Source: Fragilaria crotonensis (lineage: Eukaryota; Bacillariophyta; Fragilariophyceae; Fragilariales; Fragilariaceae). From it: a stretch of DNA of 64,000 nt. Shown here in pieces: positions 1 to 64,000 of this stretch. The stretch covers positions 1 through 64,000 of the forward strand of contig JAKSYS010000292.1 in NCBI GenBank assembly GCA_022925895.1, given 5' to 3'. Both the position numbers and the translations under genes were made by a program. Each line of letters opens with the position of its first letter. The stretch's first letter is position 1. The notes under the pieces are model-generated. The model did no database searches and was not told where the DNA came from. It saw nothing but the letters and a program-made list of their open reading frames with translations.

Positions 1-263
1 TACACACAGTGCCATTACCAAGGTATGCGCTCTAGGTAGTACTGGTACTAGTACCAGGTACGAGTACTCAAGACCCCAGACATCACGTTGAAATGGATCT
101 TGAGACGTCATCCCGTCGGTCAGTTCATTGTTGATCTGTGTGGATTGCCAAGTTCATGGGCTCACATCATGACGGTCCTACTGCCACCTGACATACTACC
201 GGCACAATTTAAGCGAGTTTATCAAGATCATACGAATAAGTCAAAGCGAATCTATCCAAGACA

Positions 264-1124
264 ATGATCAGAACACTCGTTGAGACTCTCTCTCAGCTCA
301 CCAAAGATGTCTTCAACTACATCCCTCCTGGTGTCTTTGTGGCGTTCGCAGCCGCCTTCCTCGTAGAAGGAAAATACTTCAAGCAGTTCCGTCAGGAATT
401 CGTCGGTACCTTTCTCATGATTGCGTGCACCTTTTCGGCTGGAAAGTGGGTGGGAAAGGACAGTATTGAAGTTGCTTGGACCGCTCATTTTCTAGGTGTC
501 ATCGCTGCGGATTACTTCGGCGGTGGACCTCACGTCAATCCAGCTGTCACCCTCAGCATGTTCTGCCTGGGAAAGGCGTCCTACACTGAAGCTTACATTC
601 GAGTGGCAGCGCAGATGGCTGGAGGATTGCTTGCCTTTCCCATCTATCACGCCATTTCAGATTTCATGGGTTGGACCTCATTTGGCGGACCCGAGTTCAA
701 AATGTATGGTGATCATCCAGTGGAAGCATTCTTATCAGAATTTGGGGCTATGTTCTTTCTCATGATCCTTATCTATGTTGTCAACTGGGAGATGAACTTT
801 GGCACTTATCACTACTGGATCAAACAGAGTCTGACGGCAATCGGAATCAGAGCTCTCATTGAACTTTTCCCAACCGCCGGTCCCGCCATGAACCCCATGC
901 TCGCCACAGCATGGAACGTGTTCGGGGTTGGAACCTCCTTTGAATTCCCAAGTGACATGGATCACTACATTGTGTACTGGTTGGCTCCTGGATTGTCTTC
1001 CATTTTGGCCAGCATTGTGTACGTCGTTTACGCAGGAGGGACGGTCTTTGGTGCCAAGATCCCGCTTGGACCTTTGAAGAAGCAAACGCCCGCTCGTGAG
1101 AAGACAAAGAAGAAGAAGAATTGA
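264..1124 (+). CDS. Aquaporin/MIP-family channel
   Basis: A 286-residue single-exon membrane protein of the major intrinsic protein family, which passes water or small neutral solutes. The first pore box is a canonical NPA (residues 92-94, context HVNPAVTL). The second, in AGPAMNPMLATAW, reads NPM at 210-212. Six hydrophobic segments are spread over roughly 24-262, and the C-terminus is a basic tail rich in Lys (about 272-286), facing the cytosol by family topology. Length fits the family. The start at 264 is the first Met of the frame and gives the expected short N-terminus. It is convergent with the chromatin-reader locus, whose last codon lies about 65 bases away. Substrate cannot be set from sequence; the altered second box argues against assuming a plain water channel. 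Confidence 0.85.
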   Translation: MIRTLVETLSQLTKDVFNYIPPGVFVAFAAAFLVEGKYFKQFRQEFVGTFLMIACTFSAGKWVGKDSIEVAWTAHFLGVIAADYFGGGPHVNPAVTLSMFCLGKASYTEAYIRVAAQMAGGLLAFPIYHAISDFMGWTSFGGPEFKMYGDHPVEAFLSEFGAMFFLMILIYVVNWEMNFGTYHYWIKQSLTAIGIRALIELFPTAGPAMNPMLATAWNVFGVGTSFEFPSDMDHYIVYWLAPGLSSILASIVYVVYAGGTVFGAKIPLGPLKKQTPAREKTKKKKN

Positions 1125-1188
1125 TGAGGGAATAGAGGGTGCATCTTATAGTAGTATACGAACAACGATTGCCGAATTTAGTTGTAGT

Positions 1189-2801
1189 TTAGCTCAAGGA
1201 TCTTCGAGTTCGAAGACGTTTTGTCCGTTGTGCTGCCTCGGCGCCTTCGCCCCCCAGACCAATAGATGTCTCGGTCGTGGTACGTCGCGCTCGTTCTCGC
1301 TTCTGTGGCGTCGTCCGCGTTTCAACGACAGCTGGCGAGTTTTGGACGCGAGACTTTTCTCCTGATTTGGATAACACTTCAGTCGATGCAACCAGTGTTT
1401 CAGTCTTGCGGGGTCGTCCCCTGCGACGTCTTTGAGCCCCGTCGAACCCATGCGAAGTAATCGCCACGTCATCCACTTGTCCAGTGTCGTAGCCATCAGA
1501 TTTGGCATCGTTGTCGATGGCAGGCACCGCTTGTATTGCAGCCAGCATTTCAGCCTTGCGGGCCGTCCCTACGACGTTTTTGAACCCCTTCGACCTCACA
1601 AGAAGTCTTCGCCACGTCATCCGCTTGTCCAGTTTCGTCACAATCAGAATTGGCATTACCAGGTTTCGAGTGGGCCACAGCAAGTTGCTGAGATGTTAAT
1701 GTAGCAGGCTCTTCACCGTCGTCGAACTGCACAGTCCACTGTTCTGGACCAACTGACTTGACGATTGTGCCGAGTTTCCTTCGTATATCCTCGATTTCGA
1801 CACAACTCGTACGCCAGCTTTGAAATCCATGTGAGCATTGGCACTCGAAGCGACAGCATCTCGTTCAGAATCCGCGATGTAAGCTAATTGCTGGGACGTA
1901 AAGGTTCCACGATCTACACCATCATCAAACTTCAATTCCCATGTGTGGTTGCCACAGGACCTGATAATCGTGGCAAGTTTGCCTTGGTAGACTCTCTTTT
2001 TCGGCAAGACTCGCACGCCCACTTTGAACTCTTTCTTTACGCCATCCGCGGTGTCGACGTCCAGCGATGGTAAGATTTGATTGTCGTCGAGGACGCACAA
2101 TTGTTGAGTCTTGAACAGTCCGCGGTCGACTCCATCGTCAAATTTAAGTTCCCATTTATGCCTCCCGGCTGATCTTACAATCGTTGCGCCTTTGAATTTG
2201 TAGATGTTTTTCTTGGGCACGACTCGGACGCCTGCTTTGAATTCGACGCTCTGCCCTCTGTTTGAAGAACGCGTGTGGTTGTCGTCGTCGTTGTCTTCGA
2301 CGGCAGTCTCTACCTGACTCGACGCCCCTGCATCAGCAAAAGTTAATTGCAAGGACTTGAATGTACCGCGATCTATTCCATCATCAAACTTAACTTCCCA
2401 AGTGAATTTGGAAACCTCCTTTACTATCGTTCCGATCTTGTCACGCCATTTTCCCTTCCTGGGAAAACGCGTACACCCTCATGAAGATGAATCACGTTCG
2501 CTGCTGGTGAGGGTTCAACAAACTCGTCGAAACCATCTGCCACATCTTCCAAGTACGACAGTTGCTGAGACTTAAACGGTGCGCGCTTTCTCCCATCGTC
2601 AAATCGTACTTCCCAAGTGTGTCGATCGATTGATCGAACGATTGTTCCAGTTTTGCCCTGACGCCTTAGCTTCTTCGGTACAACTCGAACGCCAGGCTTA
2701 AATGATCGAAAGCCTGGCTTGAATTCAACTTTACCAGCTGGGCGAGGCGGTGAATTTGTCTCATTCAATGAAGCAGAGGACCTCGCTGATTCACTTTTCA
2801 C
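1189..2801 (-). CDS. Five Tudor-like repeats plus AT-hook tail (3' part of chromatin-reader locus)
   Basis: Five copies of a 45-50 residue module lie in tandem at about 2702-2559, 2486-2335, 2241-2098, 2028-1885 and 1824-1668. The consensus is FKxGVRVxPKK, then GxxTIVRS, HTWEVKFDDG and FKSQQL. The spacing and the WEVKFDDG strand resemble Tudor/chromo-like barrels that bind modified histones; that function is inferred. The tail near 1190-1650 holds basic RRRRGRPRK and a diverged second copy, which read as AT hooks for minor-groove DNA binding, within a repeat of about 135 bases. The open frame changes between modules, for example inside the second copy after VRVFP. No intron is obvious, so a base is probably missing there. 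I read it as the C-terminal part of the gene that continues upstream to about 9.5 kb, but a separate gene is possible. Confidence 0.55.
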
Positions 2802-5065
2802 AACTGAATAATCCGCTGAACCACCTTGAGTTGAAGTCCTTCTCGCTTGCGAGGAGTCTCCTCATCACTATGGATAGCCTTCCTCTTCCGCGGTGGTTTA
2901 ATGAATATGAGAACTTCTCGAGCTCGCCTTCGTCCATGTCTTCTTCATCGCCATCTTCGTATCTGATTTTGTAGAACGGGTAGTCTTCACAAGGAAGCGC
3001 CTTAACCACGCCAAGAAAACGCCCATTCTCTCCGAAATCCTTGGAAACCTTTGACCCTATCCCAATTGCTTGGGGTTCATCGCCTTTTTCAGAGACTTGT
3101 GGGTGTTCTTCATCTGATCTTTCAGACGCAATGACACTTGTTCTCCGAAGCATCGTGGTCGTCGACATTTTTCCTGCAATCACATTATCCTCATTTGTCT
3201 CTTGTTCACGGTCATGAACCGACTCTTTTTCGTTAGCTACATTTTCAGTGATTTTGTCTTGTTGCTCCTCTTTTTTATCATCTTTCTTTCTGTTCCTTGC
3301 CGGATTTTGCGCAAGCCGATAATCCCGCAGTTCACAGAGGAGAGTGTCCAGTTCACTTTGCATGTCCTCTAGTGGGAGATTTAGTATTTTCTTGTCGTCG
3401 TTGTCTAGCGTCTGATTCAAAGCATCGGAGGCTGTATCCTCTGGCCCCTTACCCTTCCTAGCTTCTCCAGAAATTCCAGTTTTTCCTCCAAAACCTGTCG
3501 CGGCATCCTCTTCTCCTTGCGTGCTGTCGTTTACTGAGAAAGCTTGGCTCCCCTTCTTACACAACTCACCAGATCGAGCTCGCGCGTCGTCCAGAGGAAT
3601 CATGACTGCTTTCATCTGTCCGGGTACCTCTGTTTTCTCATCTAATTTCGATTCCTTGGTGTCTGAAGCATTGCACTTCGAACAGAACCAGTCACCTTCC
3701 GGCACACGGTCGGATCCTGCGCAAGGTGCATGCATGACAACGGGCATTTCGCAACAGATGACGTCACCGCTCAAGCCACAAATTGAACAATAGTTGTAGT
3801 GACCATCCGCTGGGTCGATAGGGAAGGAATTGCGGATAAATTCGTCGGACAATCGAGGTGGGAGTTCCGCAGCTTTCTTTGTGGAGGCAAGCAGCGTTTC
3901 CGCAAGAAGCAATGCCCTAGAGGCTGAAGCAAGTAACCGCAGCGCTTGCGTATCTTTGGCAGCATCTTCCTCCGCCTTTGCTGCATCATGTTGCAAAGAT
4001 GCTTCGGATTTGCTTGCCAGGTCGCTTGGTGGTTCTTCGGAGACGTGGACTGCTTGAGGCTGCGCTTCGGAGGAACTCGGGGGTGGAGGATTACCGTATC
4101 TCAATGTGTAGAGAAGGCCCTCAATCCCACCAACGCCGGTCATGATATCATCCCAGTTGAAATCTTGGTTTAAGTGACCTCTCTGAACTCTGCATGCCAA
4201 CATGGAACGCCGGGAGACTTGGCAACGGCCACACGCATTCATACGTCCAGGTTTGCCAAAGAAGCAACGAACAAGGCCATCCAGGTTGGCATAATCTTGA
4301 TGTGAGAACACAATCGGCGGCAGATCATCATTTTTGTCGACCAACGACAAACTGCTGACAATCTTGATTTTCACCGAAGGGTACACATTACCCTCCTGGT
4401 TGCCAGATACATTTGCTCCCCGAAGAGACTTCGCCCTACCCCGATTGAAACCTGGGTCACGGGGTAGAGCTGTCAGTATTAGGGACAGCTTTTGACGTGC
4501 CGCCATAAAGCGATGGTGCTGCGCTGAAGGTTCCCGACGTCTAGGGGTCGCTCCTTTCTTTGGAGATGTTCCAAAGATGCACTCAAAGAATCTTGTCGCC
4601 GACACCGACGCCAACGCCATTGCGTACAGGCTTCGAACCAACAGGACGCTCCGAACTCGACCATCTTCGTAGCTTCCTGGGAAAATCCGTCGAGTGCTCC
4701 GTCATTAACGGGCGTCTTTCCTTCCTTTTTTGAACGTGAAGTCTTCATCATGCCTAACTTAACCAAGGACTTGGTAAATTTCTTCAAAGAAAAACAAGGA
4801 CCGAATTTGCTACTGGACTGTTTTGATAAGACGAGAAGAACGGAGTTTACATACGCCTCCTGCATGTCATCAACGAGTCCCATCTTCTGCCTGTAGTAGC
4901 CGTTTCGAAGGCGTTGTTGAATAAGCTCGAGGGAGAGCTTGGGTGACGGGCACATACTTTCTTCAAATGATATTCCAGGTTCTTTCTTCTCTCGACCTTT
5001 GACCGTGCTCGATTTGGACGCAGAAGGACCCTTCGAGTAAGGAGGAATGTAATGTATCTCCGCAA
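2791..5065 (-). CDS. Bromodomain-like, PHD finger and Tudor-like segment of chromatin reader
   Basis: The main open frame (4641-2791, 616 codons) has a PHD finger at residues 285-323 (positions 3789-3673). Its zinc ligands follow the pattern CSIC, then CC, then HAPC, then WFCSKC. PHD fingers read histone H3 tails. A Tudor-like domain (residues about 525-577, positions 3069-2911) contains FYKIRYEDGDEEDM. A Cys-rich patch, NACGRC...MLAC, is at 136-150. Upstream, in another frame at 4934-4824, SLELIQQRLRNGYYRQK and following residues look like the C-terminal helices of a second, incomplete bromodomain. The two frames overlap near 4641-4700 and read as one protein across a small indel. Neighbours on both sides are on the same strand and of the same kind, so this is probably the middle of one nuclear protein. 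Confidence 0.6.
3673..3789 (-). other. PHD zinc finger
   Basis: A C4HC3 arrangement of about 39 residues begins CSICGLSGDVICCEMP and ends GDWFCSKC, with the conserved Trp two residues before the last Cys pair. PHD fingers recognise unmodified or methylated histone H3 tails. It is encoded in an uninterrupted frame. Confidence 0.8.
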
Positions 5066-5237
5066 GGGCTGTGAAAGACTTCTCCTGCTCTTCTAGATTT
5101 TCGGACTTCTATTCTGTGCTACTGCTCGGTTACTTGCTCTGTCGATGTCTCCGATTGCATCGTTTCCGAACAGATACTCGATGTAGGTAACGCTTTCAAT
5201 GATGTCTTACTCGGAGGGCGCCAGCCCTCCTTCACGC

Positions 5238-8200
5238 TCATGATGTTGAGGTTTCCGGAACGAAATCACTCGGGATTCCAGCAAGGCATCTTCGTTTCAA
5301 GGCGTTAAAGCATCTGTTTATTGCGGAAACAGTATCGCGGTCAAGTCCACTCGGAGGAGAGAAGAAAGATTGTGAATCGATAGAGACCTTGCCGGGAAGC
5401 AGCACTGAGTGTCGTGAGAATGACTCTGCTTGTGGAGAACGATACAACCATGCGGGGAGAAGAAATCCAAATGATGATTGGCACCCGCAAGAAGGACAAA
5501 TGCAATCATCTGGCGCTCCAGATGGATTTGATAACATGCAGGGCCTCCAATACACCATATGAGTCTGCTGCCCGCGGGACCACGGGTAGTCGAAGCAAAT
5601 ACCCAGGGACAGCAAAGGTGAACGCACGTCAAACGTATCGTTCTCCACGTCCCTCTTCGACGGGCTCCGAGGAAACACACGTCTCACCTGCGGACAAGTC
5701 GAAACTGGTGTCAGCTCTGAATTATATGTTTGAACCATTCACAGACAGACGGAAACTTACCCACACAATCCTCCCGACAAGAAGCTGAGAGTGGATCGAA
5801 TCTGCGAGGGACTCATCAAGATCAGTGGCATTGTTAGTCTCAGCTTCTAGCTTGTCATTAAGGGCGGCCTCAGCAGTTCTCCCAGGTACTGGGCTTGAAA
5901 CGACGTCCATGCGCACTGTTGTTTGAGACGATTTTTCGTCTAGTCTGATTTCTGCCACCGGGCGATGAGCCCGTGGTCTACCTGAGGCCGACAGCCTTGA
6001 TGAATCGCCACCAGGCAAACGTACTTTCTCCACAACATCAAGCTGACTTGCTACGTTATGTCCCATGATAGGCGCCGTTGTTTCCACGATCGTAGGTGCA
6101 CGCCCAGCAGGAGGGACGGTTGCATCAGAGATCGCAGTCCCTGACTGCAGCACAAATGTGGTAGATTGCACTGCTCGGTGAGCAGCGACTCCTGGTGGCC
6201 TTTGATGAATTCAGAGTGCAAGAGCCGAGTACAGAACTGCGTCCCCACTTTGCGGTACCCATGCTGTACTGTTCGCGACCGATGTCTGCGTAGAGTCAGC
6301 GCTTAAGCTCCAACTTCTGTCGCGATCAATACGCTCAATCCAACTTCGATTTAATGCCACCGTATACGGTCCTTGCATTGTCTGAACATCTGCAAAATGG
6401 GAGGACCGTCGGGATTTTGGGAGTTTGCCCTCCGCGAAATGCCCAATTGAAGGATTCGACTGAATGCAAGCGGCAGCGTTGTATTGAAGGGCAATCTTCC
6501 TCCTCCTCTCTTCGTCGGCCTTCTCTCTCGCCGCCTGCTCTTTCTGATGGCGGCTGACCACCTGATCGATCAGTTTTGTGGCATCAGCTATGACTCGAAA
6601 GCCTTGCAGAACAATATCCGAGTCGGCGCTATTGTAAAGCAGACAATTGTCGAGGATGGACCCAACATCATTTAGCAGAGAATCCAGTGTTCTGTAGTAG
6701 GAGTAGGCCCTCTCCTGACCATGCACTTTCCGATGTGACAAACGACGCATAATCTTCTGGAGCACATTCCTTGTGGAACGGCACAACTATAGGAAGGCGC
6801 CAAATCATCCGTCACCGAATCCCAGAAAACATATGATTCCTCGTTTCGCTTCGCGAAGTCTTCCAGTGAGCACTCAATCTTCGCCCTTAGAGCTTCATCA
6901 ATATAGTACATAAGGCCGTTCCCGGCAAGAATGTGACTTGTAAGTGCAGCATACGCCCCACCTGATGGTGTCAATAGGGTGGAAGATTCTACGTCCCAAG
7001 GTGACACACTGACGTAACGTCCGCCTTCTAACATAACCGATACACCTTTCCAAAGCGGTAAAGTTTCCTGATAAGAGTGATCAGGCAACCTTCTACCTCA
7101 TTCTTGGTGAGAGCAGCAGTTGTCGATGCCGAACTGGATGTCCTCGTTGCCATGGTGTCAATCACAATCCCGGCCTCAGCAAGGGGCAAAGTCGATTTCG
7201 GGCCGCTTGTCTGCAGTAAAGATGATTCAAGGGAGGAAAGGAGCGTTGCAGCACCTTCTCCTTTGAAGAAAGCAAGCATTCCAGCAATTCGTGAGGCATT
7301 GTCCTCAATGCGTCCACTGCCATACCTGTCCATGGAAAGAAACGAGGTAACGAAACCACAAAATTGGTTTCTCCTCGCAACTTGACCATCCGCCCAGGCG
7401 CAGTGAGTGAGCAATCCTATATCCAAAGCCAAAGGAACTATAAAGGGCGCGCATCTTGAAGCAAACGTGACTACGTGAAAGACAGGCGGTGGGGAAAGCG
7501 CATGGCGGCAGCAACTGTTGTCATACCGATCCGGCGGGATCAGGAGTCATGGGCTTCAACGCAACAACGAGACAGAGGAGGATTCCACTTCTTGCTTTTT
7601 TGTTGGATTTTGACTGTTTGAAGACAACTTTAGGTACCCTTCCTCCGCAACCACCATGCTCTCTACCTCTGGGTGCGGTGGAAACTCCGCATGGGTGCGC
7701 TCAACACGACAAATCAATGGATAGTCTCCGAGCTTGGTGTCAACTCCTGCCAGCCACTCGTCGTTGAACCATTCGGGTTGCTTTTGACTAAGAGTGGTCG
7801 ATTCAACTTTTCGGAGGGTGCATTCGTTTGGGGTCGTCTGAACTCCTTCCTTTGGCTTTCTCCTTTCTTGCTCGTTCCCAAAGTGGCATCCTGGCTTTGC
7901 TCCGTAGTTTCTTGCCTAACACGTCTGGGTGCTGCCTCAAGAAATCTCGGTGACCTGATGGATAGTATCTACAGGGAAAAGTGTGAGCAGGTTCTCATGA
8001 TTGAGTCAATCGGGAAGGTTGCCCTAAACTTACAAGATAATGTCACCAGCTTGGGGTACATAGGTTGACAAGTTCAGTTTCGAGTCATATGCGTCGCTCG
8101 CTAACCAGGATCGGTCGATTTGGCTAGCGAAAGTTGGGGAAACCCAACCTCCCACATTTGTACTCTTCCTTTTTAGTCCTCCTTTTTTTGAAACCTTGGC

Positions 8201-8944
8201 ACGAGCAGGATCGGCATTAATGTCGTCGGCGTCGTCAGGGGCACTCCGAGAACTGTCAATTATTTTGGTAGGTTGCTCAGCAGCAATAAGCGCTGCCAGA
8301 TTCTGCCACTCGTCCGCGTCCGTTTTGTCGTCGCTTTCAGGAGATACCGGTACCGCGGTGCTTCCTTTCTTACCTTCGCTCGAATCGCGTCGCTTGCGAT
8401 CGCTTTGTCGAGGAGGCGGATCTTTTGGGGCTCGTTCAACCAATAGGTGATTGAGATGATGCACCGCTTCCTGAGGATAATGAGTAAAGGGGATAAGTTG
8501 CGCTTTTCATAGAAGAAAATGTTTGCGACGTGAACTTACTGTCAATGCATTTGGAAAGCCATTGATTGCGTCAATCATTTCCAGTTTCCTTTCTTGCTCC
8601 AAACGTTGTTTCTCAATGTGTTCAAGCCTTTCTGGAGACTTTTACGACGAAGCGTCAGCAAAGGTTATGACTGAGAGAATATAAGCACCCATGCATGATC
8701 TGCTTACCATGTATTTGTAATCGAAATCATTTAGGGCCACTTCTATTTCAACTTGGCGTCGGTCGATATCTTGCAGCAATTCTCGCAATGACTTTCCATA
8801 TTGAAGCTTCTCCGATTCGAGCGCCGCACACATGCTCTGTACCGATTGCTTGCGCGTGACCCGTCTTGATGCGGCGCTTGCAGCCCTCGCCGCGAATCTA
8901 TGTTCCAGCTGGGCAAACCGGAATTTTTTCTCTGCCATCTTCAA
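5238..8944 (-). CDS. BRWD/PHIP-like bromodomain region of chromatin reader
   Basis: The order of motifs resembles the BRWD/PHIP family outside its WD40 part. A coiled-coil start (8944-8708) is followed by introns at 8639-8707, 8471-8539 and 7969-8033, all GT-AG and 65-69 bases. Across the last of these the protein reads STYVPQAGDIIL then YYPSGHRDF, the BRWD signature of YVPQ-x-GD and a GH. Near 7740-7650 is YPLICRVERTHAEFP. A bromodomain lies at about 6863-6556, with EDFAKRNEESYVFWDSV, LQKIMRRL and SILDNCLLYNSADSDIV. A second signature, WVPQSGDAVLY, is near 6255. An exon ending at a GTAAGTTTCC donor near 5760 leads to a final segment with DRDTVSAINRCFNALKRR. No WD40 repeats are seen. Several frame changes lack intron signals, so exon limits are approximate. 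Role inferred: acetyl-lysine reader on chromatin. Confidence 0.55.
6556..6863 (-). other. Bromodomain
   Basis: The helices read as EDFAKRNEESYVFWDSV (helix Z), the ZA-loop APSYSCAVP, LQKIMRRL (helix A), YYRTLDSLLNDVGSIL (helix B) and DNCLLYNSADSDIV. The acetyl-lysine-contacting Asn is the conserved N of CLLYN. The frame shifts once between CAVP and LQKIM without a recognisable intron. Confidence 0.6.
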
Positions 8945-9195
8945 GTCGTTTTTCTGTGAGGACCGGAGTCGTAAAATTCGTCATAGATAAAGCGCTCCAT
9001 CCGCTTATCCTTGTCTCTCTCCCCACTCCTATTTTTTTGGTGGTGGATCACTGACTGTCTCAGGATCCTCCACCAGAAATCTGGCAGGCATATCGGCATA
9101 GTTCACGTCTTGCTTCGAGCGCGAAGACTTGCGAACGTCTCCAGGATCAATTTCCTTCTTGTCACGAATTCGTTGTTGCTTGGGCAGCCATAGGC

Positions 9196-9573
9196 TTAAG
9201 ATCCCCAAGTCCTAGTCTCGAGAGGACTTCTTTGTTTCTCCGAATGCGCTCGAATCGACGTTTTCCAATGATGAAAGACCTCCACCAGCTTCGTCGTCGT
9301 CGGACGAATCAGAATCCTCTGATTGGCTCGCAATGTCATCATCATCATCGCCATCGCCTTTTTCGCTCCCCTCGTCATCATCATCCACATCCTCTTCTTG
9401 ATTCTCAGCGTCATCGTCGCTGGTGTCGCAATCGCCTCCGACGTATCCTCCTTCTCGTTTCCGTTCGATTCCGTTTCCCCCTCACCTCTTCCATTGCTGA
9501 TTCGTCCAGATTCCCAGCCAAGGTTGTCATGACTTGGTATTGTGTCTTGCAGAGAATGGAAAGCGTTTGTCAA
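9196..9573 (-). CDS. Acidic N-terminal segment, possibly first exon of chromatin reader
   Basis: On the minus strand an Asp/Glu/Ser-rich stretch is encoded (9219 to about 9440, with EEDVDDDDEGSEKGDGDDDD and further on SQSEDSDSSDDDE). It changes frame relative to a Met at 9573. Between it and the coiled-coil start at 8944 lies a frame reading KKEIDPGDVRKSSRSKQDVNY and an acceptor-like CCTCACAG near 8950. Such acidic stretches are common at the ends of chromatin proteins. I could not fix exon borders. Confidence 0.3.
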   Translation of the reverse strand: MTNAFHSLQDTIPSHDNLGWESGRISNGRGEGETESNGNEKEDTSEAIATPATMTLRIKKRMWMMMTRGAKKAMAMMMMTLRANQRILIRPTTTKLVEVFHHWKTSIRAHSEKQRSPLETRTWGS

Positions 9574-9739
9574 ATCCTTTGTCTCGCGTTTCCTCCGTTA
9601 GACTTGCTGCACGAAAATAGAGATTTTCTCGAGTCGGTGTGAAATAAAAACTGTTCCGTGCAATCCACGTAGATTGTATACTACGAGGCGGCAAGTGAGG
9701 CGGAGGACATGTTTCCCACCTCCCAAGCACATACCAAAA

Positions 9740-11088
9740 TTATTCAAAAATGAGATCTGAGTAGCTGGTGGTCAACTTTGTGATGGATGCAAACATGCTA
9801 TTATTACTTGTAGTACCAGGTACAGAACTAGAGAGGCGCTCTAGTCTAGCTATGAGTAGAGTAGACTACAACTCCACATTCTAGATTTTAACATTAAATC
9901 CAATCGGCGTCGCGGATCGGGAAATATACAACGACTACGTAGAACGCATAACACTACACTACACTAAACTAGATTACTTCACCGATGACGAAATTGACAG
10001 TCCATTGCCCCCCAAGCACAATTCATGTGTTTCTAATATCGCCACAATTAAAGCAACCAGTACGACGAAGCGGATTGTCAATGAATACAAGATTTACATT
10101 ATACATATTATACTGAAGTGTACTGTATCCTCCACTAATAAAAGTACCAAGTAGAGCAGCATTTATAAAAGGATTTTGGTTACCGCCATATCTACTGAAC
10201 TAGAAACCCAATCGGAGCCATTCAATAAATTTCATTGTTGACAACACTATACGCCATTATAGCATCATTCATCAAACCTGGTGGTCCATGCCAACCGGGT
10301 TGGTTGGATCGTAGTGTACATAGTACATACCGATACATCAGAATCTACAGTGGTATGGAGTATAGAATCCTCCAAGGTCAGTACTACTCCAAAGTCAAAG
10401 TACAGTAGACGGTAGAGGGTCCGTGTATGGACAACGTACCACGTACAGTACCGTATTCCTACCTTCGTACGGTACGTTTATGTGGACTGGAGAGGGCAAT
10501 CGAAAGATGTATGCATAATGAGAAATGAGACAGCATTTTTGACGATGAGCCAAAAATTGGACAGTACTCGGAGTAGGATTCTATGATACTGTACAGTGTC
10601 AATGGTCTATCTTACCAGTACCGGTACTTGTACCACGGATACACAACAGAAAACCTTTCCATGCAGAGATTGCTTCTCGTTGTTCTTGTCTTTAACCGAA
10701 CAAGCGCCAACTATCCATTAAGCCATTCATAAACACCCACCCACTCGTGTGTAAACATAGACAGACTTACGCCATTGCTTCCCCTGTCCAACGATACTTG
10801 TGGCACAATTTAGAGGAAATTGTTATTACGACTGTAGCTTATATATTGCAAGAGGATGTAGTATTCATATTTCATACTCCATTGCTCGGACTTCCTGGAG
10901 TACCAGCTACTTGATACTGGAGTACGGAAGTACTGGTACAGTTGTGTGGATTCATTGCAAGCAGCAAGCAGCACGAGCGATTCGACGGCCAGAATTTTGA
11001 CGCAAGAAAGGTCGCTTTCTGATCGAATTTCAAAACGCAGCATTGAAGATTGAATTTGAAGCTAACAGACAAAGGCAACGAATTCATC
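9740..11088. other. Intergenic, GTAC-rich
   Basis: No gene seen over about 1.3 kb. The tetranucleotide GTAC and its runs (GGTACC, AGTACT, CCGGTAC) recur many times, densest at 10310-10640 and 10850-10940. This is the likely shared promoter zone between the minus-strand chromatin gene and the plus-strand gene at 11089. Confidence 0.5.
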
Positions 11089-12114
11089 ATGAGCAATCTA
11101 TCTGACAATGACGTCAATGAAGCGACCGCTGCTCTTAAAGGCATGCTAGGTATCGGGAGCGGAAGTGCTGGCCCAACACCCAGTAAAAGCGCAGGAGGGA
11201 AACCGAAGGGTGCAAAACAAGGAAGGAAGGGAATCAAGAGACTCCAAAGCGTGGCAGCAAACAAAACGATAGAAGTGAAAGCAACCCCTGGTGGAGGTTC
11301 CAACACAAAGGCGCAACAAAATTTTGCCTGGTCTGCCTTCCAGGCCTCACCAGATGCCTCAGCATTGCCTATCCCTGCCTTTGTATCTCCTGTTAATTCG
11401 GCTACAGGTGACGAATCTTCGACCCAGTTAGACCCCAGCCAATTAATCTCCTGCTCGAGATCGGGAGATCAGCAGCTAAATCCTGTTCCGTTGAAATCAT
11501 CAATGCTCCTCGGGCCGAAGATCTTGAGGCACAGCAGATTGCAGAAGCCGAAAAGGCGAAAGGAGCTACTCCTCAAGTGGAATCGCAACTTGATGCCAAC
11601 ACCCAGAACGAACAAGCACTGCAGGAGGAAGCCAAACCAGTGAGCGAAAAAGGAATCAACCTTGCAGCACTCGCAGCATCTCCTACGAGTAACCTCAGTA
11701 CCCTCCAAGGGTCCACGGGGCTGGATTACTGGCGCCGCCTCCCACCCCTTCTCGTCACCACAACTTCCACCGAGATATCTTTCTCACGGTCACTTCAGTT
11801 CACCACCTCCACAACAGCTGCCTCAGAGTTATGTGACGATGCAGGTTCAAGTTCCACCCATTCTGGGACCCGACAGACGCTTGGTGGTGCATTCTCCGGC
11901 TGGTTATCCTGTACAGATTCTGATTCCCGATGGCGTGCCACCTGGCATGGTGATTCCAGTTCATGTTCCGACATCACCCATGATTCCTTCGCCGTATTAC
12001 GCGCAACATCAGCAGCAGCCGCAGCCCTTTGTTCATCCTCAAAATCAATACTATGGTAGTCCTTCCCTGCATCATGGCGATCAGCCCAAGCACCAACATC
12101 CTCATTCTAACTAG
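11089..12114 (+). CDS. PNRC/EDC1-like motif protein with proline-rich tail
   Basis: The likely start is ATG at 11089 (MSNLSDNDVNEATAALKGML); an in-frame Met at 11050 is less likely. A basic Lys/Gly region precedes FAWSAFQASPDASALPIP near 11320. This has the layout of the short linear motif of PNRC and yeast Edc1/2 proteins, which binds the Dcp1 EVH1 domain and stimulates mRNA decapping. The middle is an Ala/Glu/Gln-rich helix (EAQQIAEAEKAKGATPQ). The last part is Pro/Gln-rich and holds a paired pattern, VQVPPILGPDRRLVV and LIPDGVPPGMVIPVHVP. The reading frame changes near 11430-11490 and near 11700-11740; introns of normal size do not fit, so small indels are likely. The decapping link is inference from the motif. 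Confidence 0.5.
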
Positions 12115-12570
12115 CCGTACTAGTCTCACCTTAATGGATACGTGAAACGAAGAAGCTTAGCTATTTAAGGATGTCTGTTACGTTGAGGCGTTCTTTCTAT
12201 GCATGGCCATGTGCCGAACTGATTCACCGAATCTCCTTTGCACTTATCGAAAACGGCCAAGGAAAGCCTAGTAACTTCCATTCGACACTTTTGGATCCCA
12301 AGAATTGCTCGGTCTCGGTTACGCGGGTGTACCTACGCCACATATGGAAGTTTGCAGTGCGCGTACGACAATCGAAATCGTTCGAATACAAAAACACAGC
12401 GATTAATCCACTAGTGCACACAAGGACTGGTGATTTTGAGTCTATACATCATTATATGCCTTTTAACTTCTTACCCAAAACTCGTTGCACGGCAACCGCT
12501 AAATCCATCGGACCCCACCTCTCTCGCCCTCTACGGGACAGGACATCCCTCCGTCACAGTACAACATTCA

Positions 12571-15500
12571 TTACAATCGCCCGAAGTCGGATCCCAAGGA
12601 CGCGGAGAGCAACCACCTTAGCTCGACCCAACGTGCAAAAGTAAGGTCAATGTCAACTGGGCACAAACTCTTTCGGCAAACGTCTTGGGTACACGGAGGA
12701 CACGCGGATGGGTCAACCACAGTCTTCACAGGAATCACAACCTTCCTTGGACATCGTGTCGTCTCGCAGCATTCGGAACACTGTGGTTCTTCGGGCCATG
12801 GGTCTTCTTGGCATCCACCACTACTTGGCCCTTTCGTGCAGAGGAAGGTCCTTTCGTAGACAGGACAACGATTCAAGATACTATTGCATACTTCGTTGGA
12901 ACAAGGAGGGCAGTGACTGTCTTCTTTCACCACGACGACTTCGTCGGTGCCTGTTAGTTGCAGCCACCGCACTCGCTTGGGTATTCGAGTCGTCCCACAG
13001 TCGCGCATGCGACCGACTGATTTGCCCATGGTTTCAATAAGCCAGTTGATGCGTTCTTTGCAGGTGAACCCTCCAGCATCCATGTCAAGTACTGCAGCTG
13101 TGCATGTCTCAGGCACACCACAGTCAACGAGTTCAAAGACAAAATCGTCTGACACGGTCGAGACTTCCGTGGTTTCCATATCTGATTCTGGGAGCACAAT
13201 CGGTTCGATGTCAGGCCGGGTCGCAATAAACCAGATAGTGTTGGAGCGAGTGTCCATTACCACCGGCAGACTCGAAAACCTCCGAAGACAAGGCCTCGGC
13301 TCGCGCGAGTGCCTTCTCAAAATGACCAACCGAGGACAGTATTGCTAGCTGCAAAACGGACCATCCATCAGTTTCGCACGCGATCGCTTGGTTGCAGGCG
13401 TCAGCGAAAGGATGGTACATCTCTTCCAACCAAGCAGGATCATCACGTTGTTCTGAAATGGCAGTAATCGGCAGAAGCTGGATTCCATATGGAAGGTATG
13501 GTGCATTTCAAACCATGTTTGAAACTGGGCCATAGAATTCCAAAGCATGCCCACCACATTCTGAACATACTGTTTTGGGTAGACGGCGAGACTTTCATTC
13601 TTGAGCCGCACATGCCAGTAGCGATCGGTAGATCTAATTTCAGTGGCAAGAAGAAGTCGTCCGACGTTTCTGATTTCAGCGGAAACGCCGGCATGCTCCG
13701 CACTATCTTTACAGTGCGGGCATTCGTTCCAGGCGTCAATCATGGCACTACCGAAGAGAGCGACAGCCTCATAGGCAGCAATGGCCTCACTGGAGGACTC
13801 TTGATTTCTTCCATTAAGAAAAGCAGGAAGGGGGATTCCACTGGCCCACGAGTGACCCTCATACCAATCCTTTTGGCGGAACATTGGAAAGCGACTGTCA
13901 TCAGGAGATGGATTAGCAAAATCACGAATGAGCAGATTTACTCCTTCAAAGTGAGCGCGACCCCAATTTGGATCGAATTTCGCCACAACAGCCGCCGCGT
14001 AGATATGATAACCGTAATGAAAGTGGTGATCGTTGTAGAATCCATTGCCAAAATTGAGTCCTTGATCAACAAATGCAGGACAGTCGGGAAACGTGTTATC
14101 GCAAGATGTGGTCTTGCCGTTGAAATAGCATCCACAGTTGACCAATCCGCCCCAACCCTTATCATACACAAAAGGAGATTCTGCAGTACCATTGATCCAA
14201 ATCTCGACTCCAGCGCGCAGCAAATCCAACATCGCGGTTGTCTCTTCCGAGGTCGGCAAGGTCGAATTCTTGCATGCCACATCATAGGCTTTGCTAGGTT
14301 TGGCACAAATTTCTCTCACCTCGTCCGCAATGACAAGGATCCTGGCAGTCTTGGCCAGAATCTTGCCAGAAAAGTAGGTATCGCCGACTCCCCTCAAATA
14401 GTATTCTGGGCCATGGAATCCCATGTCCGACTGTAACGCACTCGACAATGCGGGCAACGCCTGAGCCTTTGGTGGGCGAGGTGCGCGGAGACCAATCGGC
14501 GGCAGTGTGTGGGGTATTATCCACTTGGATCCTCTCACGATACAGGCGCGTCCCAGCATGACGGGGCGACAGAAATCTGCAGCTTTCCCAAGGAAATCGA
14601 CATGATGGGGAAGCGCAAACGAAATGAGTTCGAGCGGTTCGTCGCCTTCGTTCTGAGGAGTCATTAGCTGAGCATCCCAATCCAAAGTCAATGTTGCCTC
14701 ATCATGCTCATGGTCAATGTCATATTTCACATTGGTTAGAGGGCCTGGGTACACATTGGCATGCTGACGCAAGAGATCGACGAAATCCTCGTACGTGGGA
14801 GCGGGCTTGGAACGATCAAAATCGCGACAATAGAGTGGATTCGCTCCCGACGTGCAATTGGTCACCAGCGCCACGCGGGCCACCAATTCAATGTCGTCGT
14901 CATGCGGATGAGGCTTGAATTGCAAAGCCGCACCTTCCCAAGAAGGATGGGAATTGACGCAGTGCAACAGGACGGGATGCGAGAAAAAGGCAACCCAAGT
15001 GAAATCGGTGTTTTCCAAAGTCATTTTCACTTCACGTTGAATAAGAACTTTCTTGCCGTCGCAGGGCGCGAGCGCTTCATTATCAATAAGTAAACTTCCT
15101 CGGATGGGCCCATGACCTGCGATGGTGGGGAGGACGTTATCCGTGTTGAGAGAGGATGGCGGGTACTTCATTGTCATGTAGGGCATGCCGCGGACAATTG
15201 ACGACGTCATAGCCGACGAATTCTGTCCGGGGACAAAAGAAAGTTAGTGCCTTAGAATCAAGGAAGTGCAGTAAACAAGGGCAGGCAGATGTCGTTGTTG
15301 ATACGTACCCACGTCAACGTAATTCCCAAGGGAGTCATCTGGAGCACAGAATACTCGTTGGTCATTGTATTCACACTGGTCGCCTGCTTCGAGTTCTCCG
15401 CAGCCCCAAGAGTCAATCCATGGGGAATCACATACGACAGCTGAATAACATTGCTAGAAGCATCGATATGATTCGGATGAATTTGAAGGCCTGGTATAGG

Positions 15501-16046
15501 ACCGGCGAGGTCGACCATGTACGGGACGGCATAGACACGTTGGAGTTCAGTCGTTTCGGCATGATTGAGAAGCAAATTTTGGTACCATTCATTAGTCGGA
15601 ACTGCCGCATCGGCATTGGGACGATCAATATAAGGAGGTGGTGAGGTATCGGCGTTCCTGTCAAACCCATACAAGTGCAAGTCGTAGACGGGATCAAGCT
15701 TAGAGAAGGGTTTTGGATGTGTGTATGTCATGTCACTGGCAGGAGGTATGGACGTGGATTCTGAAGATTTGGAACGCATGAACATGCATGCTATGGCAAG
15801 GATGAGAATCACAGAAAGGATTCTGAGCCACATTGAGTACCTGCTGTAGCACGATGTTGAACCTGTGTGAGTGGGACGTTTTTGTTCGAAGTCGATAGAT
15901 CCTGCGTAATGCTCATCCGATCCGTGATCAGATTTCAACATAGAGTACGTAGATCTGTCCGTGGAAGCGGGAGAAGGAGAAGGGTGGCCGGAGAGAGGAG
16001 TCATCTCGGAAGGCATAGCGCCTGCATTGTCGCCTGGGGAAATCAT
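12571..16046 (-). CDS. GH81 endo-1,3-beta-glucanase, membrane-anchored, Cys-rich tail
   Basis: Exon 1 (16046-15309) starts with a cytosolic Ser/Pro-rich tail, a membrane anchor at about residues 70-91 (WLRILSVILILAIACMFM), then VPTNEWYQNLLL. The intron at 15223-15308 is GT-AG (GTACGT/CAG). Exon 2 opens NSSAMTSSIVRGMPYMTM and continues through the GH81 body, including FNDHHFHYGYHIYAAAV and HSWASGIPLP. GH81 enzymes cleave beta-1,3-glucan; in a diatom the natural candidates are chrysolaminarin or callose. The C-terminus (about 13150-12640) has Cys-rich units such as CPPCSNEVC and CSECCETTRCP. Conserved sequence changes frame at about 13490 (HHTF/PYGIQLLPI), 13250 (GGNGHS/NTIWFIATRP) and near 13010, with no intron between. 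This is either assembly error or recent decay. It is convergent with the gene at 11089. Confidence 0.75.
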
Positions 16047-16059
16047 TCTCTTGACTTGG

Positions 16060-17250
16060 CTAGTTGTCTGGTTTATCGATCACTGGTAGATTCGACACAC
16101 AGATCCTTCTATGCTCGTCAGAAACCTTCTAAGCAACTCAGAGAGGGGATAAAGGTACTTTTCGATCGTATGCCAACAAAGAGTCGGGATTGTTGTCGAT
16201 CAGATTTGTGTGTAACAGGACTTGTACCCAAGTTCTTGGTTGGTCTGGGACGACCCTACCCATCACCTTGGAAAAAAGATTTGACACAAGTTTGACGTTT
16301 CACGGCCTCAGGTCTCACAGCGATGTTGTAGTCGGTACTGTAGTACACCGGTAGTGTACTCCAAGTGCGTAACCGGTGGACAAAAAAAACCACAGCTGTC
16401 TGTATGGTCGGGCAGATGACGGTTTCAAAACGAGCGAAGGTTCTGGTGTTCCTGTTTTCCTCTTAAACATCAATCGTACACACAAAAAAAGCCCGCAGTT
16501 GCCATATGATATGTCTTCTATTTTACGGATTCCGATCTCTTGGTATTGCTCAATGGAATCATGGAGAATACACATGCATAAATATAATAATGTAATTGTA
16601 TTTGCATGGTAGAGTCGGAGCATCTATTGGAACTGCTCGTACTGAAGCTCGGAGTTGTATGAACATACCGTGGTAACATACCTGGTATCAGGTACCTGGT
16701 ACCTGGAACCTGGTATGATAATATGCATTGTCCAGTGTATCAGAGTAAGACGTACTTGTATGACATATGGTGTACCTGGTACTTGTACTTGTACCTTGTG
16801 ACACACTTTGGTTACAACAATTGTGACTCGTGACACACAATCACGGGATCCAGAAAAGTTTTCAACGTTATTTCGCCTACGGTTCGATCACTATTAGACG
16901 TGGGAATGACGACGTCGAGCAACTTCTGATAAGAAGATCACTGTGGACTCCATTTTCCTGCACAACCTGAGTCGGTGTTCTTGCTGAGTTAAAAGTGATG
17001 CTACAAGAGGAACAGGACTGTTCTGAGTTCTGACCTGTTTCATGTACCGGAGGACCTCGAGCACATGCACAGGCACAAATCAAAAGAACAACCAGCATGA
17101 AATACCAGTACTGTTGGACAGCACTCCAGAATTCTAACAGACATGCTCTCACCTCTCACTTTTGGGTAATGCACATTGGAGCGATCAACAAAACCCCTAA
17201 TTCTCAAATAATACTAGTATCAGGTACCCATTCTTTGTCAATGCATTAAA
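16060..17250. other. Intergenic, GTAC-rich
   Basis: No gene is supported. At 16320-16360 and 16670-16800 GTACC/GGTAC words recur. A 91-codon minus frame at 16877-17152 has one hydrophobic segment with Cys residues but no family resemblance, and I do not call it. Confidence 0.4.
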
Positions 17251-17259
17251 GAACGTTTC

Positions 17260-18480
17260 CTTGCATAAGACATGCAACACAACTCTGCAGCATTTGGAAA
17301 TGGATAAAAGGCATTTGACTAAATGGTATGCCTGTTTTATGAAGGGTTCTAAAACTCAAAAGCCTACCATCAACGGCATTGGTATGTCCAGCACAAGACA
17401 AGTGGCAGCACCAGACAATCCACAACACTTCAAGGTTAATTTATCAGGATGAACTTGACATTATGTTGCACTTCTTGTTGCTCTACAACGGTAGTCCACT
17501 CAAGTTATTGTAAAAATATATTGTGCCAACAACATATTCCTCATGTTTTGCTTCTTCAAGGTGCCCCAAAGTGCATGTGAGATTCTGGTGCACTCAGCCA
17601 ACGTCAGGCACCATGCTTCACCATTGAAGTATTGTGAATTAAATGATATGTATTCACCTTGGGCAACCCTGATGATGTGCTCATTGCAATCTGCAATTGG
17701 TCCAGTGCTGATCAACCAAGGAGGATAAATGCTGCAGACTGCCTTGGAGGAGTTTGTCATGCTTGGACCTGGACCAGGGGTCAAATGGTATGGCAGTGCT
17801 GTAGATCATCCTTAGAAGACTGTAACACAGGTCAGCCTTTGCTTTTGGTTTGGTCAACAAATTCTTAGTGAAGAAATGCTGCTAAAATGCCAGTCACTTG
17901 CTGCCATCAGAGCTCCGAGCATTGACAGTATCAACATCTACAAGCAGGCCGTTATCTGGGGAAGCATCCTGTCTTGGAAGATGTGGTGCTGCATGGGTTG
18001 GCTAAAGCTATTCCTACAGCTGATGGGTGATGCAACAGTATCGAAACAACTTCTGCAGTCACCAATATTTGTGTTGGTGTGCCCTTTGGACTAGCATACC
18101 GCCCATGCTGACACTGTTGTTGCAAGAATATCCCCGGTTCAGTTAATGACAGAAAAGTGGCAAAGCAATGGGGAGATTTCATTTGCAAATTGACCTGAGT
18201 TTTCAATTTGTCAGTAGGCGGGAAGTGTGCTGCCTGTTGCTGTTGATTCTGCCATCTCACTAGAGAAATATGCCTGGGGCAATGCAAGTCAAGAAGATCT
18301 TGCTGGCAACATTGTTGCCAATTTTTCCGGAGGGGAAGGAATGAACTGGGAAGCAAATATATTTTAGCGGGAACTCTTCTGCATCCAAACATCACAAGAC
18401 ATTGGAAATGCAGGTTGTTTGCCAATAATGCATTGTGCAGTCATGATGATGCCTTGATGTACTGATCCACTGTTGGACGG
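17260..18480. repeat. CpG-poor relic repeat block
   Basis: No gene. CpG is nearly absent: I count three CG dinucleotides in 17281-17880, while TG and CA are abundant. The texture differs sharply from flanking genes and from the GTAC-rich spacers. That pattern is expected from long-term deamination of methylated cytosines in a silenced repeat. Family not identifiable; no long open frame. Confidence 0.45.
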
Positions 18481-18676
18481 AGCCCTGTAAGCTGTTCACC
18501 GTGTACTGGGTACTGCTAATGACAATTCATTGGGCATGGTATGCTGTACAGTATACTACTACGCATTTTATTCTCTACGTAAACACAGAGATGGCACTTC
18601 GACGAAAACAAATGACGGATCTCGGATCTTGCATGGACAGCCCACTGCTGTGGCGTCGCTGAAATAGTGATTCCCC

Positions 18677-19501
18677 ATGATGCTCCAGGCCTTTCTTGTC
18701 TTTCTTTCCGTCTTGACTGTCGTGTCTGGTGATGGCCTTCATCTGACAGCTGACAACTATGATTTATTGACGGCTGATAAATCAGTCTTTATAAAGTACT
18801 ATGCGCCTTGGGTAAGCAATGTCCATGTGCAATGATGTACCTGGTATGGCTGTAAATGTTTACTACCGTATGTCCACTTGTCAAGTGTCTCATTTTTTCG
18901 TTTACTCCATCAATTCATATTGTTCCTCCCCTTCTCTCGCAACTATATTCCAGTGTGGTCATTGCAAAAAACTCGCTCCCGAATGGGACAAACTTGCTGC
19001 CGATTGGGTCGACAGTCCGATGGGTCTGGTCGCCGAGGTCGATTGTACATCTCCCGATGGCAAAAATTGTGTACCGCGCATCGCATCACTGGATTCCCCA
19101 CCATTCGGTATGGCGATCCCAAGGACTTGCTGCAGTACAACGGAGGTCGGACGTATCGAGATCTCGCCGCCTTTTGCAAGGCAAATCTGAAACCACCGTG
19201 TTCGCCGCTGTCATTGGACTCTTGTACAGATGAAGCAGTTAAACAGGAATGGCAAGCGATCCTTTTCAAGTCGGATGAGGAGATACAAGCGCTGATAGCG
19301 GAGGAACGGAAAAAGTTGAAGGATGCGAATAAGGAGTTTAAATTGAGGAGCAAGGAAATGGAAAACCAGTACAATAAAATATTGGCTGACAAGGAAACGA
19401 AAATTAAAGAGATCAACGAATCGGTACTTGACATCGCGAGATCGATTAAGGCCTTCAAGGAGAAGAAGCAAAGACATATAGCGAACGGTGAGGAGTTGTA
19501 G
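18677..19501 (+). CDS. ER thioredoxin/PDI-like protein
   Basis: Exon 1 (18677-18811) encodes a signal peptide (MMLQAFLVFLSVLTVVSG) and the first strand ending in YYAPW. The intron (18812-18953, GTAAGC...TTCCAG) falls between that Trp and the CGHC redox site, so exon 2 opens CGHCKKLAPEWDKLAADW. The thioredoxin fold continues with GFPTIRYGDPKDLLQYNGGRTY. It is followed by a Lys/Glu-rich coiled coil of about 90 residues ending NGEEL, a weak match to KDEL-type ER retention. Family role: disulfide formation and isomerisation in the ER. The frame changes near 19065, between DGKN and CTAHRITGF, with no intron; exon 2 is one base short of a whole number of codons. Only one thioredoxin domain is present, so it is shorter than classical PDI. 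Confidence 0.75.
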
Positions 19502-19670
19502 AGTGGGATGGATGTAACATTTTGAGCAGCTTCCTGGTCGGTAAATTGTACGTAGTTCTAGGAACACATTGAAATAAGTCGGATAGGTTCAAGTCCGCAT
19601 CGACGCATGCGACCTGCGATTTTCACCACCGACGTATCGAGCAATCCGTGCAGTGTTTGCCGCATATGTA

Positions 19671-20579
19671 TCACGTTTGTTCCGCCTCTGGCATAGTTGG
19701 CAGCTCCAGTCCATTTGCACGACATAGTTCCTCTAATTTTTTGGTGTACTCGGCTCTCTCGTGTTGTTCCCTCGTCGACAACTCATACGTGGCTTCGAAG
19801 ATCCCGTGTCCAATGCGCACAAAGCGCCACAGTCGTCCCAAAATCAACAATCCCACCAAAAATTCCACTTGCGCTTCTTGCAAAATCAAAAAGGATATCT
19901 CTAGACCCAGCGAAACCGTCACGACGAAAAAGTCGAAGCAGTAAAAAAAATGCGAGAAAAACACGCAAGGACCGAACGCGACGATGAGGAGTAACAATTC
20001 GGTGAAAAATGTTGACAGGATGAGAACTGTTATCCATCTCAGCACTTGATGGGCGATATGAACTCCTGGATATTTGTGGGGGTCACATCCTGATGGATAG
20101 GCACCTGGGTACCCGAATTCGCAGTAATTATGCTCACCTTCCTCAGAAAGGAATCGAGCATGATCGTCATCACCAGCCATCGCCTCGCAACACGAAACGG
20201 AGTCGCGTTCCACAATTCGACACTCGGGAAATTCGGCAGTGAGGAAGAGCTCTACAAACAGTATTATAACATCCAGCAGCAAAAGACCCACGAGAAAGTA
20301 GGTCACAGAACTTTTGTGAACAAAGTGCAAGATCTTTGCTTGCCATGAATCGTCTCCATGAACATTATGCACGTGCTGTCGCTCATTGGAGCTCGTGGGC
20401 ACTTTCATAAAGGTGTTAACATGCAGTGACCCTTGGCGACGCTGAATGCCTGGGCGTTCAGCATGTGCTGAATCTGAATTGTTTATAGCCCTTGTTTCCG
20501 CCACTAACGCATACGGACCGGATTGTTCGTCGGCGTCCATTGTTCTTCTGCCGATTTCGCCACTTGTTTCTTCGACCAT
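19671..20579 (-). CDS. Voltage-gated proton channel (Hv1)
   Basis: A 302-residue protein with a lone voltage-sensor domain. S1 is at about 91-112, with Asp103 in LLLLDVIILFVEL, the position of the selectivity Asp (D112) of human Hv1. S2 spans about 175-200 with Glu194. S3 is around 206-230 with Asp216 (CFDFFVV). S4 is GLLILGRLWRFVRIGHGI, with Arg249, Arg252 and Arg255, very close to the human RLWRVARI. There is no pore domain. A charged helix follows (about 264-285), which in this family forms a coiled-coil dimer. A long S1-S2 loop contains five Cys. Hv1 channels let protons out of depolarised cells and serve pH control in calcifying and bloom algae. Single exon; tail-to-tail with the PDI-like gene. 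Confidence 0.85.
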   Translation of the reverse strand: MVEETSGEIGRRTMDADEQSGPYALVAETRAINNSDSAHAERPGIQRRQGSLHVNTFMKVPTSSNERQHVHNVHGDDSWQAKILHFVHKSSVTYFLVGLLLLDVIILFVELFLTAEFPECRIVERDSVSCCEAMAGDDDHARFLSEEGEHNYCEFGYPGAYPSGCDPHKYPGVHIAHQVLRWITVLILSTFFTELLLLIVAFGPCVFFSHFFYCFDFFVVTVSLGLEISFLILQEAQVEFLVGLLILGRLWRFVRIGHGIFEATYELSTREQHERAEYTKKLEELCRANGLELPTMPEAEQT

Positions 20580-20639
20580 CGAACCTTTCGTATGAACCTT
20601 CTGCGATTTGGCGAGGTCGACGCCGGATGTGTTGACACA

Positions 20640-21400
20640 GTTAACATACTCGAACTTAAAGTACTTCTACTTATTTACGGAGGGAGGGTATACCAGGAAC
20701 TACACAGTACTGTAGATGAGCAAAACGAATAATGCATGTCGCGGGTGCGCTGGTCAACTGTCGCGGTTCGGATTCTCGGCACGCTACCGGCAGCTAGCAA
20801 CGGTACCTGGTACTGGAAACATGTACTACTATTTGTGTGGGGAGTGGGGAGACAGTAAATTGCGTAGTGCTATGTGCTAGGTGCTATGTACCTGGTACAA
20901 CTATAATACTACGCTACTGTACCAAATTAGCGAGAGGCAAGAATATTTGTACAAGCACTCGGAGTACTATGCACTATGCATACAGTATGGAGCGGCCGAT
21001 AGACATTTCTCACGTCTCAAAATCCCGAACATAAAATCGTCAACACATGTGTTGAGACCACAGTATTATCGCCAGTACCTGCGTGTCAATCAGACAACGG
21101 TGCAGTACTGCGATAACTACCGGGAGGTCAAATCGCTTGTAAACCGGAAAATTAAATTAAAGTGAGACTATCTATTCGTCTCGCTTCCACTCCATAATCT
21201 CGTTCCGTTCGGCCGTGGACAACTTCGCCCAGTTTACGTGGGATCCATTATTCTTCTTGAGTCCCACACGCTTAACAGTCGGAGACTGTTCGTCCCCGTG
21301 TGACTCACGTTTAGATGGCTTTCCGTTTGTGACCCACCCACCATCACTATCGAAATGTCCGTTAGTCATTTCGTAACTGGTCCCGTCAGCCATATTCAAC
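20640..21400. other. Intergenic, GTAC-rich, divergent promoter zone
   Basis: Lies between the divergent Hv1 and cupin genes. GTAC words cluster at 20690-20990. A minus-strand frame at 21172-21579 is open but overlaps the start of the cupin gene and resembles nothing; not called. Confidence 0.4.
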
Positions 21401-21403
21401 AAC

Positions 21404-22165
21404 ATGATGTCGACATGGCGACTCGCATCCTTCGTCATTCTGCTGATACCGACGTCTGCTCTCAGTTTCCCAACAGGAGAAACGTGCAAACAAATGAAAT
21501 CTCCAGCTGATGCATACGAACCATATCGAGGAGCGCAACCTCCTGATGCACTGTCCGAGATCTTCATTCGTAACGCCATTCCCGACGACGTTCCCGACGA
21601 ATTGCTGTGGGTTCCTCAAACTGACACAGTTTCCTTCCGACCGCTCTGCTTCTGCACCAGTGGTGGCTACTATGTCAATCTCCTTCGCGTCAAGGGTTCT
21701 GGGATGCTTTCCCAACATCGCCATCCTGGGCCAGTGCACGGACATGTTCTCAAGGGCAAATGGAGGTATCTGGAACACGATTGGGTGGCGGAGGAAGGAT
21801 CCTATGTGTTCGAACCACCCGGTGAAATTCATACGCTTGTAGTACCAGAAGGAGTGGAGGAAATGATTACCTTGTTCCACGTTACCGGTGCTCTCTTATA
21901 CTGCGATCCGGATGGCAAGGTAGTTGGAGCCGAAGATGTCTTTTCGAAACTGGAATTGGCAAAGAAACATTACGCCGCAATTGGATTGGGGAGGATTACG
22001 TACAAAAGTTTGTTCGATAGCTTTTCAATTGCTTTGCCAGATATTCCTTTGATTACGCCATTCGGTGAGAAGGCATTCCTGGGTATTGGTCGCGTGTTCT
22101 CCGCCTCCAATACCGCATCCACATTACCATGCGATCGATATTATCAGTCCATTGCGATCTCTTGA
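21404..22165 (+). CDS. Cupin protein like 2,4'-dihydroxyacetophenone dioxygenase
   Basis: After a signal-like N-terminus (RLASFVILLIPTSALSFPTG, which resembles an ASAFAP-type plastid cleavage site) comes a cupin core. It reads LLRVKGSGMLSQHRHPGP and VHGHVLKGKWRYLEHDW, then YVFEPPGEIHTLV. The HRH, the downstream His/Glu and the late His form the metal site typical of cupin dioxygenases. The pattern follows the 2,4'-dihydroxyacetophenone dioxygenase family, which splits an aromatic ketone; the real substrate here is unknown. As written the frame runs to 22165. Skipping one base in the GGGG near 21988 would instead end the protein at 22020 with a short DYVQKFVR-type tail common in the family, so the last 50 residues are doubtful. 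Confidence 0.7.
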   Translation: MMSTWRLASFVILLIPTSALSFPTGETCKQMKSPADAYEPYRGAQPPDALSEIFIRNAIPDDVPDELLWVPQTDTVSFRPLCFCTSGGYYVNLLRVKGSGMLSQHRHPGPVHGHVLKGKWRYLEHDWVAEEGSYVFEPPGEIHTLVVPEGVEEMITLFHVTGALLYCDPDGKVVGAEDVFSKLELAKKHYAAIGLGRITYKSLFDSFSIALPDIPLITPFGEKAFLGIGRVFSASNTASTLPCDRYYQSIAIS

Positions 22166-22169
22166 GAAA

Positions 22170-23120
22170 AGATGCAGCCTTCATTCAAAACGTTTATCGA
22201 GAACGTACTTGTATGGAAAAATTCACTGGATCATCTGGCATCTAAGCCCTTTTCTTCTCAAAGCTATTGCTTGCTCGTTCAGTCGCCTCGTGACTCCTTG
22301 TGTGCAGATGATCCTGATTTACGTATAAACAGCTACACAGAAAAAGTTTCCTCCAAGCTCTTGTCTTGAATATGTCATTTATGACAGCCTGTACCAGAAT
22401 GACAGTGTCACCTTCGTGAGGACGATCGTTTACATCGAAGGATGATGTGTTCTATTCTTTGGCACTACCTGGTACTGGAGTACAGCACAACCAATCAATC
22501 AATAGACCAGGCGTAATAACAAGCTAAGCTCGCAGATATGACGACGGCATTGTCGATCCTCTGTTCCTGATTGCGGTAATTGCATATTCTGGTGACCGAT
22601 TCTTTTACGGTATTGTGGCTCTGTCAACGTCCAAGCTTTTATCTTCGAGGCATTCAACTCCTGAAATCATGAACGCACCGAGACCTGGTGTCAGCATCCT
22701 GAGGGTTCCATTAGTGGCGGTCTTTATTGCGCCCTCGCCAAGCACTATGCATATCCATCCATCATCACCACATTTACACGGACGACCAAAAAGGAGGAAT
22801 GCTTGACAGTACTGGCATTGTTTGAACTAGCACAGTACTCGGAGTAGACGTTAGGGACGCTTTTATTATGCGACATCAATACCGAGAGACAGTGTCAGAA
22901 CACATCACGCACATCGCACATCGCACCATCACACATAAATCACACCTGAGTACGTAGGCACCTCACCGTGTATGATAGCCTGATACCCTGATACCCTGAT
23001 ACCCTGATACCCTGATAGCTATCACAATCCATTTGCCAACTCTGTCATTCCAATTGTTGCCCTCACTCACCGGGCTGGCACCTTGCGCTTCGTCTTTGCC
23101 AGTCTCGCAGCTCAGTCCAT
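22170..23120. other. Intergenic
   Basis: No gene seen. It holds the 3' flank of the cupin gene, a short GTAC cluster near 22470-22860, and a tandem octamer array at about 22978-23020. Confidence 0.4.
22978..23020. repeat. Tandem octamer array (CTGATACC)n
   Basis: Four perfect CTGATACC units and a fifth diverged one (CTGATAGC) sit about 110 bases before the start of the methyltransferase-like gene. Confidence 0.85.
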
Positions 23121-23127
23121 GGCGTGA

Positions 23128-24563
23128 ATGGAGAACGACCATTCGTCCTTTGCGGTGCTCTCTGTCTTGCTCCTATTCGTCCTGGTGACGTGCATTTTGT
23201 CATTGTTGCGATGGACATCAATTACGTCATCGGATATCGGTGCCACCCTTCCCTCCCTATCGGTGTCGTCACATGTGTTAACCTCAACACCATCCAGAGT
23301 CCCATTTCTGGTTCTAGACGAACCGGACTGGAACCTAATGAGCAAAACCATCGCATTGTATGAACGAGAGTTATCCGCTTTTTTGGGAGGATTGAGCAAC
23401 AGTTTGGAAGTCTGCCTTCAATCTGAAGATGTGTTGGGTCTAACGAATAAATTTCTGTCGCGATCGCTGCAAACCAAAATCGAGAGATTGTCGAAACTTC
23501 ATGATCACAATTTTCAGCTGTTACAAGAGATGCTGGAGGAATTTCCAACGCAAAAGATGCTTCCCGAGCGCGCGTTTTGTCAAAATGATGATAATAATAA
23601 TGATGCTAACAAATTCGATACGGCGGATGAGGAGCCTGTTCCCGCATCGACGACATCAAAGGCCAGTCCACCGCCGCGGAGACGAATGGCACCTTCGGTT
23701 CCGTCCTCGTACGATTCGGTTCATCAGATTGTGGCGCATTTGGTCCGTGATTGGACCCTGGAGGGTGCCTCAGCAAGGTCTTCTGTATATGATTGGTGTC
23801 GGAAGCAAGTCAAGGGAACGAAAAGATCCATCCTAGTTCCGGGAGCTGGACTTGGACGTTTAGCATGGGATCTGTCCCAGGATGGCCATTGGGTGGAAGC
23901 CAATGAAGTATCCGTCACAATGGCAGCAGTGGCATACCACTTGTTTCAGAATACTCCACGTTTTGTTATTTACCCGTTTGCAACAGATTTTTTGTCAATG
24001 AAGTGAACTCCAAGTTGCGCTTTCAATCGGTCAAAGTCAATCGTCCGAACACCTCTGTTGCTGGTCACTTGTCGTACACAATCGGTGATTTTGTTCGAAT
24101 CTATGGATCTCAACAATCCTCATCTTACGACGTGGTAGTAACTTGCTTCTTTCTCGATACGGCAACAAATGTGCTGGAATACTTCGCTGTCTTGTCCAAC
24201 GTTCTGCGTATGGGTGGTCAGTGGATTAACATCGGACCCTTGCAATGGCATACCAACGCTCATCTCCAACCAGCCGCGGATGAACTCAAGAAATTGATTC
24301 CAATCTTTGGCTTCCGCATTAATCACTGGAGCATCGATACAAAGCCAGTCGACTACCGCTTCGAGGATCCCACACGATCGACAAAGTATGAAGGTTACCA
24401 GCCTCTCCGAATGGTGGCTACGAAAATCAAGCAAAGAAGGTCGAGGTATCGAGTCGAGACCTCCGCACCTAGCCGCGCCGGCGAACAGCGGCAATCCTCT
24501 TCCACTGTATGCACAATCTACGGTTACGATCGAAGAGTTGTAAATGAATATCCTAATAACTAA
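23128..24563 (+). CDS. Carnosine N-methyltransferase-like (N2227) protein
   Basis: A membrane anchor (SVLLLFVLVTCILSLL) precedes a linker and an SAM-dependent methyltransferase of the N2227/CARNMT1 family. Motifs: HQIVAHLVRDWTLEG, motif I LVPGAGLGRLAWDL, NEVSVTMAAVAYHL, then YDVVVTCFFLDTATNVLEY and GGQWINIGPLQWH. CARNMT1 methylates carnosine to anserine and also histidine in zinc-finger proteins; which substrate applies is unknown. The frame changes at the T6 run at 23988-23993: YPFATDF before, VNEVNSKLRFQSV after. The family is continuous here, so a missing T is the simplest reading. If the shift is real, the gene is broken. The N-terminal anchor is unusual for the family and suggests membrane or organelle placement. 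Confidence 0.75.
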
Positions 24564-24680
24564 CTAATGCTAAATTTTGTCGACATGCATCTTACAACTT
24601 CAGTGCATGAACGTCACTGGACTTGTAAGGCGTGTCCCTCATGCAGGAAAGCTTCGCTTCAAATTCGTTTCTTTCCAAGA

Positions 24681-25298
24681 CTAATAGTTCGTGAGTGCCA
24701 AGTGATTGTTATGCTTTTGATCCTGATGCTGGAGCAACTGGCTCAAATTGCGAAACATTCTGTCGCAAGATTGGCAACGGTAGGGAAAGTCTGGAGTTCC
24801 GGAATTGCCATATCCGTGGTACTCCAACATGGGAGTGGTGATGTACGGCTGCATCTGTCTCTTGGAAGAAGCAAACTTATAGATCTGATCCCTCGCATTA
24901 TCCTGTCCTCGGCATCCAGTGCAGTAGCCACTCTCAATATGCTGGACAGCGTTGGCACCCGAACCGAATCGACAGTCTCCACAAACAGGACACGCAACCT
25001 GTTTTGGGCGGTGCACTTGCATGTGCATGTTTAGATCATTCTGGTTTCGAAAATTGCGTCCACATGTAGCACATTCCCAATTGTAGGAATCGACGCAGGA
25101 TCGGCAACGCGACAGCCCCTCTCCCTTATACCACTGATTGTTGCTGTACTCGTCACTTCCTTTCAAACGTCGGCATTCAGCACATGGTCGTCCAACGCAA
25201 GAGCGGCAACGCGAGTATCCATCGCCACGGGACCACTGGTTGTTGCTGAACTCATCAGCATGGCAGTAAGTGTTACAGTCACAGCAATACCTACCCAT
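24681..25298 (-). CDS. Stc1-like / C2H2 zinc-finger protein A
   Basis: A 205-residue intact protein. Its N-terminus has two Cys-rich units of the form CxxC...SNNQWxxGxGxSRCRSCV (residues about 5-35 and 38-69). These resemble the Stc1 domain, named from a fission-yeast factor linking RNAi to heterochromatin. Two C2H2-type fingers follow: CATCGRNFRNQNDLNMHMQVH and, near the C-terminus, CQSCDRMFRNLSQLLQHQDQKH. Between them is CPVCGDCRFGSGANAVQHIES. It is a tandem paralogue of the gene at 26148-26690, in the same orientation. Function not known; nucleic-acid or protein binding is inferred. Confidence 0.75.
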   Translation of the reverse strand: MGRYCCDCNTYCHADEFSNNQWSRGDGYSRCRSCVGRPCAECRRLKGSDEYSNNQWYKGEGLSRCRSCVDSYNWECATCGRNFRNQNDLNMHMQVHRPKQVACPVCGDCRFGSGANAVQHIESGYCTGCRGQDNARDQIYKFASSKRQMQPYITTPMLEYHGYGNSGTPDFPYRCQSCDRMFRNLSQLLQHQDQKHNNHLALTNY

Positions 25299-25309
25299 GG
25301 TACACGCAA

Positions 25310-26140
25310 AAGGTTGTACGCATGGATCGGGTTTTTTTTAATGGTATGATCGTTTCTTTTTTGTTACATTTCGACTCGACACGTAACCCGGTGACACATT
25401 TGCCCATATGTGACATATGACATATGTGTTCTGAAATTCTGAAGTCCTTCGGGTCCGAAGGAAAAGTCCAGAATGTTGCAGAAACTTAGGCTCGAGGTCT
25501 GTTTTTTTTCAAACTTCAAACGATCGATCGTGTTGAAATGTTGAAATGGACCTTGAAATAACCTCGTATCAGTACCACTACTCGTTCCTGATGCTACACC
25601 GGTATCGTTGGAATACTGTCACAACATTTCCGCCTTACTAGCCGTCTTCTTGGGTACTGGAGTATGGCGTTACATTGAATTCTACTACAGTACCTGTAGT
25701 TTATTTGTATCCTCCAGCTCTACTACCGGTACTGTTTTAGTAAGCTACCAGGTACTATACTCCGGACTTTGGAGCTATTCGGGTGGTCCTTGTTAACGAC
25801 GATCCGATTGTAATTCGAAAATGAGTAGACTATTTACTTACTAGACTCCCTTCGTCAAGTTCAATCTCCGGCTAGCGGGTACTCCGAGTAGCCAGGTAGT
25901 ACAATGAGGCACTGAGTGTGACAGCAAAACATTACTCCTAAATTGATCGTAGAAGCTCTAGTAGTAGCAGAGACAATTATGTGAACTTCAACTGAAGAGC
26001 AAAAATAGCATCAACGATAATGGCGTCGGAGATATGAATCTTGGAATACGCAGGCTTATAAGTTATGCAATCCGTGTGCGAATATGTATGTGAGCATGTT
26101 TGACCTTACACACTCCATACATGGATTGCTTCAGGTTTTT
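25310..26140. other. Intergenic between the zinc-finger paralogues
   Basis: No gene seen. GTAC-rich tracts at 25560-25780 and 25870-25910; a TATGTGACATATGACATATG cluster near 25408-25430. Confidence 0.4.
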
Positions 26141-26147
26141 GTTGCGA

Positions 26148-26690
26148 CTAGTAATTGGTGAGCGCCATGAGATTGTTATGTTTCTGGTCCTGATGCTGAA
26201 GCAACTGGCTCATTTGGCGAAACTTCTTGTTGCATGGTTGGCAGTGGTAAGGAAACTCAGGAGTTCCGGTATTGGTATATCCTTGGTATTCCAACATCGG
26301 AGTGCTAATGAATTGCTGCATCTGTCCCTTAGCAGAAGCATACTTGTAGATCTGATCCCTCGCATTGGCTTGTCCCCTGCATCCAGTGCAGGAACCGCTC
26401 TCAACATGCTGGACAGCGTTGGCACCAGAACCGAATCGACGGTCTCCGCAAATAGGGCACGCGACCTCTTTCGGACGGTGCACTTGCATGTGCATGTTGA
26501 CTTCATTCTGGCTGCCGAACTCGCGTCCACATGTAGCGCATCCGAAGTAGGGAGTGGCGACACGGCTGTACCTCTGTGCCTGACCTTCATCCACGCAAGG
26601 TCGGCAGCGAGACTGCCCTTCACCCTTCGCCCATTGATTGTTGCTGTAGTCATTTTCAAACTGACCGCATTGACTGCAATACCTACCCAT
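26148..26690 (-). CDS. Stc1-like / C2H2 zinc-finger protein B
   Basis: A 180-residue intact paralogue of the protein at 24681-25298. It has a single Stc1-like unit (CSQCGQ...YSNNQWAKGEGQSRCRPCV), where the sister has two. It shares the fingers CATCGREFGSQNEVNMHMQVH and CQPCNKKFRQMSQLLQHQDQKH and the same ending ALTNY. Amino-acid similarity is high and length nearly equal outside the extra unit, so the pair arose by local duplication followed by gain or loss of one unit. Both frames are intact, which suggests selection on each copy. Confidence 0.75.
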   Translation of the reverse strand: MGRYCSQCGQFENDYSNNQWAKGEGQSRCRPCVDEGQAQRYSRVATPYFGCATCGREFGSQNEVNMHMQVHRPKEVACPICGDRRFGSGANAVQHVESGSCTGCRGQANARDQIYKYASAKGQMQQFISTPMLEYQGYTNTGTPEFPYHCQPCNKKFRQMSQLLQHQDQKHNNLMALTNY

Positions 26691-26699
26691 CTTTATTCG

Positions 26700-27520
26700 T
26701 TTTCTTTTCTTTCAACGACAAGACAAGATATCCCAGCGATGGAATAAGGCGTGACTCGTTAATGGAAGTTAGGCGCAGAACTTGGATTTATGGTCTGATG
26801 CTTTATTGTGGTGCTCCCAAATGTTTCATTCACGGTTGTCGTAAGTACTGGAGGAGGCTTACGCTAGTACAACATTTCGTTGATTTCAGGGTACGTACCA
26901 AATGGTGTAGAAAATCGAGTCACCGTTCAGTCACAGATTTCACTTCCCAATATACCAGTATGTGATATATGATATATGATATATGTTGTACTCAAGTAGA
27001 GTATCATAGGACTCGAGAGTATGACATAGTCTCTAGTACTACTACCATGGTACTATGTTGTGTCTATGTCGTATCCTGTGTATCCTACGATAAGATCCTG
27101 AGCTCTGCGTCGTTGGGGGTTAGGGGCATGGACGTCGTCGCGTAAATCACGACACAGGGTGGCTACATACTATGCAACTATGCATACATACACGACAGCA
27201 CAGATTTCTGCAACCACACGCACCACCGGTGGTACCAGGGTATCTAAATGTCGCAGCAAGCTCGTCGTCTCCTGAGTGATCACTAGAGGTAGACTCTGTC
27301 CATCATATATGCTCAAGCGTACTGCTAATTGTCCATGAACCTTGCGTCGACGGTAGACATCGCGGCATATGCATGCCATTAAATTCTTTCTTTCGTTCAA
27401 GTGCCGTCGAAAAATGGAGCGCGGTGGCGAAACTTGCCATCCTGCCAGAACAAACGCCTACTGGTGGCTTCCCTATCCCCAAGGCGATTTAATGATTGCA
27501 AAGTGTAGCTACTCAGAGCG
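26700..27520. other. Intergenic
   Basis: No gene seen. A short GATATAT array at 26961-26986 and GTAC-rich sequence at 26990-27060. Confidence 0.4.
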
Positions 27521-27527
27521 ACGGCTC

Positions 27528-28769
27528 TTAATCTTGTTCAACGATGCCTGGGTGTTCACGAAGCGCAAACCAAAGATAATTCAACTTCTTGCTGTCGGCT
27601 TCCCAGGTGCTACTTGCTCCAATTTTTGATGCCCAGTCTACCCAGTCCTCCCTTGAAGTAATCATCCCATCAACAATAACCTCCAACCGCCCATGCAAAT
27701 TGTTCATGGATCGAACGAGGTCGAATTCCGCCTCCCACAACTGGTCGTCCACTTTGACGAGCCCCATCCTACCTCTTCTATAAAAAACTGTAAACATTCT
27801 CTGGTAGCCCATTTGCGTCACGGCAGGATTGGATTTCAATGAAAGCAGATCACCAGCCCTGCAATTTTCATTGCGTGCAAACATGTCAGCAATCACAAAA
27901 CAATGATCGTCAGACAAACCCATGTTGTCCAACCCAAGTCTCCACCATTTCTGCTTCCGTAGGAGCAGCTCATGGAGAGCGGATATCGATACTAAAGACC
28001 CAACAGCAGGGCTGCCCAGACCCTCGAGGCGCAATTCGTCGAGCGGTTCCAGTCTGCTCAACGCTTGCAAGATGGAATCGAGCGTTCCCATGTTTTCCAT
28101 GCTTTCCATGCCTTCAACGCCAACTCCGAAGATGTAAATTTGCCGTAATGAACCTGCCTTGAATAATTCTGCAAGCGCCTCAACTTCTCCTTCCGTGTGT
28201 TGCAGGATGAGATTATGGAGTTCCAACTCAGTAAGGTGCGATGCCTTGGCCAAGGTCGCGAGCAAGGCTTCCACATGCAATCTCGATCCTCCAAATTCAG
28301 GGGTGAGTTTGAGATAAGTCAATGTGCTTGCGTGGTGGGTAGAAATAGCATCAAATAGCCTATCTTGATCTACCAGTTGCAGGAACTGGTGGCCGAGTAT
28401 CACATGCGTCAAGCCACGGTTCCCATTGACTGCCTGGATGACTTGGTTCGCTGTTGTTGAGTCTCTGAGTTCAAATTTTTCAACAAATTCATCCGTTAGT
28501 TTCAAGACTTTCGACTCCTGATCCGCCAAGAATTCTGTCCATAACTCCGCTGAAGGTTTTTTTGTTTCTATCACCCGGTTACCTCCACATGCAGCTTCCA
28601 TGTAAAGGGTGAACGCATCATCGAGATCTTCGTCGGAATTGTCGTTCTCATCCTCAGAATCGAAGGAATCACCATCGTAATCCATCAACGAATCATCGTC
28701 GTCGCTTTCATTCATGTCTTCGATGGGGTTAGATGAGAGGGGGTCGTTTGCTTGCTCATTTTGTGGCAT
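27528..28769 (-). CDS. Leucine-rich-repeat-like protein
   Basis: I start the protein at the Met at 28769 (MPQNEQANDPL), because the longer frame would begin inside the tRNA at 28925-28996. That gives 413 residues. An acidic segment (MNESDDDDSLMDYDGDSFDSEDE) precedes a body with irregular leucine repeats such as STLTYLKLTPEF, ASHLTELELHNLIL, GSLRQIYIFGVG, LEPLDELRLEGLG and WWRLGLDNMGLSDDH. These look like RNI-type LRRs, which are protein-binding scaffolds. There is no kinase, F-box or membrane part. Diatom genomes hold many such proteins; the function of this one is unknown. Confidence 0.65.
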   Translation of the reverse strand: MPQNEQANDPLSSNPIEDMNESDDDDSLMDYDGDSFDSEDENDNSDEDLDDAFTLYMEAACGGNRVIETKKPSAELWTEFLADQESKVLKLTDEFVEKFELRDSTTANQVIQAVNGNRGLTHVILGHQFLQLVDQDRLFDAISTHHASTLTYLKLTPEFGGSRLHVEALLATLAKASHLTELELHNLILQHTEGEVEALAELFKAGSLRQIYIFGVGVEGMESMENMGTLDSILQALSRLEPLDELRLEGLGSPAVGSLVSISALHELLLRKQKWWRLGLDNMGLSDDHCFVIADMFARNENCRAGDLLSLKSNPAVTQMGYQRMFTVFYRRGRMGLVKVDDQLWEAEFDLVRSMNNLHGRLEVIVDGMITSREDWVDWASKIGASSTWEADSKKLNYLWFALREHPGIVEQD

Positions 28770-28913
28770 ATCAACCTTAGGTGTTGCTGCGAGTGTACTC
28801 GGTGTATTTTCAATAATTGCTGTTGCTCCATGAAGAGATGGTCGATGATGTGATGAGCGAGAAGATGAGTAATGTACTGTAGGACTCGTGGAAGTGGGGC
28901 TGATCAAAACGAT

Positions 28914-28918
28914 AAAAA
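28914..28918 (-). terminator. Pol III terminator of tRNA-Arg
   Basis: A run of five T on the minus strand begins six bases past the tRNA's 3' end, the usual RNA polymerase III stop. Confidence 0.7.
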
Positions 28919-28924
28919 GGGGTG

Positions 28925-28996
28925 TACACCACGCGGGAGTCGAACCCACAACCTCAGCATTAGGAGTGCTACGCGCTACCATTGCGCCAGTGATGC
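28925..28996 (-). tRNA. tRNA-Arg (anticodon CCU)
   Basis: A 72-base cloverleaf on the minus strand. The acceptor stem GCATCAC pairs with GTGGTGT (one G-U at each weak spot). The D stem is GCGC/GCGC. The anticodon stem TAGCA/TGCTG encloses the loop CTCCTAA, giving anticodon CCU. The T arm is GTGGG-TTCGACT-CCCGC. Internal promoters fit: A box TGGCGCAATGG, B box GGTTCGACTCC. No intron and no encoded CCA. It decodes AGG. Confidence 0.9.
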
Positions 28997-28999
28997 CTG

Positions 29000-29486
29000 G
29001 ACCAGCACCAATGCGTGTGAAAATTAGGTTTATGAATGCTAGGAAACCGTATTTCTTTCGAGCGGATTCTGTTCGTCTGACTCGCCCTACGGTAGCAGAC
29101 CGGTGGAGTTGTACTGTTGTACATGACGAAGAATACTGAAACGTAACGGGAGCGTAGAGCCAAGTACCAGTGTACTGTGTTCCGGTACCAGGGTATCACT
29201 TTCCATTCGTGTAGGCTCGTACGTTGCGTTGGAGGAGTGCAAAAATTTGAAGTTCGATGACCGTCCACGAGATTCGTCGCAAGATTCGTGGATGAGATTG
29301 ACTGGTCAAAATCAATATACGGGAGTACGTCGCCCTGCCCTGACTTGTCGGCGTTGCGAAAATTCACGACGTGTTGTAGTTTTCCCCTTTTCCCTTTCTT
29401 CATCCACTCGTGAACCAAAGACCACGCTTGACGAAACCACGAACGGCGTTTGCCATAGTGTGAAGCTGCCTCTCACCAAGCCTCAA
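29000..29486. other. Intergenic / USP 5' flank
   Basis: About 490 bases between the tRNA and the USP start. The USP frame stays open back to 29229 but that part reads like untranslated sequence. A GTACC cluster lies at 29160-29190. Confidence 0.4.
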
Positions 29487-31054
29487 ATGTCAACAGCTGT
29501 CCTTTCACCTCGTCTCGACCCCATCAGCACTATTCCTAAGCTTGGTATGGATGAAGATGAAGATTTCGTGTTTGTAGAAAATGATGGCAAATCATTGGCG
29601 GATGACTCCTCAGTTCCTTCGTTGGCAGACGATATTGTCATGGAAGATGTGGAGGACGACATCCCCACAGCGCTCGGTGGCCTCGTCAACTTGGGGAACA
29701 CCTGCTATTTGAATTCTGCTACACAAATGCTGGCGAGCTTGGATCATTTCTTGTCGGCATTGGAAGAGGCGTCGCCGCGATCGCAAGACGAAGCAAAATT
29801 GAGATTACGACTTGAATTTTTGTCACTTATGGAAACATTGCGAAGCGGAGAAACCGTCCGTCCTGATGCTTTCAAAAAGGCTGTCGACGAACGATCGCCT
29901 CTGTTCGTTGGATTTCGGCAACAGGACGCCCATGAGTTTCTAACGACGTTGTTGGACTTGTTGGATGAAGTGTATCAAGGGACGACTGATAGTAATGGTT
30001 CAAGTTCAGTGGATGAAGACGCCATTAGCAGAGTGGCGGATGGTGATGATACAAAGCATCCATCAAAAGAGGGTCAGCAAAAGAACGAAGAATCATCAAC
30101 CAGACCTCAGACCGGTGGAATTCATAATGACTCCAACTCCGGCGAGGGTGACGATGGGTGGTTATCACGCCTCCCTTCCTTCTGCGACCTCAAAGTGGAT
30201 GAAATTTCCATGCTGCTCTACGGCGACGACGAAAAGCATGAAAATACAAGTGAATCATTGAAGCCGAGGACTCATCGACCAACGGAAGAGCAACACCCTC
30301 AATGCAAACTGATTGGAGGAAGGGCGGTGGTACCGGGTGTTTCGTCTCCTCTTCAAGTTCAGGATGATAGTGGTGATGCATCCTCGGCGTCCACAGAATC
30401 ATCGTCACCCGCTCGACCTCAGGCGGTCACAAATTCGTCACCGATCGGTGATTACTTCTGCACCGAAGTTCGATCACGTCTGACATGTGACTCATGCAAG
30501 TACACACACACATAGAGAAATACCTCCACCTATCGATTGATGTTGGCTCAAGCGAAGGTACAAGTGTGGAAGAGGGTTTGCGAAAGTTCTTTTCTCCAGA
30601 AAAACGCGAGCTGAAATGCGAGAAGTGCTTTTGTGAATCAGCCACCCAAACAACGGAAATCACCAAACTCCCGCCAGCATTGCTTTTTCATTTCAAGCGA
30701 TTCATCGTCGATATCAGTCCAGATTACAGCAGTGTCACGTACCGAAAGAATCAATCTGCCGTGGAGTTTCCTTCATCACTCAGTCTCGATGTTCGCTCTG
30801 TACTCGGAGAGTTTGTTGCCGACGATGTCACAATTCCCGCCCAAGCGACGCAAGCGTCATGCTACCAAATTCGCAGTATTTGCAACCATATTGGGTCATC
30901 GGCATCCTGCGGCCATTATACAGCCGATGCCAATCGTCTGTATGGAATGGGCGAGAGGGCTTGGACACGATTTAATGACGATAACGTGAGTCGATTGGAC
31001 AGCGCTATGGGCGCTGCAACAACGGCGTACATGGTGCTGTACGAGTTGGGATAA
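29487..31054 (+). CDS. Ubiquitin-specific protease (USP36/42-like)
   Basis: Start chosen at 29487 (MSTAVLSPRLDPIST); upstream in-frame sequence lacks protein character. From that Met, the Cys box GLVNLGNTCYLNSATQML carries the nucleophile Cys73. QQDAHEFL is at 145-152. An acidic insert separates these from the zinc-ribbon pairs CDSC and CEKC. The finger/palm part is LKCEKC...LLFHFKRF, and the His box is CGHYTADA (about 30908-30930) followed by FNDDNV. USPs remove ubiquitin from proteins. The frame changes inside an AC dinucleotide run near 30500 (CKYT then HIEKYLHLSIDV) with no intron signals; the sister gene has a true intron one or two residues away. A dinucleotide-run indel in the assembly is likely. 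Confidence 0.8.
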
Positions 31055-31301
31055 TGATGTTTACGTCCTGTATGTGTTTGTTATAAGAAATGATAGAGAA
31101 GTTAAAAAGTCACATACTTGCGTTTAAATACGGTCTTATTATCTATTCCTGCATCTCAAATCTATTATCGAAAGAAACGATACAGTGCATCGCCACCCCT
31201 CGAACCTTGTCAGCTTGGTAGCTCATGCGAAATGCATCAAATGGTCTATGATCCACATGTATGTATGTATGTAGAAGAGGAAGAGCATGTATCTCATTTC
31301 C

Positions 31302-31859
31302 TTAAGAGTCAGCCACACCAACACCATCGTCAAACTCAACTTCGTCGTCGACAGGGACAATGTCGGAAACTGACCCCACCGTCTTCCAGGAATAATCCCC
31401 AACGTGTTGCGCATTGTATTGATGCTGCTGTTGCAAGTCCAACAAATCGTTATGTCTCAGAGATTCGAAACTGTGTTGCACTTGCTCACAACGGATGGTG
31501 GCTTGATGGGGAGAAATGTACAAGTTGTATTCGTCGTAGTCTTCATCCCAAGTTACCTGATGGTGACATTCAGACTTGGGAGACATGACGCGTGAATCTG
31601 GAAGCTGCATGCAGTCACTTCGTGAGACAGAAGAACTGTGAAAGTGTTGGGGATGTTGATTATGATGCCACCCATTGTAAACAAAGTTGGAAGGCTCACT
31701 AAAGGAGGACGTCGTGCGGGATGCCCGTGGTTCATGGAAAGTCGACAAGCCGTAAAGGCTGCGAGTCTGGTGATGCTTCATCCTCGCGGGCAAAGCCTTT
31801 GCAATGGTTGGGATTGATTTGCTCATGTCTATTTCAGAAAGTGAGTTCACTGCGAACAA
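31302..31859 (-). CDS. Hypothetical His/Ser/Gln-rich protein
   Basis: A 185-residue open frame, tail-to-tail with the USP gene. It starts MFAVNSLSEIDMSKS; MSKSIPTIAKALPARM is an alternative start. The middle is rich in His, Ser and Gln (NGWHHNQHPQHFHSSS, LLDLQQQHQYNAQH) and the end is acidic (DIVPVDDEVEFDDGVG). No domain recognised. The even use of codons and acidic tail make it a plausible gene, but it could be chance. Confidence 0.4.
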   Translation of the reverse strand: MFAVNSLSEIDMSKSIPTIAKALPARMKHHQTRSLYGLSTFHEPRASRTTSSFSEPSNFVYNGWHHNQHPQHFHSSSVSRSDCMQLPDSRVMSPKSECHHQVTWDEDYDEYNLYISPHQATIRCEQVQHSFESLRHNDLLDLQQQHQYNAQHVGDYSWKTVGSVSDIVPVDDEVEFDDGVGVADS

Positions 31860-31869
31860 GTTGCAAGCG

Positions 31870-32325
31870 TCTGGACGTTCGAAGGAATGAGTTCTTTTAG
31901 TTATGCCAAGATGCGAAGGTGAAGGAGAAGGAGAAAGGGACCGAACCGCAATGATATGCGAACACTCACAAAAATGACATAATCTGATGTCTGTGCGGAA
32001 GCTTCATGTCACAAGTGTCAAAGGGCAATACGGGTAAATGCCACGTCCGCTCTCTCAGCATCCGCGTCGATGACATTGTTTAATGATGTGACGTCATCTA
32101 CATGGTTGCCTTGACGTCGAATTCAATCGTCTGAAAGGGTTATGCGTTATGCATACCGCAGGTAAAGTTCCCAATACCACTAAACCGCATGTACGACAGT
32201 TCAACAGGTACTAGTACAATACTACCGGTAGTACTTATAGTACTTAGTAGTTGACTATGGCATACGAGTATCGACACCCATCGCCAGGCACGGCGGTAGC
32301 CTTGTTTTCCTTAGAATATGCGTTT
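31870..32325. other. Intergenic
   Basis: No gene seen. GTAC-rich at 32200-32250, directly before the transposon cluster. Confidence 0.4.
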
Positions 32326-32329
32326 TTAG

Positions 32330-32512
32330 GCCAATCCTTATCTTGCGACGAAAAACCATTACCAAAATCCGATTTAATAGAAACCTAATAAAATCGCACG
32401 TCATTTTGGTTCTTGTGATTTTGTTACCCTTACCGTAAACTGTAACGAAAACGGTATTCGAAGTAGTCAAAACGGAATCTTGGCTTGCTGTTTCGCCCAG
32501 ATCGGACATAGC
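32330..32512. repeat. Left-arm repeat, copy 1
   Basis: About 180 bases closely similar to 32960-33138. Both start with the inverted repeat and continue through a shared stretch that includes ATTTTGTTACCCTTACCGTA. They are the left arms of the outer and inner Harbinger elements. Confidence 0.8.
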
Positions 32513-33150
32513 ATGACATGTCTCGCGTCAGGTACAAGTATGTCGACAAATCCAAATCATCAGCAAATGACGACTCCGGCGCCTTTTTCAACACGCCACA
32601 TCGGCAGTAGCTGCTGATGAATCATATAGTAAAAGCAAAGCAGAGGAGGCCGTAGAATTATTGTCATTACGAGGTTGTACTGTACAGTACAGTGTAGATT
32701 GTTCTGTCTTACCGGCACTAGCTAGTAGTATTAGTATGTACTCGACTATGTACTGTAGTCTGCAAGAACTCTGTCAGCCAATCAGCAACCTTCATTTTTA
32801 TGTGTCGCGAGGGAACATGGAATTTCAGTGCACTGTGGTCCATTTCGGTCGGCCAACCGAAGTTAACTTTATTTCGGTTTCGAATAGGTTATGATTACAG
32901 AGACAACCAAAATGGCAAAGCTTCATAACCCGTTAGGGACAAAAGGGGGCCCATGGTAAGGCCAATCCTTATCTTGAGACAAAAAACCATTACCAAAATG
33001 AGATTTAATAGAAACGTAATAAAATCGCACGTCATTTTGGTTCTCGCGATTTTGTTACCCTTACCGTAAACTGTAACGAAAACAGCATTCGAAGTAGTCA
33101 AGACGGAATCTTGGTTTGCTGCTTCGCACACATCAAACATATGTGACTGC

Positions 33151-34803
33151 ATGACTGCAATCGCAGACACTTATCCACGTGATACCAGCATCATCTCACA
33201 TCTGAGCACAGCGCGCGCCATCATCTCCAACTTGCTACCTTCAACTACTATGGTTGGCAAGAAGAACACATTCACCTGCGGCACAGCTCAACTCCAGAAG
33301 GAGTTGCAAGGCTTTGCTGCCTTCGTAGCATACCAGGATGTTGTCAATCGCGCTGACTCCATCACAAAGGAATCGCAGCAGGATTGGATGGGTGACGCAT
33401 ATTTTGGTGACCCAACCGATTCTGATTCAATCGGTTTTGCTGAACAGGTTGTCAAAGGTATTGGGATCTTTGGCGGTCTATACACCGCAGTTGACTGTTC
33501 TGTCGAAGTCTGCGGTGATGCAGATGATGATGGTTCAATCTCATCAATCGGCGGTGGTTCTACGAGTACTGGTTCTACTGGCACCAGCACTGTCTGCACA
33601 TTGAAGCCCTACTTGCACTGCCTCGGTGCACATACCAGGATTGTAAGGGGCTCTCCGTTTGGGATAAATAAGGAGCTCATGCACAGGAAAGGTTTGAATG
33701 GCGACACCATCAAGAGCCGAGAGCCAGTGGCTTACAGAACCCTTTACAAACGAGCGATGGAGATGCTCAAGAATTGTAAAAAGGCATTGTCTGTTGTGAT
33801 GGCACCAAATAGTCCGTACAAGAACTATATTGGTACGGGAAATCTTCCATCGGGTATGGCCTTTGAGGACTACCTGAAGTTTGTAAGGAAAGGTATGTTC
33901 AAGATGCTTGTTGAAGATGTTGCCGTGGTGGTGCCGATTGATTCCAATACAACCACCACTCCAAGTGACACGCATGCTTTGTCTCCCGCAAGCAGTTACA
34001 ATGCGCCTCCTTCAAGCGTCAACGCAATGACAACAAGTGAAGGAAGTGTCCTTGATGATGACAGCGTCACACACGTCCCGCCATCGGCATTCATCCTGGG
34101 CAGTTGGTACTTCTCTGGGTATTTCGTATTTGCTTTGTTGGGACCAATTGTTCCTCCAAACATGACATCTTATCGCGCAGAGCTCTTGATGACTTCCTGT
34201 GAGCCACTTGTCGGAAACGGACCTAACGGCAAGAAAACAATTGCGGGTGCGGGACGAGCGGCAGCTCGTCGTAAATCATCGGCAACAACTGCTGGTCTTG
34301 TAAAAGTAGAAAGCGACGGGAGCGCATTGGCAGCTCAGCACCATGCGCAGATCGCAAGTATTGCTCAGGTTAGGCTTATGAATGAGGGGCGAATGACGTC
34401 GAAAACAAACGATCGAATTATTGAGAAGCATACCAGGAAGGTTGCCTCTGTGCAGACGTTGATTTCAGAGACGAAAGACTTGTTGCGCATACTGGATAGT
34501 ACCGATGAAAGGAGGGCAGCCTTGGTTGAGAAGGTATTTGCTCTCAATGAAGAGTTGCATAGATGTATTGAGAAACGCGAAGATGTTGAGGATTCGATCA
34601 TAAACAAGGAATTGAATTTGATTGTTGAGTCGACGTCGGTTACGGCATTTATTGATGCTACAATCGCAAGCGCCATTACACCAGATGCTGGTGCCTATGC
34701 CATGACACCACAGTCTACAAACAAGAGGAGGCGTATGTGCGATCGCACTTCTAGTGGGAGTAACGACGGACATCTGAAAGATGATAGCATCTACAAAATG
34801 TAA
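33151..34803 (+). CDS. Harbinger accessory protein (second ORF)
   Basis: An intact frame of 550 codons inside the autonomous element. An alternative start is Met34 at 33250 (MVGKKNTFTCGTAQ). It has a Ser/Gly/Thr-rich linker (SISSIGGGSTSTGSTGTST), a region MFKMLVEDVAVVVP, a small basic patch (GAGRAAARRKSSA) and a C-terminal coiled coil (about 435-490, RKVASVQTLISETKDLLRIL). Harbinger transposons usually carry a Myb/SANT-like partner that brings transposase to DNA and into the nucleus; position and convergence suggest this role. I do not see a clear Myb triple-Trp pattern, so the role is inference. Confidence 0.7.
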   Translation: MTAIADTYPRDTSIISHLSTARAIISNLLPSTTMVGKKNTFTCGTAQLQKELQGFAAFVAYQDVVNRADSITKESQQDWMGDAYFGDPTDSDSIGFAEQVVKGIGIFGGLYTAVDCSVEVCGDADDDGSISSIGGGSTSTGSTGTSTVCTLKPYLHCLGAHTRIVRGSPFGINKELMHRKGLNGDTIKSREPVAYRTLYKRAMEMLKNCKKALSVVMAPNSPYKNYIGTGNLPSGMAFEDYLKFVRKGMFKMLVEDVAVVVPIDSNTTTTPSDTHALSPASSYNAPPSSVNAMTTSEGSVLDDDSVTHVPPSAFILGSWYFSGYFVFALLGPIVPPNMTSYRAELLMTSCEPLVGNGPNGKKTIAGAGRAAARRKSSATTAGLVKVESDGSALAAQHHAQIASIAQVRLMNEGRMTSKTNDRIIEKHTRKVASVQTLISETKDLLRILDSTDERRAALVEKVFALNEELHRCIEKREDVEDSIINKELNLIVESTSVTAFIDATIASAITPDAGAYAMTPQSTNKRRRMCDRTSSGSNDGHLKDDSIYKM

Positions 34804-34961
34804 TCCGACTGCTGTGGCTGCAATCAGACCTTGCTGTGACATGGGCGAGCAAGAAGTGGTGAGTCTAGTAATATCGTACTATCTCTCGACTAACAATAGA
34901 ACAAATCATATACATGCATTGTTGAATAAGCAATTATACTGCTACTAGTAGTAAACCATCA

Positions 34962-36649
34962 TCAAATGTTCATAGGAGGCGGCAGTACCCTGTTTCCAAA
35001 GCGTCGAGGCCAGATTACTTCATTTCGTTCGTATGCAATGTTGAAATGTGTTACAAGCTTAGATCGAAACGCCGAGAGTGACATTGAGCGAACCACTTTG
35101 ATACTGTCGTTTGCCCTACCATCAACAATATTCGCTGTTGGTGTCCTCGAATTGTAAGTGTTAGAAGTAGGCATTTCTTCGGCTGGTGCGTTTCCAGACA
35201 CAGCAGCTGCCGCAGTTTCTCCAAACATGCGAGTCGAGTCAGGATTGTGAAGACGAAGTATGGCATCAGGTAATTCATCCTGTTGTTGTTCGCGACCGTC
35301 ATTGCCACTTTTCCTGTCATCATTGTCAGCTTCCCAGAAACTTTGTACACCGTTCTCCCAATTGTCATCGAGACCGTCAACTTCCAACAACCAATTGTGA
35401 AGAGCACAGCACGTGAGGAAGACTTTGTCCGGTGTAGATGTGCCATGTACTCGGACACCAGACTTTAGAATACGCCACCGACCCTTAAGTATCCCAAACG
35501 TACACTCCACGTCTTTCCGAAGCGACTCAAGCCATGCAGAGAATCTGATCTCTGCCCTGCTTGTACTTCTTTTGATCGGAGGAACGGTTATAGACCAATT
35601 GTGGTACCCATTGTCAACAATCAGCCAAGCACCTCGGTATTTTTGTTTAGTGACGTTTCCATCCAAAGTGCGGTCATAGAGGTCAAAGTACACATCATCT
35701 AAGATCTCACCTGCATGCAATTGATGCATGAATGGGTCAAAGAGCGCCAGCGTTTTGTCATTCCATCGTGCCGGATGTCCATTTGTTGTGGACAAAATTC
35801 GACCACGATGATTTACTGTGATATTGTACGTGCGAGCTGTATGGCACATCTTGAACCCAAGATGTGCCTGCCGGTGTCTATGGTGAACCCTTTCCAAAGG
35901 GACATGGGTAGCATCAGTCGACCCCACAGCTCCTGGGAGACCGGCCATTCCGTACTTGGCCATATGTCCCTGTGCTTCACTTGACATTGTTGGTGAGCGT
36001 ACGTATTTGTCGTACAACACAGTACTGCCATATTCCAAGAAAGCGTGAAGGAAGTTTCTGCAAACTTCAGAACTCATGCCAGTGTTCTCTGACAAGTCAT
36101 CCAATGTCCAGGCGCGGCCCAAGTATCGTAACGTTGTCAACAGCAAAAGAGAAATTGGATTGGCTTTCCTACCCATGGCATCCCGAACCCCATCGTGCCA
36201 ACGCGAGAATTCTTCGGCAATTTCAAGATTACTATTGTTGAGCTCAACAAAGCACGGTGCGGAAGTCGAAATCTCCGACGAAATGAATCGCAAAAGCGAG
36301 TGTCGTGAATGCGGGGATTCTTCACATAGTTTGTGTACCACAAGGACTTCCTTGGCAGCACCCGAAATCCTTTATCACAAAGAAAGGCGGTCCCCCTATT
36401 ATACACCCTTTTTTTCTTTTCCAAACGATGATTGTTATGAGGATGATGGGATTCTTGATCAACATGAGTGTCGTACGAAATAGGTAGCAAGAGCAATAAT
36501 GCAACCGCGTCATACAGCTCATCATCATCATGATCGTCATCCGAACCACTCATCCAAAGGACTCCAGCACCGCCATTTTCCAACTCACCACCTGCTACAG
36601 TTCTGTTGCCTGGAGAGCAAGGATGAGGATGTGGGTATAGTGAATCCAT
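34962..36649 (-). CDS. PIF/Harbinger transposase (DDE_Tnp_4)
   Basis: The main frame (36341-34962) has the catalytic triad: Asp143 in GSTDATHVP, Asp243 in LIVDNGYHNW and Glu279 in ECTFGILKGRWRIL, numbered from the Met at 36341. Upstream is the helical N-terminal part, NPISLLLLTTLRYLGRAWTL. The protein probably starts earlier, at the Met at 36649. That stretch includes an acidic run and KNPRIHDTRFCDSFRRRFRLP, a usual lead-in for this family, and it shifts frame near 36260. The enzyme cuts the element ends and joins them at TWA targets. One small indel therefore separates the copy from being fully open. Confidence 0.8.
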
Positions 36650-37123
36650 GGTGGCAAAGGAGGCAACACAAACAACATTGTTTTGTGCTGTATCATACTA
36701 TCGGTACTACCAGGTACTGCACATAGTAAGTGTGACTGCGTGAACTCTGGAACTGAGTTGTACTCTGCCAATCACCGACCTTCATTTTTATCTGGATATA
36801 GGGAACTTGGAATTGCATGTCACTCTGGTCCATTTCGGTCGGCCAACCGAAATTATCTTAATTTCGGTTGCGAATAGGTTATGATTACAGGGACAACCAG
36901 CCAAAATGGCAAAAGCTTCGTAATCCGTTAGGGACAAAAGGGGGCCCATGGTAAGGGATGGTTTTTGTGACAACCAAAACCAAAATGACCCAAGACTCGT
37001 TTTGGTTTTGGTTTTGGTGGCAAGATAAGGATTGGCCTAAGGGTTGATTTTGGAGACAACCAAAACCAAAATGACCCAAGACTCGTTTTGGTTTTGGTTT
37101 TGGTGGCAAGATAAGGATTGGCC

Positions 37124-38070
37124 TTAGGCACCGAATTAGAATGTGACTCCCTATTTTAGGCAATGGTCTGCCATCAACATATATATTTATTACGTTGATA
37201 GGTCGAGTGGTATGTTACGTAGGAGATTAAACAGAAAAAAGTCCTTAATTTATGCCAAAATCAAGCTCCGATAAGGCACGAGGGCAAATGCTTATTCTAC
37301 CGGTAGGCGCCGTGTCAGCCTAAATTCAGGAAGAGCATGAGGCGGGAACGATCCTTATATTATCATGCCTGCTCATCACTCATCAGAGACTCGGAGCTCG
37401 GAGCAGCGAGCCATCGATTAGGAATCATTATTAGGTTTCCATCTGCAATGGTTGAATCCGTCAATTGGCAAACACGTGAAAGTGCACTCTGAAAGCAGCT
37501 TCCATGACAAATTCATTACATCAAGATCTTGCATCATATCCTCCCAACCCACAGTCAGCAGAATTGTAAGGACAAAGGGAAGTGCATGTGGCCTTGTTGC
37601 CCATTGACACATGAAGATTGGAATCATACTATTTGAGGTGTCCATCAATGGAAGAATGCAATTGATGGCATCATGAATTGCTCACAACACTGTTGGATGC
37701 ATGCACCACACACCAAACATGCGAGCCATTGAAGATGTTGCTACTTGATGCGGTCCATCAGTGGCTGCACGAAGGACAAGTGCATCATGATAATCGCATT
37801 GTGCCCAGTATGCATTGCACCTGGTACTCGGAGCTCGGAGGCTCCCTAGTAGCAGTACGAGTACTCCATTGTACATAAACTGGACTTCTGCACGGAAAAC
37901 TGAGTACTACAGTGTACAGTAATTAACGCGTACTATGCATACTACGGAGTACATAGTACATAGTATATAGTATGCTCCCACGCTCCCACCCTCTGTCATC
38001 GATTTTGTATACCTTGTGCAAGTCGAAGCACAACAATAGCCAACTTGCATCACCTTAGTTTTGGCCTGGC
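37124..38070. other. Intergenic, partly CpG-poor relic
   Basis: No gene. 37430-37800 is TG/CA-rich with very few CG, like the block at 17.3-18.5 kb. 37815-37980 is GTAC-rich. Confidence 0.4.
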
Positions 38071-38071
38071 A

Positions 38072-39277
38072 CTACGGTACCTTTTTCGCAACTGAAGCCA
38101 CCATTGGACCTTCCTTCGCAAATGTACGTGCCGCCTGGTGCAACAGAGCTGGACGTGCGTACCGAAGACTATGCACGAGATAGAGTCCACTCGTAAAGAC
38201 AACCACGCTTCCGAGCTGATGAACGGCCGCAAGCGAAATAGGAACATAGTTGAGGAGGGTGGTGATGCCCAATACAACTTGTGCCGTGGTAGCAAGTCCC
38301 ACGGCGGTAAGACCTCGACGAGCTTGAGGCGTCATGAGGTGCGGTCGGGCAAAGCCAACCATTGCGAGTGCAGCTACGCCTGTAACCTGACCAAGAAGAC
38401 GGTGATTGAACTGAACAGTCGCAGAGTCCTCAACAGCTCGCTTTGAGAAAGGCTTGTCTCCGTTGAAAACTTCCGCCGGGATCCAATCATCTCCCATCTT
38501 GGGCCAAGTATTGTACGTACGCCCCGCGTCGTTCCCGGCTACGAGAGCACCAGAAACGATAGTAACAGCTGTAAGGCTCGTCACCGCCGCAGCTGCCATC
38601 CGCACCCGGGAGGCATGGCGTAGCGCCTCTCTGGAGGTGGCATTAACGTATTTAATCATGTCGTTGCTATGCGTCATTCCGAGGACATCCCAACCAGTCC
38701 AAAGCAAGACTGCGTAGGTTGCAAAGGCCATGCTAAGGTGCGAAGCCAATCGAATTGGTTTGACGCGAATCTGATTGGGATCTCCCCGACGATCATCTGT
38801 GAGACCACTCTTGACCATCCACCATCCTACCAAGCCTTGGGTACCACCCATAAGACCCAATCCCATCATGCATTTGATAGCCTTTAGGATCTTTCCTTTC
38901 ACCGAAAAGTACATCCATGGCACCACGAAAACTAAACCAACCACACGCCCAAGCATACGATGTCCGTATTCCCAGGCGTAAATGTACTGAAACTCATCCA
39001 ATGTCATACTCTGCCGTTGTTGCCATTCAGGATATTGCTTGTAACGATCGAATTCTGCGAGCCATGCTTCTTCGTTCATTGGCGGGAGCGATCCGGTGAC
39101 ACTCCAATCAGTCATACTCAAGCCACTCGAGGTCAGTCTTGTCAAGCCTCCCACATGAATCATGCCCACCACCATGCCACCAGTACCTAGAAGCCATTTT
39201 CCGACTGTCGCGTACTGATTAGCAGAGGCGTTGGTGATGATAGGAAAGCCCTTCTGAAGAACGGACGCCATTCTCAA
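38072..39277 (-). CDS. COX15: Heme A synthase COX15
   Basis: A 401-residue mitochondrial inner-membrane enzyme that oxidises the C8 methyl of heme O to make heme A for cytochrome c oxidase. Diagnostic sequence: GGLTRLTSSGLSMTDWSVTG and EYGHRMLGR. The four heme-binding histidines are seen as His106 (EYGHRM), His180 (LASHLSMAF), His292 (FNHRLLG) and His353 (AAVHQLGS). Eight hydrophobic segments are visible. The start may be the Met at 39271 (MASVLQKGF) rather than 39277; both give a short basic N-terminus fit for mitochondrial import. Single intact exon of normal family length. Confidence 0.95.
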   Translation of the reverse strand: MRMASVLQKGFPIITNASANQYATVGKWLLGTGGMVVGMIHVGGLTRLTSSGLSMTDWSVTGSLPPMNEEAWLAEFDRYKQYPEWQQRQSMTLDEFQYIYAWEYGHRMLGRVVGLVFVVPWMYFSVKGKILKAIKCMMGLGLMGGTQGLVGWWMVKSGLTDDRRGDPNQIRVKPIRLASHLSMAFATYAVLLWTGWDVLGMTHSNDMIKYVNATSREALRHASRVRMAAAAVTSLTAVTIVSGALVAGNDAGRTYNTWPKMGDDWIPAEVFNGDKPFSKRAVEDSATVQFNHRLLGQVTGVAALAMVGFARPHLMTPQARRGLTAVGLATTAQVVLGITTLLNYVPISLAAVHQLGSVVVFTSGLYLVHSLRYARPALLHQAARTFAKEGPMVASVAKKVP

Positions 39278-39299
39278 TCACAGAAACGTTTCAGCAATC

Positions 39300-39905
39300 A
39301 AATCAATTTTGCAATCTCAGCAGAGTATTTCAGCGCCAAATTCTGAACCTATATAGAGGTTTGCATCAAAGTGCACTTTGGTGCATCACTTCTGAATTAT
39401 TGTGATAATGAAGAGGTTTGCTTGCTGTACAGCTGATGTTGCGATCCTTCGGGCATCTGAGATCTGAGCTGTCGCCGAGTTGCTTCTCTTTAAAGAACAA
39501 GACGGGGAACACTGGAGTACTGTCGTACTGGACTACTCCGAACTGCGAGTATGAATACCGGAGTACTACAATGTACTACATTTTACAGAATACAAGTACT
39601 TGCATTACGTGGTACTGTAGTACTTGGTACTCGGAGTACAAAACTATGAATAAAAAACCTCGATCGATGCTTTTTTCACTACAGTGGTAGCTACAGTAAC
39701 ACTTTGTGGGAGGTGGGAGGATTAGTAGAGAGTTCTGGTTCTGGAGTACAGTAATCCCTTTTCCTGCTACTACATGATATACTCCGAGTTTAGCCCATGA
39801 ACCATGAACAATGACATGGGTGTAGGTTGTGGGTTGTAGCTATTAAATCATGGTTATTGACGGTAAATTGAAATCAAATCCGTTATTCCAAGTATTCGGA
39901 GCACC
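39300..39905. other. Intergenic, GTAC-rich
   Basis: No gene. GTACT words are dense at 39510-39640. It separates the start of COX15 from the end of the desaturase gene. Confidence 0.4.
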
Positions 39906-39907
39906 CG

Positions 39908-41339
39908 TTACTCGCGCACAACTTGTGCTTCATCAATGAAGAACCAGTTGTCGTTGAATTGTCTGATGATTTCCTGTGTGAAATCTCTTGTTTCCACCCG
40001 TTTGTACAAGTGACTCTGTCCGGCCTCCACTAGTCCAGCCTGCAGGGCCTTAGTCGCCGCCTCTAATCTATAGTGTGGTCTGTAAAGCAAAACTGCAGAG
40101 TCAGTTTCATCATAATCATGGAACGCAACACATATGCGATCTCATAATTCCAACTCACACTTTGGTGAAGAACAAGTGATGAACGACATGTCCGTCCATC
40201 ATGTGGTGGCTCATTCGGTTGATCCAAGTTCCATAGTCACGATCTACAGTTTCGAAAGCACCCTTGGTGAAAGCCCATGTATCGTCAGTATACAGCTTGC
40301 CGTCATCGCTGTGATGCTGAAGGTAAGTGACCATGAAGAGCCAGAAACTACACACCAACCATGGGGCTAGGCACACGACTGCGAAGTCCGCGGTGCCCAT
40401 ATTCATCCAAAGGGATCCCGCGGTTGCCATGGAAACGGCAACTGAGATAGCGCCTCGTAGTTTCTCCTTCATTGGTTCGCCGTCCCACAGCTTTCCGTAG
40501 AAAAAAACGCGCCCGCCATCGGGAATACCGAAAAGCAAGTATACAAGGTACAAAAATGGAAGCTGCAAGTTTCGTGTCGCGCAAGCAATTTTGAATACAG
40601 TTGGCAATGCATCGCGTTCCTCCCGAACAAACCATTGATGACTGTAGTCCTTGGAGATGTGATTGTGATTCAAATGATGACGAAGATGCGACTTGGCCCA
40701 TGGCTGAAAGGGTGTAAGGCAAACCATGGAATGGGAAACCTCTCCGACCACATTATTTATCCATTTGTTGTTCGAAATAGTCCCATGTCCAGCATCGTGG
40801 CCAATACACCACATGCACCACATCGTGAAACCGGCCTAGAGTACCAAAACAAATTATCTCAGAAAACACGCTCGACATCGTCGAGACTCAATGATTCGAT
40901 GTCTCACACTTACCAGAACCTGCAAGGGCGCCACTGTGAGAGCTTGCATCCGCAGGAATCGAATGATAAAATCAGACGTAACTACGGCGTTCAGAAAGCC
41001 AAGCGTTGCTCCCACGGCAACGAGATCCACGCCAAAGTAGAAAAGGCCGGTCTTGGTATCAATTTCAAACGACTCTCTTGGGAGCATCCTAAGTATGGTT
41101 CCCAAAGGAAGGTCATTCTCTGTTGTCGGTTGCTTGGAAACTGATTCACGTGGTACCGTAGTTGGCAAGTCAGCAATGCTGGATTGAAACACTGGCTGAG
41201 CACTGGATAGAACACTCTTTGAAGAAGATACTGCGGCGAGGCGAGGCGTCTGAAAGGAGTTAGCCACCTGGATTTGAGACAGAAGAAGAAGGGCTAGAGC
41301 TGTTGAAAGTAAGCGCAATGACGTTTTCATTTTCTTCAT
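39908..41339 (-). CDS. Plastid-targeted fatty acid desaturase
   Basis: Three exons, 41339-40914, 40835-40159 and 40079-39908, with GT-AG introns of 78 and 79 bases, join to 424 residues in frame. The N-terminus is a signal peptide ending ANS|FQTPRL, the Phe-at-+1 site of diatom plastid preproteins. The three histidine boxes of membrane desaturases are GHDAGHG, HLRHHLNHNH and HVVHH, which hold the di-iron centre. The C-terminal part reads FFTKVPHYRLEAATKAL across the second intron. It adds a double bond to acyl chains of plastid lipids. Family resemblance is to FAD2/FAD6/omega-3 types; regiospecificity cannot be read here. No frame problems. Confidence 0.85.
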
Positions 41340-41667
41340 TCGGCCAACTGGGCAAGATGATACGTGCATGCGGAAAATAGAAGATGTGAGGAGGAAGAAA
41401 ACATTGCAGAACTTGATTCTTGGACACGTCAGGTTTGGACAGTATGGCAGACCGATCCAAACTTACATCATCGTTTTGTGGTCGGTAACATGTGACGTGC
41501 CAATTGTCTTGATATGTCATACAGTCAGACATAATGCGACATGCGTGGACGCATGTTGTTTTATCCAATCAGAATCTGCAGCTTAGGACTCCCGGTATTT
41601 TCTCTTTTGTCCAAGAAACCCTGGGGCACCTCCGAATGGAAAAGGAGGACAGAGACACTGGAGAGTG
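41340..41667. other. Desaturase 5' flank
   Basis: About 330 bases between the desaturase start and the LTR element. No gene seen; the flank ends in the GAGCC that is duplicated on the other side of the element. Confidence 0.4.
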
Positions 41668-41672
41668 GAGCC

Positions 41673-42058
41673 TGCCCTACGCGCGAAGTAATCAGTTTTA
41701 TTTTGGAGGCTAATTTGTACAGCTAGTTTTAAAGGATTAATAGTTGCACCTTATTAAAAGTTATGAGACTAGTTTTTAAAACAAGAGAGCAGTCCCATCC
41801 TTGGTGGGATTGGACTGTTCTCTTTCATTCATCTAGGAGACTCAGTGAGTCTCCAAGAGATGTCAGACAGTTCTCATTCTACTGTTGTACGGTTGTACTG
41901 TTGTACAGGATCAGTGTTCTATTGTTGCACTGTACTATGGTATTACTAGTCTACCGGTATATCCAAGTACTATACATGGCCATTGTATTGTAGTACTGGA
42001 TACTAGTAATATAGTATACTGTATCGCACTACGCTAAGGGCACGTGCGGTGTACTGCA
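41673..42058 (-). repeat. LTR (3' LTR of the Ty3/gypsy element)
   Basis: 386 bases, almost identical to 46518-46901. It contains two hairpin-forming palindromes (GAGAGCAGTCCCATCC against GGGATTGGACTGTTCTC, and GGAGACTCAGTGAGTCTCC) and a GTAC-rich half that resembles host spacers. Confidence 0.9.
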
Positions 42059-45000
42059 CTCGCTTCCTAATTGGGCGGTACGCGTTCTTTATATGGTGTT
42101 AGTCGACGTATGTTGACACGTTCATTGACAATGCCACGTTGAATGCGTACTGTACCATTAGCATAGGTTTCAGTAATCCGATAAGGTCCCGTACGTGGGG
42201 CGGATAATTTGGAGATCAGTCCTGGTTTTTCTAGTAGGACTTTTTCGCCAACACGGTACTCGTGTTCAATGCGTTTAGCATTTTCCTTTTTATTATTGGC
42301 GTTAATAGTATCTTGCTTACGTTGTCTTATCCTAGCCCAATCCGTCTTTAATTGGATGGGCAACAACATGTCGCGTCCAAATACTAACTGTCCGGGTGTA
42401 GCATCTAATGTAGTATGTACTGTACTACGTATTGCCCACGCAGCTGCACTTAGGAACGGTCCCCAAGGGTCATTCGCATCGAGTTCTTTTTGTTCGAGTT
42501 CGAATGTCCGAAGTGCATTACCCAGTACTTGATGTACTCGTTCTACAATACCGTTTGATTGTGGGTTGTAACTGGATGACGGTTTTTCTTTCATACCATA
42601 ATTCTCGCACATTTGTTTGAATTGTGCTTTGAATTCGGAACCGTTATCATACCCTATATGTTGGGGTCGTGGATATCTCGTCAACCACGTATTATTAAAC
42701 GCTTCCATAACAGTATGTGCGTTCTTATCTGGTATTGCTATGACTTCGAACCATCCTGTTACGGGATCAATCATAGTCAACGCACGAAGTGTATGCGTAG
42801 ACGTTGAGTACGTACAACGTATGGTCCAATCAAGTCTACGTTTACAGAGACCAGGAAGTTCTTCAGCTTCCTTAGGAGGTAAGTGTCCATACTTCTTCCT
42901 TTGTTTCTTAAATAGTTGACACGTACGACACGTCTTACAGAATGTCTCAACGTGACTACGTAATTTTGGCCACGTACATGTTTGTCGTATCGTTGCTTCA
43001 GTGCGTGATTCGCCTGGGTGTGCTAGATACTCATGATACCAAGCCACTACGCGTTGTTGAAGTTGAATAGGAATATATATTTTTCCTTGGTACGTAATGA
43101 CCTCAACTCCTTCAATTGTTTTGGTATTGAAGTTCTGACTTTTTGATTTCGTACTTCTTCGTTTAAGCTCATTATCTAACCGTTGGTATTTAGCGATTAG
43201 CATAGGACTTAACGGAAAGTCAGTTTCTTTAACGTCTGTTTTGTCATGAAGATGTAAGCCATCGTATCATTTGTAGGCTCTGTTGGTAACTTCTCATTGA
43301 AGTTCGCATCTAATCTTGACAAGGCGTCAGCAATGACGTTCTTTTCTCCTTTTATATGTAGAAAGGTAGGTCCAAACTCTTCTATCAGGAGTCTCCATCG
43401 TATTATACGATCAGTGGACATTTTCTGATATAGGAGATTCTTATGATCGGTATGTACTATCAGTTTTTGACCTAATAGTATATTTTTGAATTCCTTAAGT
43501 GTTTCTACTATGGATAACAGCTCTTGTTCACCAGTCGTGTAACGTTTTGAGCGCTGTTAAGTTTCCTACTGTAGAAAGCTAACGGACGGTCATTTTGCAT
43601 TATGACTGCTCCCAGTTGATAATCACTGGAGTCCGTATAAATGTGAAAGTCTTTTGAGAAGTCAGGATAAGCCAGTAATGTCTCTCGACTTATTATGGCC
43701 TTAATGTCTTCAAATGCTTTCTGTTCTTTATCGTGCCAAATAAATTTAGCTTTGGCAGAACACAGCGCCGTAGCGGTGCTAGTATGTGACTTCTACGTCG
43801 CCACATGTCACGGTAGTAATTGATCATACCTAAGAAACGTCTTAACTGCCGTTTGGTAGTTGGTGGTGTCAGCCGCATAATCGCTTCCACTTTCTTAGGT
43901 TGAGGTTGGATACCGCGACGAGTAATCCAATATCCTAAGTAATCAAGCTCGGTCACAGCGAACGAGGATTTACGTAGGTTAACGGCAAAGCCAACATCAG
44001 TTAGGCGTTGCAACACGAGTTCAACATGCTGAAGATGGTCCTCGTAGGAACCTGCTGTTGTAATCAGTATGTCATCTAAGCACGCACGCACATTAGGCAA
44101 ATCGCCCATAATGTCATTAATTATGGCCTGAAAGATGTCAGGACTGCCATTCAAACCCATAGGTAGGCGACAGTAGCGATATTTGCCCCAGGGTACAATC
44201 ATTGTACATAGATAGCTGGATTCTTTATCCAGGACAATATGGTAGTAGCCCATACTTAAGTCCAGAGCCGTTGCCCAATTAAACCCTTCAAGTTTCTGAA
44301 GAAGGTCTGCAATCTTGGGTAACGGGTATGGTTTACGTTTTATGTACCTATTAAGTACGAAAGTCCGTTAGGACTCGAACGTCACCAGTCTTTTAGGCTG
44401 TATGAACGTTGGTGCCGCCCACTCGAGTCATTGCACTCGTTAATACTCCTATGTCACATAAACGTTGAATTTCTTTCTTCGTTGTTTCCTCGTAGCATTT
44501 TGGTACAGGAACGGACGAGCGTGATACGGCTTCTCATCCTTACTTAAGGGCCGTAGTTCGAGATGTACAGGCGGTACATTGAGTACGCCCAGTCCTCCAC
44601 TAAACAACTTCGGATACTTTCGTAGCGAACGTACGAGTTGTTTTGTTGATCGTTACTTAGGTGCGTATCCATGTGTGCGTAGTCATCCAGATCTAACGCA
44701 CTATAGTCTGCATCCAGTATACGTTTCTGCCTCGCTTCTGCTTCCTTGAGTACCGTAGGTTCGATACTGTGGTAGTAGATAGCTGTAGCATTCTGTAGAT
44801 CGGATATTACGTGTTTTTCTTTCATGGGAATTTCTACACCTTCCCATACTATCCGTTGTGTATTGAAATTAATTTCGATACCCAATTCTGATAGTAAATC
44901 TGCACCGATGATCATGTCATACTGTGCATTCTTGCGCAACGTATGTGTGTCCTCGTGACACACCCATTGTACTATCTTTGACATACTAAACTCGGGTAAT

Positions 45001-46517
45001 TTGAATTTAATTTCCGTTGCAGTTTCGTTAAATTGACCACCCATAGTGTGCCATCGTGTATGTGATGTTTTGAATACCGGTCCAGTTAAGCCCCGTATCG
45101 CATCCTTAAGTATAATTGTCGCAGATGCTCCAGTGTCTAGCAAAATGCGAACAATGCCGGGTTTGCCTGTTCCCATCACTTCGCCCACGACTTCGGTGGT
45201 TTTGTGTTTTTGTTTTTGTCTCTTACTGCCATGGCCATCTTTGGATGGCAATATCTCACTAGAAAATGAACCAAAGTAGATGGAACTTTCGTCACTATCT
45301 TCTTTAGTCTCTACTGTGCTAATGGTTGTCTTGGGACTGAACATTTCCACGATTTCTGCATCCGAATTCTCGGGTGTAAAGTCGCGGACCTTACGCTTGC
45401 CAGACTTCGGTTGCGTGGAAGACGCTCAAGGATAGCGTTAAGCTGCTCCTGCGTCATCAAGACATTTCGGTCGGTAAAACCGACATTTTTCTTACCAGGT
45501 TTCTGTTTCCCTTGTTCTCAGGGTTAAACCAACAGTCTTTCGTAGTATGATTCGCACGACCGCAATGCGCACACTTCTTATACTTAGACGACTGTGTTTT
45601 GGCGTTGCCATTTTGTCAGCGGACTTACCGTTCCAATTGCCCTTTTTCGTGCCCTCAGGGTTATCGGATTTGTCCACCTTACGACGTTTGGCCTCAAGTG
45701 CCTGTCTGAGTTCAAGTTTCTCAAAATAATCAACAGTGCCTTGAAAATCGAACTTATAAAGCTCGATGTTCGCACCAAGAATGACCGCTTGCCATTCTTC
45801 AGGCTTCGCCTGGTTGAGAATTTGAATCAAGTCGTCATCAGACAATTTAGACGGTTCAGCCTTACCTTCTTCCCGTGGAAAATACGGTAAGTAATTATTT
45901 AGCTCGCGTAAACGCGTAGCAAAGTTACGAACCGTATGACTTCCAAGACGTAGGTAATGCTGCATGTACACCACCTGCTTCTGGTACGCATGCAAGATTG
46001 GGAAGTAAGACTTACCAACTTCCGTCATTACCAGCTGGAAAATCTCGTTTGAGTCTTCCTCTGTCGTGCGGGACCCGCTACGTTCTCCGTATCGAGTCTA
46101 CGCCACGTTTGCTGGAATTTGTCTCTTGCACTGCCCTTAAGTAGTGCAAGAGCCATAGACGCTTTTGTTCGCCAGACTCGAGCGGATAGTCACGAATGAC
46201 CTCCTCGAGCTCTATGCGCCACTTCACCCACGCTTCTGGCGAGGTGTCGTAGTCTCCAAACAAACGAATTCTCTTTCGATATTTTGGAGTTCGCATTTCC
46301 GGCTTCAATCGGGACGTCGATTTTTTTATAGTTGCCCTCATCGTCAGATTTCTCTGTCGATTTCTTGGGCCTATCAAAATAAATCGACGGCGGATTCAAC
46401 GCGAGGTTCGACTGACGGAATGCGACATGTTCCGCAGACGAATTTTCAGACGCTTTGCGCTTACCTTTATTTTTGTTCGTCATGGTGATGTACTGACTAC
46501 TGGGAGTGAATTCACTG

Positions 46518-46901
46518 TGCCCTACGCGCGAAGTAATCAGTTTTATTTTGGAGGCTAATTTGTAGCTAGTTTTAAAGGATTAATAGTTGCACCTTATTAA
46601 AAGTTATGAGACTAGTTTTTAAAACAAGAGAGCAGTCCCATCCTTGGTGGGATTGGACTGTTCTCTTTCATTCATCTAGGAGACTCAGTGAGTCTCCAAG
46701 AGATGTCAGACAGTTCTCATTCTACTGTTGTACGGTTGTACTGTTGTACAGGATCAGTGTTCTATTGTTGCACTGTACTATGGTATTACTAGTCTACCGG
46801 TATATCCAAGTACTATACATGGCCATTGTATTGTAGTACTGGATACTAGTAATATAGTATACTGTATCGCACTACGCTAAGGGCACGTGCGGTGTACTGC
46901 A
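46518..46901 (-). repeat. LTR (5' LTR of the Ty3/gypsy element)
   Basis: 384 bases, the partner of 41673-42058. In the element's own orientation this is the upstream LTR, with gag starting just inside it near 46.48 kb. Confidence 0.9.
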
Positions 46902-46906
46902 GAGCC

Positions 46907-49900
46907 CACTGAAATTTGTATGTCATACTATGCATATGGGGTCCAGGGTCCAGTCCGCAGCCCGAAACTTTGCTCAGTCTAGTGTTCTGAACCAGCATTT
47001 CAGGTTTTGATATGTTGTTTGATTTATAATGACAACAAAACAATTTTAGAAAGAAAACGTTTTTTCTGCCACTTTGCAATAAAGTACAGCGACGACGACT
47101 ACATCAGAATGTACACATACACTATACAACTTGATGTACATGTACAAGTACCATAGGTTTTCGTTTAGGAGCACTTGTACTGTGGAACTCTCTCAAGTCT
47201 ACTGTATAGAGTAGGGGTGAATCAGTTTCACTGTCCAGGTGCTGCAATCCCAGTATTCAGAACACATTATAGTTTTCCTGTTTTCCTAATAAATTACCCT
47301 AGTTAGGCATGTTTCACCTCTGTCTTCACATTATGAATGATCGCAGTTGAACGATTCCCACAGCCAATGGGATGATTTGCTGAACTCGTGAGGCAAAGTT
47401 GTTGGCAATACTTCATGATCTGTGGAATACATTTGCGGTTGTGAGAGGATGCGTTTGGTGAAACACATGAATGAAGTACCGGTACAATTAGTCAGGTAGA
47501 AGCAGTGTGAGTCCCGGGAATGGACAGTTGTCATGACTCATTTGTTTGGTTCAACTCCTCTCATTTATTGGTGAAGAATGTGATGAACCAATCATTCATA
47601 ATGCAGATAAATGAAGTGAGCACAGGATCAGGTGAGGAGGAACCTCTTGTTTTCAATCTGGTTAGCAGACTCCTAGCTAATGGGAAAGCATGCATACAGA
47701 TAGGGTGGCTGGTGTTGCAGAGTGTGAGTTGGGAAGTCACCATCCTTGAACAAGCTTAGAAACGTGTTTGAACGTGTCACCATTAAAATCCTAGGTAGAT
47801 AGTCGGTGCGTGGTTCTGTGTGTCAATCTAATGGATCTCAACTGTTCTATCTCTAATGTAATTCCAGAAAAAGTGCCACTTGCTGACCAAAATATACTTG
47901 GTGTGATTGGTGATTTGCTGTTTAGTAATGGTCAAGTGCTATTTAGTAACGGCCAGGGGTAAAGTTTCGTTATTGTCTTCAAAGACGAGACATTAGATCG
48001 TGGATTTGAAGGCAGTTGGAAGGGTCAAGCCAGCGAGGCTTTTAAAGAAAAGGAGGGTTTGCAATGGGAGAAGTAGCTAGCGTGCAAAGAGGAGACGCAC
48101 TTAAAGCGGAATAATCGGCGCCGAGTGTCGACAGTGTAGTTTCAGTCCGTCGTTGTCACTTCCAGAGAATGAGGTAGCCTTTGAACGTTGAAATGATCCA
48201 GCAGTGCGTGACTTCGCTTCTTGGTCAACTCAAAATTCCCTGGACAACTTTGCTCTTTTTGGATGGGTCATATCTGAGCACAAGCAAGATCTTTAAAAGT
48301 CTGTATTCCAGATGGTGAGAAGTATTAAAGCTGGTTGTCCGAAATATGGTCAATTCTAGACAAAGGAACTCACAGACAAGTCTTGGTGGCGGAGCTAGCA
48401 CAGCACTTTGGTAGTAGGGCAGCCAACAGCATGCCATCTGTTACTCCAAATGCATAACACATCGTGTATTGCCTTAAAACATGATCACTTGTTGGCCATA
48501 CATACAGTTTGGACAGGGTTGGCATATCCTCAAGAGCTCCAGATTGAGGCTCACAATGCAGCTGTGGCAGGAAATTCCTATCCCCTACTTGAATAGCTGT
48601 TGCATTGATTATCATATTTGGGTCAATATGCCATACCTCAGAAGTATTGGAGGCTAATACCTCTCTACTAGTATCATAACCAGAATCCTAGCTAGTGTGA
48701 TTACCAGCCAGTCATGTGGATACTAATGGTGGGTGGGACTAGCTATGACCCCTGAACCCACGTGAGTTTCTGGCAGCCTTCCTTGGCATGCAGATTATGG
48801 ATCTCAAATTCGGTCATCAACAATGCAGGCTGGCATGCTGATGGCAATGTCATGCTCTGTCAAGAAAGGTCACGGTAGCTGGGGCAAAGCAGGATGGCTG
48901 GCTTGTAAAATCACACATTGGATTCACCCACCCTGTCCAATAGGCAATAGCTCATTCTCGTGCTTGCTTGGTTGGATGTGGGCAAATACCAGCGGAATGA
49001 GTCATTGCTTGCTCTCAGTGGACCTTTGGTCATTCTAGCTTTGAGCAGTTGCCCTCCTCTTGTCAGGATTTAAATAGAGAAAGTGGAATTGGTAACATTT
49101 TATTTGTTTATGCTTCCCTCATGAGACTCATCAAACATAAGGCTTGTAGCTCCCCCTCAGTCCGGATATCCTTTCATTTGTTCTTGGAGACATCAGTCAA
49201 GTAGCAGCCAGCACCGCTCGTTAATTCAACTTCCACAGGCCCAGCCACATCCTGTTGCAGTCCCCAAGCTGGTACTATCTAGCATAGGGAAGGTCATACC
49301 ACTGCACTTATGATGGGAACAAGCAAGGACTCTGTGGGTGTCTTTGACCATGAAGCCATTGAAGGAAATCAGGTTGTTTCAACTCCAGTCCTGGAGCAGT
49401 TGCAATATAACTTGCAAAGTGGCAGCTGCTGAATGGGAAGTCATGAATCGGCTTCCCAGTGTTGCTTGGTAGGATACATTAACTCAGACCCGGTGCCACA
49501 ATGGCAATCCACTTGCCAGCTGACACTATCGTGCATATTGTTGGTCAGCGGCAGCGTGACTCATTATTTGATAAACCTGCACACAAGAAGTTCTTGATGG
49601 TGGTGGTGGCCACAGGCTTGAACACAACCCAACATGTATACAACAATGCTCCTCTAGGGTTACTTGGCAGACTTAAATCATTTGCTTCCTTCAATAAGCG
49701 CATTCACAAAGAGACAGGATACGTCGTTGTAATGACAGGAATGACTCCTGAGAGGGATCACTTCCAAACAATGAAAAACAAAGCTCTGCGCATGGAATAG
49801 GAGTGTGAGACTGAATATCCAAGAGAAGATGCGAAAATAGGAGGAGGCCAACAAGAAAGAAATGAAGAGATAGGGAACAGGGTTATACCAGGACTGCAGT

Positions 49901-52110
49901 CATTGTTGTAGACATGAGACATCTAGTTGTACGTTGTACCCTAGCATAATTGAAACACCTAAAACAGTAGGGAAGAAGAAAACAGATGCATGAGTAAAAC
50001 TCAAAGCACCTTTGTGGATAGTTCGAATTATGAGGGAAGGACAACAGACAAACTGCGAGAGACAGAACGCATAAAAAGCCGGATTCCAGTATTGTAGATA
50101 TGGTGCAAGGATCCCAAGCGCAATTGCAACTTTTCCCTAGTACTAGGATTGATCTAATTGCCCCCCCCCTCCAAACGCGTTCTTATTATTAGGCCAATCT
50201 GTATCTAATGTGCTTCACCATGTTGTGTTTGAAAATCAATGAAATTAGTGGCTATCTCAGGTCTGATGCGTCACGTGATGTCATGTTCAACTTGCTGGAT
50301 TCCAGCGTTTGGTTTATTCGAATCTAAGAGTAGAGGCTTGCGCAATGTTGTTGAATGATGACAACGGCTTTGATGCTGAAATGATTGCATACTGAGCACT
50401 CTACAGGAGGATGATAATGTTGTTCATGGCCACAATCATCAAAAAGAACCCTATGAGAAATTGCAGCAGCCCCAACCATGCTTTGCGATTTCCTTTCTAA
50501 AGAGGAGCAAGGACTATGAGATTGATTCCACATCAAAAATGTGTGCCTGATTCGATGATTGTTTCTGGTGGTCACTTGATGGGCGTGTGAAGAAAAAGCA
50601 TGACAAAAGAACAGATTGCACTCTTCTGCCATTGAACAATTGACCTCATGCATTGTGACAAGGGAAACAATTCAGGCTTCCTAGGTTGAAATGGCTTTAT
50701 TGATTGCACAGCTGCTCTACTGGATGTAAGGAATAACGTTTGGATAGTTATCTTAACTGTTGTTCTCAAAGCGATTGCCAAGTACAGCTATCTCTTCTAG
50801 ATTTGTCACTTTGAATCACCAGGCTTGCGCAATTACACCCATACCCTGATTGATCACCTTTATTTTGCAGCAATGCTGTCCATGACAAGGAAGGCCAGCA
50901 AGTGGATGATAATGTCTTTCAGTGACACTACTTACTGTCATATTTCTGGCGTCTTGCAAAAGATATCTGTTCAGCATGTGCGTGGTGTTTCATCACGAGG
51001 ATGTCACCGCAACCAATCACAAATGCATATATTGTTTCTCGTTCCGAAGGCGAACAGAATAGACTGTTGAGAAATTGCAAGGCATGTCAATGGGAGCCAT
51101 AACCTGAAAGGCAAACAACCAGAGATCGAATTTACGTATTGCCGCTTTGCTTGTTCATCATTGGGACAGTTGACCCAAATGACTCACTTTTATCCTCAAA
51201 CAAGTGGATGACGTCAATCATTCCAACGCCTCTTAAATGTTGGATGATGGATACTTCGGTTGCGTAAGACCTTATTGAGGACCAAAGTACGTCCCAATGC
51301 ACCAGACCCCTTGAATTGCTCTTGCTTTGACTCGCCTTATGCTTGCTTGCAATTTAATGGTGCATGAATTCGCAACAAATTTGTTGTCACCTTAGTTGGT
51401 TTCAATAAATGTTGATGGTATCCCAACATAACAATTCCTGCGCACTTGGTTCCATATGTTCTCTCATATTGTTTATTTCTTCCTGTTGGCTTTTCACTTC
51501 TTTAGCCTCTAGCTACTATTGTTCGCGGCTGAATCATTACGATGTAAACTCTCAGTGCAGAGTTTCCATGTGCCAGTGTTCTCAAATGAAAGGGATAAGT
51601 TTGGTTTGCCATTTTTGTGTTTGATATAGTAAACAAGGATCTTGTATCCCACTCCACTGCACACTGAACCTAGCATTAAACAATTGTCACCATCCGATAT
51701 CTTTTTGTTGAAGTAGTATGAGTCGCATCCAAAATGACGGGTGATGCAAGGGATTTAGAATGTACAACTCATCATCTGTGTCATCATGATATAACCATGC
51801 GCGGCAGATATTCGCTAGAAATTGGTGCAAAAGTGGTGCTGTGTGCTTATCTGCACAAATATTTCAAATGCCGTTAAGAATGAATGGCGCCACCGATTTT
51901 GGGGAGGTGCAGGACACTACGGCAAAGCATGGTCTTGTGTTTCATTTGGATGACTGCAACGCAAATATAAGCGTTAGCCTTAATCTTGTTTGTTCAGAGT
52001 CACTACTAAGGTCAAGGTTGGAAGATTATCAAGCACCAATTCTGAAATTAAGTCTTGTCTTGATATGTTTTTGCAATGCCATCCCATTGGAGTCGTCCCA
52101 ATTTACTATT
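46907..52110. repeat. CpG-poor relic region
   Basis: About 5.2 kb without a supportable gene. CpG is scarce (one CG in 48481-48780 by my count) and TG/CA are plentiful. No long frames, apart from a 99-codon plus frame at 49501-49800 with no known relatives. A faint FYPQTSG near 51190 hints at an old integrase-bearing element but is too weak to name. A C9 run lies at 50161-50169. The region is best read as old, once-methylated repeats. Confidence 0.45.
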
Positions 52111-52119
52111 GTTACTGTT

Positions 52120-55100
52120 TCATCAGTGATCATTCCATAATGAATTTGTCCTTTGATTGGCCAAGCTCGGATCTCTGGTGGCTGCGTATGATTGTCTTAT
52201 TGACATTTGAAATAATCTCTTCGCTCCCTTGTTGTTATGTATGTTGTAGTGGTACTTCTGACCTGGATGCTGACAGAATTGGACTTCTTCTTCAACGTTG
52301 ACTCCGGTCACTGAGTATTATGGAGACGGACATGTTGTCTCCGTATATATGCGACGGGCCGGACCATGGCACACCCATCATCCGCAGTTTATATCGTATG
52401 CCGCAAAGGGTTTCCATCCCTTGTTTCATAGCAACAAATTTGGCTCCAAACACACTCGTTTCAATCGTCGATTGTTTCTTCAAGAACTACGTTATGGGAA
52501 ACACGTTAAGGTAGACAATGAAACCAGTTCGAGATCGTCTTGTGCGTTGGTCACCCGCATGATTGGAATCGACAAACAATCGTAGGTCGCCCTCCATCCC
52601 ACGTGGGTCGGGAGTGTTTGGCGGGATTGCCTCAGTAACGTCTCCGTAAAACGGCTTCCAGTTACGTACCTTGAAGGATGACATATTCATTCAGGATATG
52701 ACGGATAAAGACAATTTGGGCATTGTGCTTCTTTTCAAGGAAATTGAAGATGTGAAATACAGCCTCAAGGTGTCCCTTGCAAGGTTGCACAAGGTATGAG
52801 GCGAGCTCGAATACCTCGGTGATGATATCGATTAGCCCCAATTCGACACACCACCATCGCAACAAACAAATTTGCGATTGGTAGAATGAGGCCTGCAAAG
52901 CTTCTAGAGTTGGGCTTGAGTCCAATTCAGGGGCATAGTTGAGACGAGGGAATGGGTCTTTTGATCTCTATGACTATTGCCTTGACGGAAAGTTGGTCTT
53001 CTCGTTCTGTACTGCAGCCTGGATGAACATGCTGGAGCTCATTGCCCAGGATTGTACTCCGTTTGGCAGTGTAGTATGCAATCGGAGTTTTGCGCCCAAA
53101 TAAACTCGGGGTCACGAATCAATCCCGGTTTAGTCTTGATAATGTGATCAATTTCCTTTAATGCTTGCACTCCATCATGGTGCACTATCAATACATCATT
53201 GACGTACAATAGACACCAGTATGCTGCATAATACCTGTAGCCATCATCATTTTGGACTTCAGGTTTCATTCACACGTTGTGATTGGCCTTGCATGATTCC
53301 CATCCAAGGTGTCACATGCAATCAGCAAGATTATGGTTACGGAATGCTGCACCGGCGGATTTCAGACCATACAGAACTCTCACATTATTGCCACCTGCCT
53401 TCCCGGCATTGTTTCCAAACTCCGGCCCAAGTCGGCACCATATCTTCTCCCCTACTTGAGCTGTGATTTACGAATTTTCAGAATCCGCTGTTAATCCTTA
53501 CTGACTCTCTGCCACCAACCGCGCTTTCCTCTGAAAATCCTCCATTTTAATATCGTAGACAAGGTGACATTGAATCTCTTGGAATACTGGTGGTGGATCT
53601 ATCCCACCATTTAGTATCTGAAATGCCACTTGAACCTTTGTCACTTCTTTGCGAATGGCATCTTGCCAATGCGTGTTACCGTTTTCGCGGTCGATGCGGA
53701 TGCAATCCTCATAGGTTTTAGGTATTTTGATACTAAACTTATGAGTTCGCTTGTTGTATTGGCTATTAATGGCCGTGATAATGCGACTGCGACGTTTCAG
53801 AGTGAAGGGCACCCACCATGCAACTGCCGGCTCGTTATCCCGTGGGTCACCGCATAGTCGCCCACCTCAACCGGGTTAGATTCTTTTAAGTCGGCTAGTT
53901 GTTCCCGCGACGTGGTGCCGTCCTTCCATTCCACGCAAAGTTGCCATCCTTTAGTGATCTTGCGCAACTGTCGATTCGAGCCGCGATCGACATACATGGC
54001 CTCGCGGTCCACCGCAGAGGGATCCTTCCTGTGATCAACGAGACCTTCCAAAAGAAGGTATTGGTTCCCTTCTGTGTTGCACATTGCAAACATGTTCTGT
54101 GCAATGACGTTGGTAGCCAGCTCTGCGGTTTGACCGTCTGAGAACTCAACAACGTAGTAAATCTTCGTATCAAAGATAGGGTTCTGCTTTCCCATTGGGA
54201 TTACCATCGACAACGCGTTTCCTACTAGCTACTCCTAACTTTAGCGCTTAAGAGTTTGTCTCCGATGGGTCACGTCACCTCGGCCCCCACGCATTGATCG
54301 TACGTGTCACCGTCGGGCTCGTCATCGGCATCGGGCATTTGCAATCTCTTGCCTTCGTCGTCGTCCGCGTAGTTTGGGAAGGTTGGGGTCCCAAGATCTT
54401 CCAACTCTGGATCATTTGCGAAGCCTTAGCATTTAAAACCGTCCCCTGGAACCGCATTCACCTTTTCCGTGAACACCTCCGGTTTGCCATTCATGGTCCC
54501 GTCCATCATCTTGTCCGACGTTAGCGACCGAACTGTAGAGCAATAAACGACTTGACAGTTCAGCTTTAATATTTTCCTGGTCATGGCAGGTCCCAGGTCG
54601 CGACCCAAGACCATTGAATTGTCTGGGTTTGTCTCTGAAGTGTCGCTAAAGAGCACCCATTCATATCACTTATGCAATGCAAAAGGCAATATATTGGTGG
54701 TCTCACCACTGACTAGTAGGGTCTCGGGAACTTCCCCCATCCAATCGGTAGATGTCGTGGGCAGTGTGGGATTGAATACAAGCCTCTACTAGCTCAAGGC
54801 AATCGTCCCATAGGCGCTTCGGTACACCGGACCGAACCATCAGTCGCCCGACTCTTTCTTCAATTCACGTATGATAGCCGCCTCTGCGGCATTTGACCAT
54901 GGCGTGTAAGGCTCTGTCTGCTGTTGGGCTTGTGTTCCAACCTCACTACACTTTTTTGGAACACTTCATTGTCTGCTCCCAGGCACCGTCCATAATGATG
55001 CTGTGGAATAATAGGGAGAGGCCTTTGTTTGCGAGTGACTTCTTAGACATCGGGAACGCCCGACACAGCCATCTGACTTTGCGAATATTTGCGGAACCAA

Positions 55101-57750
55101 TTATTTCGTCGCGAGGCCGTGTTCGAAATTAATGTATCGGTAAAACAGTCGATGGGCAAGTGCCTGTACCGAAGTTGTCAATTAATGGTACGAAAACGCC
55201 TCAACAGGCTTGGTCCGAATCCTCATTGCGTTGTCACGTTTACCCATTGCTTAGCGGTTTGGAGGTCAATACCCCAATTTCCCGCTTAAAGCTGTGGGTC
55301 AAGTTGATTTCCGGAGGGCTTTGCCGAAGAGCAGCGATCGAGAGCTTAAGCGATTGAATCTCTAGGGTGGGCGAGGTTTTTGCAGGGACAACAAGCTTGG
55401 TCTGTCCAGTGCAAGCTGTAGGCCGGTCGCATTCAAAACCATGTTAGAAACTGAGCACAGCCTCCTAGGGGATGGCGGTGCTCCTATCTGGTCCCTTGTT
55501 TCTGACAGGTGTTTCATAAGAGCGTCCTCCTCCACACCAGCAAAGGAGGGATCTATGGGTTGTAAGGTGGGTCCTTGCTTGTGAGGATAAGGTGTGGGAG
55601 CGTTTCGATTTCTTCTACCGTTGGCTTCCTTGTTAGAAACGTTGACATGACGCCAGTGAGTGAAAGGGGAATCACGTATCGTGCGTCGAAGTCACCGGTA
55701 GCCAGGGGGATCACGATTGAATGTGTCAAGTCAGTGGCATTATCAGTAAGGAAACGAGGCGTCTTGTTTATCGTTACATCATTCATTCTGACTTGCATGG
55801 TCGATAACAGGTTGCGGGAGAGGTCAGGTATCAGTATCACTTGATGAACCATCAGGTCATCAGGATGACCGTTTTGCCGGCAAGGGGACGATCATCGTAT
55901 GCGAGCGCTGCCGAAACCGTTTGAGGTCCTTGGCAATCCGACCTGACGGGTCGTAACCTGTCACGTTAATGGGGCGATCGCAGTCATGGACTACTTAACA
56001 AATACTGCCTACAGCCCATTGGTCGGCGTGGGAGTCCAGGTCGGTGCGAGACTCGTTTGGAACTGACACGACGTCGAGCGACCCCAACGCGTGTATCACG
56101 ACTAGTAAGCAAGCCCTCCTGGGTCACTTGGACTCCGCTATCAAAGCTTTCTTCTGACGCGTGAACGCGGCGTTGCTTCTTCGGTTAGTAATACCAGTCT
56201 TTGCCTTCTTGGGCAGCTTTTGGGTCGCCAAAGCTGAATCACTGCAAGAGCTAACGGTAGTCTTGCTCATTTGGTGCTTGGCCAACTAGGAGACCTGCCG
56301 GTTGACTACACAAAGCTTCTTTATCTCGTCCTTAGGTATCCCTCCGCTCTTTGTCTTGTTACTGTCCTTCTTGGCGCCGGGTTTGTGACCTCGTTTTCAG
56401 GCGCTTGGACGCAAAATCCTTCTTTTGGTTGGGGGTGAGTTTGGTGTAGTTGTCTTTTGTACAGCATTGATACTCAATTGCATCGGCTTTGTGTTTGCCA
56501 GTTTTTATCTCTGATAATTTGATGGTTGAGTTTGATTTACCCTTTGAGGTCTGGCGAATGCAATCCTGATAGAGGGTGACACATGCATCAAAGTCATTTC
56601 TCAAGCTTTCATCTGACATGATACGTGTCTTGACGGCGTCGAACTTGTCTGTTTTGATGCCATCCAACAAAAATCGGACCTTGGAGTGTGGATCAATCCA
56701 AGTGTTACCATGTTCCATGAGACCTTCCATCACAGAATGCTGCTGTTTATGGACATGATTGATGCTCAAAGTCACAATCATGGCGCTGCTTGCCGTTGTA
56801 AACAGTATCTTTTAGCTTCTGCTCTGCCATCAATGCCATGTAATCCACATTGTTTGGACCCAAATAATGGAGGTTAAGCCCATTGTAGGCCATGCGACCA
56901 TTGCGGGTCGTTTGGGCCGGCTTGACATAGGTCCAGCAAGGGTGCTCATGAGTGATTTGCGAGATTACATCCCAGACTCTATCTCTGCCTGCCTGTTTGC
57001 GAGGTGAATGGGATCGGGTAATCTCATCTTATCAAAATTGAGCATAAAATGTGGGGCCCTCGCTATCGTCTCGTCTTGTATGGTGGGATACGTTACACCG
57101 CCATCGTCTTCTGGGATGGCCTCTAGCTTGCAGATACTAATGTAGGCAAGAAGGATCATGCACTCACCAAGCAAAGAACGGAGGTATTCATCAATTGCTT
57201 CCATTGTTTTGGGCCAATCCTTAGCGTTGATGATCAGGAATTGTTGGGCTTCTTGTATGTTGACTCAAACTCATGGAGTTCAAGGAGTCTACGAATCACC
57301 TCAAGTGCAATGTCAGGAGGGTCAACCTCTTGACTGACGCGTGCCTGATGGCGGAGGTAGGAGGAGAGGAGTTTAAGGTGTCCCTCGGCACGTTGGTTAA
57401 CTGGAACCCCGGGATTTGGGATGTTGGCGGTACCACCCACTGACCCCCTCCTGGCGGCGGTGGTATCATCCCTCCCGGGCGTCATCGCACAAACTCTCAA
57501 TCTCTTCGTTGGTTAGGAGTCTGATTTCTTCAAGGGAATCCATTCCCTGTTCGTCAACTAGTGCTTGAGCAGCAGCATCAGTGAAGCCCAAGCGGGTCAT
57601 AGCGGCACGCATAACAGCGTTGTTCATCTCATTTAGATTGTAAAGAGGCTTAGATGTATAAAGAGTGCTGAGCAGAAACTCAGTACAATTCAAGATATTC
57701 AGGTGTCAAGTTGATCCATGGTTGGTCCGTTCAACGGAGGTTGATCTCGG
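52120..57750 (-). mobile_element. Ty1/copia (CoDi-like) retrotransposon fossil
   Basis: Minus orientation. From right to left: a gag N-terminus (57.7-57.25 kb, with AAMTRLGFTDAAAQALVDEQ), more gag near 56.8-56.4 kb, a protease-type segment at 55.85-55.55 kb, a degraded central part, reverse transcriptase near 53.3-53.0 kb and a copia RNase H at 52.7-52.3 kb (VDSNHAGDQRTRRSRTGF). RNase H at the end and the gag type match diatom CoDi elements. I found no paired LTRs. Breaks are many (well over ten), so it is old compared with the Ty3/gypsy copy. Confidence 0.75.
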
Positions 57751-57759
57751 TATGGTGCT

Positions 57760-58660
57760 AGTAGCTTGCTCGTGGGTAGTCCAGAAAATTGTATCGAGAA
57801 TGTTCTAATCATCGACGGATGTATATGTACGCCACCGATCCGCGAAACTCAACTCCCGGTAAGCAAAAACAATTTTGTCCGCGATGGTACGAATATGGGT
57901 CAAGGCGCCCCTAGGGTCCCATCATGGTTATCGTGCTTCAATCGAGTAATGAGCAATGTATTGGGGTATTTACACCACCAGAGACCCCTCACATCAGGCC
58001 ACATGGTCCATCGGTCATGTATACTGGTCACTTGGAGGGAGGTAGTTAGACGTACCCAGGCGCGATAGTGGCGGTATAAATCATAGGTAGGTGATTTTAG
58101 GGCGGATTTGGTCCCGGCGTGGGAAACCAACAAATCACACAGCAACGCGAGTAGCATGGCGTCGATGCTCGTTCCCAAAGCGTTTGGTCTGATAAACTGA
58201 GAAAAAAAAGGCCATATGATAGTACTAACATTGGCGATCAGTAACGAGATATCTTATAACGCGTACTGAGTACTGTTCATTTTGTGCGAGATACCGTCGG
58301 TGGTATACAGTCGACTGTTGTATAGCCACTCGACTATGGCTACATTTCATCATGACTATACCAGGAACAGTATATGTATACAAAAGAACGGAAATTCCAC
58401 CAAAGTGGTATTATGTACGAGAGGGTAACAGGGGTCCCCGTAGAATTTTAATATACTGTAATTTTGGTGCAAGTATAATATGGGTAAGTTTTGTTGCACA
58501 AGTGGCGCTGAGAGTGGATTTTTTCCCACGTATAGGTGCCCTATTGAAAATCCACTATTCCACTCGTTCTGGTTGTCGACATTCTTCGCACTTCGCTTTA
58601 AAACGTTGTGTAAAATACAAAGCAATCAACTACTAGAGGCACCATCATTGACATCATCAT
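57760..58660. other. Spacer between copia fossil and Crypton
   Basis: No gene supported. GTAC words at 58255-58330; AT-rich sequence at 58370-58500. It may contain the left end of the Crypton, which has no inverted repeats to mark it. Confidence 0.35.
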
Positions 58661-58661
58661 C

Positions 58662-59836
58662 ATGACTGATCTTGTGGAATACAACAAACAATATCATCCC
58701 TATCTGTCTGAATTTATGGCATTTCTACACCCAGACGCGATGTTTGACACAAATTTGGTGATTGGAATCGATTTGCTCGCAGAAGTCAAGCCAAATGATG
58801 TCGCACGATTTCTGCGTTTGAAGGCATTTGGAACTGCAGACCCTACCCCAGACATGCAACCACATTGTGGAAGGGCAAACTCCCTCGGGCAATACAAGAA
58901 AGCAATTTCCTACTACGTGAGAGTCATCAAGTCCGAGGCGTGGAACGAAAGGATCCAGGATGGAAATCCAACTCGATCTGCTATTGTAAATGATGTGATC
59001 AAGCGAGTGAAAAAAGGCAGAGGTAAGGAAACTTGGAAAAGAGTCAGCGGCACGACGCCCCCCTTGGAACCTGGAGAGTTTGAGTATACAATGAGTGCAC
59101 TGGTGTCACGATTTAGTGACATCCGGCGTAAGTACTTGGTTCCAGCGGCGGCAAAATTTCAATTTCACATGATGGCACGGATTGATGATACTAGCCATTT
59201 TGATGAAGCCGACCTGAAACCGCACCCTCAGTTCCCATTTGCCCTCCAAGCAAGGATGTGTTGGTCAAAGAATGTACGAGAGGAACGTGACGCTCCCGAC
59301 CAAATTATTCTGGGTGCGATGGATATCAGGTATTGCGTTTTGCTTTCCCTTGGCATTTATCTTGAAACTTGGTGTAATTCTGGCCTAGGAGCGACAAATA
59401 ACTTTCTGTTTGGGTCTTCTGACAAGCCTAAAAGGACAAAGGAGTTCATGTACAATGTCTTGAGAAAGCTTTGGGATTCAGATGGCTTTGTCCCGGAGGC
59501 CATGGGTCCACTTGGTACTCACAGTCTCCGTAAGTTTCCTGCAACGTACGCACGCCGAAATGGGTGTACAAAGATGACGTTGATGCCCGTGGGCGTTGGA
59601 GGCGAAAGAGAGTAAGTGATGTCTATATGGATGTCAACTTGCCCTACCCTGATGCAAAGGTTGCATCAATTCTTTGTGTTGGTGGGCCATGCAAGTATGT
59701 CGTGAAGGAGGGAAGCGGGGTGACTGATCAATGGCTGGGGGAGCATGTTGTTCCTTCACTTTTGGAGCAGCCACCGCAGGATCCACAGGAGTGTAAGTCT
59801 TGTTCTTGCGAGACCAATTTTGTGGGCATGCTTTGA
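58662..59836 (+). CDS. Crypton tyrosine recombinase
   Basis: The first 304 residues hold the core-binding part and most of the catalytic fold. Arg173 in MMARIDDTSHF fits the first catalytic Arg. The box THSLRK at 286-291 gives the HxxR pair (His287, Arg290). The nucleophilic Tyr is expected in VSDVYMDVNLP, just past a one-base frame change near 59570 (GCTK then DDVDARGRW). Tyrosine recombinases move Cryptons as circles without DDE chemistry. A further frame change near 59800 leads into LARPILWACFDARMESAMP. Start at 58662 is the first Met of a frame with protein character; no family N-terminus is available to test it. Confidence 0.7.
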
Positions 59837-60227
59837 TGCTCGCATGGAGTCAGCAATGCCAGTTGAACTTCGCACTCGTATTCGTGAGGCCTATGCAGGT
59901 ATCCGAGTGTTAGAGGCTGATGTCAATCCGGTCGATAGAGTGCTTTTGGTTGTTACTGGATATGAGAATCAAGTGCATATTGATGAAATAGTGGGGGAGG
60001 AGTTGGACGAGGAGGATGCAAATGGCACCCATATTGTTGGTGGCACTCGTGGTGGGATGGTGAATGCACAGCAGCACTTCCGAGCGTTGTATGCACAGAA
60101 CGTGCTGGCCCTGCGTCGTGAGGTGCAGGAATTGCGAGATAGTCTTGAGGTTTTCCGCAACTCTACAAGGGATTTCATGCATCGAATGAATTCAAACATT
60201 ACTCAAATTGGAATATAACCTGCTCGA

Positions 60228-60617
60228 GTGCGGCGCCCTGATGCTGGAGGGGCAGCAGTGGTGGAGGAGGAGCAGCAGAACAGGGATAATGTTGGTGGTA
60301 TGGATAGAACTGCTACATTGTCGCGAACGCCTCGTGATCTTCATATCCTCTGGCATGAGTATGAGTTTGGGTTGGGAGGTCGGAAGCCTGCTAGGTTGTT
60401 TACACCAGCAGAACGTGGACGATGCAAATATTTATACCATCGTCGGAAAGTTGTTTGGGATCAGATTGCCAGCATGATTCGTGCTGGACACACGGCACAA
60501 TCAGCAATAGACTACCTGTATTATCAGTATGGTCGTGACAAGCCTGTCACACAAATTATCAATGATAGGAGGCGTCATCGCATGCGGGATTGGAATAACC
60601 TTGGCTACCATGTTTGA
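60228..60617 (+). CDS. GCR1_C-like DNA-binding domain of the Crypton
   Basis: In the same frame as the coiled-coil segment before it (59745-60218), separated only by TAA at 60216. It reads RTPRDLHILWHEYEFGLGG, then the basic helix KYLYHRRKVVWDQIA, and ends NDRRRHRMRDWNNLG. That follows the GCR1_C domain (LW-x-E-W-x-x-G-x-GG then the YxRRKxI helix), named from yeast Gcr1 and recurrent at Crypton C-termini. It probably binds the element's ends. There is no ATG at the start, which supports its being the tail of the longer protein rather than its own gene. Confidence 0.6.
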   Translation: MRRPDAGGAAVVEEEQQNRDNVGGMDRTATLSRTPRDLHILWHEYEFGLGGRKPARLFTPAERGRCKYLYHRRKVVWDQIASMIRAGHTAQSAIDYLYYQYGRDKPVTQIINDRRRHRMRDWNNLGYHV

Positions 60618-60624
60618 GCGAATG

Positions 60625-61030
60625 GAATCGCAGCGTCTTCGGAGTGAACATTCATATTTTCACATAGGCATCTACTATTAAAAATATTACTGGAGTAGTA
60701 AGCACTGTCATGGAACAGTGGGATGTTAAATAGTTATTCGGTTTGGTTCATGGTCCGCAATGATCTCGTCACATTTTTATTGAGATTTGGTAACGCAGTG
60801 ATGCGATGGGATCTGCAGCACCAGGTACACTAGCAAGTAAATCTCTACCAGTAGTACAATTACTCTGATATCTGCTGTACAGTGTCGTGTTGTTTCCACT
60901 GTACCTGGTAGACCACTGGTCCTACCGGTACCGGTAGTACCAGGTAGATGCCAGTGCAGGGTTGGTAGAGCGGCAAGCGACTCCCCCCATCGACCCCTTT
61001 TCACCGGGTGGAATTGAGAGTGGAATAAAA
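60625..61030. other. Intergenic, GTAC-rich
   Basis: No gene. GTACCGGTAC-type words at 60830-60950. Confidence 0.35.
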
Positions 61031-61035
61031 AGGAC

Positions 61036-61628
61036 TACCACATACAAAGTGCCTGGAGCCGTTTCGACCGCTGGAGCCGTTAAAAGGGTTTTTTCGACAC
61101 CTCCTACAAAGAAGTCACTCAATTTCAAGAATTCAATGGACATATGCACAGCCGAGTTGATCTCTGATATGCAATACAGCAATGTCATCTAGAGCGGTTA
61201 ACGAACCGATTAGTAAACTGGGGTTGTGAATGCAACTGCATGTTGAGGGTCGGCAATTTTTCACCCCTTCGGGTTTTCACCTCATTGATCGCGTACCACC
61301 AATAGGGAAAAACTCTGTAGCAGTAAAAACCTAGTACGAGAAATCATGGTCGAATGGGGTGAAAAATCTCAACCGATGCCTAAAAAATGTCTTAAGGTAC
61401 GTATACATTTAAATGAAGTGCCTGGAGCCGATAAATGCAAAAATGAGCTTCGCAAGTTCAGCAACAACTTTGTCAATTCTTGCTTCAGTACAAGAATGAT
61501 TAATGCACTGGATAGTCAAGAACATTGAACACTATTTGTAAGCAAACAGACTTGAAATCAAAGCATTTTTGAGCGAGATATCTTTAGTCCACAACGGGGT
61601 AACGGCTCCAGGCACTTTTTATGTGGTA
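61036..61628. mobile_element. Small TIR element (MITE)
   Basis: A 0.6-kb segment bounded by imperfect inverted repeats of about 28 bases. The core AAAGTGCCTGGAGCCGTT is perfect at both ends (61045-61062 and the inverse near 61600-61618), preceded by TACCACATA on the left and mirrored on the right. Subterminal copies of CTGGAGCCG lie at about 61070 and 61425. A TA directly outside the core at both ends would suit a Tc1/mariner-type target. No transposase inside. Exact ends are uncertain by about 10 bases. Confidence 0.55.
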
Positions 61629-61956
61629 CTATCACAGTATACAGACTACCGGTAGTAGTACAGACAACTCCTCAAGCGGATTCCTAGACAACGGACGACA
61701 GGCAGAACGCTTTTTGAATATAGCTTTACGCTCTGTATGCATACCAGGTATTAGTACTTGTCTACCGGTAGTCCCAAAAAGATTGTGGGAAGACTTACGA
61801 ACTAATTAGTGAGCGCTTGTTTCTTAATGCAAACATGACGACTTCTATATACATGTACCTGGAAGCATTCAGATACATACTAGTTCTGCAGAATAGAAGC
61901 CATTGAGATTCAACGACGAGATTATAGTAGCTTAGCGCCATATCAGAGCGTGCAGT

Positions 61957-63962
61957 CTAGTTGCCAGCATCCAAAGTATAGAGCAGGAGATATGCAGTCC
62001 TTTGGCTGTGCGGGCTTTTCAGGACCTTACTGATATTTGCTGGATAGGCAGTCCCGTCGTCAAAGGACACCCATTGTACTTCGTCCCCGTCCCCACGAAC
62101 CGCATCAGCTGTGTAGTGGCCAGATGATGGAGTGCTACCGTGGTGGTGGACAATGCCAGACAGGTTGTACTTGCCAGAACTTTCTCTCTGTTGCTGCATG
62201 TACGTGCCGAGATCAATCGATTCAGGTATAACAACTTGATCCTTGTTTTTCGATATTATCATCTCAACCGGAGGAGATTCCACTTCAGCTTCTGTCTTGG
62301 TCTCGTCACCCGTTTCCGGGTTTCGAATGTTTGATCGAATTGCACGTGGTTTCTCCTTGATCACGAATCGCTTTAATTGCAGAATCAGAGCCTTCGGTTG
62401 TGATGACACGACAAGCGTTTGAGTTGCTGTTCTGCCGTCTTCACACTTTTCGCACTTGACATCGCGCTGCTCTGCCTGAAAGAACTTTTTTAGGCCATCA
62501 TTAACTGACCACGTTGGGCGCACTTCGTCCTCTGGGGGTGTGATGTGGCGATCCACCTCTATGCTTAAATGTCGATACATTTCGTTCATCGTTCTAGCAA
62601 AAAGGCGTCAGGATGTTATGACGACAAAATACAAAGAGTGAACAAAGGACCTTACCTTGTGTAGCCACAGTTGTCGCATTTCAAACATGCTTGCACATCC
62701 ATTCGAAAAAACTCATCGGTAAGCGCCGGCGATGCCTTTCTGACCTTCTCAGCGGAATTCGTGCCCGGTGGTAAGTTTTCCTTGTCGGTTTCGGCATCCT
62801 GCTTCACCTCTTCTGTCTCGTCATGAACACGATCGATGAGGTCAGAAAGGAACTCATGAGCATCACGCTGCTCATTGCCTGAAAAGCGATCCGTTACGGC
62901 GTCAATGGCATCCTTAACCTGACGAGGATTCACTGACGATGCCGTAGACTCCTGAAGCTCATGGGCCACTGCTGCAAGACTTTTTGTAACGATGCTGCCT
63001 TGACCAATGAGACGGGTACAAAATTCAGAGACAGTACACAGGAGTTGCAATGATGAGTTAAGGTAGCAAGTGTTGCCCAAGTTTCGGAGTCCCTTCCATT
63101 TGGTTGGCGGCGGTGGTGGCTGTGCAACACCAATTATCTCGTTAGGACTTTGCTGTTTCGATGCCGACACGGGGCTGTGTGATCCGAAAGGAATTTTTCG
63201 CGGCGTAAACGACGCGGAATCCAAGACACTGTCAGCTTTGCTTCTGCCATACATTGAAGAACGGTTCACAAACTTCCTCCGAGACAGGCGAAGTCTTTTG
63301 TGCGATCCGTCGCCTTGGTCATCATCGCTGTCGGCAATGCTGTCTCTGTTGGGGTCTCGTTGTTTGGGCGGCACAAAATGACGCGCAATGGATCTCGAAG
63401 GTGACTTACTCCGAAAAGGCGACGCATACGCGGTCGTCTTTGTTGGAGTTCGTTCAATCCAAGTTAAGTGGTCTGCCTTCAAAGGAGTATGCGATTGCGT
63501 GATCTTAGTTATGGTCTGACTTTCGTTGTGAGGCGTTGCGGATAGATTACTCGTAATAGTAGCCTTTGGTTTGAAAAATTCCGAAGCTGGCTTGGGCTTG
63601 GCTGCAAAGAAGTCTGAAAGTTTGCCTTGACGCTTATCATCTGGCTGTTCGGGTTCCTCGTCGTGGTTGTCATCCATAGCAGCGGCATGGGGCGTCACAA
63701 GACGGTTAGTGATCGGTGTGGTAATGGGAACCTCGTCAAACAGACGATCGTCGTCTGAATCACTGTCCGCCATTTTCTTGACTATCCTTCGTCTCGCCGT
63801 CTTCGGCTTTTTGGACTTCGAGGGTACCTGACTTCTGGTAGTTAATCGAGGTGCGTCATCTTCACTCATGACCAGTGTCATCTCATCGTCACTTGCTTGC
63901 GAAGCACTTGACATGACATACGTTCGTTCCTCGTCGTCTCCAATTGATTTATGTGGAGACAT
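61957..63962 (-). CDS. Ubiquitin-specific protease with PIP-box-like motif
   Basis: Two exons, 63962-62656 and 62593-61957, with a GT-AG intron of 62 bases (GTAAGG...GCTAG) joining CGYTR to TMNEMYRHLSIEV in frame. The first 285 residues are disordered, Ser/Asp-rich, and contain RQGKLSDFFA (residues 111-120), a match to the PCNA-binding PIP box QxxLxxFF. The USP fold follows: GLRNLGNTCYLNSS with Cys299, QRDAHEFL, zinc ribbon CLKCDNC and CEKC, palm ALILQLKRF, and GHYTADA with a nearby FDDG. It removes ubiquitin, perhaps from PCNA or other replication proteins (inference). The frame stays open to the window end, so the true start may lie outside. It is related to the USP at 29.5-31.1 kb. Confidence 0.8.
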
Positions 63963-64000
63963 GATCGACAGCGAACGTTCCTTGCCTTCTTCGTCATCCG

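Follow-up and report, generated by a model that had tools for sequence, protein, structure and literature searches.

The 64,000-nucleotide stretch of Fragilaria crotonensis DNA analysed here (contig JAKSYS010000292.1, positions 1 to 64,000; hereafter the window) carries a copy of a real transposon of the Crypton kind, which belongs to a large set of families in which some copies are near-identical. It is highly probable, in our assessment, that this Crypton-kind DNA transposon is excised as a circle, exchanges strands within a 3-bp core, and forms arrays by repeated integration. Measured against the open-licence literature, its domain combination, a 3-bp core that varies by family, and a target tendency of the form GTAC-N7-GTAC are new. 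We see an even chance that these families constitute a third GCR1_C-bearing Crypton lineage, resident in a diatom, that joins a non-Ndc10/CryptonF recombinase to GCR1_C, uses GTAC-N7-GTAC-like sites with an exchangeable core that switched between ACA and GTA from one related recombinase to another, and builds mixed-family arrays. The initial annotation had described a tyrosine recombinase element with a coiled coil and a GCR1_C-like domain in a diatom, a description now supported by the catalytic residues, a PHROG match, GCR1_C, unoccupied sites and silicon transporters.

That annotation had placed the element at 58662-60617. This interval proved to be the coding part, which is not one open frame, and comparison of copies together with their junctions gives a larger mobile element spanning 58380-61636. 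Matches to relatives span 58662-60614 (tblastn pieces). The features of the window copy are as follows.

58380..61636, plus strand: whole element, family A, with a later MITE inside (copy comparison and junctions)
58380..58382, plus strand: left 3-bp core, ACA (left genomic junction compared with tandem junctions)
58393..58412, plus strand: left-end subterminal inverted repeat AATTCCAC-CAAA-GTGGTATT, one mismatch (all 7 family representatives have some inverted repeat close to this end)
58662..59615, plus strand: N-terminal region and the greater part of the tyrosine recombinase domain (open stretch of 317 codons, frame shifted at its end)
59178..59180, plus strand: catalytic Arg I (RIDD), an invariant column in relatives
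59268..59270, plus strand: candidate catalytic Lys (WSKN), an invariant column, its role putative
59520..59531, plus strand: HxxR box HSLR (in THSLRK), H and R invariant
59564..59836, plus strand: recombinase continued in another frame, with the GRW motif and candidate catalytic tyrosine
59624..59626, plus strand: candidate nucleophilic tyrosine (VYMD), an invariant column in relatives
59745..60218, plus strand: open stretch covering the middle region and the heptads, ending at an in-frame stop, its first codons in the wrong frame
60090..60194, plus strand: 35-residue heptad (coiled-coil-like) stretch before GCR1_C, from a/d positions
60318..60518, plus strand: GCR1_C domain (PF12550), E=1.3e-5, 25.8 bits against a Pfam cut-off of 23
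61038..61626, no strand assigned: MITE-like insertion that splits the right end of the element, bounded by CCACATA...TATGTGG and accompanied by a TA duplication (other copies and ends)
61634..61636, plus strand: right 3-bp core, ACA, followed by genomic GTAT

The MITE in the right end is 589 bp long and has 26 other near-full-length copies in the genome at 82-98% identity by our own count. Without it and one TA, the family A element measures about 2.67 kb, and the flanks of the window copy then read TATGTAT-ACA on the left and ACA-GTATAC on the right. A ubiquitin carboxyl-terminal hydrolase (UCH) gene occupies 61957-63962 on the minus strand in two pieces (E 1.8e-23 and 3.6e-21) and stops about 320 bp away from the right end of the element.

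The coding stretch of the window copy is interrupted by frameshifts and one in-frame stop, such that three pieces share a frame and the fourth lies in another. Frame disruption appears to affect all five family A copies, with many of their indels falling within homopolymers, where some may be assembly errors; some relatives outside the family are intact. A frame-breaking gap near 59569 is common to four of the five family A copies. That copies at different places hold the same gap implies either that a broken copy was moved by another's protein or that the gap is partly a sequence artefact. The shared gap also raised the possibility of programmed frameshifting at about 59569, but the relatives in alignment A1 read through this position in one frame, which makes a lesion inherited by copies that moved in trans, or an error in the sequence, the likelier cause. 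The broken window copy could presumably move only with protein supplied by another copy.

The identification of the protein as a tyrosine recombinase is carried by its catalytic residues. In 14 of 14 aligned relatives an R-K-H-R-W-Y set is invariant, comprising the R of RIDD, the K of WSKN, the H and R of HSxRK, the R and W of GRW, and then Y; in this alignment the broken window copy was represented by a sister copy on contig C205 (L009). The THSLRK box (His at 59520-59522, Arg at 59529-59531), the RIDD arginine and the YMDV tyrosine named in the initial annotation are all present and all fall in invariant columns. Its expectation of a recombinase profile match was borne out in one database and not in another: Pfam Phage_integrase stayed below its cut-off (two of 14 relatives at E<=1, best E 0.08), whereas the PHROGs integrase profile phrog_1 matches three of the 14, with a best E of 9.7e-5. 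One of the matching regions, in the intact relative L015, spans residues 120-345, with the tyrosine at its end (E 4.9e-4). NCBIfam gave no match for the three stretches searched, and a PDB profile search returned chance-level matches only. AlphaFold2, run on the 317-residue piece of the window copy without an alignment, gave a pLDDT of 34, too low to be of use. No relatives were confirmed in IMG/VR, searched with the alignment and with the L011 protein, and none were found in prokaryote genomes; each of these scans was seeded by few short peptides and had limited reach.

Downstream of the recombinase, the C-terminal GCR1_C assignment holds above the Pfam cut-off. The domain is found at E<=1 in eight of 14 relatives, and the remaining six rows end before or inside it. 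Across the genome, GCR1_C exceeds its cut-off at 41 places, two of which are a CryptonF-type gene; at that threshold no family A copy is among them, and not all 41 places are tied to the elements described here. The coiled coil that had been read from the sequence corresponds to the heptad stretch at 60090-60194, in which eight of ten a/d positions are strongly hydrophobic, a value reached by two of 1000 shuffles, counts that are optimistic because only the best-scoring stretch was chosen and shuffled.

The genome searched comprises 62.1 Mb in 881 contigs. By DNA search, family A has four further close copies at 95-99% identity, a pair each on contigs C205 and C468, making five with the window copy, and weaker DNA relatives lie on eight further contigs. 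The L015 protein (696 codons) has at least 82 matching stretches on at least 51 contigs, the window's included (own count), these being lower bounds because 64 of 357 candidates were scored. Because the element is multicopy, the reading as a conserved single-copy host gene fails, and the general rarity ascribed to Cryptons at the outset does not hold in this genome. The elements are 2.5-2.7 kb long, with one long ORF between the mapped ends.

In the recombinase region, dN/dS is 0.02-0.12 for six pairs with dS from 0.14 to 1.58, and 0.27 and 0.46 for two near-identical pairs with very few changes; for four pairs, the window family's included, dS is saturated and gives no ratio. Such purifying selection would also be compatible with host genes, and GCR1_C also occurs in yeast regulators, as described in the part of PMC3212892 available to us. 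The corresponding alternative, a family of Crypton-derived host transcription factors resembling yeast Gcr1, Msn1 and Hot1 with no transposon involved, can further point to family B, which has an intact open reading frame and ends that were not found. Against it stand close copies scattered over unrelated loci and bounded by sharp ends, unoccupied sites, tandem arrays and the conservation of the catalytic residues. For families A and C-H the insertion structure argues against this alternative, which we consider very improbable. Family B itself (L011 2180-4753, G000:C394) is the nearest to the window family in the tree, has no recognisable ends, and could be an old or host-adopted copy.

Comparison of copies gave sharp ends in seven families. 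Four of them, the window's own family A together with C, D and E, have ACA as their core, and the remaining three, F, G and H, have GTA. The proposal that other copies would define the ends and short direct repeats was thus borne out, with an equal 3-bp core on both sides of all 21 insertions in which both ends are present; the end-search patterns contained the core and allowed up to four errors. These 21 are the insertions whose genomic ends on both sides lie in the loci analysed. Excluded as one-sided, truncated, nested, arrayed, unresolved or duplicate were L013, L017, L020, L023 (identical to L034), L026, L028, L030, L031 and L036, together with L037, L040, L042, L043, L045, L047, L051 and the arrays on C205 and C468. 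For family H the right boundary can be placed only to within 4 bp (GTACGTA). In the tree, the ACA family C clusters with G and L030, both GTA, at 100/100, and with L030 at 87/86, a pattern suggesting a change of core inside one recombinase lineage; the C_L012 row was flagged as a long branch of unsure placement, and the GTA of L030 was read by eye from its left end.

The two ends of the element differ in structure. At the left end, an inverted repeat lies at about 12-35 in A and C-F, at 1-32 in G and at 19-45 in H; in family F it reads AAATACAAC-N4-GTTGTATT. The mean best score of these left-end repeats was 7.3, compared with 2.0 for shuffles (maximum 5.0 of 200). The right ends of the family representatives showed no excess, at 3.3 against 2.8 for shuffles, the family A right end having been taken 3 bases short in this test.

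Probes made by joining the two flanks recovered unoccupied sites for four of 15 insertions, one at two places with 98% identity and the others at 95%, 83% and 82%, and in the alignments these sites carry the core once. For the other 11 probed insertions no junction-spanning site was present among the best 40 of 352 candidates, an absence that is weak evidence because only those 40 were scored. The six insertions outside the probed set were C_L018, E_L022, E_L027, E_L029, E_L032 and G_L033. One unoccupied site suggests that the left boundary of C_L048 is a few bases off because the left end of that copy is altered. Head-to-tail junctions with a single core were found on C205 (two), C468, C362 (C-C), C764 (C-D), C296 (H-F) and C317 (G-G), and array junctions account for seven of 36 left ends in a hand tally. 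At L043 an F copy is nested in an E copy, within the left end of the latter.

The sites of insertion share a recognisable sequence. Across the 21 insertions, targets tend toward GTAC-N4-core-GTA(C), with the two arms 7 bp apart. GTAC occupies positions -8 to -5 at 12 of the 21 (five of 12 ACA sites and seven of nine GTA sites; background 0.014), and GTA occupies +1 to +3 at 14 (nine of 12 ACA sites and five of nine GTA sites; background 0.028), with the background taken from window positions 1-58000 only. The full GTAC follows the core in nine insertions, and GTAC stands on both sides in five, compared with none among 3928 background cores. At least one arm is present at 19 sites, the two sites with neither being E_L022 and H_L044. 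The window's own site has the right arm only, as GTAT, with no GTAC at -8. A test for dyad symmetry placed the centre of ACA sites at 17.0, with a score reached by 0 of 5000 random sets, and that of GTA sites at 12.5, with a score reached by 2 of 5000, so that there was no common centre and neither coincided with that of GTAC-N7-GTAC; the reading of the target rests on the offset counts instead. In alignments read by eye, GTAC-N4-core-GTA was already there in three of four independent unoccupied sites (L025, L048 and L039), the fourth being without the left arm. That the motif precedes insertion implies that it belongs to the target. Tyrosine recombinases typically use inverted repeats of 11-13 bp spaced 6-8 bp apart according to the available part of PMC3212892, whereas only four arm bases are recognisable here.

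The core repeats, single-core unoccupied sites and arrays fit circular integration by a tyrosine recombinase. Under this mechanism, the protein would excise the element as a circle whose junction, judging from the tandem junctions, would read right end-N4-core-left end. The recombinase would then bind the two target arms, 7 bp apart, and strand exchange would take place within the common 3-bp core. GCR1_C, the left-end inverted repeat, or both may guide the protein to the end of its own element. Head-to-tail arrays, also across families, would arise when integration recurs at the junction of a resident element. A circular intermediate was proposed by Goodwin et al., as cited in PMC3212892, and that source deduces Crypton integration from analogy and from short repeats at the termini. 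Now that a single genome offers seven families whose ends are mapped, together with unoccupied sites, a signal at the target and mixed arrays, the circle-and-recombine mechanism becomes directly testable.

A second alternative is that only the recombinase part of a DIRS/Ngaro-kind retroelement has been seen. To our knowledge, neither 3-bp repeats nor GCR1_C are features of DIRS elements. In its favour, other recombinase-like ORFs in the genome look DIRS-type by eye and match our profile modestly, with HxxR...GRW...Y aligned at E 2.8e-4 and a probability of 41%. Each unit of 2.5-2.7 kb studied here, by contrast, holds one long ORF, and Pfam found no reverse transcriptase, RNase H or DDE transposase among the 14 relatives at E<=1. 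This alternative is even less probable than that of a host gene family, and both were rejected on the insertion and domain evidence. The other recombinase-like ORFs form a separate class (L053-L061), which accounts for 62 matches to Phage_integrase across the genome at E<=1, all of them below the cut-off. They share the HSxR/GRW/Y motif with the transposon described here and differ in matching Phage_integrase more closely (5.8e-5 and 6.2e-4 in the two that were scanned, still below the cut-off) and in having no GCR1_C. The upstream ORFs give this class its DIRS-type look by eye; Pfam named no reverse transcriptase in four of them.

With the Crypton-kind reading preferred, its place among the known groups can be considered. 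An R-H-R-Y recombinase and the lack of reverse transcriptase, DDE transposase and terminal inverted repeats are as in Cryptons generally, although the terminal direct repeat is 3 bp rather than the published 4-6. CryptonF, in the available part of Kojima and Jurka 2011 (PMC3212892), combines a tyrosine recombinase with GCR1_C, occurs in fungi and oomycetes, and has mostly 6-bp repeats. The present element resembles it, as there described, in carrying the recombinase and, downstream of it, GCR1_C on a single protein, in lacking terminal inverted repeats, and in having short direct end repeats. It differs in its 3-bp repeats, its diatom host, its many copies, some of them arrayed, and in the absence of a match to NDC10_II, used as a proxy for a recombinase of the CryptonF/Ndc10 type (none in the window pieces or in the 14 relatives at E<=1, Pfam). 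A separate gene of the CryptonF type is present in the same genome (L049 55-1821, G000:C386:27606-29372), with 589 codons, NDC10_II at 1.3e-31 and GCR1_C, and a second copy lies on C444; diatoms are not among the CryptonF hosts listed in the portion of PMC3212892 at hand. By hhalign, alignment A1 had no match to this CryptonF-type gene.

CryptonS, in the same available text, is known from oomycetes and Phaeodactylum, is without GCR1_C, and has 5-6-bp repeats with mostly TATGG ends. Shared with the present element are stramenopile hosts, the absence of a CryptonF-type recombinase match, and short terminal direct repeats; GCR1_C and the 3-bp ACA/GTA core set ours apart, in a comparison made with the published description of CryptonS. 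The element therefore fits neither published candidate group exactly. As a matter of classification only, and compatible with the main reading, it is quite possible, at slightly under an even chance, that these are true CryptonS elements whose C-terminal region is a diverged GCR1_C missed by older models. CryptonS has, in the portion of PMC3212892 available, a conserved C-terminal region and a range including oomycetes and a diatom, and NDC10_II is unmatched in our proteins. The presence of GCR1_C and the 3-bp ACA/GTA core count against this classification, as judged by that published description. Either way, GCR1_C, which is common to yeast regulators such as Gcr1, sits here on a protein without the CryptonF recombinase profile, and it does so in hosts for which the published Crypton group had been described as having no such domain. 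In the available parts of two diatom genome papers (PMC5859163 (13) and PMC7466962), Crypton appears only in repeat tables or lists.

Outside the Cryptons, the phaeovirus integrase system of Ectocarpus, as set out in the accessible part of PMC13236599, resembles the present one in its short core and left-end inverted repeat. It differs in that a virus genome rather than a 2.6-kb transposon is integrated, the core is 2 bp, and the available description includes no GCR1_C.

The assignment to a diatom host is supported by silicon transporters (PF03842), with 19 matches in the genome, 18 of them over the cut-off and the best at E 4e-193. Silicon transporters also occur in a few other silicifying protists. 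At one locus (G000:C97:29749-33762) three silicon-transporter domains stand in a row in one open frame of 1456 codons, and on contig C771 two such domains share one frame of 1008 codons.
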